Below are positions 1 through 64,000 of a stretch of 64,000 nucleotides of DNA, one piece after another. Source of the stretch: Streptococcus oriscaviae (GTDB lineage Bacteria > Bacillota > Bacilli > Lactobacillales > Streptococcaceae); assembly GCF_018137985.1 (NCBI RefSeq), contig NZ_CP073084.1, positions 2,133,336 through 2,197,335 of the forward strand. Reading direction: 5' to 3'. Below the pieces are notes generated by a model. The model ran no database searches, was not told the DNA's origin, and saw only the letters and a list, made by a program, of their open reading frames with translations. The position numbers and the translations under genes are program-made. Position 1 is the stretch's first letter, and each line of letters opens with the position of its first letter.

Positions 1-811
1 GACCCGCGGTCTTAAACTGCGCGGTTTCCGTGCAGAAGGAATTCATGGAGATTTGGATCAAGGCAAGCGTCTTCGTGTCTTGCGTGATTTCAAAAGTGAC
101 AACCTAGATGTCCTTGTTGCAACAGACGTTGCGGCGCGTGGATTGGACATTTCGGGAGTTACCCATGTCTACAACTACGACATTCCTCAAGACCCTGAAA
201 GTTATGTTCACCGCATCGGTCGTACCGGCCGCGCTGGACAAACAGGCCAATCCATTACCTTCGTTTCACCAAATGAGATGGGCTATTTAGCCATCATTGA
301 AGATTTGACCAAGAAACGCATGAAAGGGATGAAACCTGCGACAGCTCAAGAAGCCTTTGAAGCTAAGAAAAAAGTTGCCTTGAAAAAGATTGAGCGCGAC
401 TTGGCAGATGAGAGCATTCGTGCTAATTTTGATAAGTTTAAAAAAGACGCGGTTAAATTGGCAGCAGAGTTTAGTCCAGAAGAACTAGCCCTCTACGTTC
501 TCAGCCTGACCGTACAAGATCCAGACAGCTTACCAGAAGTGGAGATTGCGCGCGAAAAACCATTACCATTCAAGTTTGCTCCAGGCCAAGCTAAGGGCAA
601 GGGCGGACGTAGCGGTCGTGACCGTGGTGGCCGTCGCGACGGAGAACGCAATCGTGATCGTAGTGGTCGCCGAGGGGAACGCCCTGACCGCAATCACCGT
701 GACGACAAGTTCAAACGCGATAACCGTCGTCAGGATAGCAAGAAGCCACACAAACGCACTTCCAGTGAAAAGAAGACAGGATTTGTTATCCGTAACAAGG
801 GCGACAAGTAA
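1..811 (+). CDS. cshA: DEAD-box RNA helicase CshA, 3' part (start lies before the window)
   Basis: The frame is open from base 2 and encodes the C-terminal RecA-like helicase domain followed by a long basic tail. Motif V ([12 protein letters not shown]) and motif VI ([11 protein letters not shown]) are intact. The last roughly 70 residues are rich in Arg, Gly, Asp and Lys (RGG-like), typical of CshA-type helicases that bind RNA non-specifically and work in cold adaptation, ribosome assembly and the RNA degradosome. The start is outside the window, so total length and the N-terminal ATPase motifs cannot be judged. It ends at a TAA followed directly by a strong hairpin terminator. The family call is secure; CshA rather than another DEAD-box paralogue rests on the RG-rich tail. 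Confidence 0.93.
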
Positions 812-818
812 AATAGTT

Positions 819-864
819 TTTCAAAAACGCTTCATGATTGAGGCGTTTTTTGCTATACTAAGAT
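819..864 (+). repeat. 46-bp terminator/promoter repeat, copy 1
   Basis: This 46-nt block matches 2284-2329 at 44 of 46 positions. It holds a hairpin ending in a T run and then TATACT, so it can end cshA transcription and start a new transcript. The two copies bracket the truncated DUF1430 gene. Confidence 0.85.
823..851 (+). terminator. Rho-independent terminator of cshA
   Basis: The stem AAAAACGC / GCGTTTTTT closes a 12-nt loop, 12 nt after the cshA stop. The T run serves as the poly-U tail. Confidence 0.85.
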
Positions 865-1124
865 TAAGGAGTAGATGGTCAAAAAAGGGCTGAGAAAGCG
901 CCCTGTTGCAAAAACACAATAATATAATTTAGATCTCAAAAAGCAAGACAGACTCAGCAGATGTAACGAACCATTCTTATCATCTTACAAGGGTGTGGGT
1001 TGAGGCAGTGTGAGTTTGGCGGAAAATAGAAAATCCTATTGTATGAGATACAAAAAATGACAGTGTAGTTAATCTTTTGGTGCAGGAATACTCCTGCCGT
1101 TTTCTGAAAGAAAGAGGCATGTTT
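865..1124. other. Intergenic stretch between cshA and the DUF1430 gene
   Basis: No convincing gene is present. It holds a hairpin AGGGC/GCCCT (886-904), a perfect inverted repeat TTGTAT-GAG-ATACAA (1039-1053) that could be an operator, and a GCAGGA/TCCTGC hairpin (1082-1097). A 15-codon basic open frame (875-922) follows an AAGGAG at 866-871, but with only 3 nt of spacing. Confidence 0.5.
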
Positions 1125-2240
1125 ATGAAGAGAGTATTTGTAGTCTTATCTAATTTACTGACCGGCCTATTTTTTGTATGGATACTGACAATTTGGTCGG
1201 ATACCTATGTGTCTTATTACTATCCCAATGTCGCTGTTTTGAGCTCCTCCCCTGATAGTAGCTTCACAAGAGTTTCAGAAGAATTAACAGAGCTCGCGAC
1301 GGAAACGGACAGTCTGATTGCTATTCAACATCAGGACCCCGGCTCATCAGGAAGCCCTGTCTTTTCATACACACCTTTCGGAAGAGGGGAATTGCCGGAT
1401 GGTTTAACAGAAAAACATCTTGAAGAAGCCGCAAATAGCAGTCTTATAACCAATTACTTTGTCTTTCGTGGAAACGTAGATGTCGAGCACTTGAAAGATA
1501 GGCTCAGCCAAGCAGGCTTGATGAACCTACATGCCTATCGCCCCTCTGGCTTGAACACCTTGGCTAATTTATTTAGTAGCGGATTTCAGCGTATCTGCCT
1601 ATTGATTTTTTTCCTTACTTTTGGCGCCCTTAGTTTAATTAGCCAAATTCGCTCCATGCGAACGGCAGGGATTCGCTTGATCTCGGGTGAAAGTCGCTGG
1701 AAAATCTTTCTCAGACCGCTTCGCCAAGACCTCGTTAATGCTTTGGCAGGTTGTGTCGCAGGGCTTGGCCTGGCACTTATCTTGGGGCAAATGGTCTCCC
1801 TTCCTTTTGTGACCTTCTATCCCCTAGGTCTTGGTTTGCTTGTTTACAACCTGTGCCTCCTTATGATTTCCTTGCTCTTTGCGAGCTTGTTTACAGTCAC
1901 TATTAAAAAAGTCCATTTGATGCAGGTGATCAAGGGTCAAATTCCTGTCAAAGGCATTATCGGTCTGATTTTAGTCGGTCAACTCCTAGCCATCACGATT
2001 GTTGCTACGGGAGCCAATCGAACCCTCATTTATTCTCAGGCTTGGAAGCAGCAGGAACAAGGTCAACATGTTTGGAACAAAGAAAGTGACCTGATTTCCT
2101 TGTCTATGGGCCGCGAAGGAGTAGAACCGAGACAAGACCAGAAGGAAGTAATCAAGAAACAGAAAATCTGGTTTGCCCTTGTTGATCAGGCGGTTTCAGA
2201 GCAAAAGGCATTTTTATCCCAACACAACATAGAAGGCTGA
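1125..2240 (+). CDS. Bacteriocin-associated integral membrane protein (DUF1430 family), C-terminally truncated
   Basis: The 371-residue product starts with a membrane segment, then an extracellular-looking region (about residues 35-165), then three closely packed membrane helices (about 175-285) and another at about 300-320. This matches the N-terminal half of the DUF1430 / bacteriocin-associated integral membrane proteins, FtsX-like permease proteins normally of about 650-700 residues next to a bacteriocin ABC ATPase. The C-terminal permease half is missing and no ATPase or bacteriocin gene is nearby, so it is probably a non-functional remnant. The ATG at 1125 was chosen because AAGAGG lies 7 nt upstream; an upstream ATG at 1119 is too close. 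The frame stops 43 nt before copy 2 of the 46-bp repeat. Confidence 0.7.
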   Translation: MKRVFVVLSNLLTGLFFVWILTIWSDTYVSYYYPNVAVLSSSPDSSFTRVSEELTELATETDSLIAIQHQDPGSSGSPVFSYTPFGRGELPDGLTEKHLEEAANSSLITNYFVFRGNVDVEHLKDRLSQAGLMNLHAYRPSGLNTLANLFSSGFQRICLLIFFLTFGALSLISQIRSMRTAGIRLISGESRWKIFLRPLRQDLVNALAGCVAGLGLALILGQMVSLPFVTFYPLGLGLLVYNLCLLMISLLFASLFTVTIKKVHLMQVIKGQIPVKGIIGLILVGQLLAITIVATGANRTLIYSQAWKQQEQGQHVWNKESDLISLSMGREGVEPRQDQKEVIKKQKIWFALVDQAVSEQKAFLSQHNIEG

Positions 2241-2283
2241 CCGTTTTCCTGATTGATTCTTTTCAGGGGATCGGCAGGCTTCG

Positions 2284-2329
2284 TTTCAAAAACGCTTCAT
2301 GATTGGGGCGTTTTTTGTTATACTAAGAT
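2284..2329 (+). repeat. 46-bp terminator/promoter repeat, copy 2
   Basis: Near-identical to 819-864. The hairpin (2288-2316) ends anything transcribed through the truncated membrane gene. The TATACT at 2319-2324 is 33 nt before the GNAT start and is probably its -10 box. Confidence 0.8.
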
Positions 2330-2357
2330 AAGAATAGTTGCAAAGAAGGGGAAGAAA

Positions 2358-2777
2358 ATGATTCACTACAAAGACAATCCTCAACTAGATTTGCAATCTG
2401 TCCTAGACCTCTATGCTTCCGTGGGATGGGCGAACTATACCTCTCGGCCAGAGATGTTAGAGCAGGCTATTGCCAATACCTTGTTGGTTCTTGCCGCTTT
2501 TGATGGTGACCGTTTAGTCGGCTTATTGCGTGCGGTTGGTGATGGGCATTCGATTGTATTTATTCAGGATATTTTAGTCCTACCAGCCTATCAACGCAGT
2601 GGCATTGGTCGAACTCTCCTGGAGCAAGCCCTCTCTCATTTTCCGGATGTATATCAACTTCATCTTCTAACCTACGATGATGAAAAAACGAGGTCTTTCT
2701 ACGAAGACCTTGGTTTCACAGCTGTTGGTGATTTGAACTGTGTTGCCTATACTTATCTGCGAAAAGTATCCGAATGA
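2358..2777 (+). CDS. GNAT family N-acetyltransferase
   Basis: This 139-residue protein has the single-domain GNAT fold. Motif A is visible as ILVLPAYQRSGIGRTLLEQA, with the Q-R-S-G-I-G acetyl-CoA pyrophosphate loop at about residues 85-90. A late FYEDLGF motif, common in GNATs, follows at about residues 115-121. It would move an acetyl group from acetyl-CoA to an amine; the substrate cannot be told. The ATG at 2358 follows AGGGGAAG with good spacing, while the longer upstream frame runs through the terminator repeat and is not coding. It appears to be transcribed from the TATACT in the 46-bp repeat and stands alone. Confidence 0.85.
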   Translation: MIHYKDNPQLDLQSVLDLYASVGWANYTSRPEMLEQAIANTLLVLAAFDGDRLVGLLRAVGDGHSIVFIQDILVLPAYQRSGIGRTLLEQALSHFPDVYQLHLLTYDDEKTRSFYEDLGFTAVGDLNCVAYTYLRKVSE

Positions 2778-2786
2778 GCAAATGAG

Positions 2787-2814
2787 TTGAGAAATCAGAA
2801 GCAAGTAGTATAAT
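2787..2814 (+). promoter_or_regulatory. Promoter of the azoreductase gene
   Basis: TTGAGA (2787-2792), 16-bp spacer, TATAAT (2809-2814), 36 nt before the start codon. Confidence 0.6.
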
Positions 2815-2850
2815 AAACAAAACGCTAATTAGTGATAAAAGGAGATGCCC

Positions 2851-3462
2851 ATGGCCCAAGTTTTAATTGTGAAAGCTCATCCCTTGGACGAAAGTCAATC
2901 CTATTCCCTTCGTGCCTTGAAGCAATTTGTCCAAGCCTACCAAGAAGCTCATCCAAATGATTCTCTGACCTATATAGATGTCTATGACCCTCAGCTACCG
3001 GTTTTAGACAAGGCTCTCTTAGAAGCTCAAAAATCAGCTAAAAAAGGGTTGCCTTTGAGTCAGCAAGAAAGGGAACTGTTAACCCGTTTTGATGCCTATA
3101 CACAGCAATTTTTGGACGCGGACAAGATCGTCATTGCCAATCCCCTGTGGAATTTGCAGGTTCCCAGCCATTTAGTTGCCTGGATCAATAGCATTGCAGT
3201 CGTTGGCAAGACCTTTACCTATACCAAAGACGGCCCTGTCGGCCTAGCAAAAGAGAAGAAATTACTTCACATCCAAGCCAATGGTGGAGTCTACAATGGA
3301 GCTGACCCAGCCTCTAACTATATCCGCTCCGTCTTTGCCTTTTTAGGCTTAACCGACATCCAATCTGTCTATATCGAAGGTCATGCCTACGCCCCACAAG
3401 AAGCAGAAGCCATCCTGCAAGCTGCCGTAGAAGAACTGACCAATCTAGCTCAAACATTTTAA
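2851..3462 (+). CDS. FMN-dependent NADH-azoreductase / NAD(P)H dehydrogenase (flavodoxin fold)
   Basis: The 203-residue product has the flavodoxin-like fold of the AzoR family: an N-terminal beta strand and phosphate loop (LIVKAHPLDESQS) and the FMN-contacting segment NPLWNLQVPSHLVAWIN near residues 97-113. These enzymes use NAD(P)H and FMN to reduce quinones and azo compounds in the cytoplasm, usually as part of electrophile or redox defence. Two ATGs are present; GGAG touches the first (2845) but sits 6 nt before the second (2851), which is preferred. It is monocistronic, with its own promoter and a strong bidirectional terminator downstream. Confidence 0.85.
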   Translation: MAQVLIVKAHPLDESQSYSLRALKQFVQAYQEAHPNDSLTYIDVYDPQLPVLDKALLEAQKSAKKGLPLSQQERELLTRFDAYTQQFLDADKIVIANPLWNLQVPSHLVAWINSIAVVGKTFTYTKDGPVGLAKEKKLLHIQANGGVYNGADPASNYIRSVFAFLGLTDIQSVYIEGHAYAPQEAEAILQAAVEELTNLAQTF

Positions 3463-3469
3463 AAATCTA

Positions 3470-3568
3470 CAAATAAGGCCTTACAAGGGAGCTGTCAAGA
3501 CAATCCGTGATGACGACCAACTCCATCGACAAATTGAAAAAATAAAAAGCTCTGAACCATATTCTTAG
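3470..3568 (+). pseudogene. Possible 3' gene remnant (about 32 codons)
   Basis: Between the azoreductase and the terminator a frame reads PYKGAVKTIRDDDQLHRQIE and continues to a TAG at 3566-3568. The composition is protein-like, but it has no start codon or ribosome binding site. It looks like the tail of a deleted gene whose terminator was kept. I cannot name the parent family. Confidence 0.3.
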
Positions 3569-3590
3569 GAAGCTTGGTTCAGAGCTTTTT
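3544..3590. terminator. Bidirectional terminator between azoreductase and lysS
   Basis: A long inverted repeat (AAAAAGCTCTGAACC / GGTTCAGAGCTTTTT) has A and T runs on both sides, so it can end the plus-strand azoreductase transcript and the minus-strand lysS transcript. Confidence 0.85.
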
Positions 3591-3632
3591 GTGTTGGGAG
3601 GTGTCACCAACTCTTTGGTGATGTTTAGAATG

Positions 3633-5171
<1,539 letters not shown>

Positions 5172-5205
5172 AGGTGAAAAATCAGCAAGAATATGTATTC
5201 TAGGC

Positions 5206-5238
5206 AAAAAACTGAGACAGCTAAGCCTATCTCAGTTT
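5206..5238 (-). terminator. Terminator of the DUF368-ybaK-phosphatase operon
   Basis: On the minus strand AAACTGAGATAGG pairs with a downstream CTGTCTCAGTTT and runs into T6, just after the phosphatase stop codon. Confidence 0.8.
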
Positions 5239-5241
5239 ATC

Positions 5242-5889
5242 TTAACTAGCTGCAACGGCTGCGGCTTCTGTCAATTTGTAGCTGGTATCGTTCCAGATGA
5301 GTTCTGTAAAATGTTCAAAATCCTGAGTTTCTAGAACCGTAATAGAAGCATTATCTAGTCCACCTCTATGACGCAGTTGCGCAGGTTCAAAACCAAGTAG
5401 GCTACGGATAGAAGCGGTCAGGATAGCGCCGTGACTAACAATCAAGACGGTTTCTGCTTGGCTATCCTTAAGGTCTTTGACAAACTGAATGATGCGCTGG
5501 GTTGCTTGGTAAACAGTCTCGGCTTCAAACATACTGCTGTTGAACTGGGCCAAGTTGGTCTTGAGCGCAGTATATTGCTGCGGATAAATATCCTGCATCA
5601 GACGAATCTTTGTTCCTTCCAGGCGACCGAAATCCCATTCCCGAAGCTGGGGAGTGGTCTCAACGATTTTTGAGTGATGGTTGGCTTGATGGATTAGCTC
5701 CGCGGTGATGTGAGCGCGCTTCAAATCGCTGGAAAAGATGCGGTCAAAAGGCACATCTGCTAAATGTTCTCCCAAGAGCTGAATATCCTCAAAGGCTTCT
5801 GGCAAGAGGGCTGAATCACCGCGTTGGCCTTGAAAACGTCCTTCCAAGTTCCATTCTGTTTTTCCATGTCGTACAAAATAAATTTTCAA
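5242..5889 (-). CDS. Histidine phosphatase family protein (phosphoglycerate mutase-like)
   Basis: This 215-residue cytoplasmic phosphatase has the catalytic motif RHGKTEWN at residues 7-14, where His8 would be the phospho-acceptor. The second catalytic His is in VSHGAIL near residue 152. The family is broad (phosphoglycerate mutases, sugar and nucleotide phosphatases), so the substrate is unknown. The start is a TTG at 5887-5889, because the conserved MKIYFVRHG begins exactly there. That TTG overlaps the TGA of ybaK (TTGA), so the two are translationally coupled. Last gene of the DUF368-ybaK operon. Confidence 0.88.
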   Translation of the reverse strand: MKIYFVRHGKTEWNLEGRFQGQRGDSALLPEAFEDIQLLGEHLADVPFDRIFSSDLKRAHITAELIHQANHHSKIVETTPQLREWDFGRLEGTKIRLMQDIYPQQYTALKTNLAQFNSSMFEAETVYQATQRIIQFVKDLKDSQAETVLIVSHGAILTASIRSLLGFEPAQLRHRGGLDNASITVLETQDFEHFTELIWNDTSYKLTEAAAVAAS

Positions 5890-6374
5890 TGTTTTTCTTC
5901 TCCTTCACTAATACTGGCAATATTTGCTCCTACAAAGTCCACTAGGGTCTGGCTATCAATCCGGATGGAGCGCCCGATTTCGCCAGCAGAAACAATCATG
6001 CTTCCCGCCTCCAGAGCAGACTGGTCGATAAAGATAGGAAATTTATGTTTCTGCCGGATGCCGACAGGGTTGTTGGCCCCGTGGATATATCCGGTCGTTT
6101 TTTCCAAGTCTTTCTGGGGAATCATACTAACCTTTTTGTTGCCAGATACCTTGGCTAATTTCTTTTCAGACAGATGCTGGGTGATGGGCAGGATCCCAAT
6201 CAAGGGCCCAGTCTTGTCGCCTGTCAGGGCTAGGGTTTTGTAAATATCTTTTGGTTGGATTCCGTCAGGCAGCTGACCATCCAGGGCATTTAAAACAAGG
6301 CTATCGTGGGGAATGTTAGCCTTGTCTAAAATTTGGTCTACTAGGGTTTTCTTTAATTTGGCTTTTTTACTCAT
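5886..6374 (-). CDS. ybaK: Cys-tRNA(Pro) deacylase, YbaK/EbsC family
   Basis: The 162-residue product is a typical length for YbaK/EbsC aminoacyl-tRNA editing proteins. These hydrolyse mischarged Cys-tRNA(Pro) and related species in trans, protecting against errors of prolyl-tRNA synthetase. Recognisable features are the N-terminal lysine-rich helix (MSKKAKLKKTLVDQILDKAN) and the central TGYIHGANNPVGIRQKH segment that lines the editing pocket. The start ATG overlaps the stop of the DUF368 gene (ATGA), and its own stop overlaps the next gene's TTG, so the three genes form a tight operon. Confidence 0.9.
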   Translation of the reverse strand: MSKKAKLKKTLVDQILDKANIPHDSLVLNALDGQLPDGIQPKDIYKTLALTGDKTGPLIGILPITQHLSEKKLAKVSGNKKVSMIPQKDLEKTTGYIHGANNPVGIRQKHKFPIFIDQSALEAGSMIVSAGEIGRSIRIDSQTLVDFVGANIASISEGEEKH

Positions 6375-7213
6375 TTGTATTTTTCTTCTAGTTTACTCAT
6401 CCAGAGTCCCAGCCAGATGCCTAGAATAAAGAGGACTAGGGCTGAAATCCAAGTTAGCACACCCGCCCCAGCATAGGAAATGGCTTCTTTATTTCCGGCT
6501 TGTGGCACCAATATTAGGATGGTACTGGAAAGGACGATGCCGATGATAAAATGATAGACTCGGGAATGGTAGTTTTTAAGGGCGAAGTCCATCGCTTTTG
6601 AGAAGGCGACCATAGCTAAGACGCCACCGATTGCAATAGGTAAAAAGGTACCAAACAAGTCTAGCGATTTGAAGCCATTGAGCATTGGAGTGTAAATCCC
6701 CAAAATCAAGAGCAGGTTGGATGGGCTGAGACCAGGAACCAAGATACCCAAAGCGATAAGAGCACCTGCTAAGACAAAACTAGCAAATCCAGCCGGTAAT
6801 GTGCCAACCAAGTCATTCAGGAAGTAGAGCAAGAGGCCAGAGATGATAAAGGTTCCGATTAACCAAGCCCAGTCAAGGCTGTCGCGCTTGCTCTTTTGGG
6901 TAGATTCCTTCAGCAAACTTGGTACGGTTCCGATGATAGCTCCTGCAAAGCCCCAGAGGACAGGAACCTGATAGTGTGCCAACAGGTACTCAACAGGATA
7001 AGAGAAAAGGGCAATCCCCAGAATGCCACCAATACCGACAGGCACGAAGAAGAGCAGGTTTTCCTTGAAATCTTTGCGGATATTGGCCAAAAAACCAATC
7101 AGCCGCTCATAAATACCGAGGATGGCAGCAAGCACACCACCGGAAACACCGGGCAGGATAAAGCCCAATGCGATAATCATTCCTTTAATCAATCTTGCAA
7201 TCCAAGAAGTCAT
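6371..7213 (-). CDS. DUF368 family membrane protein, probable undecaprenyl-phosphate translocase (PopT-type)
   Basis: The 280-residue polytopic membrane protein has about eight hydrophobic helices. Two related glycine-rich segments near the start of each half (GFILPGVSGGVLAAILGIYE and ILVPGLSPSNLLLILGIYTP) suggest an inverted or tandem internal repeat. DUF368 proteins (PopT) have been reported to return undecaprenyl phosphate across the membrane for reuse in wall and capsule synthesis; this is family knowledge, not visible here. The ATG at 7213 was chosen because GGAGG lies 6 nt upstream. An extended -10 (TGCTATAAT on the minus strand, 7247-7255) precedes it. First gene of a three-gene overlapping operon. 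Confidence 0.85.
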   Translation of the reverse strand: MTSWIARLIKGMIIALGFILPGVSGGVLAAILGIYERLIGFLANIRKDFKENLLFFVPVGIGGILGIALFSYPVEYLLAHYQVPVLWGFAGAIIGTVPSLLKESTQKSKRDSLDWAWLIGTFIISGLLLYFLNDLVGTLPAGFASFVLAGALIALGILVPGLSPSNLLLILGIYTPMLNGFKSLDLFGTFLPIAIGGVLAMVAFSKAMDFALKNYHSRVYHFIIGIVLSSTILILVPQAGNKEAISYAGAGVLTWISALVLFILGIWLGLWMSKLEEKYK

Positions 7214-7246
7214 TTGATTCCTCCAATCAATCATTACAACGTTCCT

Positions 7247-7255
7247 ATTATAGCA
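7247..7255 (-). promoter_or_regulatory. Extended -10 promoter of the DUF368 operon
   Basis: On the minus strand TGC-TATAAT ends 33 nt before the DUF368 start. No good -35 is present, as expected for an extended -10. Confidence 0.6.
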
Positions 7256-7315
7256 CATTTGCAGCAGACTGGCAGATTTAATGAATTCTTTTTGCTTTCT
7301 CAAAAAGAAATAAAG

Positions 7316-7336
7316 AAAAACGCTGTTCACACAGCG
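7316..7336 (-). terminator. Terminator of thiT
   Basis: On the minus strand CGCTGT-GTGA-ACAGCG is followed by TTTTTC, 10 nt past the thiT stop. Confidence 0.8.
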
Positions 7337-7345
7337 CAGATAGGG

Positions 7346-7909
7346 TTAGCCTTTGTTATAAGTTGGCTTGAAAAATCCTGGTTGGGCTTTGAGTAAAACA
7401 ATTAGCACCGCAATTGCAATAAGGGTGGCTGGCAGGATGTAGCTGATATTGTATTGGAAAGAGTAAAGCCAAACAGGCACTCCTTCTGGGGCATAATCTC
7501 CGTAGAAGATGACCCCTGCAAGGAAATTGCCTATAAAGCGCATGCTTCCACCCAAAGTAGCAGCCAGGCCGATTATAAGCGCCTGTTGAGAGAAGTTGCT
7601 CTTTTTGCCTAATTGACCAGCCAGGCAACCAGCGAGACCGATGCCTGCATAGGAGAGAACATAGTCTAGGAAGACCTGAAAAACATTGAGGAAATAACCG
7701 CCATAAAAGAGCTGGATGATACCGACAATAGCTCCAGACAGGATCCCCATTGATAGTCCGTGGCGCAGAGCCAAAAGAAGAATAGGCAGCATTACCAGAG
7801 AAACAGAGCCGCCCTGAGGCATGGTAAACAGTGGCAGTTTATCAAATACCAAAGCAATGGCAGAAAAAATAGCCAGTTCCGTTAGGACACGCAATTTGTT
7901 TTGAGACAT
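7346..7909 (-). CDS. thiT: Energy-coupled thiamine transporter ThiT (ECF S-component)
   Basis: The 187-residue integral membrane protein has six hydrophobic segments and the ThiT signature regions: LTELAIFSAIALVFDKLPLF at the N terminus, the loop LFTMPQGGSVSLVMLPI, and GGYFLNVFQVFLDYVLSYAG, which carries residues used in thiamine binding. It captures thiamine and works with the shared ECF ATPases (EcfA1/A2) and EcfT, which are not in this window. Regulation is visible: a TPP riboswitch lies in the leader, and a hairpin covers the ribosome binding site. The start follows AAGGAG by 7 nt. Monocistronic. Confidence 0.95.
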   Translation of the reverse strand: MSQNKLRVLTELAIFSAIALVFDKLPLFTMPQGGSVSLVMLPILLLALRHGLSMGILSGAIVGIIQLFYGGYFLNVFQVFLDYVLSYAGIGLAGCLAGQLGKKSNFSQQALIIGLAATLGGSMRFIGNFLAGVIFYGDYAPEGVPVWLYSFQYNISYILPATLIAIAVLIVLLKAQPGFFKPTYNKG

Positions 7910-7916
7910 AAAAAAA

Positions 7917-7940
7917 CTCCTTTTCTGTACGACAGAGGAG
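7917..7940 (-). promoter_or_regulatory. Shine-Dalgarno-sequestering hairpin in the thiT leader
   Basis: On the minus strand CTCC-TCTGT pairs with ACAGA and, after a short bulge, GGAG. The GGAG is the thiT ribosome binding site, so folding would block initiation. No U-rich terminator follows, pointing to translational control by the upstream TPP aptamer. Confidence 0.65.
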
Positions 7941-7984
7941 CTCGAATGGTTTATAATGACTGGTTTCTAAGAAAGAAACCACCT

Positions 7985-8066
7985 ATAAAGCACAATTCCT
8001 ACGCTAGTTTTAACTAGATCAGGTTCGAGGATTTCGCCAAAAGCGATCTCAGCCGAAGCACTCCTT
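7985..8066 (-). promoter_or_regulatory. TPP riboswitch (THI element)
   Basis: On the minus strand the conserved thi-box pieces occur in order: GGAGTGC, the GGCTGAGAT core of the pyrimidine-binding arm, then GAACCTGATCTAGTT and the ACTAGCGTAGGAA arm. This is the standard TPP aptamer order, placed in the leader of a thiamine transporter. Confidence 0.93.
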
Positions 8067-8086
8067 TGTGATATGTTAGTGATGTT

Positions 8087-8115
8087 AGTATACCCTATTA
8101 TTACGGGCTTGTAAA
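8087..8115 (-). promoter_or_regulatory. Promoter of thiT
   Basis: On the minus strand TTTACA (8110-8115), 17-bp spacer, TATACT (8087-8092). The -35 lies within the last codons of the upstream GH25 gene, and transcription would start just before the TPP aptamer. Confidence 0.75.
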
Positions 8116-8940
8116 TAGTTCTTGATAAACTTCATTGGGATCTTTGAGGGTTGTGATGATATTTAGATCCAGATGATGGGGAAAGCCATTCACATACCCT
8201 CTGGAAGTGTATTGGTGTAGGTCATAGTCTAAATCGGTGCTTGGCGCAGCATTATAGTAGCCAGAGTCCGTCCCATAGGTTGGAATCCAGATGGCATCAA
8301 ATCGCTTGGTTGAAATACTATGGTCTTCCATAAAATAGGTTCCAATATAAATACCTACCTTACGGGCACCCAGTTTTTTCAATTCCTTGCGAAAGGCCTC
8401 AACACCAGCATCCATATCTTCCATTGTCTTTTCCTCTACATCCAGCCAGTAAAAGGTTGGGTTGTAAGGAGAAGCAGCCTTGTAGAAACTTTGGGCTTCT
8501 TTTTTCATCGATTCGATGCTATCCCCAGTAACATAAGCATAGACAGCTACCGGAATCCCCCTAGCCTGAAATTCTTCAATGTGGGTCTTGTAAGACTTGT
8601 CCAAACCATTTTCGTCAGAAGCAGTATTATCGTTGGTTGTATGCGAACCGCTTTGAATGCGAACAATGACGCCAGAGATATTCGATGAAAGGACATCGTA
8701 GTCAATTTCAGCAGGACGTTGCCATGCTGAAAGGTCGATAATCGGCTTCATGTCTAAGGAATTTTCAATATAGTAGGTTGAACTGGCGGTGGTTGTAGCC
8801 GTACCAGACGGACTTGTTTCCTGCCCTAGGTCAACCGATTGCTGAGTTGTATCTTGTCCCAGACCCTTCGTATAAAGAAGAAGACTAATAAATGATAGGA
8901 AAAAGATAACAACAAAAATAGGTTTTATTTTCTTTCTCAT
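8101..8940 (-). CDS. GH25 family glycosidase, membrane-anchored lysozyme-like protein
   Basis: The 279-residue product has an N-terminal basic stretch and one membrane helix (about residues 5-25), a Ser/Thr/Gln-rich linker, then a GH25 muramidase domain from about residue 55. The first catalytic-site strand is PIIDLSAWQ, and the DxE motif is seen in YWLDVEEKTMEDM. GH25 enzymes cut the MurNAc-GlcNAc bond of peptidoglycan. This one would sit outside the cell on its N-terminal anchor, with a role in wall remodelling. The ATG at 8940 is chosen because the -10 box (TAGAAT on the minus strand) covers the alternative ATG at 8949. The ATG lies only 7 nt after that -10, so the mRNA may be leaderless. 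Confidence 0.88.
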   Translation of the reverse strand: MRKKIKPIFVVIFFLSFISLLLYTKGLGQDTTQQSVDLGQETSPSGTATTTASSTYYIENSLDMKPIIDLSAWQRPAEIDYDVLSSNISGVIVRIQSGSHTTNDNTASDENGLDKSYKTHIEEFQARGIPVAVYAYVTGDSIESMKKEAQSFYKAASPYNPTFYWLDVEEKTMEDMDAGVEAFRKELKKLGARKVGIYIGTYFMEDHSISTKRFDAIWIPTYGTDSGYYNAAPSTDLDYDLHQYTSRGYVNGFPHHLDLNIITTLKDPNEVYQELFTSP

Positions 8941-8947
8941 CGTTCCC

Positions 8948-8976
8948 ATTCTACCGTAAATAAACGAAAAAATCAA
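8948..8976 (-). promoter_or_regulatory. Promoter of the GH25 gene, immediately upstream of its ATG
   Basis: On the minus strand TTGATT (8971-8976), 17-bp spacer, TAGAAT (8948-8953), then 7 nt to the ATG. A transcript would begin at or beside the start codon. Confidence 0.65.
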
Positions 8977-9069
8977 AAATAAGCGTCTAAAAAGAATAGC
9001 GCTTTCTTGACAGGTTTATGAGAATAGGATAGTCTTATACTAGAATAATGTGTGGAAAGTGAGTGCCAG

Positions 9070-9558
9070 ATGTCAACAAAACGGATGAGTCGGGTGGCTA
9101 TACTAGCTGCTTTGGCGATTGCCTTGCGGTTTGCATTTGCTAGTTTCCCAAATATCAAACCGATTGCAGCTATATTTCTCATCTGTTTATTGTATTTCCC
9201 TCTGTTTGATAGTCTTTTGATTATGACACTAACGATGTTGGGGAGTAGCTTGCTTTTTGGTTTTGGAATAGTAGTATGCTGGCAAATCCTTAGTTTTGCT
9301 GGGGTTTTGTTGCTATGGAAATACTTGGTTTTGCCCCTTATAAAGAGCGGGAAGTTGTCTATACCCCTTCAGTCTTTTTTGGCAGGCTTCTCCATGTTTT
9401 TCTACGGCTTTCTGATTAGTCTGCTGTCAGCTGTCCAATATGGGGTGAATCCCTTTGTATATTGGTTGAATGGCCTGACGTTTGACCTCTTACACGTTCT
9501 TTCCACTGCCTTGTTCTACCCTATTATTTATCATATTTTTAGGAGATTTTTAGAATGA
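9070..9558 (+). CDS. ECF transporter S-component family membrane protein
   Basis: The 162-residue protein has five to six hydrophobic helices and the look of ECF S-components (starts RMSRVAILAALAIALRFAFA; conserved Ala/Phe-rich first helix with a Lys/Pro-containing loop SFPNIKP). S-components bind a vitamin or metal-linked substrate and dock to a shared EcfA/A'/T module encoded elsewhere. It is directly coupled to a DUF4430 lipoprotein gene by an ATGA overlap. DUF4430 is related to the C-terminal domain of transcobalamin, so a cobalamin-like or corrinoid substrate is a reasonable guess but not shown. Start chosen at the ATG at 9070; a GTG at 9052 is possible. Confidence 0.78.
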   Translation: MSTKRMSRVAILAALAIALRFAFASFPNIKPIAAIFLICLLYFPLFDSLLIMTLTMLGSSLLFGFGIVVCWQILSFAGVLLLWKYLVLPLIKSGKLSIPLQSFLAGFSMFFYGFLISLLSAVQYGVNPFVYWLNGLTFDLLHVLSTALFYPIIYHIFRRFLE

Positions 9559-9923
9559 AAAAATTCTTAGTCGCTCTTTCATTGGTGTTTGTTTTTCTGG
9601 GTTTGACGGCTTGTTCTCAGCAGGAAACAGAAACAGCTGAAAAAACCTACAAGGCCAATCTGGCAGTAGTATTTACCCAAGACACCACCAGTCAAGAGGT
9701 TGTTTTTGAAGAAGGTGATACAGTTATGGATGTCTTGGAAGAATACCATCAGGTTGAAGAAACCAATGGCATGGTAACAGCTATTGACGGTGTAAGCCAA
9801 GATCCCGCAACCAACACTTACTGGATGTATACCATCAACGGTGAGCTAGCCGAAAAAGGTGCAGAAAGTCAGTTGGTAGCTGAGGGCGACAAGATAGAAT
9901 TCTATTTAGAAACTTTTGAGTAA
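9555..9923 (+). CDS. DUF4430 domain lipoprotein
   Basis: The 122-residue product has a lipoprotein signal peptide ending in LGLTAC (lipobox, Cys21), a short Glu/Thr-rich spacer and a DUF4430 domain (about residues 35-122) with the typical GDTVMDVLEEYH and YWMYTINGE segments. It would be exported and tethered to the outer face of the membrane. Related domains occur in transcobalamin and next to ECF S-components. Its start overlaps the S-component stop (ATGA), so the two probably form a substrate-binding pair. A terminator follows at once. Confidence 0.85.
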   Translation: MKKFLVALSLVFVFLGLTACSQQETETAEKTYKANLAVVFTQDTTSQEVVFEEGDTVMDVLEEYHQVEETNGMVTAIDGVSQDPATNTYWMYTINGELAEKGAESQLVAEGDKIEFYLETFE

Positions 9924-9949
9924 GAGGGCGGATTTTCCGCTCTCTTTTG
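9923..9949 (+). terminator. Terminator after the DUF4430 lipoprotein gene
   Basis: AGAGGGCGG pairs with CCGCTCTCT and is followed by TTT, directly after the stop codon. Confidence 0.75.
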
Positions 9950-10010
9950 TAGTTGTCAAACGTTTTCCTGCAGAAAGAGCCGCCAATCTCTCAAAAAGTA
10001 TGCTATAATA

Positions 10011-10019
10011 GATAAAATA
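10011..10019 (+). promoter_or_regulatory. Extended -10 promoter of ftsW
   Basis: TGC-TATAAT lies 39 nt before the ftsW ATG. The -35 region is poor. Confidence 0.6.
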
Positions 10020-10058
10020 TTCTAAGAACATGATGTACCTGTCATACTAGGAGTTTAC

Positions 10059-11270
10059 ATGAACATTGATAAACGACATTTGTTGAATTTGTCTATCCTT
10101 ATTCCCTATCTGATGCTTTCTGTAATCGGTTTGATTATGGTGTATTCTACCACCAGCGCCAACCTGATTCGCGAAGGGAGCAACCCTTTTTACCAAGTGA
10201 TTAACCAATCTCTCTTTTGGATAGTGAGTTTGGCTGCCATTTTTGTTATTTATCGCATGAAGCTGAGTTTTTTACGGCAGGCTAAGGTGATTCAGGTTGT
10301 CCTGATAGTGGAAGTCGCCTTATTGGTTATTTCTCGTTTTTTTGAACCCGTCAATGGAGCCCATGGTTGGATACGGTTTGGTTTCATTGGCTTGCAGCCA
10401 GCAGAATATCTAAAATTGATTATCGTCTGGTATCTGGCCCACAAATTTGCTCGCATGCAGCCCGAGATTCGGACCTATGATTACCGAGCCCTGACCAAGG
10501 GGCGCTGGATTCCCAATCATCTGAATGACTGGCGCTTGGTATCTCTCTTGTTCATTGCCTTGGTCGGAACCCTGCCTGATTTGGGGAATGCAACAATTTT
10601 GGCTCTGACTGTTGTGATTATGATTTCAGTCAGTGGAATCGGCTATCGTTGGTTTTCAACGATTCTCTTAGCCATTGTAGCTGGCTCGACCGCATTGCTG
10701 GGGTCTATCTGGGCCTTAGGGGTTGAAGTTGTAGAAAAGATTCCCGTCTTTGGCTATATCGCCCGACGCTTCTCTGCCTTTTTTAACCCTTTTGAAAATG
10801 AAACAGGAGCAGGGCTTCAGTTGGCTAACTCCTACTATGCCATGAGTAATGGCGGCTGGCTAGGCAGAGGTTTGGGCAACTCAATCGAAAAAAATGGCTA
10901 CCTGCCAGAAGCCCATACAGACTTTGCCTTCTCCATTGTGATTGAGGAGTTGGGTCTGGTTGGTGCCAGTCTGATTTTGGCCCTCTTGTTCTTTTTAATT
11001 CTCCGCATTATTATCGTGGGGATTCGAGCCCGCAATCCCTTCAATGCGATGATGGCCCTAGGGATTGGTGGTATGCTTTTGATTCAAACCTTTGTCAATG
11101 TTGGCGGAATTTCAGGTTTGATTCCGGCGACAGGAGTGACCTTCCCCTTCCTATCTCAAGGGGGAAACAGTCTGTTGATTATATCTATTGGTATCGCCTT
11201 TGTACTCAATATCGATGCCAACGAAAAACGGGTACTCTTGGTTGAAGAGATTGAGCGAACCATGACCTAA
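10059..11270 (+). CDS. ftsW: Septal peptidoglycan polymerase FtsW (SEDS family)
   Basis: The 403-residue SEDS protein has about ten membrane helices. Family motifs are clear: [10 protein letters not shown] in helix 1, GAHGWIRFG and LQPAEYLKL in the central loops, [20 protein letters not shown] carrying the conserved extracellular acidic/His region, and [17 protein letters not shown] near the C terminus. SEDS proteins use lipid II to polymerise glycan strands; FtsW does so at the division septum with its partner PBP2x. The position directly upstream of ppc is the usual one in streptococci and favours FtsW over the elongation paralogue RodA. AGGAG precedes the start. Confidence 0.93.
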
Positions 11271-11299
11271 GTCCTGAATCTATGAAAAGAGGAAGTGAG

Positions 11300-13996
11300 A
11301 TGTCTATTCAAAAACTAGAAAACTACAACAACAAAGAAACCATTAAAGAAGAAATCACCATCCTGACGACAACCTTGCAGGATGTAGCCCGTCAGATGCT
11401 TTCAGAAGAAGCCTTTAACAAAATCATTGAATTGGCAGACCTAGCGACCGAAGACGATTACCAACGTTTGTTAGAAATTATCAGTCAGCTAACCAACGAT
11501 GAGTTGGCTGTTATCGCTCGTTACTTTGCCGTTTTGCCGCTTCTAATCAACATTTCAGAAGATGTGGATTTGGCTTATGAAATTAACCACCAAAATAACA
11601 TCGGCAACGACTATCTAGGTAAGATTTCAACAACCATTGATGTGGTTGCGTCACACGAGAATGCTGCTGAAATTTTAGAAAATCTCAACGTAGTACCGGT
11701 GCTAACTGCCCACCCGACTCAGGTGCAACGTCAGTCCATGTTGGATTTGACCAAACATATCCATGAGCTGCTCCGCCGCTACCGTGATGTTAAGCTGGGC
11801 CTTCTCAATAAAACCAAATGGGAAGATGAGCTTCGTTGCTACATTGAGATTATCATGCAGACGGAGATGATTCGCGAGAAAAAGCTCAAGGTCACCAATG
11901 AAATCACCAATGTGATGGAGTACTACAATAGTTCCTTTATCAAGGCAGTGACCAAGCTGCAAACAGAGTATAAACGTCTGGCTACAGCAAAAGGAATTCA
12001 CCTCAACAATCCCACACCGATTACCATGGGAATGTGGATCGGTGGTGACAGGGATGGCAATCCTTTCGTGACAGCCGAAACCCTGAAACTTTCTGCCTTG
12101 ACCCAGTGTCAAGTGATTATGGATTATTATCAGGAGCAAATCTATAAACTTTATCGGAATTTCTCCCTATCTACGACAATCGTTAAGGTCAGTCCAGCTG
12201 TTCAAGCACTGGCTGATTTGTCAGAGGATAAATCTGTTTATCGCGAACACGAACCTTACCGCCGCGCTTTCCACTATATTCAGATGAAGCTAGCGAATAC
12301 TCAGGATTATTTAATCCACGATAAGAAGCATACGATTCGCTATGCCAATGTTCAGGAATTTAAGGAAGACTTGTTTGCTATCAAGGAATCCTTGGAAGAA
12401 AACCGGACAGCAGCTTTGTTGAAGGGTGACTTCACAGAACTTTTAGAAGCTGTTGAGGCCTTTGGTTTCTATCTGGCTAGTATTGACATGCGGCAGGATT
12501 CCTCTGTTCATGAAGCCAGTGTAGCAGAATTGTTGGCTTCTGCCAAGATTGTTATGGATTACAGCAGCTTGTCGGAAGAAGCCAAGTGCCATGTCCTGCT
12601 CAAGGAATTGGAGGAAGATCCACGGATTCTTTCGGCTACCCATGCGCCTAAGTCTGAACAGCTCCAAAAAGAGTTGGCCATCTTTGCCACCGCGCGTGAG
12701 CTAAAGGATAAGCTGGGAGAAGAGGTCATCAAACAACACATCATTTCTCACTCAGAAAGCGTGTCAGACCTGCTAGAATTAGCTGTGCTTCTCAAGGAAG
12801 TTGGTCTGGTAGATAGCAAGAAGGCGCGTGTGCAGATCGTTCCTCTCTTTGAAACCATCGAAGATTTGGACAACGCCTCAGACACCATGCGCCAGTACCT
12901 TCAGCTTCCGCTTGCTCGCAATTGGATTACCGGCAATAACAATTATCAGGAAATCATGCTGGGCTATTCTGATTCCAATAAGGATGGCGGTTATCTGTCC
13001 TCAGGTTGGACTCTCTATAAAGCTCAGAATGAACTGACCAAAATTGGTGAAGAAAACGGTGTAAAAATCACCTTCTTCCACGGTCGTGGCGGAACAGTTG
13101 GTCGCGGTGGCGGCCCATCTTATGAAGCCATTACTTCCCAGCCTTTTGGCACCATCAAAGACCGTATTCGTTTGACTGAACAGGGTGAAGTGATTGGAAA
13201 TAAATACGGGAACAAGGATGCCGCCTACTACAACTTAGAAATGCTGATGTCGGCAACCTTGGATCGCATGGTAACACAGATGATTGCAGATCCAAATCAA
13301 ATTGATGGCTACCGCGAAGTGATGAATGACATCGTGGATGATAGCTACCACATTTACCGCGATTTGGTATTTAATAACCCGCATTTCTATGATTACTTCT
13401 TTGCAGCGAGTCCGATTCGAGAAGTATCCAGCTTCAACATCGGTTCTCGGCCAGCTGCTCGTAAGACGATTACAGAAATTGGTGGTCTTCGCGCCATACC
13501 ATGGGTATTTTCTTGGTCACAAAACCGCGTGATGCTTCCGGGTTGGTATGGAGTAGGTTCTAGTTTTAAACGCTATATCGATAAAGACCCAGCCAACCTT
13601 GCCCAGCTGCAACACATGTATGAACAGTGGCCTTTCTTCCGTTCGCTATTGTCGAATGTGGATATGGTGCTTTCAAAATCCAATATGAATATCGCCTTTG
13701 AATATGCAAAAATGTGTGAAGACGAAGAAGTTCGCCATGTTTTCAACATCATCTTGGACGAGTGGCAATTGACCAAGAATATCATTTTGGAGATTGAGAA
13801 ACATGATGAACTCTTGGCAGAGCTTCCTTCTCTCAAGGCCAGCTTAGATTATCGAATGCCTTACTTCAACCTTCTCAATTATATCCAGATTGAGCTGATC
13901 AACCGCTTGCGACGCGGTGAGTTGAGTAAAGAACAGGAAAATCTCATTCACATCACCATCAACGGTATAGCAACCGGTCTGCGTAATTCCGGTTAA
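11300..13996 (+). CDS. ppc: Phosphoenolpyruvate carboxylase
   Basis: The 898-residue cytoplasmic enzyme adds bicarbonate to phosphoenolpyruvate to give oxaloacetate, which feeds aspartate-family synthesis in an organism with an incomplete TCA cycle. Both active-site signatures are present: [13 protein letters not shown] with the catalytic His, and [15 protein letters not shown] in the second half. Length matches streptococcal Ppc. The start [10 protein letters not shown] at 11300 was chosen over an upstream ATG at 11282, because AGAGGA lies just before it. It follows ftsW by 29 nt and probably shares its transcript. A terminator follows immediately. Confidence 0.97.
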
Positions 13997-13997
13997 G

Positions 13998-14023
13998 AAA
14001 ATGGTCCTTGGGGCCATTTTTTT
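13998..14023 (+). terminator. Terminator of ppc
   Basis: AAAATGGTCC / GGGGCCATTTTTTT hairpin directly after the stop codon. Confidence 0.85.
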
Positions 14024-14049
14024 CATCTTTAAAAAAAGCAAAAACATGA

Positions 14050-14143
14050 TATGCTAGATTGAGAGAACGAACTCACTAAACACCAGAGCTTGCCCAGCTA
14101 ACGATTGGAAGCAAGGAGGAGAGAGGTCTCGGGGCTTCCATTT
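14050..14143 (+). ncRNA. Possible small RNA or leader upstream of the sigma factor gene
   Basis: A TATGCT (14050-14055) could start a short transcript that ends at a hairpin TGGAAGC (14106-14112) / GCTTCCA (14134-14140) followed by TTTT. The loop carries AAGGAGGAGAG. No coding potential or known RNA family is recognised, so this is tentative. Confidence 0.3.
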
Positions 14144-14158
14144 TAGACAGTAAGTTTA

Positions 14159-14186
14159 TGTAACCAATTACCACTTTATTCGTTAT
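14159..14186 (+). promoter_or_regulatory. ECF sigma-type promoter of the sigma/anti-sigma operon
   Basis: TGTAAC (14159-14164), 16-bp spacer, CGTTAT (14181-14186). This fits the TGAAAC-N16-CGT pattern of ECF sigma factors and lies directly before the ECF sigma gene, suggesting autoregulation. Confidence 0.65.
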
Positions 14187-14239
14187 ATCAGTGAAAGGAG
14201 GGGAGAACAATCAAGTTAGATGAATATGAAAAAGAAGTC

Positions 14240-14707
14240 ATGGCTATCTCCCAGGAGATTTCCTACTATCTGCAAAAATCAGGCGCCAATCGTGCAGACA
14301 GTGACGATATTGCTCAGGATGTCTTGGTCAAAATTCTTGAAGCTGATATTGTCCTTCCTCTCCCGAAACTGAGAGCCTGGCTTTATCGCTCGGCCATCCG
14401 AGCCTATATCGATAAATATCGACGGGACAAGCGCTACCACCAAATTCTGCAAAAGGAATTCTTTAAAGAAGAAGGCATTGTTCCATTTGACCATGAGGAC
14501 TATGCAGATCTTTATCAAGCGGTGGAGGAGCTGCCTGCCAAGTATCAGGCAGTGATTGATTGCTACTATTTTCAGGATATGTCTATCAAGGAAATTGCCC
14601 AGATTTTGGGGAGCAGCCAGAGTGCAGTCAAAATCAATCTTTATCGAGGCCGAAAAAAATTAGCTAGTCTATTAAAAGAAAAGGGGTACGAATATGAAAA
14701 CATTTGA
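14240..14707 (+). CDS. ECF-type RNA polymerase sigma factor
   Basis: The 155-residue product (from the ATG) contains sigma region 2 (residues about 5-70, with ADSDDIAQDVLVKILEAD) and region 4 (about 100-150, with MSIKEIAQILGSSQSAVKIN as the DNA-binding helix-turn-helix). It would direct RNA polymerase to a small regulon when released from its anti-sigma factor. The ATG at 14240 has no good ribosome binding site. A strong AAGGAGG (14195-14201) lies 8 nt before an in-frame ATC at 14210, and translation from there adds KLDEYEKEV, which resembles the usual N terminus of this family, so the true start may be that ATC. Overlaps the anti-sigma gene by 14 nt. Confidence 0.88.
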   Translation: MAISQEISYYLQKSGANRADSDDIAQDVLVKILEADIVLPLPKLRAWLYRSAIRAYIDKYRRDKRYHQILQKEFFKEEGIVPFDHEDYADLYQAVEELPAKYQAVIDCYYFQDMSIKEIAQILGSSQSAVKINLYRGRKKLASLLKEKGYEYENI

Positions 14708-15779
14708 AGTGGTAACCAAGAGAAGCAAGCGAAAGAGCCTTCTCAAAGCTGTTCTTTTATCGGTGACAGGGAGTCTGATAATTCTTTCAAGCGGTTATTG
14801 GATTTTAAACAAGATAACTTCTGACAATGCTTGGGAAATTCAGCGTTTTCATGAATTGAAAAACGCGATCAGCTATCCTAACATTGAAAGCATCAACTGG
14901 TCTTTTATTCCCACTTCGTCTTTTACGGGAGTCTATCGTTCTGATCAGGTGAAGGATCTTGCGGGGATTAGTCTTCCTTTCGAGGACTATGAGAGTTACT
15001 ACGGCCTGCGTTCGGGGCTATACAAGGGAAGCCAGGCTGACAATATTTACGGGTCAGAAGACGGTACAGCCCAGTACACACATGGTTCAAGTTTTAAGGT
15101 TCCCGTATTTTTCAACACAAAATTTAACTACTCACAGGATGGTTCTTTGCTGCCCACTCAGGACATTCAGCTGCTTTCACAGAAGTCAAATCAAGCCGTA
15201 GAAGTAGCTGTGACTTTTGACAAGTCCTATAACTTTGAAGAAATCGAAGCCTTGATACCGGATAAGCTTAAAATCAACTGGTACTGGATTGGAACAGAAA
15301 GCCAATACGATACAAAAGAACTCCCCTTAGATGCTCAAATCGGTTTTTCACCAGTCAAAAACCAAATTGAAAGCTATGAGGAAGCGCAAAAAAACCGACA
15401 GGCACTGGCTGAAGAAGCGAAAAAAGAATTATCTGACGAAGAGATTCAACAAAAGCAGGAGAAAATCAAAGAGGAAGTAGCAGCTTTGACTGCACAGGAA
15501 AATTTCTCTAACAATTTTAGCTTCTTCCAAGTGAACCTCCAAACTGCCCTAGACAAGGGATGGGCGGGTTATACTGTTAACAACGGAGAGTTTGATCTCG
15601 AAACAGACATCAAAACTTACCTAGCAGCCAATAAGGATGGCCAGTCTGCTAAGTTTGCCGGTGTAATCCTAACAGGTCGGACAGAAGATTTTGCCGGCCT
15701 TGAAGGAGCGGATTGGATTTTTGGTTCAAATATTGGTCAAACCTTGGAACTTCAGCCCTACCATCACCTAAACCCATAA
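14694..15779 (+). CDS. Anti-sigma factor (sigma factor regulator N- and C-terminal domains)
   Basis: The 361-residue protein has a short basic cytoplasmic N terminus, one membrane helix at about residues 18-40, and a large extracellular domain. The region after the helix matches the Sigma_reg_N type, and the last about 170 residues resemble Sigma_reg_C, ending in a segment rich in Gly/Asp (AGLEGADWIFGSNIGQTLEL). Such proteins hold a cognate ECF sigma factor at the membrane and release it upon an envelope signal. The start lies inside the sigma gene (14-nt overlap), so the pair is translationally coupled. A charged coiled-coil-like stretch rich in Glu/Lys/Gln lies at about residues 225-265. 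Confidence 0.82.
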   Translation: MKTFEVVTKRSKRKSLLKAVLLSVTGSLIILSSGYWILNKITSDNAWEIQRFHELKNAISYPNIESINWSFIPTSSFTGVYRSDQVKDLAGISLPFEDYESYYGLRSGLYKGSQADNIYGSEDGTAQYTHGSSFKVPVFFNTKFNYSQDGSLLPTQDIQLLSQKSNQAVEVAVTFDKSYNFEEIEALIPDKLKINWYWIGTESQYDTKELPLDAQIGFSPVKNQIESYEEAQKNRQALAEEAKKELSDEEIQQKQEKIKEEVAALTAQENFSNNFSFFQVNLQTALDKGWAGYTVNNGEFDLETDIKTYLAANKDGQSAKFAGVILTGRTEDFAGLEGADWIFGSNIGQTLELQPYHHLNP

Positions 15780-15783
15780 TAGC

Positions 15784-15814
15784 AGAAGCAGCCCCAGCGA
15801 GGCTGCTTCTTTTT
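15784..15814 (+). terminator. Terminator of the sigma/anti-sigma operon
   Basis: AGAAGCAGCC pairs with GGCTGCTTCT, followed by TTTT. Confidence 0.85.
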
Positions 15815-15822
15815 AATCAGTT

Positions 15823-15862
15823 TACGAAAACGTTTGCATTATTTATTTGCTTGTGCTAGACT
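15823..15862 (+). promoter_or_regulatory. Promoter with overlapping cre (CcpA) site upstream of the GH13 gene
   Basis: TACGAAAACGTTTGCA (15823-15838) is close to the cre consensus and overlaps the -35 TTGCAT (15834-15839). A 17-bp spacer leads to TAGACT (15857-15862), preceded by TGC as a partial extended -10. CcpA binding here would block RNA polymerase, giving glucose repression of the amylase. Confidence 0.75.
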
Positions 15863-15895
15863 AGAGGTGTTTCAAACAGAAAGAAGGAATCTAGC

Positions 15896-17671
15896 ATGAC
15901 TATCTCTATCACAGCCCTTTACCACCGGCCCGATACAGAGTACGGCTACCTCTATGATGAAGAAAAGGTCCATCTCCGTCTGAAGACGAAAAAAGATGAA
16001 GTAACAACCGTTCTTGTACACCATGGCGACCCCTTTATTTTTTACCAATCCTCTTACCAATACCAGACTGCCATGAAGAAAATTGGAGCAGACTACTGGT
16101 TTGACTATTGGCAGGTTGAAGTAGTGGCCGATTACAACCGGCTTCAGTATCTCTTTGACATCCAGTCAAGTGATGGCGACCGCATCTTATTTGGTGACCG
16201 TGGGGCCCTACCTTATTCGGAAGAAAATCTTTCCTTTTATATGAACGGCTTTAAACTCCCTTATCTTCATCAAGCAGATTGTTGCAAAACACCAAGCTGG
16301 GTTGCAGAAACAATTTGGTACCAAATTTTTCCAGAACGTTTTGCCAAAGGGCCTCTAAACTCTTCTCCTCAGGACTGTTTGGCATGGGATCCAAATCGTA
16401 AACCGGGGCATCGTGATTTCTTCGGTGGCAATCTTCAAGGGGTCTTGGACAAGTTGGATTATTTGCAGGAACTAGGAATTACAGGTCTTTATTTTTGTCC
16501 GATTTTTGAGGCTCCTAGCAACCACAAATATGATACGACGGACTATTTTTCAATTGACCCGTACTTCGGGGATAAGAAACTCTTTAAGCAACTGGTTCAA
16601 GAAGCTCATAAACGAGGCATGAAAGTGATGTTGGATGCGGTGTTCAATCACATCGGCAGCCTTTCTCCCCAGTGGCAGGACGTATTGGAAAAGGGTGAAG
16701 CCTCACCCTACAAAGATTGGTTTCACATTAAAAAATTCCCTCTAGTAGAAGAGGTAGGAAAAGACAAAATACTCAACTACCATACCTTTGCTTTTCAAGG
16801 GAAAATGCCCAAACTCAATACCAGTCATCCAGAGGTTAAGGCGTATTTACTTGAGGTAGCTACCTATTGGATTCAGGAATGTGATATTGACGGCTGGCGA
16901 CTTGATGTGGCCAACGAAATCGACCATGGTTTTTGGAAAGATTTTCAGAAGGCGGTTCTTGCCATCAAACCAGACTTGTATATTCTAGGGGAAATTTGGC
17001 ACTCTGCCCATGCTTGGTTGGGTGGCGACGAGTTTCATGCGGTGATGAATTACCCGCTTTCACAATCAATCAAGGACTATTTCCTAACGAAGAGATTATC
17101 AGCCTTAACCTTTCAATCTCATATTTACAGTCAGCTGCTGACCTACCGCAGGCAAACAACAGAAGTCCTGTTTAATCTTTTGGACTCTCATGATACAGAG
17201 CGGATTCTGACGACTGCCAAAGGCGATAAGGATGCAGTCAAAGCTGCCTTAACCTTCCTCTTTTTACAGTTAGGTACCCCGTGTATTTACTATGGAACCG
17301 AAGTGGGCATGCTTGGAGGGGAAGACCCCGATTGCAGACGGGTCATGCCTTGGGAAACAGACCAGCAGGATCAAGAACTCCTGACCTTCATGAAGCAACT
17401 GATAAAACTTCGTAAAAAACAGCAAGACAGTATCCAGAAGGGGGAGTTCAGACTAGATGTCCTAGAGGCAGGTGTCGTCTTGCTGAGCTATCACTACCAT
17501 GGCCGTAGACTAGAAGCTTATTTCAATCAAACCAATCAGATCTTTTTCCTAGAAAAAGCGGAGCAAGTCCTCCTCAGTAATTTGTGTCAACTAGATAAGG
17601 AAAGACTCAGTTTGCTGCCTCAAGGAATAGTAGTGGTGAGCCGAGAAGAAACGTATCGTTCAGCTAGTTAA
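15896..17671 (+). CDS. GH13 neopullulanase / cyclomaltodextrinase / maltogenic amylase-type alpha-glycosidase
   Basis: The 591-residue enzyme has an N-terminal CBM34-like beta domain (about residues 1-120), the GH13 barrel, and a C-terminal beta domain. The four GH13 motifs are present: I DAVFNH, II GWRLDVANE (Asp nucleophile), III ILGEIW (acid/base Glu) and IV LLDSHDTER. The N-terminal domain together with VANE after region II places it in the GH13_20 subfamily, which hydrolyses cyclodextrins, pullulan and short maltodextrins. No signal peptide is present, so it would act on imported maltodextrins in the cytoplasm. The cre site over its promoter fits carbon-catabolite repression. Monocistronic. 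Confidence 0.92.
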   Translation: MTISITALYHRPDTEYGYLYDEEKVHLRLKTKKDEVTTVLVHHGDPFIFYQSSYQYQTAMKKIGADYWFDYWQVEVVADYNRLQYLFDIQSSDGDRILFGDRGALPYSEENLSFYMNGFKLPYLHQADCCKTPSWVAETIWYQIFPERFAKGPLNSSPQDCLAWDPNRKPGHRDFFGGNLQGVLDKLDYLQELGITGLYFCPIFEAPSNHKYDTTDYFSIDPYFGDKKLFKQLVQEAHKRGMKVMLDAVFNHIGSLSPQWQDVLEKGEASPYKDWFHIKKFPLVEEVGKDKILNYHTFAFQGKMPKLNTSHPEVKAYLLEVATYWIQECDIDGWRLDVANEIDHGFWKDFQKAVLAIKPDLYILGEIWHSAHAWLGGDEFHAVMNYPLSQSIKDYFLTKRLSALTFQSHIYSQLLTYRRQTTEVLFNLLDSHDTERILTTAKGDKDAVKAALTFLFLQLGTPCIYYGTEVGMLGGEDPDCRRVMPWETDQQDQELLTFMKQLIKLRKKQQDSIQKGEFRLDVLEAGVVLLSYHYHGRRLEAYFNQTNQIFFLEKAEQVLLSNLCQLDKERLSLLPQGIVVVSREETYRSAS

Positions 17672-17764
17672 AGAGATGGACTTTTTTGAGGCGGATGCTC
17701 CTGCTTTTAATCCATGCTGTTTGCGGCTAGATATGGATTAAATCAGAAAAAAGATAGAAAATGC

Positions 17765-17792
17765 TTGCATTTCTGCTACAATTTGATAGAAT
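17765..17792 (+). promoter_or_regulatory. Promoter of tuf
   Basis: TTGCAT (17765-17770), 16-bp spacer, TAGAAT (17787-17792), leaving a leader of about 65 nt before the tuf start. Confidence 0.6.
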
Positions 17793-17864
17793 AGTAAGGT
17801 AAAGTTAGACCGTATTGCCTACTGTCTATCTATAAAATATATTTTATTGGAGGCTTTTACCAAA

Positions 17865-19061
17865 ATGGCAAAAGAAAAATACGATCGTAGTAAACCACAC
17901 GTTAACATTGGTACCATTGGACACGTTGACCACGGTAAAACTACTTTGACTGCAGCTATCACAACTGTATTGGCACGTCGCTTGCCTTCATCAGTTAACC
18001 AACCTAAAGACTATGCGTCTATCGATGCTGCTCCAGAAGAACGTGAGCGCGGTATCACTATCAACACTGCACACGTTGAGTACGAAACTGAAAAACGTCA
18101 CTATGCCCACATCGACGCTCCAGGACACGCGGACTACGTTAAAAACATGATCACTGGTGCTGCACAGATGGACGGTGCGATCCTTGTAGTAGCTTCTACT
18201 GACGGTCCAATGCCACAAACTCGTGAGCACATCCTTCTTTCTCGTCAGGTTGGTGTTAAACACCTTATCGTCTTCATGAACAAAGTTGACTTGGTTGACG
18301 ATGAAGAATTGCTTGAGTTGGTTGAAATGGAAATCCGTGACCTCTTGTCAGAATACGACTTCCCAGGTGACGATCTTCCAGTTATCCAAGGTTCAGCTCT
18401 TAAAGCTCTTGAAGGTGACTCAGCATACGAAGACATCATCATGGAATTGATGAACACTGTTGATGAGTACATTCCAGAACCAGAACGCGACACTGACAAG
18501 CCATTGCTTCTTCCAGTCGAGGACGTATTCTCAATCACTGGTCGTGGTACTGTTGCTTCAGGTCGTATCGACCGTGGTACTGTTCGTGTCAACGACGAAA
18601 TCGAAATCGTTGGTATCAAGGAAGAAACTTCTAAAGCAGTTGTAACTGGTGTTGAAATGTTCCGTAAGCAATTGGACGAAGGTCTTGCTGGCGATAACGT
18701 TGGTGTGCTTCTTCGTGGTGTTCAACGTGACGAAATCGAACGTGGTCAAGTTATTGCTAAACCAGGTTCAATCAACCCACACACTAAATTCAAAGGTGAA
18801 GTTTACATCCTTACTAAAGAAGAAGGTGGACGTCACACTCCATTCTTCGACAACTACCGTCCACAGTTCTACTTCCGTACAACTGACGTAACTGGTTCAA
18901 TCAAATTGCCAGAAGGTACTGAAATGGTAATGCCTGGTGATAACGTAACTATCGACGTTGAATTGATCCACCCAATCGCCGTTGAACAAGGTACTACTTT
19001 CTCTATCCGTGAAGGTGGACGTACTGTTGGTTCAGGTATGGTTACATCAATCGAAGCTTAA
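17865..19061 (+). CDS. tuf: Elongation factor Tu
   Basis: The 398-residue GTPase delivers aminoacyl-tRNA to the ribosome. The P loop [10 protein letters not shown], the switch [22 protein letters not shown] and the guanine-specificity motif NKVD are all intact, followed by beta-barrel domains 2 and 3. Codon use is strongly biased, as expected for a very highly expressed gene. The start [12 protein letters not shown] is the conserved one and has GGAGG upstream. Own promoter and terminator. Confidence 0.98.
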
Positions 19062-19109
19062 TTCGATTAAGTTCCCAGAAATAACAATTTAAGTCAGACA
19101 ACTTAAATG

Positions 19110-19140
19110 AGACTCACTGTCGCGAGGCGGTGAGTCTTTT
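19110..19140 (+). terminator. Terminator of tuf
   Basis: AGACTCACTG pairs with CGGTGAGTCT and runs into TTTT. Confidence 0.85.
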
Positions 19141-19178
19141 GTGATTCCAATAGCCTAGCAGAATTGGATTGTAAAGTA

Positions 19179-19209
19179 GAAATCCCCAGAACTTCTGTTC
19201 TAGGGATTC
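19179..19209. terminator. Inverted repeat between tuf and the zinc-ribbon gene
   Basis: AATCCCCAGAAC / GTTCTAGGGATT forms a stable hairpin between the convergent genes. The T tract is weak on both strands, so terminator function is only likely for the minus-strand operon. Confidence 0.45.
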
Positions 19210-19218
19210 TTGTCTTTT

Positions 19219-19410
19219 CTACAATTTTTCAGGTCCATTGATAAAAGAGCGAACTACGGTGCCGCAATTTTTGCAGATGTCATGGTAAAGGGTTTGGCCG
19301 TTGAAGGCCATTTTTTTATCCGCAGGAGTTACGCTAGAATAGCCGTGTGGCTGTTTACATAGGATGGTGTCGGAAGCTCCGCAATAGGAGCAAGTCATGG
19401 ATTTAGTCAT
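19219..19410 (-). CDS. Small zinc-ribbon protein
   Basis: The 63-residue protein has two Cys-x-x-Cys pairs, CSYC near residues 7-10 and CKNC near residues 48-51. It therefore very likely folds round one zinc ion as a small zinc ribbon. The start MTKSMTCSYCG overlaps the end of the upstream HTH gene (ATGACTAA), so it is co-translated with the regulator. No specific function is recognised. It is the last gene of a three-gene operon (membrane protein, HTH regulator, zinc ribbon) inserted between tuf and tpiA. Confidence 0.75.
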   Translation of the reverse strand: MTKSMTCSYCGASDTILCKQPHGYSSVTPADKKMAFNGQTLYHDICKNCGTVVRSFINGPEKL

Positions 19411-19621
19411 TTTCTGCCTCCTTTTTGAGTTGAAAGAGTTCTTCGACATGGCAATCAAAAATTTCCGCAATTTTTAAGGCCATCTCGAGAGAAGGATTGT
19501 AGCGATTGTTTTCCAAATGAACAATGGTTTCCCGACGGACACCGACCAGTTGGGCCAGTTCCTGTTGGCTGATTTTCCTTGCTTTTCGGTATTCTTTGAG
19601 ATTGGTGATGATATTGGCCAT
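19403..19621 (-). CDS. Small XRE/Cro-type helix-turn-helix regulator (YgzD-like)
   Basis: The 72-residue protein is almost entirely one HTH_3 domain: ARKISQQELAQLVGVRRETI forms the helix-turn-helix and YNPSLEMALKIAEIFDC the following helices. It ends in a short charged tail. Such minimal regulators usually sit next to a membrane protein gene, as here, and often control their own operon. A palindrome and a strong minus-strand promoter upstream of the operon (20277-20333) are candidate targets. Start MANIITNLKEY chosen by family similarity and the AGAGGTGG upstream. Confidence 0.85.
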   Translation of the reverse strand: MANIITNLKEYRKARKISQQELAQLVGVRRETIVHLENNRYNPSLEMALKIAEIFDCHVEELFQLKKEAEND

Positions 19622-19622
19622 C

Positions 19623-20192
19623 TTAACCACCTCTCTTTTCAAAGAAGAAAAAGGCGAAGTCAAAGGCGAGAATTATGGCGGCGCTGAAAATCAGAATCAT
19701 GCCAGCTTGGAGTGTGAAGGGCTGGAAGAAGGTGATGATAGTCAGAATCATCAGGCTAAGAAGGACAAGGCACAGGGTTAGGCAAGCGGCCTTGGCCAGA
19801 TTGGTATAGAAGCGATCGTCTGGTTTCTCGTCCACTTTTTTAAAAGAAAAGTAGAGGAAGAAAGCCAGCAACAAGAAGAGTCCAAATCCTAGGAAGCCAT
19901 CCTTAATCCAGCTGGGATTTGTAGCGGGAGTGATGACCCAAATACCTTTACCATAGATTGCCATGGCAGCTAAGAGTGTCACCGTATAGAGTTTTTCTGT
20001 CAAACCAAAATAGAATGTTTCTGGGTCTGGCTTGGGAAGTTTGGAGAAGAAGAGGAAGAGAAGAAGCAGGTAGATAAGAAAACCTGCAAAGATGCTGTTT
20101 TTTATCCAAGTAGGATCAGAAGCAGGGGTCAGAAACCAGATAGCCCCAGTTAGGATGAGGGAGGCTAGAAGCCAAGCGTATTTTTTAAGCAT
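19623..20192 (-). CDS. Six-helix membrane protein with internal duplication, unknown function
   Basis: The 189-residue protein has about six membrane helices. The first two pairs are clear duplicates: IWFLTPASDPTWIKNSIFAG in the N-terminal part matches IWVITPATNPSWIKDGFLGF in the middle, each followed by a Leu/Phe-rich helix and a short charged loop (KLPKPDPETFYFGL, KKVDEKPDDRFYTNL). I recognise no functional family. It is the first gene of the operon with the HTH and zinc-ribbon genes, with one nucleotide between it and the HTH start. The HTH plus small membrane protein pairing is a common, poorly understood Firmicutes arrangement. The ATG at 20201 is an alternative start. Confidence 0.7.
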   Translation of the reverse strand: MLKKYAWLLASLILTGAIWFLTPASDPTWIKNSIFAGFLIYLLLLFLFFSKLPKPDPETFYFGLTEKLYTVTLLAAMAIYGKGIWVITPATNPSWIKDGFLGFGLFLLLAFFLYFSFKKVDEKPDDRFYTNLAKAACLTLCLVLLSLMILTIITFFQPFTLQAGMILIFSAAIILAFDFAFFFFEKRGG

Positions 20193-20276
20193 GAGAATCA
20201 TCCTTTATTATTTTTTTGAGCTAGTTTCAATTCGTCATTTTTAAAATGTTATTTATTTCTAACTCTTTCTGTTATA

Positions 20277-20305
20277 AATATATCACACTAAGAAAGTGCT
20301 GTCAA
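20277..20305 (-). promoter_or_regulatory. Promoter of the membrane protein/HTH/zinc-ribbon operon
   Basis: On the minus strand a consensus TTGACA (20300-20305), exactly 17 bp, then TATATT (20277-20282). The leader is about 75 nt. Confidence 0.75.
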
Positions 20306-20307
20306 GT

Positions 20308-20333
20308 AAAATGTTAATTTTTTATAACATTTT
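20308..20333. promoter_or_regulatory. Palindromic operator candidate upstream of the -35
   Basis: AAAATGTTA and TAACATTTT form an inverted repeat with an 8-nt centre, directly upstream of the -35. The same AAAATGTTA half-site recurs at 20243-20251 in the leader. The HTH protein encoded by the operon is the obvious candidate ligand. Confidence 0.5.
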
Positions 20334-20538
20334 AGAGAACAGTATTTTGTTCAATATTTGATAAATCTAGTGTTGAACAGGCATTTCTGAACCAGACAGC
20401 AAAGAAAGGATTAGCAGTAGAAAATCGTCCTTCATTACTCATCGTGAGATGTTTGCTGATTTTAAATAGAACCAACTAAATTCAATTTTTTATGAGCAGA
20501 AGAAAATAAGGAAAAACCGAACAGAAGCACATATATAA
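20334..20538. other. AT-rich intergenic stretch before the CHAP surface-protein gene
   Basis: I see no gene, repeat or known RNA here. Together with the flanking promoter elements it separates the divergent minus-strand operon from the surface-protein gene. Confidence 0.5.
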
Positions 20539-20566
20539 TTGATTTATTCTTTATATTTGGTATAAT
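20539..20566 (+). promoter_or_regulatory. Promoter of the CHAP surface-protein gene
   Basis: TTGATT (20539-20544), 16-bp spacer, TATAAT (20561-20566), 30 nt before the ATG. AAGGAGGAG is the ribosome binding site. Confidence 0.7.
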
Positions 20567-20596
20567 CAGGATGATAAAAAATATAAGGAGGAGCTT

Positions 20597-23500
20597 ATGT
20601 TTAAAAGAAAAAGAAAGCGCTTTAAACGCAAAGCTAGGCAAAAGGCTAAATTGGCAAGATTTGCAGTAGCAGGACTTGCTAGCGTCACCATTGGTGCGGT
20701 CGGTATGTGTGATTCTGTATCGATCTATGCCGATACGGAATCTGTAACTGCACTACCAGTTGTCACAACTGCTGATATCAGTCAGCCTGTAACAGAAGAA
20801 GTGACAGCAAATACTTCTGTAACTTCAGAAGAAGCTCCGGCTAGTACGACGTTGTCAAATGAACCTGTAACGACTCCAACAAGTACTGAGAGTTCGGAAG
20901 AATCAGAGGTTCAACTAACAACCGAAACCAGCTCTGTGCAGACAATTGGCGAGTCAACTACGACAACGACCGTTGGAACAACCTTATCAACGACAGGTGA
21001 TAAGGGTGTAGAAGAACCCCGAGTTAAAGACGTATCGGAAACCACGACGGCCGAGCAGGCTGAATCAGCAGAAAAAACAAAAACGAAAGATTCTAAAGAG
21101 CTTGTAAAAGAACCCAAAACAACTCAAACAGACAAGAATGGTTTGAAGGAGCTTTTAGTAACAACTGAGGAAAAAGATGGTACAGTTCTTATACCAGAGT
21201 CAGATTCAACTACGTTATTAAGTGCAGGAACTCCTTCAATTGGCCTTCGTGGAGATTATAGATATTCTGGTTGTGTCCAATGGGTAAAGGATCGTTCGCG
21301 AACCTTGCTAGGAATTGTATTGCCTAACACTGGGTATAATAAATACGGACTTCCGGGAGCATCAGCTTATTGGACAGTATTGCCAAGGTACGGCTATCAA
21401 ACTGGATCAGAACCAGCTAAGAATGCCGTTGCTGTGTGGGAGCATAACCCAGTTGCGGTATATGGTTCTAATAACTATGGGCATGTTGCCTTTGTTGAGG
21501 ATGTAAATGGTGATCATGTAACGATTTCTCAAGGGGGAGTGCCGGGGAACTGGGGAGGACATCTAGGAGTTTCCAATAAGGGTTACAGCAAGTCACAAGT
21601 TGCAGGAATTGCAGGTAAATTTCTCGGTTATGTATATTTAAGAGAAAAACCAGCTCCCCCACCACCTCCGGCCGTTAACCGTTACAACGGTGAACAGTTG
21701 GCTGCACAGGTTGGGCGATCTGTTTCGGATGGTGATTACCACATAGTTTCAACAGCTGATCAAAATTTGGGTGTGGATGTTCAAGGTGCGAATCCTGCAA
21801 ATGGAACGAATGTTTGGCTCTGGGATAGTGTCACCTCTCCACATCAGATAATAACAGTTAAGCACCTGGGTGGAGGAAGCTATACGCTTGTTCATAAAGC
21901 CACAGGAAACTCCATGGATGCAACTTCAGCAGAGCCAGGTGCGAATGTCAATGCCTACGCCCTGCATGGTGCCGTTAACCAGCAATGGATTTTGAAACCA
22001 AATGGTGATTCTTTTGAAATTGTCAACCGTCACAGTGGCTTGGTTCTAGATATTGCAGGCGGAAAAATTGCTCAGGGAACAAATATTCAACTATGGGAAG
22101 CAAACAATAGCATTGCGCAAAAATTTAAATTTGTTTCGGTAGATACCGATGCGAAACGGACGATTGCAGATGGCACCTACCACATCATCAGCAAGTTCAA
22201 TGAGCAAATGGGCTTGAATGAAGCAGGTGGTGGAACAGAGAATTATTCAAATGCCCAAATCAATTCTAATCTGCTAGATAGCAAACAGAAATTTGACGTG
22301 AAGTATTTGGGAAATGGATACTATACTATCATTTCAAAAACCACAGGAAGACAGTTGGATGCATTTGGGAACAGCAGTCACAATGGTAGCAATGTAGTCT
22401 TTCATAATGCCAATAACAGTGAAGCCCAACAGTGGATTATCAAAGATGCTGGAGGCGGCTTCTTCGAGATTATCTCTAAGAAGAAAAATATGGCTTTGGA
22501 TACAGATGGTTCTGCAGGGGTTGCCAAAGAAGGAGGCAATGTGCAGTTATATATCAGACACAAGGGCCCGAATCAACTTTGGCGATTTGCACCGGAACCT
22601 CAGTCTATCAAACTGAGTGCGACCGAAGAAACCATGTTGGTCGGTTCAAAGAGAAAAGTGACAGCCACAGTATCTCCTTCAAATGCTAGCAGCTTGGCAG
22701 TTAGCTGGAAATCAACGAACCCTTCTATTGTCACGGTGAACAATGGAGAACTCACAGCTGTTAGTGCTGGGCAGGCTGATATTATCGTAACAACCTTGGC
22801 AGGGGATAAGATTGCCGTTTTGCGCGTGACAGTAAATAAAAAGATTACGCCAGGCTGGAGAACAGATGCCAAGGGCAGTCGTTACCAGTATGCTGATGGT
22901 AGGTACCATACAAATGGTATCAAGCAAATCGATGGCAAATGGTACTTTTTCAATGCCTCAGGTTATATGTCCACTGGTTGGCAAAAAGTAGAAAACACTC
23001 ACTATTATTTCAAATCTTCAGGTGCAATGGCCGCTAACGAATGGATAGACCATACCTACTATGTTGACATCAGCGGCAAGTGGATTCCATCTAAGAAGCT
23101 GGCTACACCAGGCTGGAAGAAAGATTCTAAAGGATATTGGTATCAATATGCTGATGCAACCTATCATAAGAATGGTATGAAGCAGATCGGCGGCAAATGG
23201 TATTACTTCAATAGTGCAGGCTATATGTCCACTGGTTGGCAAAAAGTGGAAGGTAGGCATTATTACTTCAAATCTTCAGGAGCAATGGCTGCTAATGAGT
23301 GGATAGACCATACCTACTATGTTGACATCAGCGGTAAATGGATTCCATCTAAGAAATTAGCAAGCCCAGGCTGGAAAAAAGATGCCAAGGGTTACTGGTA
23401 CCAACATGCAGATGCGACTTATCCTAAAAATGCTTGGAGACTCATTGACAAAAAATGGTATTATTTTGATGGTTCGGGTTACATGGTTACAGGGTGGAGA

Positions 23501-23611
23501 AATATTAAGAATAAGTGGTATTATTTCTACCCATCAGGTCATATGGCTAGAAATACCTACATAAATAAATACTATGTTAACAACGAGGGGGTTTGGATTG
23601 TTGCAAAATAA
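20597..23611 (+). CDS. Secreted CHAP-domain peptidoglycan hydrolase with ricin-type lectin, Big2 and choline-binding-like repeats
   Basis: The 1004-residue modular protein has a strongly basic N terminus and signal peptide (cleavage near residue 45, after IYA), then a Thr/Ser/Glu-rich stalk (about 46-205). A CHAP domain follows (about 210-345) with catalytic Cys226 in YSGCVQWVKDR and His296 in NYGHVAFVEDVNGDHV. After a Pro-rich linker come two ricin-type beta-trefoil modules (about 378-515 and 525-666), a Big2 Ig-like module (about 668-748), and aromatic cell-wall-binding repeats of the choline-binding type (about 750-1004). CHAP enzymes cut peptidoglycan peptides or amide bonds; the lectins and C-terminal repeats would hold it on glycans and teichoic acids. 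No LPxTG. It sits alone between tuf and tpiA with its own promoter. Confidence 0.88.
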   Translation: MFKRKRKRFKRKARQKAKLARFAVAGLASVTIGAVGMCDSVSIYADTESVTALPVVTTADISQPVTEEVTANTSVTSEEAPASTTLSNEPVTTPTSTESSEESEVQLTTETSSVQTIGESTTTTTVGTTLSTTGDKGVEEPRVKDVSETTTAEQAESAEKTKTKDSKELVKEPKTTQTDKNGLKELLVTTEEKDGTVLIPESDSTTLLSAGTPSIGLRGDYRYSGCVQWVKDRSRTLLGIVLPNTGYNKYGLPGASAYWTVLPRYGYQTGSEPAKNAVAVWEHNPVAVYGSNNYGHVAFVEDVNGDHVTISQGGVPGNWGGHLGVSNKGYSKSQVAGIAGKFLGYVYLREKPAPPPPPAVNRYNGEQLAAQVGRSVSDGDYHIVSTADQNLGVDVQGANPANGTNVWLWDSVTSPHQIITVKHLGGGSYTLVHKATGNSMDATSAEPGANVNAYALHGAVNQQWILKPNGDSFEIVNRHSGLVLDIAGGKIAQGTNIQLWEANNSIAQKFKFVSVDTDAKRTIADGTYHIISKFNEQMGLNEAGGGTENYSNAQINSNLLDSKQKFDVKYLGNGYYTIISKTTGRQLDAFGNSSHNGSNVVFHNANNSEAQQWIIKDAGGGFFEIISKKKNMALDTDGSAGVAKEGGNVQLYIRHKGPNQLWRFAPEPQSIKLSATEETMLVGSKRKVTATVSPSNASSLAVSWKSTNPSIVTVNNGELTAVSAGQADIIVTTLAGDKIAVLRVTVNKKITPGWRTDAKGSRYQYADGRYHTNGIKQIDGKWYFFNASGYMSTGWQKVENTHYYFKSSGAMAANEWIDHTYYVDISGKWIPSKKLATPGWKKDSKGYWYQYADATYHKNGMKQIGGKWYYFNSAGYMSTGWQKVEGRHYYFKSSGAMAANEWIDHTYYVDISGKWIPSKKLASPGWKKDAKGYWYQHADATYPKNAWRLIDKKWYYFDGSGYMVTGWRNIKNKWYYFYPSGHMARNTYINKYYVNNEGVWIVAK

Positions 23612-23625
23612 GAAACCTCCATGTA

Positions 23626-23699
23626 AGGTCATTGCTGATAAAAAGTGACCTAAGTTCACCTCTGATAAACCTCAAGCCAGTCCCAGAGACTTTTATCAG
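23626..23699 (+). terminator. Hairpins downstream of the CHAP gene, possible terminator
   Basis: AGGTCA/TGACCT (23626-23651) forms one hairpin, and CTGATAAA (23662-23669) can pair with TTTATCAG (23692-23699). Neither has a good T run directly after it. Confidence 0.35.
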
Positions 23700-23739
23700 T
23701 ATTTCTTATAATTGGCTTTAATTATAAATGAAACTATGA

Positions 23740-23745
23740 TATAAT
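23740..23745 (+). promoter_or_regulatory. -10 box of tpiA
   Basis: TATAAT 35 nt before the tpiA ATG; the upstream TTTAAT at 17 bp is a weak -35. Confidence 0.5.
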
Positions 23746-23756
23746 GGAATTTGTAA

Positions 23757-24533
<777 letters not shown>

Positions 24534-24559
24534 ATATCTAGGGATTAGATAAGATGGAT

Positions 24560-24593
24560 AAAAAACTTCTAACTGTATAGCTAGGAGTTTTTT
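24560..24593 (+). terminator. Terminator of tpiA
   Basis: AAAAACTTCTA pairs with TAGGAGTTTTTT. Confidence 0.8.
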
Positions 24594-24611
24594 ATTCTAA
24601 TTGGAGAGATT

Positions 24612-27600
24612 ATGACAAAGAAATCATTTTTAATCTTGCTAGCTCTAGCAACGCTCACAATTGGGGGGCAGGCTATTGCGGCGGATACGATTACTGCCAA
24701 TACCGCAACCGTCACCTCTCAGCTTCATTCAAACCGTACAGCTACCATTGAGGTGGCAAAGCAGGCTGAAGGGGTCAAGGTGGTTGCAAGTGGCTTAGAA
24801 GGTGATGTTCATCAGGTTTATGCAACTGTCTGGACTAAGTCTGATAGAAGCGATGCAAGTGTATTTTCCTTTTTTGCAGAAGGGCAAGGGAGCTACGCTT
24901 CAGTATTAGACCGTCTGGGTTACACCACAGAGGCAACGGATTTTCATATTGAATTGGTTGCAGAAATGGTAGATGGAAGTCGTCATACTTTTACAACCTA
25001 CCAATTTAATTGGCTAGTGGAGTCAACGACAACACTAGCGACAACTTCTGTTGTTGATTCATCGACGAGTGCAAGCACCGAAACAAGTACAAGCACTGTA
25101 ACCGTTCCGAGCAGTAGCACAACTCTTTCTGAACCAACAAGCGAAAAGCTGGAGTCGGATACTCCAATTCCCTTAGCTGGTCAGTTGAAAGTGCTCAGTC
25201 AAAACCATCAAGTCGGAACGTTTGAGCTTGTTGTAACGGATGTTTCCAGTCCAAAAACACTCAGCTCAGTAGTTATTCCTGTCTGGTCTGACGTAGGTGG
25301 TCAAGACGATCTGGTCTGGTATACTGCAGCGAAGCAGGCAGATGGCAGCTACAAGGTGACAGTTGATAAGGCCAAGCACAAGAATAGTACAGGGCTTTAC
25401 CATGCCCATCTCTATTATCGTTATGCAGATGGGAGCCAGCAGTTTGTAGCAGGAGCTAAACCAGTCTTGGAAGAGCCAAAGTTGGGTGGTCATATTGCTG
25501 TTCAAAACCAGAACAATCAAACCGGGATGTTTGAATTGCGTATCACAGACGTTTCTAGCCCACACTCTCTTAAGACAATCCTCGTTCCTGTCTGGTCTGA
25601 TACAGGCGGTCAAGACGACCTCGTCTGGTATACTGCAACCAAACAGGGAGATGGCAGCTACAAGGTGATAGTTGATAAAACCAAGCACAAGAATAATACA
25701 GGGCTTTATCATGCTCATCTCTACTACCAATATGCAAATGACAGCCGACAGTTTGTAACTGGGGTTAAACCAGTCTTGGAGGAGCCACGGCCAGCAAGCG
25801 CAAGTGCAAGCTCCACTCCTGCAACAGTAGCAGGCAAGCTGACTATTCAAAAACAAGATAATACAGCAGGGCTCATTGAGCTAAGAATATCTGGCGTTTC
25901 CTCTACCAAGTCCATTAGTTCGGTAGTGGTTCCTGTTTGGTCGGAAATCAATGGCCAAGATGATCTTGTTTGGTACACTGCGACCAAGCAGTCGGATGGA
26001 ACTTACAAAGTTGTCATTGACAGAAAGAAACACAAGAATAGCAATGGTCTTTACCATGCTCACCTCTATTACCGCTATGCGGATGGAAGTAAGCAATTTG
26101 TAGCGGGAGCTAAACCTGTTTTAGCAGGTACAACTCCAACCGGGCAGATTACCATTGAGAATCTTAACGATGGGGTTGGCAGTTTTGATGTTCGCATTAC
26201 GAACATCTCCTCAAATAAAACCCTTAAAACAATAGTGGTTCCTGTCTGGTCAGAAGCCGGTGGTCAAGACGATCTTGTCTGGTACACTGCAACAAAACAG
26301 GCAGACGGTAGCTATAAGGTAACCATTAACAAGGAAAGACACAAACACAGCACAGGCCTTTACCATGTTCACCTATACTATCACTATACAGACGGAAGCA
26401 AGCAAATTGTTGCTGGAGCCAAGCCTGTTTTGGCGCAGTATAGGCCAACAGGTTACTTGTATATTCTTGGCCAAAATGATACTCTGGGTAGGTTTGATGC
26501 TTTGGTAAGAGATATCCAGTCTAGCAAGACTGTTGAGTCTGTTCGTATGGCTGTTTGGTCCGAATCAGGTGGTCAAGATGATTTGACTTGGTATACTGCA
26601 TCAGAGCGACCGAACAGAAGATACAAGATCAGCGTTGATAGAGTTAACCATAAAAATAGCATTGGTATCTATCATGTTCATGTCTATTTTCGCCATAGTG
26701 ACGGTGGTCAATCATTTGTGACAGCCATTAAGGTAAATCTATCTCCGGCATTCACTACTGGTGAGATATCGATTCAAAAGCAGAATAATCAAACAGGAAG
26801 CTTTGAAGTTCACGCCACAGATGTTACATCAACCAAACTGGGTGGCTTTTCTCCTGTACGAGTGGCTGTATGGTCTGAAGCAGGAGGTCAAGATGACCTA
26901 GTTTGGCATCAAACAACTCAATTGTCAGATGGGCATTATGTTGCGACAATTGACAGACGCAAACACAAGAATACCATGGGGGTCTACCATGTTCATGCCT
27001 ACCATTTCTTCCGTGATGGTACTCGCCAGTTCTTAGATGCGACTAAAGTTACTATGCAGGCAACAAAGCCATCTGGTCAGATAAAGGTCACCTACAATCC
27101 CCAGCGTGGTGATGTTGCAGAACTTCAGATTATTGATATTTATGCACCAAAACCGTTGAAGCAAGTTCAAGTGCCGGTTTGGTCAGAAAAAAATGGTCAA
27201 GACGATATTATTTGGTATACCGCAACCAAACAGGCGGACGGAACCTATAAGCTCCCAGTCAATATCAAGGATCATAAGAACAGTACCGGTGTTTACCATG
27301 CCCATCTTTATTATTCCTATACAGATGGTGCTTTAGAGGCTGTATCTGCTAAGACGCTGGTTTTAACTAAACCGAAACCTTATGGAAAACTAACGGTTCA
27401 AAATCTCAACCAAGATACGGGAACCTTTGATGTGCGAATCGCAGATGTATTTACTCCTAAGACTCTGAACAAGGTGATTGTACCAATTTGGTCGGAAACC
27501 AACGGTCAGGACGATATTGTCTGGTATGAAGCGAAGAAGCAGACAGATGGTAGTTATAAGGTATCTGTTGATAAAAAGAATCATAAAAACAGCATCGGAG

Positions 27601-28943
27601 TTTATAACATCCACCTTTATTACAACCATACAGATGGTAGTTTAGAAGGAGCTGGTGGGATTACAACTAAATTAGAGGAAGCGAAACCTGCAGGAAAGTT
27701 GTCTATCCAAAATAAGGACAACAGTACAGGAAGCTTTGACATCATTGTTACAAATGTAAAGGGAGCAACCAGTGTTCTGATACCGGTTTGGTCAGAAGTA
27801 AATGGTCAAGATGACATTGTTTGGTATGGTGCTGAAAAACAGGGAGCCGATACCTACAAACTATCTATTCAAGCTAAAAATCACGGCTACAGTAAAGGGA
27901 ATTATCATGTTCATCTTTATCTAAAGACACCTGACAATCAGACAGTTGGTGCCGATTCAACGGTTACTTCTGTTGACATCACTAGTTTGAACCCACGAGC
28001 TAAGATTTCAATTGAAAATATCAATTCAACTTACGGAATCTTTGAAGTTGTTGTTTCGGAGGTTTTTGCTCCAAAAGGTGTAACAGCTGTCCATGTTCCT
28101 GTTTGGTCAGAAGCAAATGGACAAAACGATGTTCGCTGGTATGAGGCAATTGCACATTCAGACGGCACCTACCGCCTCATGGTTCGTCTAGCAAACCACA
28201 ATTATGAAACGGGTCTTTACCACGCCCATCTCTACATCACAACAGGTGGTCAACAGCTTGGCGTTGGAGGAACTACCTCACAGATGACCTATACAAAAAA
28301 ATCTGTACCATCCTTTATTGATGTCAGCAGCCACAACGGCAGCCTGTCAATGGCAGATTACCGCACTTTGATGAATCAAGGGGTTTCAGGTGTCGTTGTT
28401 AAATTGACAGAAGGTGTCGAATACCTCAACCCATTTGCAGCAGAGCAGATTCGCAACGCTCAAGCGGTGGGACTCAAGGTTTCTGTTTATCACTATTCTC
28501 ACTTTACAAGTGCAGCAGAAGCTCAAGCGGAAGCTCGTTACTTTGTTGAAGCAGCCAAACGTCTTGGTTTGCCAAACTCAGTAGTGATGGTGAATGACAT
28601 CGAGGAAAATAAAACCCGCAATAACATCAATGCGAATATGCAGGCTTGGGAAGCAGAAATGCGTCGTCTAGGCTACAATAACCTCGTGCATTACACAGGT
28701 GCTAGCTGGATTGATGTGAATACACTAGGTGTTAAAGGGCCAATTCAAACCAGCCTATTTGGACTTAAGAATTTCTGGGTGGCTCAATATCCATATTACA
28801 GTGGTATGACCTTGAAAGAAGCTGGGGAGATGAATCTACACTCTTCGACGGCAGCTTGGCAGTTTACATCACAGTCTCGTCTGCTACCTGGTCGTTCCTT
28901 CTTCGATTTGAATATTGACTACACCAATCGCTTTACCAACTAA
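24612..28943 (+). CDS. Secreted GH25 lysozyme-like protein with tandem GBS Bsp-like repeats
   Basis: The 1443-residue protein has a signal peptide (cleavage near residue 24, after AIAA), a degenerate N-terminal module, a Ser/Thr linker (about 140-185), ten Bsp-like repeats of about 95-110 residues (about 190-1225), and a C-terminal GH25 muramidase domain (about 1233-1443). Each repeat carries a VPVWSE-GQDDLVWY core and a HKNSTGLYHAHLYY block. GH25 residues are seen in SFIDVSSHNG (Asp1236) and MVNDIEENK (Asp1329, Glu1331). It would cut glycan strands outside the cell; the repeats resemble those of the group B Streptococcus Bsp protein, linked to cell shape and wall binding. No LPxTG anchor is seen. 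It lies directly after tpiA. Confidence 0.9.
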   Translation: MTKKSFLILLALATLTIGGQAIAADTITANTATVTSQLHSNRTATIEVAKQAEGVKVVASGLEGDVHQVYATVWTKSDRSDASVFSFFAEGQGSYASVLDRLGYTTEATDFHIELVAEMVDGSRHTFTTYQFNWLVESTTTLATTSVVDSSTSASTETSTSTVTVPSSSTTLSEPTSEKLESDTPIPLAGQLKVLSQNHQVGTFELVVTDVSSPKTLSSVVIPVWSDVGGQDDLVWYTAAKQADGSYKVTVDKAKHKNSTGLYHAHLYYRYADGSQQFVAGAKPVLEEPKLGGHIAVQNQNNQTGMFELRITDVSSPHSLKTILVPVWSDTGGQDDLVWYTATKQGDGSYKVIVDKTKHKNNTGLYHAHLYYQYANDSRQFVTGVKPVLEEPRPASASASSTPATVAGKLTIQKQDNTAGLIELRISGVSSTKSISSVVVPVWSEINGQDDLVWYTATKQSDGTYKVVIDRKKHKNSNGLYHAHLYYRYADGSKQFVAGAKPVLAGTTPTGQITIENLNDGVGSFDVRITNISSNKTLKTIVVPVWSEAGGQDDLVWYTATKQADGSYKVTINKERHKHSTGLYHVHLYYHYTDGSKQIVAGAKPVLAQYRPTGYLYILGQNDTLGRFDALVRDIQSSKTVESVRMAVWSESGGQDDLTWYTASERPNRRYKISVDRVNHKNSIGIYHVHVYFRHSDGGQSFVTAIKVNLSPAFTTGEISIQKQNNQTGSFEVHATDVTSTKLGGFSPVRVAVWSEAGGQDDLVWHQTTQLSDGHYVATIDRRKHKNTMGVYHVHAYHFFRDGTRQFLDATKVTMQATKPSGQIKVTYNPQRGDVAELQIIDIYAPKPLKQVQVPVWSEKNGQDDIIWYTATKQADGTYKLPVNIKDHKNSTGVYHAHLYYSYTDGALEAVSAKTLVLTKPKPYGKLTVQNLNQDTGTFDVRIADVFTPKTLNKVIVPIWSETNGQDDIVWYEAKKQTDGSYKVSVDKKNHKNSIGVYNIHLYYNHTDGSLEGAGGITTKLEEAKPAGKLSIQNKDNSTGSFDIIVTNVKGATSVLIPVWSEVNGQDDIVWYGAEKQGADTYKLSIQAKNHGYSKGNYHVHLYLKTPDNQTVGADSTVTSVDITSLNPRAKISIENINSTYGIFEVVVSEVFAPKGVTAVHVPVWSEANGQNDVRWYEAIAHSDGTYRLMVRLANHNYETGLYHAHLYITTGGQQLGVGGTTSQMTYTKKSVPSFIDVSSHNGSLSMADYRTLMNQGVSGVVVKLTEGVEYLNPFAAEQIRNAQAVGLKVSVYHYSHFTSAAEAQAEARYFVEAAKRLGLPNSVVMVNDIEENKTRNNINANMQAWEAEMRRLGYNNLVHYTGASWIDVNTLGVKGPIQTSLFGLKNFWVAQYPYYSGMTLKEAGEMNLHSSTAAWQFTSQSRLLPGRSFFDLNIDYTNRFTN
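25179..28287 (+). repeat. Ten tandem Bsp-like coding repeats (about 300 bp each)
   Basis: Repeat units begin at the residues GQLKV, GHIAV, GKLTI, GQITI, GYLYI, GEISI, GQIKV, GKLTV, GKLSI and AKISI. The first three units are closest in DNA sequence, suggesting recent duplication; the last ones have diverged. Confidence 0.85.
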
Positions 28944-29005
28944 GTGATACAAGATTTGGTAGAAACGAAACCTATACTTTAAAACGGAAGTTCGATTACT
29001 TTAGG

Positions 29006-29046
29006 AAAGGATTTAGTTCTGTATTGTTCAGGGCTAAGTCCTTTTC
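29006..29046 (+). terminator. Terminator of the Bsp-repeat GH25 gene
   Basis: AAAGGATTTAG pairs with CTAAGTCCTTTT across a 17-nt loop. Confidence 0.7.
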
Positions 29047-29140
29047 TTATTGTTGGTTATCGGTTCTGTTTTGTAAAAAAGTCAGCAATTAGACTTTATA
29101 GAATGAGTGACAAGAGATACTTACCCGAGTATTCCATAGA

Positions 29141-29184
29141 AAAACACCCCAACAGTTGCTATCGCGTCTAATTGTTGGGGTGTA
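29141..29184. terminator. Terminator of the HD/HAD operon, bidirectional
   Basis: ACACCCCAACA / TGTTGGGGTGT is a perfect stem. On the minus strand it is followed by TTTTC, just after the HAD gene stop. Confidence 0.8.
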
Positions 29185-29194
29185 GTTCAATTTT

Positions 29195-30004
29195 TTATTT
29201 CAAAACCCATTCTCGAATAGCGTGTGCAACGCCGCTTTCGTCGTTGGATTTGGTAATGTATTTGGCGATTTTTTTCAGTTCAGCACTCCCGTTTTCCATG
29301 ACAACTGGTGCGCCCACGACTTCCAGCATAGGACGATCATTTTCCTGATCTCCAATAGCCATGGTTTGGTCCAAGGTCAAGCCCAGTTGTTGGGCCAGGC
29401 GCTTGATGGCCAGTCCCTTATTGGCTGTTTTAGGCGTTACTTCAAGATAGAAAGGAGCCGATTTGGCTACGTTGAAGCGCTCGGTGAGGCTGGATGGTAA
29501 AGAAGGAATGGCAGCATCCAAGACATGTGGTTCATCGACCATCATCACCTTGATGATTTCTTTGTCCATCATTTCCTCAGGAGTGCGATAGAAGACAGGC
29601 GAGTTGACAAGCATGGCTTCATAAACGGTGTATTTTCCGATGTTGCGGTTGGCGGTGTACATACCAGCCTTTGTACTTGCGTGCATTGGCAGCTTCAGCT
29701 TGCGAGCTGTTAGTTCAATATCCAGATAGTCTTCATAGGTTAAAAGGTCTTTTACAACTTCTTGACCTGTTCCAACATCCTGCACCAAGCCGCCGTTAAA
29801 GGTGATGACATAATCTCCTCGGTCTGTTAAATTTAGGTCAGATAAGATTTTTTCCACACCTGAGATGGGGCGGCCGGTCGCAATCACAATATGAACGCCA
29901 GCTTTTTTAGCATCTTGAATGGCCGAATAGACTTGAGGTGTGATTTCATGTTTGCTGTTGAGCAGGGTGCCATCAATATCGATAGCAACAAGTTTAATGG
30001 TCAT
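29195..30004 (-). CDS. Cof-type HAD hydrolase (sugar-phosphatase-like)
   Basis: The 269-residue protein has HAD motif I at its N terminus (LVAIDIDGTLLNS, nucleophile Asp), motif II (VIATGRP), a conserved Lys before the last motif, and motif III/IV (MAIGDQENDRPML). The C2-type cap between motifs II and III places it in the Cof/YidA group, which dephosphorylates sugar phosphates and cofactors such as FMN or PLP; the substrate is not evident. The start MTIKLVAID overlaps the end of the HD-domain gene by 11 nt, so the two are coupled. The longer upstream frame is only read-through inside that gene. Confidence 0.9.
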   Translation of the reverse strand: MTIKLVAIDIDGTLLNSKHEITPQVYSAIQDAKKAGVHIVIATGRPISGVEKILSDLNLTDRGDYVITFNGGLVQDVGTGQEVVKDLLTYEDYLDIELTARKLKLPMHASTKAGMYTANRNIGKYTVYEAMLVNSPVFYRTPEEMMDKEIIKVMMVDEPHVLDAAIPSLPSSLTERFNVAKSAPFYLEVTPKTANKGLAIKRLAQQLGLTLDQTMAIGDQENDRPMLEVVGAPVVMENGSAELKKIAKYITKSNDESGVAHAIREWVLK

Positions 30005-31307
30005 GTAATTCTCCGTAAATAAATTGATCGTTTTTGATGTAGCTGGTGAAAGATTGGGTATGTTCAGAAAAAATACCAGTATCAGACAGCATTTCTTTCG
30101 GGAAGTAGAAGCGGCTATCACCGTGAACGGTTCCTGCTAGGGAATGAACGATAGGCGAAAGACGAGATAATTCAATCATACTGCCATCCTTGCGGATAAT
30201 TTCAATCTGAGTCCGTTTCTTTTCAGCATTTGGGCGGTAGATGTCATAAGGCAAATCAAAATTGTGGTGGATGGCTGTGTAGTATTGTGGGTCAAAACCA
30301 ACATTTTTGACAATGCTTCTTAGGGTATCCAAACCCTCTTCGTTAGACTTGTTAAAGGTGATGGATTTGAAGACTTTTCGGTTGACGTAGCGCTGAGCTA
30401 AATCAGACAAGATCTTATCAGGCCCTTCACTCCAAGATTGGAAGTATGTGTTCATAACACCGTCATCAAGCGCCAGATAGTCTTTCAAACTGATTTGCCC
30501 TTCAAAAAATGGAACCAAACGTGGGGATGAAACTGAAAAATAGTCCTTATGCACTTGGTAGAGAATCTTTGCGCGATGCAGAAGGTTTTGCAGGAGGACT
30601 TCCATTGAGCGGCTAGCAGGATGGAAATAGACCTGCATATACATTTGATAACGACTGAGCACATAGTCTTCGACAGCGTGCATGCCTGATTCTTTAAAGG
30701 CGATGCCGTTTTCAGTAGGGCGAATGACGCGCAGGATGCGAGTTAAATCAAACTCTCCGTAGTTGGTTCCAGTGAAGTAGGAATCGCGCAGGAGATAGTC
30801 CATTCGGTCAACGTCAATCTGGCTGGAAATCAACTGAACCACCTGTTTGTTGGGGTAGGTGTGATTGATGACACTGGCTACCTTGTCTGGAAAATCAGGG
30901 GAAATCTGACAGAGAGCTGCATTGATTTCAGTATCAGGACTAGTAATGATGCGGCAGGTCATCTCTTCGTGATCGGTGTCAAACAGTCGCTCAAAGGTAT
31001 GGGAGTAGGCACCATGTCCGACATCATGTAAGAGGGCAGCAGTCATGGTCACTAGAGATTCGGTCGCATTCCAGATGTCGGGGTATTTGTCTTCAAACTT
31101 TTGAGTAATGCGTCGCGCAATCTCGTAGACACCAAGGCAATGCGAAAAGCGGCTATGCTCGCCACCATGGAAGGTATAGGAAGTGGTTCCCAACTGCTTG
31201 ATGCGGCGTAGTCGCTGAAACTCTCTTGTGTTGATTAAATTATAAATCAGTTCATGGTCTACATGAATATAATTGTGTACAGGGTCTCGAAATACTTTTT
31301 CAATCAT
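29994..31307 (-). CDS. HD-domain phosphohydrolase (YwfO / dGTPase-like)
   Basis: The 437-residue protein carries the HD metal-binding signature: HSRFSHCLGVYEIAR, then ALLHDVGHGAYSHTFE and a later conserved Asp (SSQIDVDRMDYLLRD). Start and length match the YwfO group of HD phosphohydrolases, related to dNTP triphosphohydrolases. The likely activity is cleavage of nucleotide triphosphates, but this is inferred from the family. The conserved DPVHNYIHV lies at residues 8-16, so the ATG at 31307 is firm. That ATG is only 6 nt after an extended -10 (TGCTATAAT), with no ribosome binding site possible, suggesting a leaderless mRNA. Confidence 0.9.
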   Translation of the reverse strand: MIEKVFRDPVHNYIHVDHELIYNLINTREFQRLRRIKQLGTTSYTFHGGEHSRFSHCLGVYEIARRITQKFEDKYPDIWNATESLVTMTAALLHDVGHGAYSHTFERLFDTDHEEMTCRIITSPDTEINAALCQISPDFPDKVASVINHTYPNKQVVQLISSQIDVDRMDYLLRDSYFTGTNYGEFDLTRILRVIRPTENGIAFKESGMHAVEDYVLSRYQMYMQVYFHPASRSMEVLLQNLLHRAKILYQVHKDYFSVSSPRLVPFFEGQISLKDYLALDDGVMNTYFQSWSEGPDKILSDLAQRYVNRKVFKSITFNKSNEEGLDTLRSIVKNVGFDPQYYTAIHHNFDLPYDIYRPNAEKKRTQIEIIRKDGSMIELSRLSPIVHSLAGTVHGDSRFYFPKEMLSDTGIFSEHTQSFTSYIKNDQFIYGELHDH

Positions 31308-31313
31308 GCTTTC

Positions 31314-31322
31314 ATTATAGCA
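31314..31322 (-). promoter_or_regulatory. Extended -10 promoter of the HD-domain gene
   Basis: Minus-strand TGC-TATAAT (31314-31322) ends 6 nt before the ATG at 31307. Confidence 0.65.
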
Positions 31323-31379
31323 AAAAAACTGTGGATATGCCTGCTAGAACTGTCATAGACAAGAAAGTAAGAAAACCTA

Positions 31380-31408
31380 TTTACGAAAGAACCTCTTTGT
31401 TTTATAAT
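31380..31408 (+). promoter_or_regulatory. Promoter of the TSUP transporter gene
   Basis: TTTACG (31380-31385), 17-bp spacer, TATAAT (31403-31408), then 6 nt to the ATG at 31415. Confidence 0.6.
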
Positions 31409-31414
31409 AGAGGA

Positions 31415-32305
31415 ATGACAAATCAACTTATTTTACGAATTATTCAAGTTTTTATCGTCGGACTGATTGTCTGGATGCTTTATATCATTCTTAGTTACAC
31501 TCGTAAGCACAAGATAAAACTAACAGAGCGGTTTTGGACAGGCTTTGGGATTGGCTATGTGACTGACTTGCTAGATACCTTGGGGATTGGAACTTTTGCA
31601 ACGACCACCACCTTGTTTAAGGCAACCAAGTTAGTGGAAGATGATCGAAAAATTCCAGCAACGATGACAACGGCTCACATCATCCCAGTTCTGGTAGAAG
31701 CCTTGCTATTTATTACGATTGTAGAGGTCGATCTGGTTACCCTTATTGCTATGGCAACAGCTGCTTTTTCCGGAGCCTTTGTCGGTGCGCGTGTAACGCA
31801 AAATTGGGATACACGGAAGGTGCAGCGAATTTTAGGGATTCTTCTCATCATTGCTGCCTGTTTTATGGTCTATCGAATGCTAACGAATCCTGGGGCTGAT
31901 TTGACGAACGAGGTCAAGGGACTGACTGGTTTCAAACTACTAGTCGGAATTGCCTTTGACTTCATGGTTGGTATGCTGATGAGTATGGGACTGGGGAATT
32001 ATGCCCCTGAATTGATTTTCTTCTCACTAATGGGCATTAGTCCAGCAGTAGCTTTGCCAGTTATGATGCTTAATGCGGCCATGATTATGACAGCGGGAGC
32101 CAAGCAGTTTATTCAGTCTGGTCGTGTCAACTGGCCAGGAGTTCCTGGGATTATTATTGGCGGTGTCTTGGGTGTCTTGACGGCGGCCTTTTTCCTAACA
32201 AGTTTAGATGTCAATCACCTGAAGGTATTGGTTATCTTTATCGCCTCTTATACTGGTTTTACTCTCTTGCGTTCGTCGCTTGTCAAAACGATTGCCAAAA
32301 CTTAG
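31415..32305 (+). CDS. TauE/SafE (TSUP) family membrane transporter
   Basis: The 296-residue protein has about eight membrane helices in two related halves. The paired motifs GFGIGYVTDLLDTLGIG in the first half and MGLGNYAPELIFFSLMGIS in the second are typical of the TSUP/TauE-SafE family, which exports or imports small anions such as sulfite, sulfoacetate and other organic acids. The substrate is not evident. The ATG at 31415 is preferred because a -35/-10 promoter ends 6 nt before it, so upstream in-frame ATGs would not be transcribed. It is divergent from the HD-domain gene. Confidence 0.82.
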   Translation: MTNQLILRIIQVFIVGLIVWMLYIILSYTRKHKIKLTERFWTGFGIGYVTDLLDTLGIGTFATTTTLFKATKLVEDDRKIPATMTTAHIIPVLVEALLFITIVEVDLVTLIAMATAAFSGAFVGARVTQNWDTRKVQRILGILLIIAACFMVYRMLTNPGADLTNEVKGLTGFKLLVGIAFDFMVGMLMSMGLGNYAPELIFFSLMGISPAVALPVMMLNAAMIMTAGAKQFIQSGRVNWPGVPGIIIGGVLGVLTAAFFLTSLDVNHLKVLVIFIASYTGFTLLRSSLVKTIAKT

Positions 32306-32315
32306 GGGGTGGAGT

Positions 32316-32702
32316 ATGCAGATCCGTTTACGAAATGAAATTGACCTCGATGGGCAGTTAGAAGTCATCGATCAGGTCTATCCAGTAGAGGTCACAGAAA
32401 AGAACAATCAGCTCTATCTTATTTTTCTTAATGAAGAAAAGGAGAAAGTCCTAATCAAGAGTGGCGAAAACGAACTGGTCATGACCCGCTTTTCTGATCC
32501 CAAGTCCATCATGCGGTTTCTAGCTGACAAGGATGCAGTTATTAGTCTTCCTACTCCTGTTGGGATTCAACATTTTGTGACGTCGACTCATCGGTATGGC
32601 CTAGACAGAAATGAGCAGGAAATCAAATTGGATTACGACCTCAAAACACTTGAAACGGGGCAACTATTTGCTCGTTACCGGATGACCATATCCTGGCGTT
32701 AG
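32316..32702 (+). CDS. DUF1934 (YwiB-like) protein
   Basis: The 128-residue cytoplasmic protein matches the DUF1934 family in length and pattern: a lipocalin-like beta-barrel beginning MQIRLRNEIDLDG, with a TSTHRYGLDRNEQEIKLDYD segment in the second half. The function is unknown. It follows the transporter gene by 10 nt, with a GGGGTGGAG ribosome binding site, and probably belongs to the same transcript. The longer upstream start at 32280 lies inside the transporter and lacks a binding site. Confidence 0.8.
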   Translation: MQIRLRNEIDLDGQLEVIDQVYPVEVTEKNNQLYLIFLNEEKEKVLIKSGENELVMTRFSDPKSIMRFLADKDAVISLPTPVGIQHFVTSTHRYGLDRNEQEIKLDYDLKTLETGQLFARYRMTISWR

Positions 32703-32710
32703 TCTATTGG

Positions 32711-32724
32711 TAAAAACGTTTTCA
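32711..32724 (+). promoter_or_regulatory. cre-like sequence upstream of the Mn riboswitch promoter
   Basis: TAAAAACGTTTTCA matches the cre pattern at all key positions but one (A instead of G at position 2). It lies 13 nt before the -35, so CcpA binding is only possible. Confidence 0.3.
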
Positions 32725-32736
32725 ATTCGATTTCTA

Positions 32737-32765
32737 TTTGAATTTCGATTGAAATTTGTTATAAT
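32737..32765 (+). promoter_or_regulatory. Promoter of the riboswitch/P-type ATPase transcript
   Basis: TTTGAA (32737-32742), 17-bp spacer, TATAAT (32760-32765), just before the riboswitch. Confidence 0.65.
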
Positions 32766-32771
32766 AGAAAA

Positions 32772-32915
32772 CAAATCGAGGGAGTAGCTGGCGGTTTCGA
32801 CCGTGGTATTGTCGTCAATCCGAAAATGTTTCCGGCAATATTTTAAATAGCGAGACTTGTTTTAGAACTTGTCTTCGCAAGTAAGGTATTTTTTGGAAGT
32901 GCCGAGCTGTGAAGA
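32772..32915 (+). promoter_or_regulatory. yybP-ykoY family (Mn2+) riboswitch
   Basis: The leader contains the family signature GGGAGTAGC (32780-32788), a paired arm, and a second conserved part GCCGAGCTGTG (32901-32911) about 110 nt later. It stands before a cation P-type ATPase gene, the usual position for this Mn2+-sensing element. In S. pneumoniae the mgtA exporter gene has one. Exact aptamer ends are approximate. Confidence 0.8.
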
Positions 32916-32945
32916 TAGGTTCTCATCAAAACAGGTCTCTTTTTT
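32852..32945 (+). terminator. Long-range terminator stem competing with a second hairpin
   Basis: GAGACTTGTTTT (32852-32863) can pair with AAAACAGGTCTC (32928-32939), followed by T6. The same GGTCTC can instead pair with GAGACC in a hairpin spanning 32934-32960. The two folds exclude each other, suggesting transcription attenuation control of the ATPase gene. Confidence 0.5.
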
Positions 32946-32975
32946 ATTGAAAAAGAGACCGAGAAGGAGAAAAAA

Positions 32976-35663
32976 TTGTCAAAAGAACAAAAACGCGATT
33001 TGTTTTACACACAAGATGAAGAGCAAGTATTGTCAGCCATGGGCTCCTCTAAAGAGGGTTTGTCCAGTCAAGAAGCTAGTCAGCGCTTAGCTGAGTATGG
33101 CCGCAATGAATTGGACGAGGGGGAAAAACGCACCCTCTTGATGAAATTCCTTGACCAATTCAAGGACCTGATGATTATCATCTTGATTGCAGCAGCCATT
33201 TTGACCGTCATCACAGAAGGCAGTCATGGTTTGACCGATGCCATCATCATCTTGGCCGTGGTTGTCTTGAACGCTGCTTTTGGTGTTTACCAAGAAGGGC
33301 AGGCTGAGGCAGCCATCGAGGCTCTCAAATCCATGTCCAGTCCTGTTGCGCGTGTTTTGCGTGATGGCCATGTCGTGGAAGTGGACTCTAAGGAGCTGGT
33401 TCCTGGGGATATCGTTCTCTTGGAGGCAGGTGATGTGGTTCCTGCCGATATGCGTCTCCTAGAAGCCAACTCTCTGAAGATTGAAGAAGCGGCTCTCACT
33501 GGTGAATCTGTGCCAGTTGACAAGGACTTGTCGAAAGAATTGGCAGAAGATGCTCCGATTGGTGACCGTGTCAATATGGCCTACCAAAACTCTAACGTGA
33601 CCTACGGTCGCGGCTTGGGTGTGGTGACCAATACTGGTATGTTTACCGAAGTGGGTCACATTGCAGGCATGTTGGCTAATGCGGATGAAACAGACACGCC
33701 ACTCAAGCAAAACCTGCACCAGTTGTCTAAGGTTTTGACCTATGCGGTCTTGATTATCGCCTTGATTACCATGGCAGTTTCTGTCTTTGTTCGTGGCGAA
33801 GGAATCTTACCAGCCTTGATGACTTCTGTTGCCCTTGCGGTTGCGGCTATTCCAGAAGGTCTGCCAGCGATTGTAACAGTGGTTCTGTCACTTGGTACCC
33901 AGGTCTTGGCTAAACGAAATTCCATTATCCGTAAGTTACCAGCGGTTGAAACCCTTGGTTCCACTGAAATCATCGCATCGGATAAAACCGGTACCCTGAC
34001 CATGAACCAGATGACTGTTGAGAAAGTCTATACCAATGGTCAACTCTTGGACGCCAAAGAAAGTTTTGATGCTTCCAATACAACCCTTCGTGTCATGAAC
34101 TTTGCCAATGATACCAAAGTTGATCCTTCAGGTAAATTGATTGGTGACCCAACTGAAACAGCTCTTGTGCAATTCGGTTTGGACCAAAACTTTGATGTCC
34201 GCAACGCCTTGGTCAACGAGCCTCGTGTAGCAGAGTTGCCATTTGATTCGACCCGTAAGCTCATGTCTACTGTTCACCAGCAGGCAGACGGCAAATTCTT
34301 GGTAGCTGTCAAGGGGGCGCCTGATCAGCTCCTCAAGCGTGTTACTCAGATTGAAGACAATGGAAACATCCGTCCAATCACAGAGGCGGACAGAGAAACC
34401 ATTTTGGCAACCAATAAGGACTTGGCCAAGCAAGCTCTTCGTGTCCTCATGATGGCCTACAAGTATGTCGATGCCATTCCAGAATTGGAATCAGATATTC
34501 TTGAAAGCGATCTGGTCTTCTCAGGTTTGGTCGGCATGATTGACCCAGAACGTCCAGAAGCTGCAGAAGCTGTCCGTGTTGCCAAAGAAGCGGGTATTCG
34601 CCCAATCATGATTACCGGTGACCACCAAGATACAGCTGAAGCCATTGCCAAACGTTTGGGCATCATTGAAGAAGGCGATGCCGAAGACCATGTCTTCACT
34701 GGTGCAGAACTTAATGAACTGTCTGATGAAGAATTCCAAAAAGTCTTCAAACAATATTCTGTATACGCCCGTGTATCTCCTGAGCACAAGGTTCGTATCG
34801 TAAAAGCTTGGCAGAACGAAGGTAAGGTTGTTGCCATGACAGGTGACGGTGTGAATGACGCGCCATCCCTCAAGACAGCCGACATCGGTATCGGTATGGG
34901 GATTACAGGTACAGAAGTTTCCAAAGGGGCTTCTGATATGGTCCTTGCGGATGACAACTTCGCAACCATCATCGTGGCGGTTGAGGAAGGTCGTAAGGTC
35001 TTCTCCAATATCCAAAAGACCATCCAATACCTCTTGTCAGCCAATACCGCCGAAGTCCTCTGTATCTTCCTTGCAACCCTCTTTGGTTGGGATGTCTTGG
35101 AGCCAGTTCATCTCCTCTGGATTAACCTGGTAACCGATACCCTTCCAGCCATTGCCCTTGGTGTCGAACCAGCTGAACCTGGTGTTATGCAGCACAAACC
35201 TCGTGGACGCAATTCTAGCTTCTTCTCAGGTGGTGTTCTTAGCTCTATCATCTACCAAGGTATTTTGCAAACAGCGCTTGTTCTGGGAGTCTATGGATAT
35301 GCCCTGTTAAATCCTGAACACGCTGGTGATAATCACGCTATCCATGCAGACGCTTTGACTATGGCCTACTTGACCCTCGGTCTGATCCAGTTAGTACATG
35401 CCTTCAACGTGAAGTCTGTTTACCAATCCATCTTTACAGTTGGTCCATTCAAGAATAGACTCTTTAACTGGTCTATCGTGGCAGCCTTCCTGCTCCTGAT
35501 GTCAACATTGGTGATTCCAGGATTTAACACCTTCTTCAAGGTTTCTATCCTGACTCCGACTCAATGGTTGGTAGCTGTCATCGGTTCAGGCCTCATGGTT
35601 GTCGTTGTGGAAATTGTTAAATTTGTTCAACGTAAAATGGGCTTGGATGAAAAGGCAATCTAA
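32976..35663 (+). CDS. mgtA: Cation-exporting P-type ATPase (P2A type), probable Mn2+/Ca2+ exporter
   Basis: The 895-residue membrane ATPase shows the full P2A set: cation ATPase N-terminal domain, actuator motif LTGES, phosphorylation site SDKTGTLTMNQ, ion-site helix with AIPEGLPA, hinge MTGDGVNDAPSLK and six C-terminal helices. The family pumps Ca2+ or Mn2+ out of the cytoplasm at the cost of ATP. The upstream yybP-ykoY riboswitch argues that Mn2+ is the regulating ion. The start is a TTG at 32976 with AAGGAG 6 nt upstream; no ATG fits. Monocistronic. Confidence 0.9.
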   Translation: MSKEQKRDLFYTQDEEQVLSAMGSSKEGLSSQEASQRLAEYGRNELDEGEKRTLLMKFLDQFKDLMIIILIAAAILTVITEGSHGLTDAIIILAVVVLNAAFGVYQEGQAEAAIEALKSMSSPVARVLRDGHVVEVDSKELVPGDIVLLEAGDVVPADMRLLEANSLKIEEAALTGESVPVDKDLSKELAEDAPIGDRVNMAYQNSNVTYGRGLGVVTNTGMFTEVGHIAGMLANADETDTPLKQNLHQLSKVLTYAVLIIALITMAVSVFVRGEGILPALMTSVALAVAAIPEGLPAIVTVVLSLGTQVLAKRNSIIRKLPAVETLGSTEIIASDKTGTLTMNQMTVEKVYTNGQLLDAKESFDASNTTLRVMNFANDTKVDPSGKLIGDPTETALVQFGLDQNFDVRNALVNEPRVAELPFDSTRKLMSTVHQQADGKFLVAVKGAPDQLLKRVTQIEDNGNIRPITEADRETILATNKDLAKQALRVLMMAYKYVDAIPELESDILESDLVFSGLVGMIDPERPEAAEAVRVAKEAGIRPIMITGDHQDTAEAIAKRLGIIEEGDAEDHVFTGAELNELSDEEFQKVFKQYSVYARVSPEHKVRIVKAWQNEGKVVAMTGDGVNDAPSLKTADIGIGMGITGTEVSKGASDMVLADDNFATIIVAVEEGRKVFSNIQKTIQYLLSANTAEVLCIFLATLFGWDVLEPVHLLWINLVTDTLPAIALGVEPAEPGVMQHKPRGRNSSFFSGGVLSSIIYQGILQTALVLGVYGYALLNPEHAGDNHAIHADALTMAYLTLGLIQLVHAFNVKSVYQSIFTVGPFKNRLFNWSIVAAFLLLMSTLVIPGFNTFFKVSILTPTQWLVAVIGSGLMVVVVEIVKFVQRKMGLDEKAI

Positions 35664-35701
35664 GTCAACCCTCAAGTGCTGAAGTTTATCAATTGCTAAT
35701 A

Positions 35702-35737
35702 AAGACTTGGTTCTGTGAAAACAGACTAAGTCTTTTT
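35702..35737 (+). terminator. Terminator of the P-type ATPase gene
   Basis: AAGACTTGGTTCTGT pairs with ACAGACTAAGTCTTTTT. Confidence 0.85.
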
Positions 35738-35982
35738 GTATGTATCCATCAGGGGTAAAAGTTAATCAGGCAAATGTACATTAGGTAGATGTCATTGCTA
35801 CTATGTATGGAAAGTAGAACTAACAGAATTTTGAACAATCAAAAGGCAAATAAATAAAAGTTTAAAAATTAGGGGAAATGTTATGAAAAAGGCAGTAGAT
35901 CAGTGTATAAACTGATGTTTTTCATATATTTATTGTTGTTTAAATAAATATGGCTTTCAACAAATATTCGTTGTTTATAGGG
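35738..35982. other. AT-rich intergenic region before the MucBP surface-protein gene
   Basis: Apart from a minimal 10-codon reading frame (35883-35915, with AGGGGA upstream) that overlaps a hairpin ATCAGT/ACTGAT followed by GTTTTT (35899-35922), I see no gene. CAACAAATATTCGTTG (35958-35973) is an imperfect palindrome just upstream of the promoter. Confidence 0.45.
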
Positions 35983-36011
35983 TTGCTAAATCAATGAAAA
36001 TCGTCTATAAT
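35983..36011 (+). promoter_or_regulatory. Promoter of the MucBP surface-protein gene
   Basis: TTGCTA (35983-35988), 17-bp spacer, TATAAT (36006-36011), 42 nt before the ATG. Confidence 0.7.
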
Positions 36012-36053
36012 AATTGATGGTTTAAAAATTATTGCTAATTAGTAAAGTGTGAG

Positions 36054-39000
36054 ATGAAAATGAAACTGAAAAAGAAAAATAAGACCATTTTAGGCCTCCT
36101 GTCAATTGTGATTGCTATCTTCCTTTTTTCTCCTGCAAAGTCGGAGGCTCAAGATAGTACATCCTCAAGTAGGGTAAGTTATTCCTTTGCAGAAAAATCC
36201 AGTATTCCAGAGGAACATTTGCGTCTGTTAAAGGAAGGTTTTCCTACGGAAATTGCCAAGGCAGATGAGGAAAAATTCATTTTGGTTTACCAAATGAAGG
36301 AAACTTCTCCTTCGTCGGGTACAACAGTGGAAATGACAGATAACTCAAAGGAAACGACAAGTAGTGAAGAGGCGACTAAGCTAGTTGGACATTTGCCAAA
36401 TACTAGTGATAGTAACACAGCCCCTCTTGTTTTTATGGGGGTAGGTCTTCTTGTTTCAGTTATCTACATGGCTTTAGTTAATCGTAAAGCGAATCGCTTT
36501 ATTTGGTTAATTGTACTTTCTGGAGTGGGGTTATCTGCCTACTATTCGCTTCACATATCAGCTCAATCATCTATTTTGAAGGATGTCGTTGTGAAGTATG
36601 TACCTAAAGGTCAGTCTATGGTATATAAACCGGAATCAATTGAGGGATACGACTACATTGGTTATATTTACTTTGTACCATCTTTACCAGTTCAACCGGA
36701 GAGGGTCGAAATTACTTCCGAGGAATCCAGGACGAGTGTGACAACAACTACTAGCGAACCCCTAACTATAAGTTCGATTACCACAACAAGCGAAGAACCC
36801 TCGACAAGCACTACGACCATTGAGGAGCCGACAACCAGCACCAGCACTACGACCATTGAGGAGCCGACAACCAGCACCAGCACTGCGACTATTGAGGAGC
36901 CGACAACCAGCACCAGCACTACGACCATTGAGGAGCCGACAACCAGCACCAGCACTGCAACTATTGAGGAGTCGACAGCCAGCACCAGCACTACGACCAT
37001 TGAGGAGCCAACAGCCAGCACCAGCACTACAACAAGTGAGGAGCCGACAACCAGCACCAGCACTACAACAAGTGAGGAGCCGACAACCAGCACCAGCACT
37101 ACGACCATTGAGGAGCCGACAACCAGCACCAGCACTACGACCATTGAGGAGCTGACAACCAGCACCAGCACTACAACAAGTGAGGAGCCGACAACCAGCA
37201 CCAGCACTACGACCATTGAGGAGCTGACAACCAGCACCAGCACTACAACAAGTGAGGAGCCGACAACCGGCACCAGCACTACAACAAGTGAGGAGCCGAC
37301 AACCAGCACCAGCACTACAACAAGTGAGGAGCCGACAACCAGCACCAGCACTACGACCATTGAGGAGCTGACAACCAGCACCAGCACTACAACAAGTGAG
37401 GAGCCAACAACCAGCACCAGCACTACGACGAGTGAGGAACCAACAACCAGCACCACAACAACTAGTGAAGAGCCTCAAATTCCGTCGGAAGAGCCAAAAG
37501 GTAAGGTTCGTGTTAATTATTACCTCCTTGAGATTGTAAATGGTGAAGGAGGGGTATTAATAGGTGACGACTTTGTCATGCCAGGCTTTAGTATGGAGAT
37601 GGGTTACGCACCAACAATGGTGGCTCCACCTACATTGTTGGAAGGGAAAATTGGTTCAGGTTATGAAGTGCTGCCACTAGAAATCAAGGGGTTTACACTT
37701 TATGATTCCTACAATGAAGTAATAAGGGGAGAATTCAAGGACGAACTAACGGAAATAGATTTCTACTATAGCATCAATAAAGGTAGTGACTACCAAGAGG
37801 GTTATGTCGCTGCTAACTTTCTGTTAGAAGATGGAACAGCTTTTGCACTGAAGAGATATATGGCTGGGCTGGTTGGTTTACCATATGATGTGCCTATTCC
37901 TCAACTAGATAATTATCAGTTTATCAAAATTGATGGACCTGCGACGGGTTACTATAGTAAGGAAGATATTCCAGAAGTTTCGCTGACCTATAAAGATATT
38001 CGCAATACCTCTTTGACAGTTCTTCATCTGACAGAGGATGGGCAAGAATTGGGTCGAGAGGTAATTCGAGGAGTCGCGGGTAAAAAATACTCATTAGAGC
38101 GTGTTTATCCTGTCTATCATTATTTTTATAGTTTCGTAGGTATTGAAGGCGGAGAAAGAACAGGACGATTTACAGAAGAACCCCAGACAGTCGTTTATCG
38201 CTACAACTATGCATTCTCAGAAGGTGTAGTTAAGATTAATTATTTAAACCAAAAAGGCGATGGCATCTACCTTTCTGGAGGGGAACCAACCAGTGTTTCA
38301 GGTCCCTTTGATACCAATTACACTATTGAACCGTTCCAGGGGAATGACTATTATGAACTTACACATACTGAAGGAGATTTGACAGGTACCTTTGATCGGA
38401 AACCGAGAGAAGTTAATTTCTATTATCGGGAAAGAGGACCGGCAGAGGTGACAGTAAACTATCTCACCGAAGATAATCAGTTGTTAAAATCTAGAACATT
38501 AAAAGGGAAGAATGGTCTCCCGTACTCAGTTGATACAGCATACAGCGATGGATATGAATTGGTTCGCCATGAGGGAGAACTTTCTGGTGTCTACTCTAGT
38601 GAACAAGCTAAAACAGTGACACTTTACTACCGAGAGCTTCCAGAAGCAGGGCCTGTTACAGTTAAGTTTGTAGATGTAGTAACCAACGACATCCTCTCTA
38701 CATTAACGTATAGTGGTTATGTTGGGAATCAATATACAAGTTGGAATAGTTATAATGGCAGTGATATTTATGAACTAGTTGAAATCACTGGTGCACCAGA
38801 AAAAGGATACTTTATTCCAGAAGAACAGACGATTACTTATCATCTAAAACGGAAAAAGCATTCTCTTTGGGTAGTACACACAAGTACCGATTATTTCTTT
38901 CAAAGGAACTTGAGAAAAAGCGAAAAGATAGAGGCTATTACAGGTGGAACTTATACGATTACTCCAATAGATAATATCGAGTATGTTGTTGATCAAGTGG

Positions 39001-39494
39001 AGGGTGGAAATCTAAGTGGAGAGATACCATATGGAGATAACACCGTTTATGTTCACTATATTAAAAATCCAAACCGCTCAGGTATCAATTTCCTTTATTC
39101 CAACACCATGTATGTAGAATTTGCAGCTCCAACATTTGTTAGAGGCAATATTGGCGAAACCTACACTGCTCCGATTAAGCAGTTTAAAGGGATGTTGTAT
39201 GTCGGATCTGATAGTACAGACGAAGCTGGAAATGATTTTTTTATCTTTAAACCAGAAGATCAAACCATTACCTTATTCTATGATTTCAAAGCTAGCGTTA
39301 TTGTAAAACACGTCTATCGCAATAATCCTGAGTACAATACAGAGGTAGTATTAGAAGGTGTTGTTGATAGTGAATATATTACAGAACCGATTCTCAGAGA
39401 AGGTACAATACAAGCAGAAATAGAAGGTGATGCAACAGGTTATTATCCAGGATATGGAGAGCCACCTCTTGTTGTGACTTACTATTATGATTAA
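36054..39494 (+). CDS. Large MucBP-repeat surface protein with an internal, N-proximal LPxTG-like sorting signal
   Basis: The 1146-residue product starts with a basic stretch and a hydrophobic segment (about residues 11-26), followed by a small extracellular region (31-113). Then comes a module that looks exactly like a sortase signal: LPNTS (114-118), a hydrophobic helix (about 124-142) and the basic NRKANR (143-148). Unusually it is not at the C terminus; a second helix (149-170) follows, then a Ser/Thr/Glu repeat stalk (about 253-468) and about nine MucBP-like beta modules to the end. MucBP modules bind mucins or other glycans in adhesins. There is no C-terminal anchor, so the stalk and MucBP part would hang from the two membrane helices. 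Read as an adhesin by domain content. Confidence 0.82.
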   Translation: MKMKLKKKNKTILGLLSIVIAIFLFSPAKSEAQDSTSSSRVSYSFAEKSSIPEEHLRLLKEGFPTEIAKADEEKFILVYQMKETSPSSGTTVEMTDNSKETTSSEEATKLVGHLPNTSDSNTAPLVFMGVGLLVSVIYMALVNRKANRFIWLIVLSGVGLSAYYSLHISAQSSILKDVVVKYVPKGQSMVYKPESIEGYDYIGYIYFVPSLPVQPERVEITSEESRTSVTTTTSEPLTISSITTTSEEPSTSTTTIEEPTTSTSTTTIEEPTTSTSTATIEEPTTSTSTTTIEEPTTSTSTATIEESTASTSTTTIEEPTASTSTTTSEEPTTSTSTTTSEEPTTSTSTTTIEEPTTSTSTTTIEELTTSTSTTTSEEPTTSTSTTTIEELTTSTSTTTSEEPTTGTSTTTSEEPTTSTSTTTSEEPTTSTSTTTIEELTTSTSTTTSEEPTTSTSTTTSEEPTTSTTTTSEEPQIPSEEPKGKVRVNYYLLEIVNGEGGVLIGDDFVMPGFSMEMGYAPTMVAPPTLLEGKIGSGYEVLPLEIKGFTLYDSYNEVIRGEFKDELTEIDFYYSINKGSDYQEGYVAANFLLEDGTAFALKRYMAGLVGLPYDVPIPQLDNYQFIKIDGPATGYYSKEDIPEVSLTYKDIRNTSLTVLHLTEDGQELGREVIRGVAGKKYSLERVYPVYHYFYSFVGIEGGERTGRFTEEPQTVVYRYNYAFSEGVVKINYLNQKGDGIYLSGGEPTSVSGPFDTNYTIEPFQGNDYYELTHTEGDLTGTFDRKPREVNFYYRERGPAEVTVNYLTEDNQLLKSRTLKGKNGLPYSVDTAYSDGYELVRHEGELSGVYSSEQAKTVTLYYRELPEAGPVTVKFVDVVTNDILSTLTYSGYVGNQYTSWNSYNGSDIYELVEITGAPEKGYFIPEEQTITYHLKRKKHSLWVVHTSTDYFFQRNLRKSEKIEAITGGTYTITPIDNIEYVVDQVEGGNLSGEIPYGDNTVYVHYIKNPNRSGINFLYSNTMYVEFAAPTFVRGNIGETYTAPIKQFKGMLYVGSDSTDEAGNDFFIFKPEDQTITLFYDFKASVIVKHVYRNNPEYNTEVVLEGVVDSEYITEPILREGTIQAEIEGDATGYYPGYGEPPLVVTYYYD
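36811..37460 (+). repeat. 36-bp tandem repeat array (about 18 units) encoding a Ser/Thr stalk
   Basis: Units read TT(I/S)EE(P/L)TTSTST at the protein level. Variants (I/S, P/L/S, T/A) are shuffled along the array, typical of slippage and unequal exchange. The 36-bp period is a multiple of three, so copy-number changes keep the frame. Confidence 0.9.
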
Positions 39495-39499
39495 CTAGG

Positions 39500-39528
39500 A
39501 AACGACTCAATCTGATTGGGTCGTTTTT
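39500..39528 (+). terminator. Terminator of the MucBP surface-protein gene
   Basis: AAACGACTCAATC / TTGGGTCGTTTTT hairpin 5 nt after the stop. Confidence 0.85.
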
Positions 39529-39735
39529 GGTCTATGTGATTTTAAGTCAGAACCCATGACAACTAAACCATATCTTGGACGGCTGGCATAAAATGGTTTT
39601 GATGTACAATGCACTATAAAAGCGTAGGCTGTCCGCTTGGTTTTCCGTGAAAGGAAGGGTGTCATTGTAGTCTGTATCAACTATATAACAAGGAGTGAAT
39701 ACGTTTTTAGTTCGACCAATTCCCTAGGTTTCAGG

Positions 39736-39764
39736 TTGCCATTTGCTTGAAAATCTGCTATAAT
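39736..39764 (+). promoter_or_regulatory. Promoter of the first TM2 gene
   Basis: TTGCCA (39736-39741), 17-bp spacer, TATAAT (39759-39764). Confidence 0.7.
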
Positions 39765-39785
39765 AACAAATTAAAAGGAGAAATT

Positions 39786-40394
39786 ATGAATTACGCACAA
39801 TCATTTTTAATGGCCAATATGAGCTCTTTCCCAGCAGATAAGCTTCCGATTTTGCAAAAGGAAGTGGAACAACTGGATGACCAAGCTATCACAACCCTGA
39901 TGATGACGGAAATAAAAAATCCAACAACAGCCCTTCTTATTTCTATTTTTGTAGGAGAATTGGGAATTGACCGTTTTTATGTTGGTCATAAAGAATTAGG
40001 GATTTTAAAACTCAGTTTACTAGTCATATCTTTTGTAACCCTATTTATTTTGATTGGATTTTTCCTCCTTCCGATTCTCTATATCTGGAAGATAGTGGAT
40101 ATTTTTCTTATCATGGGAGCTTGCAAACAGGCGAATTTTGAGCGGCTTATCCAGCAGCTGAATTATGTAAAAATGGCACAGAAAAGCCAGGTCGCTAAGA
40201 CGCAAGGGCCTGTGAAAGAAGATGCGGTAGAAGTAGTTGAAGAAGCACCGGTAGATGTGATTGTAACAGAACACATTGAAGAAACGAGTCTTGTAGAAGA
40301 AGAAGCTGTGGTTCAAGAAGAAACTGTGGCTCAAGAAGAGATTGTAAATGAGCCAGTTGTTTCTGACGAAGGTTCAGAGGAACGTTCGGAATAA
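39786..40394 (+). CDS. TM2 domain membrane protein with acidic C-terminal tail
   Basis: The 202-residue protein has a soluble N-terminal helical part (1-50), a TM2 domain (about 55-115) with the diagnostic GELGIDRFYVGHKELG between two membrane helices, and an acidic tail of about 70 residues rich in Val and Glu. The function of TM2 proteins in bacteria is unknown. The next gene is a clear paralogue: residues around FLMANMSSFPADKLPILQKE align with YLAANAANLPAEALPMLRER. The ATG at 39786 follows AAAAGGAG; the earlier in-frame start overlaps the promoter. Confidence 0.85.
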   Translation: MNYAQSFLMANMSSFPADKLPILQKEVEQLDDQAITTLMMTEIKNPTTALLISIFVGELGIDRFYVGHKELGILKLSLLVISFVTLFILIGFFLLPILYIWKIVDIFLIMGACKQANFERLIQQLNYVKMAQKSQVAKTQGPVKEDAVEVVEEAPVDVIVTEHIEETSLVEEEAVVQEETVAQEEIVNEPVVSDEGSEERSE

Positions 40395-40426
40395 AGGAAC
40401 TAACAGTAAGAGTTTGTCAAAAAGAC

Positions 40427-40455
40427 TTTACAAAATTAGCTTTTTTGTCTATACT
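40427..40455 (+). promoter_or_regulatory. Promoter of the second TM2 gene
   Basis: TTTACA (40427-40432), 17-bp spacer, TATACT (40450-40455). Confidence 0.7.
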
Positions 40456-40490
40456 AGTACACTATAAACTTGATTATTAAGGAGATTATT

Positions 40491-40847
40491 ATGTCACGTT
40501 TTTCTGATACTTACCTTGCAGCGAATGCTGCGAACCTTCCAGCTGAAGCTCTTCCAATGCTTCGTGAACGTTTGGATGCTCTTGATGAATCACAAACAGC
40601 TTTTATCTTGGCAACAGAGTTGAAGAGTCCAACAACTGCTTTGATTTTTTCTATTCTTTTGGGTTCTTTCGGAGCAGATCGCTTCTACATCGGTCAGGTT
40701 GGTCTTGGTGTTGCTAAGTTGTTCTTGTCTTGGTTAACATTTGGAATCTGGGTCTTGGTTGACTGGTTCCTTATCATGAATGCTACCAAGCGCGCTAACC
40801 TTGAAAAGTTGAACATGGCTTTGATGGCAGCAACAGCAGGTCGTTAA
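40491..40847 (+). CDS. TM2 domain membrane protein (paralogue of the preceding gene)
   Basis: The 118-residue protein has the same N-terminal helical region and TM2 domain as its neighbour (LGSFGADRFYIGQVGLGVAK between two helices) but lacks the acidic tail. It has its own promoter and terminator and strongly biased codons, suggesting higher expression than the first copy. It follows AAGGAG with good spacing. Function unknown; tandem placement suggests duplication and specialisation. Confidence 0.88.
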   Translation: MSRFSDTYLAANAANLPAEALPMLRERLDALDESQTAFILATELKSPTTALIFSILLGSFGADRFYIGQVGLGVAKLFLSWLTFGIWVLVDWFLIMNATKRANLEKLNMALMAATAGR

Positions 40848-40862
40848 TTCTTTCAAAATAAA

Positions 40863-40886
40863 CAGCCTTACATTGTAGGGCTTTTT
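40863..40886 (+). terminator. Terminator of the second TM2 gene
   Basis: AGCCTTACA-TTG-TAGGGCTTTTT hairpin. Confidence 0.8.
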
Positions 40887-40979
40887 GTCTGCCCTTGAAA
40901 TGTCACTAACTTGTAACTTTGTGAAGGGAGTTTTTCTGTTATAATAATAAAATGCTTATAAAGGAAGGGGGATTCGACA

Positions 40980-41471
40980 ATGGGTTCTAAAAAAATCACA
41001 ATCTTTTTATTTCTCATCTATCTCTCCTTTTTGACTTGGATAATCCTATTTAAAATGGACTTGACCAACCTTTTTCAAGCCAGATACGCCACTCGTAGTT
41101 TAAATCTCATTCCTTTTGCGGGAACAGCAGTATACAATGGCGTTTTGGACTATCAGGAAATTCTCCTCAATATTCTTTGTTTCATTCCTTTTGGCATGTA
41201 TATGGAAATGCTCTTTCGTAAAGCTTCTTGGGTGGTTAATCTGACGGTCATTTGTTTGGTAAGTCTAGCTTATGAAGTGATTCAATATGGATTCATGATT
41301 GGAATTGCAGACATCACGGACTTGCTAGCAAATGGACTGGGCGGAGCAATTGGGATCAACATCCTCTATATGTTGACGAGCATCTGGAGAGAGAAAACTT
41401 ACGGTCGTTTAAATGCTCTGGCTCTGGCGGTGACAGTGTGTTACTGTCTTCTGGTTGTTGCTTTTATGTAA
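40980..41471 (+). CDS. VanZ-like family membrane protein
   Basis: The 163-residue protein has four to five membrane helices and the VanZ-like pattern: an early RSLNLIPFAG loop, EILLNILCFIPFGMYMEMLF, and an acidic SLAYEVIQYGFMIGIADITD segment. VanZ homologues are widespread in Firmicutes and linked to low-level teicoplanin and lipoglycopeptide tolerance in some species, but most have no known role and no van genes are nearby. A strong GGAAGGGGGA precedes the start. A TATAATAATAA-like -10 lies about 35 nt upstream. Confidence 0.88.
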   Translation: MGSKKITIFLFLIYLSFLTWIILFKMDLTNLFQARYATRSLNLIPFAGTAVYNGVLDYQEILLNILCFIPFGMYMEMLFRKASWVVNLTVICLVSLAYEVIQYGFMIGIADITDLLANGLGGAIGINILYMLTSIWREKTYGRLNALALAVTVCYCLLVVAFM

Positions 41472-41494
41472 AGGTTTTCAAGAGCTCCTATTTT

Positions 41495-41503
41495 TGCTAT
41501 AAT
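41495..41503 (+). promoter_or_regulatory. Extended -10 promoter of queG
   Basis: TGC-TATAAT (41495-41503) ends 8 nt before the queG ATG at 41512. Confidence 0.6.
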
Positions 41504-41511
41504 GTACTGCG

Positions 41512-42639
41512 ATGAATATAAAAGAAGAAATTAAGAATCTGGCTCAAGAAATTGGGATTTCCAAGATTGGGTTTACAAGTGCAGACGACTTTGATTATTT
41601 GGAAAAATCCTTGCGGGCAGCAGTTGAAGAGGGGCGTTCTTCGGGTTTTGAACATAAAAATATCGAGGAGCGTATTCGTCCAAAACTGAGTTTGGCTTCA
41701 GCCAAGACGATTATTTCCATAGCAGTAGCTTATCCGCGTCACTTGCCTCAGCAGCCTCAAAACAGAGGATTTAAACGAGGGAAAATTAGCCCTAGCTCTT
41801 GGGGAGTTGACTACCATTATATTTTACAGGATAAGATGGAACAGTTGGCGCGTAGGATTGAGCAATTGACAGCCGATTTTGAATACAAGGGGATGGTCGA
41901 TACGGGAGCCCTAGTAGATACAGCCGTTGCCAGACGGGCTGGGATTGGTTTTATCGGGAAGAGCGGCTTGGTTATTTCAAAAGAGTTCGGCTCTTATATG
42001 TTTCTAGGAGAGCTGATTACCAATCTGGAGATTGAGCCCGACCAGCCAGTTGATTACGATTGTGGTGATTGTAATCGTTGCGTTCAGGCTTGCCCCACCT
42101 CTTGTCTGATTGGTGATGGAACAATGAATGCGAGGCGTTGCCTCTCTTTTCAAACTCAGGACAAGGGAATGATGGCGCTGGAGTTTCGGAAAAAAATTAA
42201 AACGGTGATTTATGGTTGCGACATCTGCCAGATTTGCTGTCCTTACAACAAAGGTATCAGTAACCCACCGATTGTTGCTATTGATCCGGAATTGGCTCAA
42301 CCAGAGCTGCTTCCATTTTTGGAGCTATCCAATGGACAGTTCAAAGAACAGTTTGGACAGTTAGCAGCCAGCTGGAGAGGAAAGAATATCCTTCAGCGCA
42401 ATGCCATCATCGCTTTGGCAAATGCCCATGACCGCTCCGCAATTCCTAAATTATTGGAAATTATTGATAAAAAACAAAATCCTATCCACATGGCAACAGC
42501 GATTTGGGCACTCAGTCAGTTGGTCAAAGAACCTAACGACGACTTGTTAGACTTCATAGAAGCCATTCAGACAGAGCATCCCGATGTCTTGGCAGAACGA
42601 GAAGCATTCATGACAATAGCCAAAAATAGACAAGTGTGA
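41512..42639 (+). CDS. queG: Epoxyqueuosine reductase QueG
   Basis: The 375-residue enzyme carries out the last step of queuosine tRNA modification, reducing epoxyqueuosine with cobalamin and two 4Fe-4S clusters. The cluster ligands are clear: CGDCNRCVQACPTSC (about residues 184-198) and CDICQICCPYN (about 237-247). A C-terminal HEAT-like helical region follows. Cobalamin dependence is of interest given the ECF S-component/DUF4430 pair at 9.1 kb. The ATG lies 8 nt after a -10 box with no ribosome binding site, so it is a leaderless candidate. It is followed closely by prfB. Confidence 0.95.
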   Translation: MNIKEEIKNLAQEIGISKIGFTSADDFDYLEKSLRAAVEEGRSSGFEHKNIEERIRPKLSLASAKTIISIAVAYPRHLPQQPQNRGFKRGKISPSSWGVDYHYILQDKMEQLARRIEQLTADFEYKGMVDTGALVDTAVARRAGIGFIGKSGLVISKEFGSYMFLGELITNLEIEPDQPVDYDCGDCNRCVQACPTSCLIGDGTMNARRCLSFQTQDKGMMALEFRKKIKTVIYGCDICQICCPYNKGISNPPIVAIDPELAQPELLPFLELSNGQFKEQFGQLAASWRGKNILQRNAIIALANAHDRSAIPKLLEIIDKKQNPIHMATAIWALSQLVKEPNDDLLDFIEAIQTEHPDVLAEREAFMTIAKNRQV

Positions 42640-42672
42640 TAGAATAGAAAGAAGTATAAAAACGAGGTAGAT

Positions 42673-43768
42673 ATGGATACAGCAGAAATTCGACAAAAAA
42701 AAGATGAACTAGCTAGCAAATTAGAATCTTTCAGGAGGTCTCTTTGACTTAGAAGGTCTGGAAGAAGAGATAGCCATCTTGGAGAACAAGATGACCGAGC
42801 CTGATTTTTGGAACGACAATTTATCAGCTCAAAAAACCTCTCAAGAATTGAATGATTTGAAGGCAACCTATCAGCATTTCCATCATATGATGGAGTTGTT
42901 GGATGAAACAGACATTCTCCTTGATTTTCTAGCTGAGGATGAATCTGTTCGTGAGGAGCTGGTTGACAAACTTGGGGAGTTGGACAAACTCATGACCAGT
43001 TATGAAATGACCCTCCTTTTATCAGAGCCGTACGATAGCAACAATGCTATTTTGGAAATTCATCCAGGTTCTGGAGGGACTGAGGCCCAGGATTGGGGCG
43101 AGATGCTGATGCGGATGTACACACGTTTTGGGAATGCCAAAGGTTTCAAGGTGGAAACCTTGGATTATCAGGCAGGTGACGAAGCGGGTATTAAGTCTGT
43201 AACTCTTAGTTTTACAGGACCAAATGCTTATGGGCTGCTCAAGTCTGAAATGGGCGTTCATCGTCTGGTTCGGATTTCACCATTTGACTCGGCTAAGCGA
43301 AGGCATACTTCCTTTACTTCAGTAGAGGTCATGCCGGAGCTAGATGATACCATTGAGATTGAGATTCGTGATGACGAGATCAAAATGGACACCTTCCGAA
43401 GTGGGGGTGCCGGTGGTCAGAACGTCAACAAGGTTTCAACTGGGGTTCGACTGACCCACCTACCGACAGGGCTTGTTACCCAGTCGACAGTGGATCGTAC
43501 CCAATATGGCAACCGTGACCGAGCTCTCAAGCTTTTGCAAGCCAAACTCTACCAGCTGGAACAGGAGAAGAAAGCTGCGGAGGTTGACTCACTTAAAGGA
43601 GAAAAGAAAGAGATAACATGGGGTAGTCAAATCCGTTCCTATGTCTTCACACCTTACACTATGGTCAAAGACCACAGAACCAGTTTTGAGGTCAGTCAGG
43701 TAGATAAGGTTATGGATGGCGATTTGGATGGATTTATCGACGCCTATCTGAAGTGGCGCATTAGCTAA
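42673..43768 (+). CDS. prfB: Peptide chain release factor 2, with programmed +1 frameshift
   Basis: Release factor 2 recognises UGA and UAA stops. The gene is in two frames: an ATG at 42673 reads 24 codons to an in-frame TGA at 42745-42747, and a +1 shift there continues from 42746 to 43768 (about 364 residues in all). The class I release factor hallmarks are present in the long part, including the peptidyl-tRNA hydrolysis GGQ in [18 protein letters not shown] and the stop-codon anticodon-like region before it. GAGGTAG precedes the start. It is followed by ftsE after 37 nt. Confidence 0.95.
42733..42748 (+). promoter_or_regulatory. prfB programmed +1 frameshift site
   Basis: AGGAGG, then TCT CTT TGA C: the internal Shine-Dalgarno just upstream of CTT-TGA-C is the classic autoregulatory site. 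Low release factor 2 lets ribosomes slip onto the +1 frame. Confidence 0.95.
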
Positions 43769-43805
43769 AATAAATAGAAAGGACTGTCAACTGACAGAAA
43801 ACCTT

Positions 43806-44498
43806 ATGGGAATCATTGAAATGAAAGACGTTTCCAAGAAATATGGAAATGGGACAACCGCCCTTCGTGGTGTGTCCATTAACGTAGAGGCAGGAGAATT
43901 TGCCTATATTGTAGGGCCTTCTGGTGCTGGTAAATCCACCTTCATTAAGCTCTTGTATCGAGAAGAAAAGCTAGACAAGGGAACCTTGAAGGTCGGTAAA
44001 TTCAATCTTGGTAAGATTAAAAAGAGAGATGTTCCGATGCTGCGCCGGAGTGTCGGCGTGGTCTTTCAGGACTATAAACTTTTGCCAAAGAAAACAGTTT
44101 TTGAAAACATTGCCTATGCAATGGAAGTTATCGGTGAGAAGCCGCGTAACATCAAAAAACGGGTAATGGAAGTTTTGGACTTGGTAGGTCTTAAGCACAA
44201 GATTCGCTCTTTCCCTAATGAACTATCAGGGGGCGAGCAGCAACGGATTGCGATTGCTCGTGCCATTGTCAACAACCCGAAAGTGTTGATAGCAGATGAG
44301 CCAACAGGAAACCTAGACCCAGAAAACTCATGGGAAATCATGAACCTTCTGGAGCGGATTAACCTGCAAGGTACAACTGTTTTGATGGCTACCCACAACA
44401 GCCAAATCGTAAATACCCTCCGCCACCGTGTCATCGCGATTGAAGACGGTCGAGTGGTGCGCGATGAAGAGAAAGGAGAGTACGGATACGATGATTAG
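43806..44498 (+). CDS. ftsE: Cell division ATP-binding protein FtsE
   Basis: The 230-residue ABC ATPase has Walker A GPSGAGKST (about residues 37-45), signature LSGGEQQR, Walker B VLIADEPT and the switch His in MATHNSQ. With FtsX it activates peptidoglycan hydrolases (PcsB in streptococci) at the septum. It ends in an 8-nt overlap with ftsX. The gene order prfB-ftsE-ftsX is the usual streptococcal one. Confidence 0.96.
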   Translation: MGIIEMKDVSKKYGNGTTALRGVSINVEAGEFAYIVGPSGAGKSTFIKLLYREEKLDKGTLKVGKFNLGKIKKRDVPMLRRSVGVVFQDYKLLPKKTVFENIAYAMEVIGEKPRNIKKRVMEVLDLVGLKHKIRSFPNELSGGEQQRIAIARAIVNNPKVLIADEPTGNLDPENSWEIMNLLERINLQGTTVLMATHNSQIVNTLRHRVIAIEDGRVVRDEEKGEYGYDD

Positions 44499-45420
44499 AC
44501 GATTTTTTAGACACTTTATCGAGTCGCTGAAGAGCTTGAAACGCAATGGTTGGATGACAGTAGCAGCTGTTTCTTCCGTTACTATTACTCTAACCCTAGT
44601 CGGAATCTTTGCTTCCGTTATTTTGAATACGGCTAAATTGGCTTCTGATTTAGAGCACAACGTGCGTATCAATGTCTACTTGCGTGCCAACTCGACAGAT
44701 AACGATGAAACTATTGTTAATGAAGCGGGGGAAACTGTTGCCAATCCAAACTACAAGGCTATCTACAACCAGATTGTTGCTCTTGAGCATGTAGAAACGG
44801 TGACCTTCTCTAGTAAGGATGAGCAGCTCAAGAATTTGACAGAAACTCTTGGTGAAACGTGGAATCTCTTTGAAGGGGATGCGAACCCTCTTTACGATGC
44901 CTACATTATTGACACCACAGACCCAGCATACGTCAAATCAGTAGCAGCAGCAGTTGCAGCTATAGATGGAGTGACAGAAGTACGGGACGGTGAAGTTGAA
45001 ACAGAACGAATCTTCAAATTGGCGGACATGGTTCGTACCTGGGGATTTGCTGCGACAGGCCTCTTGCTCTTTACTGCGGTCTTCCTGATTTCTAACACCA
45101 TTCGGATTACCATTATTTCACGTAGTCGTGAAATCCAGATTATGCGACTGGTTGGTGCAAAAAACAGTTACATCCGTGGGCCGTTCTTATTGGAAGGTGC
45201 CTGGGTCGGTTTGTTAGGAGCGATTGCTCCAGCAGCTCTGGTCTACTTCCTTTATCAGATGGTTTATACTTCGGTTAACACCAGTCTTGCTTCACAAAAC
45301 TTATCGCTGATTAGCATGAATATTTTTATTCCAGCAATGATTGGTGCACTTTTCCTTGTGGGGATTGTCATCGGGGCTCTTGGTTCTGTTATTTCCATGC
45401 GACGCTTCTTGAAGATTTAA
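44491..45420 (+). CDS. ftsX: Cell division protein FtsX
   Basis: The 309-residue membrane protein has a cytoplasmic N terminus, one helix (about residues 20-45), an extracellular domain (about 50-175) and three further helices with the FtsX-permease loop SNTIRITIISRSREIQIMRL. It transmits ATP hydrolysis by FtsE to an extracellular hydrolase partner. The start ATG overlaps the ftsE stop by 8 nt, which decides it over the longer upstream frame. Confidence 0.96.
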   Translation: MIRRFFRHFIESLKSLKRNGWMTVAAVSSVTITLTLVGIFASVILNTAKLASDLEHNVRINVYLRANSTDNDETIVNEAGETVANPNYKAIYNQIVALEHVETVTFSSKDEQLKNLTETLGETWNLFEGDANPLYDAYIIDTTDPAYVKSVAAAVAAIDGVTEVRDGEVETERIFKLADMVRTWGFAATGLLLFTAVFLISNTIRITIISRSREIQIMRLVGAKNSYIRGPFLLEGAWVGLLGAIAPAALVYFLYQMVYTSVNTSLASQNLSLISMNIFIPAMIGALFLVGIVIGALGSVISMRRFLKI

Positions 45421-45515
45421 TAGGCTTTGAAAACAAACCTAGACTTCAGCGGATCGATTGGATAAGTGAGCCAATGGGAGCTGCAGAGAGAAAAGTAAGA
45501 GTCGCTTAAACTGAT

Positions 45516-45557
45516 AAAAAAAAGCCAAACGGCTTTTTTTTTTTTTTTTTTTTTTTT
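45516..45557. terminator. Bidirectional terminator with a 24-nt T homopolymer
   Basis: A8-AGCC-AAAC-GGCT is followed by 24 consecutive T (45534-45557). It separates convergent ftsX and the MBL gene. The last T residues are part of the MBL gene stop codon on the minus strand. Confidence 0.85.
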
Positions 45558-46191
45558 ATCGTAAAAATGGATTGTGATTTTTCTCGTGGGCAATAGTACT
45601 GTTGTAGCCATGTCCCGGATGAACACTATAATATTCCGGAAGGGTCAAAAGCTGGGTCTTTATTCCTGTGATTAGCTCATCAAAATTCCCAGTTGGCAGA
45701 TCGCTTCTCCCGATTGTTTCGCGAAAGAGAGCATCTCCAGTCAGAACAAGTTCCCCTTCTGGAAAGACGAAAGAAACACCACCGATAGAATGTCCAGGAG
45801 TCGGTAGAGCCCTGAAGGTAAAGCCGGCCAGATGGTAAGATTCCTCGTATTGGAGGATACACTCGGCAGGTTTGCAGATGATATTGTTTAGGTCACTGTG
45901 GCGATCCAGCCCAGAGAGGTTTTTTTCTGGTTCGTAGAGCCAGCTGGCTTCGCTTGCAGCAACATAGACCGGTGGGTGACCAAAGGTCTGTCGAACCAAT
46001 TCTAGACTCATAATGTGATCGTAGTGAGTGTGAGTCAAGAGGATAGCGGCAAGAGGTTTGCCGATTTTTTCAATAGTCTCTTTGATTTTTTTCCAATCAC
46101 TGCCAGGGTCAACCACAATGAGGTGGCTATCATTTTCCAAGTAGTAGGTATTTTCATAGGCGATTGGATTGATGGATTTGTGTATTTTCAT
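45556..46191 (-). CDS. Metallo-beta-lactamase fold hydrolase (glyoxalase II-like)
   Basis: The 211-residue protein has the MBL metal-binding motif THTHYDHI (about residues 53-60), and further ligands in TPGHSIGG (His), TGDALF (Asp) and HPGHGYNST (His). This is the YcbL/glyoxalase II-like group, often hydrolysing thioesters such as S-lactoylglutathione analogues, but its substrate is uncertain in this group. AAAGGAG precedes the start. Divergent from dinG, convergent with ftsX. Confidence 0.9.
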   Translation of the reverse strand: MKIHKSINPIAYENTYYLENDSHLIVVDPGSDWKKIKETIEKIGKPLAAILLTHTHYDHIMSLELVRQTFGHPPVYVAASEASWLYEPEKNLSGLDRHSDLNNIICKPAECILQYEESYHLAGFTFRALPTPGHSIGGVSFVFPEGELVLTGDALFRETIGRSDLPTGNFDELITGIKTQLLTLPEYYSVHPGHGYNSTIAHEKNHNPFLR

Positions 46192-46311
46192 AGCAACTCC
46201 TTTTTCTATTACCTAAAGTCTATCAAAAAAAGGCGAAAACCGCATCCAATTTGTCGGGAAAATAGGAAAGTTATCCGTCTGTTTTCTTCCCTAGTGGCAG
46301 TAAGGAAAGTA

Positions 46312-46320
46312 TGCTATAAT
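46312..46320 (+). promoter_or_regulatory. Extended -10 promoter of dinG
   Basis: TGC-TATAAT (46312-46320) ends 6 nt before the dinG ATG at 46327. Confidence 0.6.
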
Positions 46321-46326
46321 TGAATC

Positions 46327-48786
46327 ATGACAGATAGAAAGAATCCAAATAAATATGCTGTCGTTGATTTGGAAGCGACAGGAAGCGGCAGTGATGCTAA
46401 AATCATTCAGATTGGAATTGTTATCCTGGAAAATGGGGAAATCAAAGAAACCTACGCAACAGATATCAATCCGTATGAGATGCTGGATTACCATATTCAG
46501 GAGTTGACCGGTATCAGCAATCAGCAACTGGCGCAGGCTCCTGATTTTGGTCAGGTGGCAGCTGAGGTTTTTGACTTGATTGGTGATGCTGTTTTTGTGG
46601 CCCACAATGTTCGCTTTGATGCTAATTTATTGGCTGAAGCTCTCTTTTTTGAAGGTTACGAATTACGAACACCACGAGTGGACACGGTTGAGTTGGCGCA
46701 GGTTTTTTTCCCGCAGTTTGAAAAGTATAGCCTCATCAATTTGGCTCAGGAGTTGGACCTAGATTTAGAGCAAGCTCATGCTGCTATTTCAGACGCCTAT
46801 GCTACGGCTCAGTTGCTCTTGAAAATTGAGGAAAAAATCGCCAGTCTACCTAAGCAAACAGTGGAGCAAATTCTGACCTTAGGAGATCATTTGATTTATG
46901 AATCTAGGCTAATAATCGATGAGGTTTTCGCGACGATGGATGCTAGTATTCCAGAGAATGTAGAATTCGTCCATGGATTGGCCTTAAGAAAACCACAGGG
47001 GCAGCTGGAAGCCTACCATTTATCAGATGATTTTGCTACTAATCTAGCCTTGCTTGAACTGGATGAGCGTGCTGAACAAGCCCAATTTGTTCAGCTGATT
47101 GAGGAGCGGCTAAAAGAAGAGAAGGGAGTACACTTTATCCAAGCTCAGGCAGGGATTGGGAAAACCTACGGCTACTTGTTGCCCTTATTGGCACGTCGCA
47201 AGGAGAATCTTCTCATAACTGTACCGACCAAAATCCTGCAACAACAGATTATGGACAAGGAGGGGAAGAAGTTACAGGAACTTTTCTGCATTTCGATTAG
47301 TTCTGTAAAATCGCCTGCCCACTATTTGAAATTGGATAGTTTTTGGAAGAGCTTGGAACGAGCGGATGAAAACCGTCTGCTAAATCGCTTCAAGATGCAA
47401 ATCTTGGTCTGGCTCTGTGAAACGCAGACCGGAGATATGGACGAGCTGCGGCAGAAGCAGCGCTACCAGTCGTACTTCGATGAGATTCAGCATGATGGTC
47501 AGTTAGAAGATAAGAGCCTCTTTATGGATTGGGACTTCTGGAAAAGGCTGCAAAGAGAAGCCATTTCTAGCAGGGTATTGATTACCAATCACGCTTATTT
47601 TTTAAGCCACCTGCAGAGCCAGGACTACCTCTGGCAATCTCGTCTGCTGGTCATCGATGAAGCCCAAAAATTTCTTCTGACGGCAGAGGAGTTTGCCAGT
47701 CAAACCATTGATTTAACGGCTATCCTCCAAACCCTCCAAAGTAAAAAGGACAAGACAGAACAACTGCTGGATAAGCGTCTATTGGAAAGCACAGCTTTTG
47801 AACTCAACAATCTCATCACCCACTACCGTTCCAGTGGTCAGAGAGATATTGTTCCAGAACAGCTGCGTCAAATAAAGCAAAACTTGCTTGAGATGAAGAT
47901 GGAAGAATTTCGTGATTTGGCCAGAGTTTTGGAGGATTATCGGCAATTCTGGCTAGAGGAGCATCAACTGGAAGACAAGAGAGTCAGCTATTTGCGTGCC
48001 AGTCAGGAAGAATTGCTGGATGTTGCTCCTCTCTTGCCACAGGTAAAGACATTCTGTATCAGTGCTACCTTGGATTTAAGCAAGAAGGTTAGTTTGGCCG
48101 ACCTCTTGGGGTTTAAAGACGTTAGTTTTGATCGTGTCAGTCATCGGCATTATAACAATCAAGAGCTGTTTCTGGCATCAGATATGCCGGCTATTCTTGA
48201 AAAAAGCCGAGAAGAACATGCGGCCTTTATCTTAGAAGAAATTCAAGCCCTGCAATCAGTTGGCAAACCAATCTTGGTTCTATTTATCTCAATTGCACTC
48301 TTGCTTGCGGTGTCTGCTCTTTTAGATGAAAAAGAAATAGATCATTTGGCCCAGCATAAGCATGGACCTGAAGCCAGTCTCAAACGTCGATTTGAAAAGG
48401 GAGAGAGCCAACTCTTACTTGGTACGGGTGTTTTCTGGGAAGGTGTTGATTTTGCCAACCAAGAAGAGATGGTATTAGTCATCACCCGTTTACCTTTTGA
48501 TAATCCTAAGGATCATTTTGTCCGTAAAGTCAACGATCGATTGAGAAGGGAAGGAAAAAATCCTTTTTATGACTTCAGTCTTCCAATGATGATGGTCAAG
48601 CTCAAGCAGGCGTTGGGGCGAACCACTCGCACCACTACTCAACAATCAACCGTTGTGATATTGGACAACCGCCTGTTGACCAAGCGCTATGGCCGTCATA
48701 TCATAGAATTTTTGCAGAAAGAGTATACCTTGAACACACTTCCATTAGCAGAGCTGACAGAAGCAATGCGGGAGTTTTTCGATTGA
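46327..48786 (+). CDS. dinG: DinG-type helicase with N-terminal DnaQ-like 3'-5' exonuclease
   Basis: The 819-residue protein joins a DEDD exonuclease domain (about residues 1-165; VVDLEATGSG, then AHNVRFDANL and HAAISDAYAT) to an XPD/DinG superfamily II helicase. Helicase motif I is QAQAGIGKTYGY, motif II is VIDEAQKF, and motif VI is QALGRTTRTT. No Fe-S cluster cysteines cluster between motifs Ia and II, as in other Firmicutes DinG. Role: processing of DNA repair or replication intermediates. The ATG lies 6 nt after a -10 box without a ribosome binding site. Confidence 0.92.
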   Translation: MTDRKNPNKYAVVDLEATGSGSDAKIIQIGIVILENGEIKETYATDINPYEMLDYHIQELTGISNQQLAQAPDFGQVAAEVFDLIGDAVFVAHNVRFDANLLAEALFFEGYELRTPRVDTVELAQVFFPQFEKYSLINLAQELDLDLEQAHAAISDAYATAQLLLKIEEKIASLPKQTVEQILTLGDHLIYESRLIIDEVFATMDASIPENVEFVHGLALRKPQGQLEAYHLSDDFATNLALLELDERAEQAQFVQLIEERLKEEKGVHFIQAQAGIGKTYGYLLPLLARRKENLLITVPTKILQQQIMDKEGKKLQELFCISISSVKSPAHYLKLDSFWKSLERADENRLLNRFKMQILVWLCETQTGDMDELRQKQRYQSYFDEIQHDGQLEDKSLFMDWDFWKRLQREAISSRVLITNHAYFLSHLQSQDYLWQSRLLVIDEAQKFLLTAEEFASQTIDLTAILQTLQSKKDKTEQLLDKRLLESTAFELNNLITHYRSSGQRDIVPEQLRQIKQNLLEMKMEEFRDLARVLEDYRQFWLEEHQLEDKRVSYLRASQEELLDVAPLLPQVKTFCISATLDLSKKVSLADLLGFKDVSFDRVSHRHYNNQELFLASDMPAILEKSREEHAAFILEEIQALQSVGKPILVLFISIALLLAVSALLDEKEIDHLAQHKHGPEASLKRRFEKGESQLLLGTGVFWEGVDFANQEEMVLVITRLPFDNPKDHFVRKVNDRLRREGKNPFYDFSLPMMMVKLKQALGRTTRTTTQQSTVVILDNRLLTKRYGRHIIEFLQKEYTLNTLPLAELTEAMREFFD

Positions 48787-48820
48787 AATGAAACCGAGCC
48801 ATACATAGTGGAGCAAACCA

Positions 48821-48839
48821 GAGCCTACGGGCTCTTTTT
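48821..48839 (+). terminator. Terminator of dinG
   Basis: GAGCC-TACG-GGCTC hairpin followed by TTTTT. Confidence 0.75.
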
Positions 48840-48868
48840 CTTGATATATGGATAATTAAAAAGATTTA

Positions 48869-48877
48869 TGGTATAAT
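48869..48877 (+). promoter_or_regulatory. Promoter -10 of the proBAC operon
   Basis: TATAAT (48872-48877) preceded by TGG, an extended -10, about 30 nt before proB. Confidence 0.55.
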
Positions 48878-48908
48878 TTCACAAAATAAGGAGAAGTTGA
48901 AAATATCA

Positions 48909-49985
48909 ATGGCAGAAAAAACAATTGTATTTAAGGTTGGGACAAGTTCTCTCACCCAAGAAAATGGAACCCTGGACCGGATTAAGATCGCCCGTATTAC
49001 CAATCAACTAGCCCAGCTTCATCAAAAGGGCTATTCAATCGTGTTGGTGACATCAGGCTCTATCGCCGCAGGTTTTCGAAGATTGGGCTTTGACAAACGG
49101 CCGACCAAAATTGCGGAAAAGCAAGCTTCTGCGGCTGTTGGTCAGGGATTGTTGATAGAAGAATATACCCAAAACCTGATGAAGGATGGCATTGTTTCTG
49201 CCCAGGTTCTTTTGACACAGGATGATTTTGCAGATGCCAGACGCTACCAAAATGCTTCGCAGGCGTTGCAGGTTCTTCTGCGCCAGCGAGCCATTCCAAT
49301 CATCAATGAAAATGACACCATCGCTATTGAGGAAATCAAGGTGGGGGACAATGATACCCTGTCGGCTCAAGTAGCCTCCTTGCTAAAGGCAGACCTTTTG
49401 GTGTTGCTGACAGATGTGGATGGACTCTATACCGCAAATCCAACTACGGATCCGACTGCCCAACATCTGCCTGTCATTACAGAAATCGGCGAGGAACTGT
49501 TTGCAATGGCAGCAGGAGCAGGCTCCTCCAACGGCACAGGCGGCATGGCTACCAAGCTACAGGCTGCCCAAATCGCAACAAAATCAGGTGTACCCGTTTT
49601 TATCTGTTCTTCCAAGGAAGATACTGCCCTGCTTCAGGCAGTGAATCAAGACAATAAAGGAACCCTTTTCTTGGCAGATAGCCGGGCCATGAATCAGAAG
49701 AAGCAGTGGATGGCTTTTTATGCTCGAACAGATGCTTCGGTGGAGATTGATGCTGGGGCGACAGCGGCTATGCTGGAGCAAGGCCGTAGTTTGTTGATTG
49801 CGGGTATCAAAGCAGTTGAGGGAGAGTTCGAGGTGGGACAGATTGTCGAAGTTTACAGTCAACGAGATCAGCGGATAATCGGAAAAGGCCGTGTTAAATG
49901 CTCATCGTTTGAGTTGCAGAAACGCTTATCGGCAGAAAAACCAGAAGGAATTTTTATACACCGTAATGATTGGGTGAGTCTATAA
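48909..49985 (+). CDS. proB: Glutamate 5-kinase
   Basis: The 358-residue enzyme phosphorylates glutamate as the first step of proline synthesis. The amino acid kinase domain (about 1-255) begins [12 protein letters not shown] and shows VTSGSIAAG and the nucleotide-binding [12 protein letters not shown] domain (about 270-355) follows. The start is uncertain: AAGGAG is 3 nt from a TTG at 48897 and 15 nt from the ATG at 48909. First gene of the proBAC operon. Confidence 0.94.
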
Positions 49986-50002
49986 AAGGAGAGTAAACCA
50001 GT

Positions 50003-51241
50003 ATGACAACAACACAAGCATTGCTAGATAGCCTCATTCAACATAAGGCGGCAATCAATCTAGCAAGTACAGAGCAAAAAAACCAGGCCTTGGCTGCAAT
50101 GGCAGAACAACTCTTAGACCAAACAGAACCTATTCTGGCAGCTAATGCCCTTGATATGGCTCAGGCACAAGGGAAAATTTCACCTGTTATGCAGGACAGA
50201 CTTCTTTTGACCGCTGAACGCATTCAGGCCATGGCAGATGGCATACGAGCTCTGATTGCCCTGCCAGATCCTGTTGGACTCATTCTTGAAGAAGTAGAGC
50301 GCCCCAATGGACTTCTAATCCATAAACGCTCTACTCCTTTCGGATTGATTGGCATGATTTATGAAAGCCGCCCAAATGTTACTTCGGATGCGGCAGCCTT
50401 GGCTATCAAGAGTGGAAATGCAGTAATTTTACGAGGCGGAAAAGAGGCCTTTCACTCGGCTCAGGCTATTGTGAAGGCTCTTAAATCAGGTTTGCATGAT
50501 GCGGGCTTACCAGAGAAGGTCATTGAATTGGTTCAGGATACTAGTCGGGAATCTGCTGTTGAGTTGATGACGGCCAAGGGCAAGGTAGATTTATTGGTTC
50601 CAAGGGGTGGGGCGGGCCTGATTCAGGCTGTGGTTCAGCAGGCAACAGTTCCGGTAATCGAAACCGGTACAGGAATCTGTCATATCTATGTGGATAAAGA
50701 TGCAGATTTAGAAAAGGCCGTGCAGATTCTTATCAATGCCAAAACTAGCCGTCCATCTGTCTGCAACGCAGCAGAGGTCTTGTTGGTTCACCAAGAGATT
50801 GCAAAGACTTATTTGAGTCGCTTAGAGCAGGAATTGGACGGCAAAGTAGAATTGCGCGCAGATCAGGCGAGCCAAGCGCTGCTTAGTCAATCTACTCCAG
50901 CAGGAGAGCAGGATTTTGATACTGAGTTTTTGGATTATATCCTAGCTGTTAAGGTTGTCTCAGATGTAGAAGAAGCAGTTGCACATATCTCTCAGCATTC
51001 GACAGGCCACAGCGAAGCCATCGTGACAGAAAATCAGGCAGTTGCGCATGATTTTTGTCTTCATGTCGATGCAGCGGCAGTCTACGTTAACGCCTCGACC
51101 CGTTTTACTGATGGGGGCGAATTTGGCTTGGGTTGTGAATTGGGAATTTCTACTCAGAAAATGCACGCTCGTGGTCCAATGGGGCTTCGCGAGATGACCA
51201 CCTATAAATACATTATTACAGGAAATGGTCAGGTGCGCTAG
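50003..51241 (+). CDS. proA: Glutamate-5-semialdehyde dehydrogenase (gamma-glutamyl phosphate reductase)
   Basis: The 412-residue NADPH enzyme reduces gamma-glutamyl phosphate to the semialdehyde, which cyclises spontaneously. The aldehyde dehydrogenase fold is seen, with the catalytic Cys in [12 protein letters not shown] (about residue 253) and the conserved C-terminal [24 protein letters not shown] precedes the start. It lies 17 nt after proB. Confidence 0.96.
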
Positions 51242-51253
51242 AAAGGACGAAGG

Positions 51254-52039
51254 ATGAAAATTGGATTTATCGGTCTAGGAAATATGGGAGCTGCGATTGC
51301 ACAAGCAGTGGCAAAAGAAGAGAGTTATCACCTGCTCCTTAGTAATCATGGTGAAGAACGTGCTCGGGAACTGCAGACCAGTCTAGGTGGAGAGGTTCTT
51401 TCCAATGCAGAGATTGCCAGTCAGGCAGACTTCATCTTTCTTGGGGTCAAACCAAATTCAGTCATTCCAGTTTTAGAGTCTCTACAAGAAGAAATTGCCA
51501 GCAATCCCACAGCAATATGGATCTCCATGGCAGCAGGAATTGACCTGAAGCAGTTGATGGACTATATTCCTTCCCAGCAGTTGATTCGTATGATGCCCAA
51601 TACACCGGTAGCGATTGGACAGGGGATGACGACCTACTGTTTGACCAACCAAGCGTTAGCTCCTCTGTTTGAACAAGTGATGCAATCATCAGGTCACGTA
51701 AAGCAGGTTGCAGAGCGGCAGATAGATGCTGCGACAGCTCTGGCCGGCTGTGGCCCAGCCTTTGTCTACCAATTTATCGAAGCTATGGCAGATGCTGGGG
51801 TGCAAGCAGGCTTATCTGCTCAAGATTCTACCTATTTGGCAGCTCAGACTCTGATTGGTTCTGCACAGATGGTTCTGTCTAGTGAAAAACACCCTGCTCA
51901 ACTGCGGCAAGAAGTTACATCACCAGGCGGTTCTACCATCGCAGGTGTCGTCGCTCTGGAAAAGAAAGGCTTTCGCTATGCCGTCATTGATGCAGTTCAA
52001 AAAGCATTGAAACGAACCAAAAAACTAGGGAAACAGTAG
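51254..52039 (+). CDS. proC: Pyrroline-5-carboxylate reductase
   Basis: The 261-residue NAD(P)H enzyme makes proline from pyrroline-5-carboxylate. The N-terminal Rossmann motif is IGFIGLGNMGAAIAQAV, and the C-terminal dimer domain carries the conserved TSPGGSTIAGVVALE. AAGGACGAAGG precedes the start. Third gene of the proBAC operon, 12 nt after proA. Confidence 0.96.
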   Translation: MKIGFIGLGNMGAAIAQAVAKEESYHLLLSNHGEERARELQTSLGGEVLSNAEIASQADFIFLGVKPNSVIPVLESLQEEIASNPTAIWISMAAGIDLKQLMDYIPSQQLIRMMPNTPVAIGQGMTTYCLTNQALAPLFEQVMQSSGHVKQVAERQIDAATALAGCGPAFVYQFIEAMADAGVQAGLSAQDSTYLAAQTLIGSAQMVLSSEKHPAQLRQEVTSPGGSTIAGVVALEKKGFRYAVIDAVQKALKRTKKLGKQ

Positions 52040-52151
52040 TCCACCCCTTCATCAGGTGCAAGGGTTGAAAATCAGCCTTAAGACCGATGAGAAAATAAAC
52101 AGGAGAGAGTATACTTTAGATAATCCTAAATATTTTTCATAATCTCCTTAA

Positions 52152-52178
52152 AACACCAGTCACTAGGCTGGTGTTTTT
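52152..52178 (+). terminator. Terminator of proBAC
   Basis: AACACCAGTC / GGCTGGTGTTTTT hairpin about 110 nt after proC. The stretch between holds no gene. Confidence 0.8.
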
Positions 52179-52230
52179 GTAGTCTTGTCGCTCAATTCGG
52201 GGATAAAAAATGAGGAAGAGCCTGAAAACT

Positions 52231-52635
52231 CTATCCTCGTTTGGTTTTTTCTTTTATCCATTGGCTAACATTGGAGATGGCCTTGTTGTAGTCGGTCTTT
52301 TCCATCTGATGGTGGAGAAAGTCTGAGAAACTTTGCTGCACTCCGTCTTGTTGTACTTTTTTCTGAAGGGCATTCCATTTTTCTTTAACAGATTGCGAAG
52401 TGCGCTCGTAGTAAAGTTCCAGAATTTCCTCTTTTGACTTGTAATTACGATAGAAAGCGTTGCGAGAAACCCCAGCTTTCCTAACTAGCTCTGACACGGA
52501 GATATGCTTCATCTCTTTTCTTTCTAGGAGAAAAAGCAGAGCAGTTTCGATAGATTCACGAGTCAGTTGGTTGACCTCTTTATTGGATTGGGTGAGATTT
52601 TTCAGAGAAATGGGGGAAATTTTGCGTGTAGACAT
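52231..52635 (-). CDS. TetR/AcrR family regulator
   Basis: The 134-residue protein has an N-terminal TetR helix-turn-helix (about residues 25-70): SVSELVRKAGVSRNAFYRNY is the diagnostic stretch. The C-terminal effector domain is short for the family (about 60 residues), so it may be of the small DhaS-like class or trimmed. The ATG at 52635 follows AAAGGAG. Its targets are not evident. Confidence 0.85.
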   Translation of the reverse strand: MSTRKISPISLKNLTQSNKEVNQLTRESIETALLFLLERKEMKHISVSELVRKAGVSRNAFYRNYKSKEEILELYYERTSQSVKEKWNALQKKVQQDGVQQSFSDFLHHQMEKTDYNKAISNVSQWIKEKTKRG

Positions 52636-52861
52636 GACTCTCCTTTGTGTGACATCCGAAAGCATTTGCTTCCAGTAGCCTGACCTTCATGATATAATTG
52701 TAAGGTAAGATGATTTGCTTGTCAAATAATATCTCACCTCTTTGAAAATCAACCAAACTCCTCTAATGAGAAGGTCTAACCATTCGACCCTTACTCCTTA
52801 TGAAAGTGCTTGTTTTGATATTCGTAGAGAAATACGACTTATTTTAGAATGGATTTGAAAC

Positions 52862-53707
52862 ATGACCAAATGGAAGATTGTTGTAGATAGTGGCTGTGAT
52901 TACAGACAACTTGAAAATCTAGCACCAGATACGGTATTTGAAAGTGTCCCTCTAACTGTGCAAGTTGGAGAAGAAACCTTTGTCGATAGCCCGGATTTGA
53001 ACATTGATCGCATGATGGAGGTGATGTATGCTTCTTCACAGGCGGCTAGCTCTGCCTGTCCAAGCCCGCAAGCTTATGAATCAGCTTTTGCAGGGGCTGA
53101 AAACATCATTGTCATCACCCTGACAGGAACTCTTTCAGGAAGTTTCAACAGTGCTCGTCTGGCTTGCGAAACCTATGCCGAGGAGCATCCAGATGTTCAC
53201 ATTCACTTGATTGACAGTCTTTCTGCTGGCGGAGAAATGGATTTGTTGACCAAAGAAGTGAATCGCTTGATTGCTTCGGGCTTAGAATTTCCAGAAGTGG
53301 TAGAGGCGATAACTGCCTACCAAAGTCATACCAAACTGCTTTTTGTCCTTGCGAAAGTGGACAATTTGGTGAAAAATGGACGCTTGAGTAAGTTGCTGGG
53401 AACTGTCGTTGGTCTTCTGAATATCCGTATGGTGGGAGAAGCTAGCAGCGAAGGAACCTTGGAACTGCTCCAAAAGGCTCGTGGGCATAAGAAATCCATT
53501 TCAGCAGCTTTTGAAGAAATGCAAAAGGCTGGTTATCATGGAGGACGCATTGTTATTGCCCACCGCAATAATGACAAGTTCTGTCAGCAATTTTCTGACC
53601 TTGTTCTGGCAAGCTACCCAGCAGCTGTGATTGAAATAGTTCCAACTTCTGGACTCTGCAGTTTTTACGCAGAAGAAAACGGCCTGCTTATGGGGTATGA
53701 AATCTAG
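52862..53707 (+). CDS. DegV family fatty-acid-binding protein
   Basis: The 281-residue protein matches DegV/FakB proteins: N-terminal KIVVDSGCDY, the fatty acid-contacting ASSACPSPQAYESAF, and LTGTLSGSFNSARL. FakB proteins hold a fatty acid for phosphorylation by FakA; DegV members with other roles also exist. In S. suis a DegV/YitS-like gene (orfZ) lies upstream of the capsule genes, matching this position. No clear ribosome binding site is seen, and a TAGAAT lies 11 nt before the ATG. Confidence 0.88.
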   Translation: MTKWKIVVDSGCDYRQLENLAPDTVFESVPLTVQVGEETFVDSPDLNIDRMMEVMYASSQAASSACPSPQAYESAFAGAENIIVITLTGTLSGSFNSARLACETYAEEHPDVHIHLIDSLSAGGEMDLLTKEVNRLIASGLEFPEVVEAITAYQSHTKLLFVLAKVDNLVKNGRLSKLLGTVVGLLNIRMVGEASSEGTLELLQKARGHKKSISAAFEEMQKAGYHGGRIVIAHRNNDKFCQQFSDLVLASYPAAVIEIVPTSGLCSFYAEENGLLMGYEI

Positions 53708-53740
53708 TCGCATCATGGAAGGAGCTGTTTTCCAGTTAAT

Positions 53741-54226
53741 ATGAAGAAATTTATGAAACGAATGACTATTATTTTGATAAGTATTGTGGTTGTTCTATGT
53801 TTGGGGCTGGGGTTCATCGCCACTGGATTCATTCGCCCCCAGAAGGTAGAGCAGACAACGACAAAAGAAACAAGCTCTAGCTCTCAAACTATTGACTGGT
53901 CCAAGGCCAGTCCGGATGCTAAGAAGTATACCATCGACTTTGAAGAAGTCGTAGCCGCAGTGGGTAATGGAGCCAAATTTTATGATGTACGCGATGCATT
54001 AGAATTTCAGTCTGGTCATTTTGCACTGGCAGAAAATCTACCGCTTTCTGAACTAGAGCTAGGACGCTTTCCGGAAATCAGTAAAGAAAAACCCATTTAC
54101 CTTCATTGTCGCAGCGGGAGGAGATCTGCCCTAGCTGCCCAACTCTTCAAAGAAGCGGGTTTTCAATACGTCTACGATTTAGGCGGTCTTGAACAAGTTG
54201 AAGCCATTGGCGGAAAAATTGAATAA
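53741..54226 (+). CDS. Membrane-anchored, extracytoplasmic rhodanese-domain protein
   Basis: The 161-residue protein has an N-terminal membrane helix (about residues 8-30), a short Ser/Thr linker and a rhodanese domain (about 62-158). The active-site loop LHCRSGRRS carries the catalytic Cys. The topology puts the rhodanese domain outside the cell, where it could act on sulfur species or extracellular thiols. No partner is evident. It follows DegV by 33 nt, with GGAG upstream, so the two may be co-transcribed. Confidence 0.87.
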   Translation: MKKFMKRMTIILISIVVVLCLGLGFIATGFIRPQKVEQTTTKETSSSSQTIDWSKASPDAKKYTIDFEEVVAAVGNGAKFYDVRDALEFQSGHFALAENLPLSELELGRFPEISKEKPIYLHCRSGRRSALAAQLFKEAGFQYVYDLGGLEQVEAIGGKIE

Positions 54227-54230
54227 TGAA

Positions 54231-54255
54231 AAAAGAACCTGAGAAGGTTCTTTTT
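54231..54255. terminator. Bidirectional terminator between rhodanese and MocR genes
   Basis: AAAAGAACCT-GAGA-AGGTTCTTTTT, perfectly symmetrical; the right arm contains part of the MocR gene stop codon. Confidence 0.85.
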
Positions 54256-55513
54256 AGTGTAAATAAGTGAGAATCTGTTGCAATTTTTCTTTGAAGTCCT
54301 GGCTATAAGGAAGTTGTAAGTAGGAAAAAGAAGGACAGCTGATGATTTCAATTCCTAATTGACTATGTTTCAACTGAGGGGTGACGGTTTGGTGAGGAAG
54401 CTGAATGGTTAACAAATCGGTTGCCAGTTGATAGGGATAGGCCAATTGGCAACTAGCCAAGGCAGCTTCCATATGCAACCTTTTATCCAGGACTTGTTGG
54501 AAGAGATGGCGGCTGTTTCGAGCAAACATCCCATTATCGATGTAGAGGGAGAGAGCTTTTTGCATGATAAGATTGGTATCATAGTCAATGAGGCTTTTGT
54601 AGCCTAAAAAGGCTGGAACCAATTTGTGAGGCAAAGCCACTCCACCAATCCTAAGGGCAGGAAAGAGAGTGGGAGTAAAGGATTTGATATAGATAACCTT
54701 ATTATCAGTGTCCAAATAATGCAGTGGTAAGCTTTTAGAAGAATCAAAATCAGCTAAATAGTCGTCCTCGATGATATAGACCTTGTAGCGCTGAGCAAGG
54801 CGGATAATGGCCTTCTTGGTTTCCAAATGATAGGTCGTTCCCAACGGATTATGCAGGCGGGGAATGGTGTAAAAACACTTGATACGGCCGGTTTTAAAAA
54901 TAGCTTCTAGCTGTTCTAAGTCAATACCGTCTAAGGTTCTTTCGATGGTCTGATAAGCTAGCCCTTGGTGCTCAACCAATTCCTTCATGCGATGATAGGT
55001 TGGCTCTTCCAGCAGAATATCCGTTCCTTTGGTTCCAAAGTCCATTTGGGTGAGAATGTAAAGAGCCTGCTGGCTTCCAGCTGTGATAACTAGCTGGTCT
55101 TTTTTTGTATAAACATCATAATCCATCAGCAGCCGTTGAAGGGAGTCAATGAGTTCTTCTAAGCCCTCTTGTTGGTGATAGTAGTTAAACAGATAGTTTT
55201 CACGACCGACTAGGCTTTCATTAAGGCAAGACCGAAAATCTTCGTAAGGCAGGTGTTGAAAATCATCTGGATTGAGTTTCACGGTATTATCTTGAAAATC
55301 TTGGTCTTCTAGGATATAGTAGCCGCTTTTTTCCACAGCGTAGATGCGATGTTGGTATTTTAATTCCATCATGGCCTTTTGAACGGTATCCTTGCTGCAT
55401 TTGTAAACTTGACTTAAATGGCGAATAGAGGGCAGTTTCTGCCCTCTTTTAAAGCGATGATTTTCAATTCCTTCCAGAATATCTCGGATGATGACTTGAT
55501 ACTTATTAGGCAT
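54254..55513 (-). CDS. MocR-type (GntR/aminotransferase) transcriptional regulator
   Basis: The 419-residue protein fuses a GntR winged-helix domain (about residues 1-70; QKLPSIRHLSQVYKCSKDTV) to a fold-type I aminotransferase domain (about 90-419). The PLP-binding Lys is in IYIKSFTPTLFP, with the Asp in IIEDDYLADF. MocR regulators use bound PLP as a sensor; PdxR and GabR are the best-known types. The orfY gene in the S. suis capsule flank is of this class. No PLP-synthesis gene is adjacent, so its target is unknown. Confidence 0.9.
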   Translation of the reverse strand: MPNKYQVIIRDILEGIENHRFKRGQKLPSIRHLSQVYKCSKDTVQKAMMELKYQHRIYAVEKSGYYILEDQDFQDNTVKLNPDDFQHLPYEDFRSCLNESLVGRENYLFNYYHQQEGLEELIDSLQRLLMDYDVYTKKDQLVITAGSQQALYILTQMDFGTKGTDILLEEPTYHRMKELVEHQGLAYQTIERTLDGIDLEQLEAIFKTGRIKCFYTIPRLHNPLGTTYHLETKKAIIRLAQRYKVYIIEDDYLADFDSSKSLPLHYLDTDNKVIYIKSFTPTLFPALRIGGVALPHKLVPAFLGYKSLIDYDTNLIMQKALSLYIDNGMFARNSRHLFQQVLDKRLHMEAALASCQLAYPYQLATDLLTIQLPHQTVTPQLKHSQLGIEIISCPSFSYLQLPYSQDFKEKLQQILTYLH

Positions 55514-55574
55514 ATCTGTCCCCCTACAGATGAATTGCCTCTATTTTAGCTTAAATAGAGGCAGAATACAAGAA

Positions 55575-56225
55575 TTAATTCATATAGTATACAATGGCTA
55601 GGTATTGCAGAAGGCTGGCTAATATGATGAAAAGATGCCATATCATGTGGAAATAAGGCCTTTTTTTAGCGTAAAAAGCAGCACCGATACTGTAAGCTAT
55701 ACCTCCAGCTAACATCAGGCTCCAAAAAATGGGGCCGGTCTGACTGACAACTTGAGGGAGGATAAAGATGACCAGCCAGCCCATAATCAAATAGAGAGCT
55801 AAACTGAATTTTTCATTGACTTTTTTGGCGAAAATTTTATAAAGAATACCAAAGATTGTAGTTCCCCACTGAACGATGAGGATAAGATAGCCTAGCCAAT
55901 TATTCATAAGTGCTAAAACCACAGGTGTATAACTCCCGGCAATGGCAACATAAATCATGCTGTGGTCGATGATGCGTAGGATATACTTGTGGGTTGAACC
56001 ATAGGCCATGGAGTGGTAGATGGTAGAAGAAAGAAACATGAGAAAGAGGCTGATAATAAAGACAGACACTCCGAAAGCCTGCATAGCGCCAGCTTTTTCA
56101 TAGCTAAAGATAGCTGAAATCGGCAATAAAATCAACATGGCTAGAGCAGCTACAGCGTGTGTAACAGCATTACCGACTTCTTCACCAAAAGACAAACGGA
56201 TGGAGAATTTAAAATTAGAGTTCAT
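55575..56225 (-). CDS. Hemolysin III / PAQR family membrane protein (YqfA-like)
   Basis: The 216-residue protein has seven membrane helices. The family motifs are seen: SFGEEVGNAVTHAVAAL at the N terminus, SSTIYHS, and RIIDHSMIYVAIAGSYTP; the His residues and Asp bind zinc in PAQR proteins. The haemolysin name is historical; a membrane-fluidity or lipid-hydrolase role is suggested for the superfamily. Its start overlaps the end of the DUF1836 gene by 11 nt. Confidence 0.92.
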   Translation of the reverse strand: MNSNFKFSIRLSFGEEVGNAVTHAVAALAMLILLPISAIFSYEKAGAMQAFGVSVFIISLFLMFLSSTIYHSMAYGSTHKYILRIIDHSMIYVAIAGSYTPVVLALMNNWLGYLILIVQWGTTIFGILYKIFAKKVNEKFSLALYLIMGWLVIFILPQVVSQTGPIFWSLMLAGGIAYSIGAAFYAKKRPYFHMIWHLFIILASLLQYLAIVYYMN

Positions 56226-56655
56226 GATAATCTCCTTCTAACTCTTGGACAAGCGCTAAGGTTTCCTGATAGGCATGGATAGTTTGACACGTTTTTTGAA
56301 TGAGGATAGGGGCATCCTGACTATCTCCCTGAAAACACCTAACGAAGCAATCGTAGAGAAGAGCAGAGTCTTCTTCTTGCGATAATCGTTCAATCATGGC
56401 ATGGATGGCCGCGATAGGGAAGATTGGCTTACAAATGGTGAGAACAATCAGACGTGCCAAGTGCCTGCGGGTGTATTTTTTCTTGTTTGGCTTGGGGAGG
56501 TAGCCGTGCTTGACATAATTGTTAATCATTGCGGCAGTCAGTGGTTTTTCTTTTTGGGAAATGACAGAGCTAGTCTGTTGGTTGATATAAAAGAGGACCT
56601 GATCCAGATAGAGATCCAGGTCAGGCAGTTGGTGCCACTTTGGTAGTTGGTTCAT
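56215..56655 (-). CDS. DUF1836 family protein
   Basis: The 146-residue protein matches DUF1836: an N-terminal MNQLPKWHQLPDLDLYLDQV stretch and KPLTAAMINNYVKHGYLPKP, which resembles a MerR-like winged helix, followed by RRHLARLIVLT. It may bind DNA but the role is unknown. It overlaps the hemolysin III gene. The ATG at 56655 was chosen; ATG at 56667 is possible. Confidence 0.82.
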   Translation of the reverse strand: MNQLPKWHQLPDLDLYLDQVLFYINQQTSSVISQKEKPLTAAMINNYVKHGYLPKPNKKKYTRRHLARLIVLTICKPIFPIAAIHAMIERLSQEEDSALLYDCFVRCFQGDSQDAPILIQKTCQTIHAYQETLALVQELEGDYHEL

Positions 56656-56742
56656 TTTGCATACCACTCAATCTAGTTTTTATAACTAGATAATATCATT
56701 TTTTAAATAACGAGGCAAGAAAAAAGTGGATTATCCTCAATA

Positions 56743-56751
56743 TGATATACT
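56743..56751 (+). promoter_or_regulatory. Extended -10 promoter of yaaA
   Basis: TGA-TATACT (56743-56751), then 6 nt to the ATG at 56758. Confidence 0.6.
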
Positions 56752-56757
56752 AGAAGT

Positions 56758-57489
56758 ATGAAAATTTTACTTCCAAATGCTAAAGAATTAAACACAAGAA
56801 TTGACAATCACCCTTTTCAGTCTTTAAGTTCAGAAAGTCAAGCAGTATTGGCTGTCATGGAAGCGATGACTGTGCAAGAATTAGCTGCTTTTTATAAATT
56901 AAAACCAGAGAAGGCAGAACTTGAAGAGAATCGCTGGCATCGTATTCAGACGCAGCAGGCTAAAACCTACCCCGCTTGGCAACTTTATGATGGTCTAATG
57001 TACCGCTATATGAAGCGACGTGATCTATCAGAGTCAGAAATAGACTACTTGCAAGATAAAGTGTTGATTGCGACCGGCTTTTATGGCCTGATTTCCCCTT
57101 TTGAACTGATTTCTCCTCATCGTTTGGACTTTCAGGGCAGTTTAAAAATCGGTCAACAATCGCTCAAACAGTTTTGGCGCAAAAAGTATGATGCCTTGCT
57201 GGCAGATGATGACTTGATTCTCTCTCTCTTGTCGTCAGAGTTTGAACAGGTCTTTTCACCGTCAGTGCAGAAACGTATGATTCGTATCGTGTTTATGGAG
57301 TCCGTAGCAGGAAAGTTACAGGTTCACTCAACCATCTCCAAAAAAGGTCGTGGTCGGTTACTGTCCAAATTAGCTGAAGAAAATTGTAGCAATTTAGAGG
57401 AAGTTAAGAATTTATGTTTTGATGGCTTTTCTTATTGTTCGGATTTGAACCAAGAAAGCACTGTTGTCTTTCTGAGAAACAAGTTTTAA
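56758..57489 (+). CDS. yaaA: Peroxide stress protein YaaA (DUF328)
   Basis: The 243-residue protein matches YaaA along its length: MKILLPNAKELN, PAWQLYDGLMYRYM, SPFELISPHRLDF and DGFSYCSDLNQES are family landmarks. YaaA lowers intracellular free iron during peroxide stress in E. coli. In S. suis the orfX gene in front of the capsule genes is of this family. The ATG is only 6 nt after the -10, so the mRNA is probably leaderless. A terminator separates it from wzg. Confidence 0.93.
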   Translation: MKILLPNAKELNTRIDNHPFQSLSSESQAVLAVMEAMTVQELAAFYKLKPEKAELEENRWHRIQTQQAKTYPAWQLYDGLMYRYMKRRDLSESEIDYLQDKVLIATGFYGLISPFELISPHRLDFQGSLKIGQQSLKQFWRKKYDALLADDDLILSLLSSEFEQVFSPSVQKRMIRIVFMESVAGKLQVHSTISKKGRGRLLSKLAEENCSNLEEVKNLCFDGFSYCSDLNQESTVVFLRNKF

Positions 57490-57494
57490 GGCGA

Positions 57495-57527
57495 ACGTTA
57501 TTACAAAAATAACGTTTTCTTTTTTTA
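57495..57527 (+). terminator. Terminator of yaaA
   Basis: AACGTTATT-ACAA-AAATAACGTT is followed by TTCTTTTTTT. Confidence 0.85.
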
Positions 57528-57554
57528 CTAGCAGTAGCGAAAAAATATTACTTG

Positions 57555-57563
57555 TGCTATAAT
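57555..57563 (+). promoter_or_regulatory. Extended -10 promoter of the capsule operon
   Basis: TGC-TATAAT (57555-57563), 40 nt before the wzg ATG; no matching -35. Confidence 0.65.
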
Positions 57564-57603
57564 AGGGTGTTACAAATTTTTTACAAAAGGTTTCATTAAG
57601 GTT

Positions 57604-59049
57604 ATGAGAAAAAGAAAAAACCACTCCAAGCGTTCAAAATTGGAGTATGTTAATATTGCGCTGTTCATCCTGTTTGCCTTACTGGCTGGACTCTTTCTTT
57701 TCACCATGTATCGGTACCAGATATTGGATTTTCGGTACCTCAACCATTTGATAACAGGATTAACACTTGCTCTAGCTTGTCTGACCGTCTTCTTGATGGT
57801 ACGAAGAAAAGCTAGGGTTTTTACAGCCGTTGTATTAGTGCTCGCTTTGATTGCAAACTCTATTGGCATGCTAGCAATCAAGAGCGTATTAGACTTATCA
57901 ACGTCCATTCAATCCACTTCAACTTACTCAGAATATGAGATGAGTGTTGTGGTTCCCGTTGATAGCGAGATTACAGATGTGCGCCAAGTGACCAGTCTGC
58001 TAGCTCCAACAGCTATTGATCAAGACAACATCACGGCTCTACTCGAAAATATCAGTCAGATGAAATCGGTTGACTTAAGCACAACACCAGCCGCCTCTTA
58101 TTCCTCTGCCTATCAATCTCTCATGGCTGGAGAGGCACAGGCAATGGTATTGAATGGTGTGTTTGCCAGCCTGATTGAATCAGAAGATGCCGATTTTACC
58201 AATAAGGTTAAAAAAATTTATACCTTTAAAATGACCAAGCAGGTTGAAACTGCTGTTGAGCAGGTTACAGGGGATGTTCTCAATATCTATATTAGTGGTA
58301 TTGATACCTATGGTCCGATTTCGTCTGTTTCACGATCAGATGTGAACATTATCATGACGGTAAACCAAAAAACGAAAAAGGTTCTTCTGACAACGACTCC
58401 ACGCGATGCCTATGTTGCGATTGCTGATGGAGGTCAAAACCAGTATGACAAATTGACACACGCGGGTATTTACGGTGTGGATGCCTCTGTTCATACCTTG
58501 GAAAATCTTTACGGTATCGACATCAACTACTATGCCCGTCTCAACTTTACTTCCTTCCTTAAATTGATTGACATGGTTGGCGGTATCACGGTTTATAATG
58601 ACCAAGAATTTACAAGTCTGCACGGGAACTATCACTTCCCAGTTGGTGAAGTGCATCTAAATTCTGAGCAAGCTCTCGGCTATGTTCGTGAACGCTATTC
58701 ATTGGCCGGAGGAGATAATGATCGCGGTAAGAATCAGGAAAAGGTGATTGCAGCTCTGATTCAAAAACTATCTATGCCGGAAAATCTGACCAATTATCAA
58801 GCGATTGTGCAAAACCTTCAAGATTCTATCCAGACAGATATGGGAATTGAAACAATTATGAAATTGGTCAATGCTCAACTGGAGTCAAACAGCCAGTACA
58901 CGGTAACATCGCAGGCCTTGGTGGGAAGCGGTCGTATGGATCTGCCATCTTATGCTATGCCGACATCGCAACTCTACATGATGGAAATCAATCCGGATAG
59001 CTTGGCTCAAGTGAAGGCAGCGATGCAAGCAGTTATTGCAGGAGAATAA
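57604..59049 (+). CDS. wzg: Capsule regulator / LytR-CpsA-Psr ligase Wzg (CpsA)
   Basis: The 481-residue protein has a short cytoplasmic N terminus, three membrane helices (about residues 18-90), a DNA-polymerase-processivity-like extracellular domain (about 100-215) and the LytR_cpsA_psr domain (about 245-400). LCP motifs include TTPRDAYV and [14 protein letters not shown] with the conserved Arg residues. LCP enzymes attach the capsule chain from its lipid carrier to peptidoglycan; CpsA also affects capsule amount. First gene of the capsule operon. AAGGTT is the only ribosome-binding-like sequence. Confidence 0.95.
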
Positions 59050-59052
59050 GAT

Positions 59053-59781
59053 ATGCTAGACATTCATTCTCACATTATTTTTGGAGTTGATGACGGCCCC
59101 AAGACTCCTGAGGAGACCCTAGCACTATTGAAAGCTAGTTATGACCAAGGGGTTCGTGGTATCGTAGCAACATCACATCGTCGCAAGGGGATGTTTGAGA
59201 CCCCTAAAGCGGTTATTTGGGAAAATTTTCGTCAAGTGCAGGCTCTTGCCAAGCAAGTTGCAGAAGACCTATTCATCTTTTATGGAGCAGAAATTTACTT
59301 CTCAGATGATGTGTTGGGCAAATTGGAACGAAAAGAAATCCCAACCTACAACAATACCAAGTATGCCCTTATTGAGTTTGGAACAAAAACAACCTATAAA
59401 AAAATCCAAGCAGCTCTTAGTGAGATTCTCAGACTAGGAATTACACCAGTGGTTGCTCATATCGAGCGCTATGATGCACTGGAAGGAGAAATCGAAAAGG
59501 TTGCTGCTTTGATTGAAATGGGTTGCTTCATGCAAATAAATAGTTCGAGTGTTTTGAAGCCTAAATTATTAGGAGACAAACACAAACACTTCAAACAGCG
59601 GGCACAACTCTTTTTAGATCATGATTTGGTTCACTTTGTTGCTAGCGATATGCACAGCGTGGAACAGCGGCCTTCTTATATGGCGGCGGCCTATCAACTA
59701 ATTGAACAACGCTATGGTTCAGACCATGCTAAAAACTTATTTATCAACAATCCCATGTTACTGCTAAAAAACAATTTATAG
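59053..59781 (+). CDS. wzh: Tyrosine-protein phosphatase Wzh (CpsB), PHP family
   Basis: The 242-residue manganese-dependent phosphatase has PHP motifs DIHSHIIFGVDDGP (residues 3-16), ATSHRRKG, PVVAHIERYD and VASDMHSVEQRP. It removes phosphate from the tyrosine-rich tail of Wze and so controls capsule chain length and export. It starts 3 nt after wzg. Here it precedes wzd and wze, unlike my recollection of the S. suis cps2 order, where the phosphatase gene comes fourth. Confidence 0.95.
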   Translation: MLDIHSHIIFGVDDGPKTPEETLALLKASYDQGVRGIVATSHRRKGMFETPKAVIWENFRQVQALAKQVAEDLFIFYGAEIYFSDDVLGKLERKEIPTYNNTKYALIEFGTKTTYKKIQAALSEILRLGITPVVAHIERYDALEGEIEKVAALIEMGCFMQINSSSVLKPKLLGDKHKHFKQRAQLFLDHDLVHFVASDMHSVEQRPSYMAAAYQLIEQRYGSDHAKNLFINNPMLLLKNNL

Positions 59782-59793
59782 TTAGGAGATACA

Positions 59794-60483
59794 ATGAAAA
59801 ATCAGGAAGCAAATTTGCTTGAAATCGACGTTTTATTCTTATTCAAAAATCTGTGGCGCAGGAAATTCATCATCTTAATTACTGCTTTGCTGACGACAGG
59901 ATTAGCCTTTGTCTACACTACTTTTTTAACAGTCCCACAATATGATTCAACGACTCGTATCTATGTAGTGAATCAGTCAATTGAAGGCGCCCAAGGATTG
60001 ACCAACCAAGAACTCCAAGCAGGTAGTTATTTGGTAAAAGACTATAAAGAAATCATCCTATCTCAAGATGTTATCAACCGAGTTTCAGAAGAATTGGGCA
60101 TTAAAGATGGCCTGAGAGAGAAGGTCAGTGTTGAAATTCCTGTGGAAACCCGTATTGTGTCTATAACTGCACGCGACAGCGATCCAAAAGAAGCAGCGCG
60201 TATCGCCAATACTTTACGCGTCATTGCTGCACAAAAAATCATTGAAGTAACTAAAGTCAGTGATGTAACAACTTTGGAAGAAGCTCTTCCTGCAGAGGTA
60301 CCATCAACGCCAAATACCCGCCGCAACTTAGCACTCGGCTTCATCGGTGGAGCTGTTTTGGCAATCGGCTTTGTACTCGTAGTGGAAGTTTTGGATGATC
60401 GTGTGAAACGTCCAGAAGATATCGAAGAAATGATGGGCTTGCCGCTTCTTGGTGTAGTTCCGGATACAAGTAAATTGAAATAG
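59794..60483 (+). CDS. wzd: Capsule chain-length protein Wzd (CpsC), Wzz-type
   Basis: The 229-residue membrane protein has two helices (about residues 25-45 and 175-195) flanking an extracellular Wzz domain, and a cytoplasmic C-terminal tail. The proline before helix 2 is in PAEVPSTPNTRRNLALGF. It is the membrane adaptor and activator for the Wze tyrosine kinase. TTAGGAG lies before the ATG. Confidence 0.95.
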   Translation: MKNQEANLLEIDVLFLFKNLWRRKFIILITALLTTGLAFVYTTFLTVPQYDSTTRIYVVNQSIEGAQGLTNQELQAGSYLVKDYKEIILSQDVINRVSEELGIKDGLREKVSVEIPVETRIVSITARDSDPKEAARIANTLRVIAAQKIIEVTKVSDVTTLEEALPAEVPSTPNTRRNLALGFIGGAVLAIGFVLVVEVLDDRVKRPEDIEEMMGLPLLGVVPDTSKLK

Positions 60484-60492
60484 GAGAAGGAC

Positions 60493-61185
60493 ATGGCTAT
60501 TTTAGAATTAGCTCGCAATAAGAAACAATTAGTTCAGCGTACAGAAGAATACTTTAACGCAATCCGTACAAATATTCAGTTGAGTGGAGAAGGCATCAAG
60601 GTTGTTGGTATTACCTCGGTTCAACCCAATGAAGGAAAAAGTACAACTGCAGCCAATTTAGCGATTGCTTATGCGCGTGCCGGTTATAAAACAGTTTTGG
60701 TGGATGCAGATATTCGTAACTCAGTTATGTCTGGTTTCTTCAAACCAATGGCAAAGATTACTGGTCTGACAGATTATTTATCAGGAACAACTGATTTATC
60801 ACAAGGTCTCTGTGACACGGATGTTCCAAATCTTACAGTTATTGAGTCTGGTCAGGTTTCTCCAAACCCAACAGCGCTGTTACAGAGTAAGAATTTTGAA
60901 AATTTGATTACAACTTTGCGCCGTTACTATGATTATGTCATTGTTGATGCGCCACCTCTTGGTTTGGTTATCGATGCTGCGATTATTGCACAGAAGTGTG
61001 ATGCGACTGTCTTGGTTGCAGAAGCAGGAACTGTTAAACGTAAGGCTGTTCGCAAGGTAAAAGAACAGTTGGAGCAAACAGGAACTCCATTCCTAGGTGT
61101 TATTTTGAACAAATACGATGTATCCATTGAGAAATATGGTTCCTACGGAAATTATGGTTCCTATGGAGATTATGGAAAAAAGTAA
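60493..61185 (+). CDS. wze: Capsule tyrosine-protein kinase Wze (CpsD)
   Basis: The 230-residue BY-kinase has Walker A QPNEGKSTTAANLA (about residues 43-56), Walker A' VLVDADIRN and Walker B VIVDAPPLG. The C-terminal tail is tyrosine-rich in a YGSYGNYGSYGDYG pattern, with four autophosphorylation tyrosines. Phosphorylation cycles with Wzd and Wzh tune polymerisation. AGGAGAAGG precedes the ATG, 9 nt after wzd. Confidence 0.96.
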   Translation: MAILELARNKKQLVQRTEEYFNAIRTNIQLSGEGIKVVGITSVQPNEGKSTTAANLAIAYARAGYKTVLVDADIRNSVMSGFFKPMAKITGLTDYLSGTTDLSQGLCDTDVPNLTVIESGQVSPNPTALLQSKNFENLITTLRRYYDYVIVDAPPLGLVIDAAIIAQKCDATVLVAEAGTVKRKAVRKVKEQLEQTGTPFLGVILNKYDVSIEKYGSYGNYGSYGDYGKK

Positions 61186-61210
61186 GTCAATCGAGTGAGG
61201 GGGGATTAAA

Positions 61211-62587
61211 ATGACGAGCTTGTTGAACAGTCAGCGAGTGAGGTTAGCGTTAGTTGAGCTATTTGCGGTGATTAGCGCTGTTTCAGTTGCACTCATGTTC
61301 CCTGACTCAGATTTAAGAAAATCAGATGTGTTCTTGATTATCCTTCTTCACTTCTTTTCCTATGTTATTTCAAATATGCCTAATGATTTTCGGACACGCG
61401 GTTATTTGAAGGAATTTGAAAAGGTACTTTATTACAGCATTGTCTTTGCGTTGTTGCTGACATTTACCTCTTTTATGCTAGAAGAGCAGTTTATGATTTC
61501 ACGCAGAGGTGTCTTCTATTTCTTGACAATCAATGCTGTTTCCGTCTATGCAATCAATAGCATTGCTAAGTGGTTTGATAGAGATCTAGAGTTTCTCTTT
61601 CATAAGGAAAAGAAAATCATGCTTGTAACCATTGCCGAACGTTGGCCAGCCTTGTTAGAAACCTTCCAAAAGGATGGGAAAAAGCTGGAGCATGTAGTTG
61701 GATTGGTTCTGCTTGATGGAAGCGATTTGCAAATCACAGAAGATATACCTGTCATTGCCGAAGAAGATTCTATTGACTTTGCAACGAGACAGGTTGTGGA
61801 TAGTGTTTTTATTGACCTGCCTCATGACATTTACGATTTGAACTACTGGGTTTCACAGTATGAAACCATGGGAATTGAAGTGAATGTTAACCTGAATATC
61901 TTTGATTTTGACACCATCAGCCGAAAGAAAATTCAGACCTTTGGCAGCTACAATGTGGTCACTTTCTCTACAAAGTTTTACAAACCAAGCCACGTCTTTT
62001 ATAAGCGGTTATTGGATATTGTTGGGGCTTTAGTAGGTTTGGTTCTTTGTGGTTTAGTTTCAATTGTTATTGCTCCGTTTATTATGAAAGACGGAGGGCC
62101 GCTTATCTTTTCACAAGATCGAGTTGGCCGAAATGGGCGTATCTTCAAGTTTTATAAATTCCGTTCGATGTATATTGATGCTGAGGAACGGAAGAAAGAA
62201 CTGATGAAACACAACCAAATGCAGGGGGGAATGTTTAAAATGGACAACGATCCCCGCATTACTCCGATCGGTCACTTTATCCGAAAAACAAGTTTGGATG
62301 AATTGCCACAGTTCTTTAATGTACTGAAGGGAGAGATGAGTTTGGTGGGAACGCGTCCGCCAACCGTCGATGAGTACGAGAACTATACGCCAAGCCAAAA
62401 AAGGCGGCTGAGCTTTAAACCTGGTATTACAGGTCTATGGCAAGTCAGTGGTAGAAGTTCGATAACGAACTTTGATGATGTCGTGAAACTGGATTTAGCC
62501 TATATTGATAACTGGACAATCTGGTCTGATATTAAGATTATTTTGAAAACCATTAAAGTTGTATTTTTAAAAGAAGGTGCTAAGTAA
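61211..62587 (+). CDS. wchA: Initiating sugar-phosphate transferase (WchA/CpsE-type)
   Basis: The 458-residue polyprenol-phosphate hexose-1-phosphate transferase starts capsule repeat-unit synthesis by moving a sugar-1-phosphate to undecaprenyl phosphate. It has four N-terminal membrane helices (about 10-130), a central cytoplasmic region (about 135-255), and a bacterial sugar transferase domain (about 265-458) with KRLLDIVGALVGL, QDRVGRNGRIFKFYKFRSM and SLDELPQFFNVLKGEMSLVG. Glucose-1-phosphate is typical for WchA, but galactose transferases look alike. AGGGGGGAT precedes the start. Confidence 0.92.
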   Translation: MTSLLNSQRVRLALVELFAVISAVSVALMFPDSDLRKSDVFLIILLHFFSYVISNMPNDFRTRGYLKEFEKVLYYSIVFALLLTFTSFMLEEQFMISRRGVFYFLTINAVSVYAINSIAKWFDRDLEFLFHKEKKIMLVTIAERWPALLETFQKDGKKLEHVVGLVLLDGSDLQITEDIPVIAEEDSIDFATRQVVDSVFIDLPHDIYDLNYWVSQYETMGIEVNVNLNIFDFDTISRKKIQTFGSYNVVTFSTKFYKPSHVFYKRLLDIVGALVGLVLCGLVSIVIAPFIMKDGGPLIFSQDRVGRNGRIFKFYKFRSMYIDAEERKKELMKHNQMQGGMFKMDNDPRITPIGHFIRKTSLDELPQFFNVLKGEMSLVGTRPPTVDEYENYTPSQKRRLSFKPGITGLWQVSGRSSITNFDDVVKLDLAYIDNWTIWSDIKIILKTIKVVFLKEGAK

Positions 62588-62602
62588 GAGCGCGGGAGAA
62601 AA

Positions 62603-63781
62603 ATGAAAAAATCTGTTTACATCATAGGCTCTAAAGGGATTCCTGCAAAATATGGCGGTTTTGAAACCTTTGTCGAAAAACTGATCGAATACCAAGTGAG
62701 CAAAGAGATTCAATACTATGTTGCTTGTATGCGGGAAAACTCAGCAAAATCTGGTATTACAGCAGATACGTTTGAACACAATGGTGCAACTTGTTTTAAC
62801 GTTGATGTTCCCAACATTGGACCAGCTAGGGCTATCTATTATGATATTGTAGCGCTCAGACAGGCTATCAAAATAGCTAAGGAAAACGGAGATAAGGAGC
62901 CGATTTTCTATGTTTTGGCATGCCGTATAGGCCCTTTTATCGGAGCCATTAAAAAAGAGATAAAAAAAATTGGTGGACAATTGTTTGTCAATCCTGATGG
63001 ACACGAATGGCTTCGCGGTAAGTGGAGCCTGCCTGTTCGGAAGTACTGGAAGTTCTCAGAAAAACTCATGGTCAAGCATGCAGACCTATTGGTATGTGAT
63101 AGTGAGAACATTGAAGCCTATATCCAAAAGGATTATCGCCAATATGCACCGAGGACGACCTATATTGCTTATGGGACAGAGCTGTCTAAGTCAATCCTGA
63201 CAACTGGGGACGAAAGAGTTCGTCAGTGGTTTGAAAGCAAGGGCTTAACAGAAGATAACTACTATCTGGTTGTTGGCCGCTTTGTTCCAGAGAACAACTA
63301 CGAGAGCATGCTTCGGGAGTTCATGAAATCTGATTCCAACAAAGATTTTGCTTTGATAACCAATGTTGAGGAAAATAGTTTTTACGAGCGCTTGAAGCAG
63401 GAAACGGGTTTTGACAAGGATAGTCGCATTAAGTTTGTGGGAACGGTCTATGACCAAGAATTGCTCAAATATATCCGGGAACACGCTTTTGCCTATTTTC
63501 ATGGGCATGAAGTTGGAGGAACCAATCCTTCGCTTCTTGAGGCTCTTGCCTCAACGAAGTTAAATCTTCTCTTGGATGTCGGCTTCAATAGAGAGGTGGC
63601 AAGAGATGGGGCATTCTACTGGAAAAAGAATGAGCTTCACGAAGTCATCAACAAGGTAGAAGGGCTAACTCAGCAAGACATCGCCGAGAAAGATAAGATT
63701 TCAACTGAACAGGTTACGACTCGTTTTAGTTGGGAACTGATTGTTGAAGCATACGAGCAATTATTTGAGGAGAAAAGTTAA
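62603..63781 (+). CDS. DUF1972 glycosyltransferase (probable rhamnosyltransferase)
   Basis: The 392-residue cytoplasmic enzyme has an N-terminal DUF1972 domain (YIIGSKGIPAKYGGFETFVE) and a C-terminal GT4-like domain (VGRFVPENNYESMLREF; GHEVGGTNPSLLEALAS with the conserved Glu). The layout is that of Cps2T/WchF rhamnosyltransferases, which add the second sugar onto the lipid-linked glucose. The acceptor and donor are inferred from the family. Its stop overlaps the next ATG by one base. Confidence 0.88.
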   Translation: MKKSVYIIGSKGIPAKYGGFETFVEKLIEYQVSKEIQYYVACMRENSAKSGITADTFEHNGATCFNVDVPNIGPARAIYYDIVALRQAIKIAKENGDKEPIFYVLACRIGPFIGAIKKEIKKIGGQLFVNPDGHEWLRGKWSLPVRKYWKFSEKLMVKHADLLVCDSENIEAYIQKDYRQYAPRTTYIAYGTELSKSILTTGDERVRQWFESKGLTEDNYYLVVGRFVPENNYESMLREFMKSDSNKDFALITNVEENSFYERLKQETGFDKDSRIKFVGTVYDQELLKYIREHAFAYFHGHEVGGTNPSLLEALASTKLNLLLDVGFNREVARDGAFYWKKNELHEVINKVEGLTQQDIAEKDKISTEQVTTRFSWELIVEAYEQLFEEKS

Positions 63782-64000
63782 TGAAACGTGTTATCACATA
63801 CGGTACATTTGATTTATTGCATTACGGCCACATCAATCTCTTAAAGCGGGCAAAAGCTTTAGGAGATTATCTTATTGTTGCCATTTCAACAGATGAGTTC
63901 AATTGGAATGAAAAACAGAAGAAGTGCTACTTTACCTATGAGCAGCGCAAAGCCTTGGTAGAGGCTATTCGATATGTTGACTTGGTTATCCCTGAAGAAA
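63781..64000 (+). CDS. tagD: Glycerol-3-phosphate cytidylyltransferase, 5' part (cut by window end)
   Basis: The 73 residues seen match TagD/Gct cytidylyltransferases: ITYGTFDLLHYGHINLLKRA contains the nucleotidyltransferase HxGH motif (HYGH), followed by LGDYLIVAISTDEFN. The enzyme makes CDP-glycerol from glycerol-3-phosphate and CTP. In a capsule locus this suggests glycerol phosphate in the capsule repeat. The end lies outside the window. Confidence 0.9.
   Translation, partial: MKRVITYGTFDLLHYGHINLLKRAKALGDYLIVAISTDEFNWNEKQKKCYFTYEQRKALVEAIRYVDLVIPEE

Follow-up and report, generated by a model that had tools for sequence, protein, structure and literature searches.

The gene at 36054..39494 on the forward strand of the window, a 64,000-nucleotide stretch of Streptococcus oriscaviae DNA, encodes in a single unbroken reading frame a protein of 1146 aa whose residues 1–208 are, on sequence comparison, an N-terminal anchor module of the IgA1 protease/Zmp type, homologous to the modules of the Zmps. 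We suggest, with rather more confidence than doubt, that this module would anchor a MucBP head by a double cut and a non-covalent clasp. The protein is a putative adhesin, a role taken solely from the name of the MucBP domain.

Layout of the protein and of its close relatives

The N-terminal signal peptide, inferred from the sequence (residues 1–32, 36054..36149, forward strand as all the following features), is likely cut between SEA and Q; the predicted cut-site column holds Ala in all 30 modules filled there, among 37 aligned. It is followed by a small extracellular N-domain (residues 38–82, 36165..36299) with FILVY79 as last strand, by a Thr/Ser-rich linker of low confidence in the predicted model (residues 83–113, 36300..36392) and by the sortase-type motif LPNTS (residues 114–118, 36393..36407), the sole LPxT of the protein. 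TM1 (residues 123–142, 36420..36479), supported by sequence and AlphaFold model, the basic loop NRKANR (residues 143–148, 36480..36497), probably a cytoplasmic turn, and TM2 (residues 149–166, 36498..36551), read as an internal signal peptide, form the hairpin; after it, comparison of the modules places a signal-peptidase-I-like site (I-S-A before Q, residues 168–170, 36555..36563) and a tail with GYDYIGYIY (residues 171–208, 36564..36677). The remainder is a Thr/Ser/Glu/Pro stalk with 18 copies of a 36-bp tandem repeat (36807..37455), which is 84 residues shorter in the otherwise identical allele P0002, and a MucBP region (37491..39491) ending in VTYYYD without a C-terminal sorting signal. 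The whole protein contains zero cysteines. If codon 3 is taken as the start, the product is the 1144-aa P0003.

The sequence-only reading had described LPNTS, a hydrophobic helix and NRKANR near the N-terminus, then another helix and a very large remainder of about 975 residues, and it was right on both counts: the second hydrophobic stretch and the large remainder follow in the unbroken frame, the LPXTG anchor profile TIGR01167 passes its cut-off of 15.9 with 16.0 bits for the whole protein and 19.4 bits for its first 174 residues, and nine relatives agree. With these 174 residues the Pfam model Gram_pos_anchor, which the same reading had proposed as a search, reached 10.5 bits, short of its cut-off of 20. 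As for its 'about nine' MucBP modules, the region was found and the number was not, since Pfam counts eight stretches (135.6 bits, cut-off 23). Within its first ~170 residues the protein has a motif of the LPXTG type, with Ser in fifth place, and TM1, basic loop and TM2 are all present; the layout is not that of a canonical sortase substrate, as LPxT lies at residue 114 of 1146 and not at the C-terminus.

Nine non-identical relatives, at 50–58% identity, have both helices and the basic loop at the matching position, and their sorting motif is LPKTG in five, LPKTS in two and LPNTG in two. The N-terminal sorting-signal-like layout, kept in all nine, is by this comparison more than chance. Two things had been named beforehand as counting against it, namely homologues devoid of LPxTx and a basic tail, and a reading frame broken by a stop or frameshift where the two parts join: no such interruption occurs in the nine relatives, which also keep the motif, while canonical LPxT[GSAN] is missing in 23 of 174 modules of a wider set (22 outside the genus and one inside, L207, with LPKSG). 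In this set identical modules were merged, and seven profile-selected frames without a readable GY in the tail were left out. Two of the nine relatives (P0007 and P0012) are shorter and end inside the MucBP region; P0013 (293 aa, module and stalk) and P0014 (114 aa, stopping just ahead of the motif) lie on short contigs, and their ends are either a stop or the contig edge.

Homology to the Zmp module and range of passengers

A profile of 31 Zmp-half modules, built without MucBP-type modules, matched residues 1–215 of the window protein (P0001) with 68.2 bits and an E value of 9e-20 for 2200 sequences; its rows include the subtilase L088, the G5-only L153, the module L041 of the same genome, incomplete frames and pairs taken from a single locus. 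Of the 39 ordinary LPXTG frames of this genome that served as negatives, among them genes seen twice, none scored above the 18.0 bits of the best. The profile of alignment A5 matched the deposited IgA1 protease sequence 7uvk (E 1.2e-26). The module shares with IgA1 protease and ZmpB–D (M26) the signal peptide, a small YxYV...YYLVY domain, LPXTG near residue 100–115, two helices with a basic loop, a small-x-Ala site and the GYxYVGY tail, to which GYDYIGY (residues 198–204) fits. It is the passenger that differs, consisting of MucBP repeats on a Thr/Ser stalk: MucBP alone is above the Pfam cut-off in the window protein, with no match to M26, G5, YSIRK or leucine-rich repeats.

The N-terminal LPXTG is already in print, in the accessible part of the sources, for IgA1 protease, ZmpB, ZmpC and ZmpD, and the layout itself is not unprecedented. 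That the layout is unusual, as had been claimed, holds within one genome, where 3 of the 35 sorting-signal matches over cut-off are internal, and does not hold against these published cases. The same genome contains two M26 (Zmp-type) loci that also have an N-terminal LPXTG module, one sortase match and two signal peptidase I matches.

The order common to the homologues is signal peptide, small domain ending in VY, LPxTG, hairpin, signal-peptidase-like site and GYxYVGY tail, and behind it M26 proteases, a subtilase, MucBP adhesins and other passengers are found, Listeria included; in the module tree the window module sits in the half that is mostly MucBP. We regard the module as a portable unit and not as something specific to proteases, since MucBP adhesins, a subtilase and proteins of Listeria all have it. 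None of the 69 frames had a second sorting motif in its last 70 residues; nine or more of them continue past the end of the sequence analysed. The Listeria 'MucBP domain-containing protein' (WP_014601749.1) has a module of the same type and a MucBP passenger, but differs in its degenerate motif (LLKAG in L230), its length of ~490 residues and the lack of a long stalk; LLKAG, LLKTG and LPKAG occur in Listeria and others with both helices still present.

MucBP repeats are also a feature of MucBP adhesins and internalins such as InlJ, in which LPXTG is placed at the C-terminus. The window protein, by contrast, has its anchor at the N-terminus and neither a C-terminal sorting signal nor a leucine-rich repeat match, and the internalin_J model NF033187 scored 72.9 bits on residues 696–859 against a cut-off of 1700. 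Small LPXTG proteins of the EF0750/ElrB type (NF053819) share signal peptide, linker and sorting signal; the latter is C-terminal, and the members compared are without the window-type N-domain (YxYV...LVY). The window protein is not small and does not end in a sorting signal, and thus differs from the EF2685/EF0750 members compared.

Conservation across the hairpin and the proposed double cut

The best conserved residues of the module flank the hairpin on both sides. Y79 of the N-domain is present in 37 of 37 aligned modules; in the tail, 172 of the 174 distinct modules have GY at the equivalent of G203-Y204 and the other two have GF, the GY of the 37-module alignment being partly by construction, as the search pattern demanded it. 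Among the seven frames left out, L210 has GA, L217 has GV, L266 differs and bears an unpaired cysteine in the tail region, and the other four end ahead of the tail. Of the 174 modules, 12 have site cysteines in N-domain and tail alike and none has one on a single side, after correction by hand of one row (L269_1, scripted offset +8, by eye +6; uncorrected, 11 paired and one tail-only). The register of the pair is not fixed, because the offsets vary (+5/−6 and +7/−6 occur), and cysteines outside the pair sites are present in 6 of 174 modules. On the tree of the 174 modules the pair needs one gain in a clade (80/80), one loss and one shift, the loss (in L207) and the shift (in L046) being joint; a smaller tree requires 4 changes, and in it L211, the sister of L046, is unscorable as a pair, having an N-domain without the site cysteine and a frame that loses the tail. 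AlphaFold gave a mean pLDDT of 68.9 and a pTM of 0.50 for the whole module; the tail alone still formed a hairpin (blocks at 78–85 vs 91 for the highest-scoring tail block when the full module was modelled), and this control therefore adds little on the clasp.

Of 58 non-redundant modules (the 174 reduced at 60% identity over TM2 and tail), 52 have a small-x-Ala site 33–37 residues ahead of the tail Tyr, as compared to 10–28 with such a site in five other five-residue bins. The pattern is permissive, and three of the six modules without a site in the bin (L209, L269 and L274) have an Ala site barely outside it. In the pneumococcal-type module L074 the site is 53 residues past the sorting motif; the accessible part of PMC9637739 places IgA1 protease cleavage 56 residues past LPXTG and attributes this distal cut to sortase A. 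The site and the published cut together favour a second cut after TM2, and make it less likely that the large part is kept on two membrane helices, as had been suggested earlier.

In the mechanism that we propose, the signal peptide would export the N-domain, TM1 and the basic loop would halt transfer and present LPNTS to sortase, and sortase would join the N-domain to peptidoglycan. TM2, acting as an internal signal peptide, would export the passenger, signal peptidase I would cut behind A170, and the hairpin would be lost after both cuts. Pairing of the N-domain strand at Y79 with the tail strand at Y204 would then keep stalk and MucBP head attached, non-covalently, to the N-domain on the wall. 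An added disulfide may have been gained in one clade and, where the sorting motif has decayed, as in Listeria and others, TM1 would be the membrane tether of the clasp. We put at even odds the broader reading, in which streptococci, Listeria and their order at large use the module as a general two-piece clasp whatever the passenger, disulfide-stapled in one clade and membrane-hung in Listeria.

Alternative readings and significance

It is unlikely, in our judgement, that the hairpin remains in the membrane, with TM2 as an uncleaved signal anchor, the MucBP head tethered to the membrane and LPNTS a relic or only partly cut. The Ser at the fifth motif position and the degenerate motifs retained with both helices in Listeria and others are consistent with it; the small-x-Ala site at a fixed distance and the nearby cut in the accessible part of PMC9637739 speak against it, and the cysteine pairs across the hairpin would need another reason. 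Two cuts without a clasp, the passenger being secreted or retained by another contact, such as MucBP or stalk with the wall, seem to us distinctly improbable: the tail is conserved across passenger types and the cysteines are paired, although the same source raises the possibility that cells release IgA1 protease, and the hairpin formed by the tail alone means that the AlphaFold model does not discriminate. We give still less weight to the first reading made from the sequence, in which sortase cuts between T and S of LPNTS, the N-domain becomes wall-bound and TM1 and TM2 keep hold of the remainder; the motif and basic loop conserved in the nine relatives agree with such a single cut, which meets the same objections as the uncleaved hairpin and leaves the conserved tail and paired cysteines unexplained. 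A gene-fusion or assembly artefact joining an EF0750/ElrB-type protein to an adhesin is hardly credible. NF053819 on residues 7–145 (36.7 bits in the whole protein, 44.7 in the first 174 aa, cut-off 47, and 47.5 with neighbouring matches) and the short P0014 speak for it; against it are the order kept in nine relatives, the missing N-domain in the NF053819 members compared and the score of the Zmp-half profile.

Sortase would anchor the wrong piece of IgA1 proteases and Zmps, because their enzyme part comes after the sorting motif. The paper of Bender and Weiser (2006), reportedly the key one on the IgA1 protease module, may already describe part of the processing. That paper excepted, the accessible parts of the literature searched offered no retention mechanism for these enzymes, nor any description of a clasp, an internal signal peptide or a MucBP passenger for the module. 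Beyond the published layout, the module is now seen to carry MucBP adhesins and a subtilase, and its conserved residues and cysteine pairs span the hairpin; the latter point to a specific, testable contact between N-domain and tail. If the double cut and clasp are true, they would account for the retention on the cell of IgA1 proteases whose LPXTG is on the 'wrong' side, searches for sortase substrates confined to the C-terminus would overlook one class of surface protein, and large passengers could be displayed with the module as a tag.

Organization of the adhesin and of its close relatives

The frame at 36054–39494 encodes a single intact protein of 1146 residues (P0001), in which a signal peptide is followed by a small domain and a Thr/Ser linker, LPNTS at residue 114, a hydrophobic helix and the basic stretch NRKANR, a second helix that ends in ISAQSS and a segment containing GYDYIGYIY; next comes a stalk, whose coding sequence is an 18-copy 36-bp repeat (36807–37455), and a MucBP region with 8 Pfam stretches closes the protein. 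No LPxT other than LPNTS occurs in it, and cysteine is absent. The repeat length of the stalk varies between P0001 and its allele P0002, which lacks 84 stalk residues, the remainder being identical.

Residues 1–215 were searched against 1323 candidates, and 11 proteins were found at E ≤ 0.001, two of which represent the window gene itself or its allele. The remaining nine, 50–58% identical to the window protein, keep the basic loop and both helices (9/9), with LPKTS in two, LPNTG in two and LPKTG in five as motif; two of them, P0007 and P0012, end inside the MucBP region. Two further relatives came from a profile search, both short and from short contigs: P0013, with 293 aa, and P0014, which has 114 aa and ends just ahead of the motif. 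When GTDB-representative contigs, possibly excluding the window's genome, were scanned with the close alignment, no relative was confirmed among 117 candidate stretches. The layout is conserved among the relatives, and the sorting-signal-like module near the N terminus of a MucBP adhesin, as proposed by the sequence-only reading, stands. Other genes of the window encode two TM2-domain proteins immediately downstream of the adhesin gene (39747–40394 and 40470–40847), a protein combining CHAP, ricin-type lectin, Ig-like and choline-binding repeats (20597–23611), and a GH25 protein containing ten stretches of GBS Bsp-like repeats (24612–28943).

The same reading considered this surface display layout unusual, which held only in part. 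All 35 sorting-signal matches passing the TIGR01167 cut-off in this genome were inspected: 32 are no more than 36 residues from the frame end, and the three internal ones belong to the window protein and to two M26 protease loci, L044, whose 1093-residue frame has LPATG at position 111, and the second Zmp-type locus L041 (G000:C1:216900-219500; LPSTG within a 269-residue frame). In L041 the M26 domain sits further on, in a separate frame from the LPSTG module, and therefore this gene looks interrupted. On the other hand, N-terminal LPXTG motifs have already been published: according to PMC9637739, the IgA1 protease is cleaved 56 residues past the motif, a cut credited there to sortase A. The layout is of a known type, on an unexpected passenger.

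Homology to Zmp-type modules and diversity of passengers

P0001 residues 1–215 scored 68.2 bits against a profile of 31 modules from the Zmp half of the tree, mostly from M26 proteins. Seven MucBP-type or Cys-type modules excluded from this profile scored 17.9 to 73.7 bits; among 39 frames of the window's genome that carry ordinary LPXTG signals, the highest score was 18.0 bits. The lowest of the seven, L200 (17.9 bits), falls within the range of these negatives and is connected to the family in the trees through its sisters. A 29-sequence profile matched the deposited sequence of 7uvk (IgA1 protease, 2201 residues; E 1.2e-26); the constructs reported in PMC9637739 for an enzyme of this length start at residue 651 or later. 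In two trees, the modules fall into a Zmp-type half and a half that is mostly MucBP-type and includes the window protein (support 98/93 and 98/90). The latter also includes long-branched rows with other passengers, L078, which is M26 by Pfam, and L209, which resembles L076, a protein that is M26 by the Pfam scan. As judged from profile scores, the window module is homologous to the Zmp-type modules.

The module unit carries differing passengers. Among 69 frames classed, 54 match M26 references and 15 do not, nine of the latter running off the fetched stretch. Pfam passengers among the frames scanned were M26, subtilase S8 (L088), MucBP (window protein, L077, L079 and L091), G5 only (L153, L155 and L156) and Rib (L114, truncated). 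In ten frames of the mostly MucBP half picked for Pfam, MucBP was found in eight and the module alone in two. Group g7 is probably Listeria, since it matches at 95.9% an L. monocytogenes record annotated as MucBP domain-containing protein. A second motif in the last 70 residues was found in none of the 69 frames, at least nine of which are incomplete. The family also comprises short proteins of 240–270 residues with a Cys-type module and a Thr-rich stalk (L257, L260, L269 and L274); two genomes, those of L257 and L269, each carry two such proteins in tandem.

A putative second cut and a proposed contact between N-domain and tail

The second helix (TM2) looks like an internal signal peptide, because basic residues precede it and a small-x-Ala site follows. 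In 52 of 58 non-redundant modules, [AVSTGILC]-x-Ala lies 33–37 residues ahead of the final tail tyrosine; five other bins of equal width, one sharing an edge position, contain it in 10 to 28 of 58. The predicted cut is at I-S-A170|Q171 in the window protein, 52 residues after LPNTS, and 53 residues after the motif in the pneumococcal-type module L074. A separate protein set supports the idea of an internal signal peptide: in four frames found in three genomes within the order (L190 with L191 in one genome, L193 and L194 in one each), a small LPXTG protein is joined by a hairpin to a WxL domain (Pfam 109.8–231.4 bits), and by eye the second hairpin helix ends in a signal-peptidase-like site. 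These fusions are apparently two-product frames and lie outside the window's module family.

Y79 of the N-domain and the tail GY flank both proposed cuts, on opposite sides. Both are present in 37/37 modules, but for GY this is partly by construction, since the selecting pattern required it; in profile-selected frames the tail dipeptide is GY in 172/174 and GF in 2/174, after dropping seven frames (L210 with GA, L217 with GV, L266, which differs, and four ending before the tail). Paired cysteines occur in 12/174 modules, 4–7 residues after the Y79 equivalent and 4–6 before that of Y204, and a one-sided site cysteine in 0/174, counts that include one hand-corrected offset (11 and 1 by script). 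Six modules have cysteines away from both sites (L221, L225, L265, L277, L288 and L289). In the larger tree, from the 174-module analysis, the cysteine label needs two changes, namely one gain in a single clade (support 80/80) and one joint loss in L207, with Ser and Asn at the two positions; the smaller tree needs four. In L046, both cysteines are shifted by two residues in opposite directions. Since the site cysteines occur solely as pairs, are lost jointly (L207) and shifted jointly (L046), they are good evidence, though from few evolutionary events, that N-domain and tail would be in contact.

AlphaFold predictions are compatible with a clasp between N-domain and tail, without demonstrating it. 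For residues 33–215 (29 alignment rows), pTM was 0.50 and pLDDT was 81–93 in N-domain blocks, 91 in one tail block and low in the linker. The tail alone was still predicted as a hairpin (blocks of 78–85), its second strand spanning 203–209 instead of 199–207 as in the whole prediction. No fold match was found.

Decay of the sorting motif and the anchor model

LPxT[GSAN] is absent from 23 of the 174 modules; sortase anchoring is therefore no constant feature of the module. The non-canonical motifs are mostly LLKAG, LLKTG and LPKAG, in Listeria and other families of the order, and the streptococcal L207 has LPKSG. The hairpin and the tail, by contrast, are constant, and the predicted site is almost so. 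We lean, by a modest degree, towards the full version of a model in which the anchor would be cut twice and consist of two pieces; the partly constructed invariance of the tail weakens this leaning slightly. The comparison converts an observation into a testable model, that of a two-cut, two-piece anchor.
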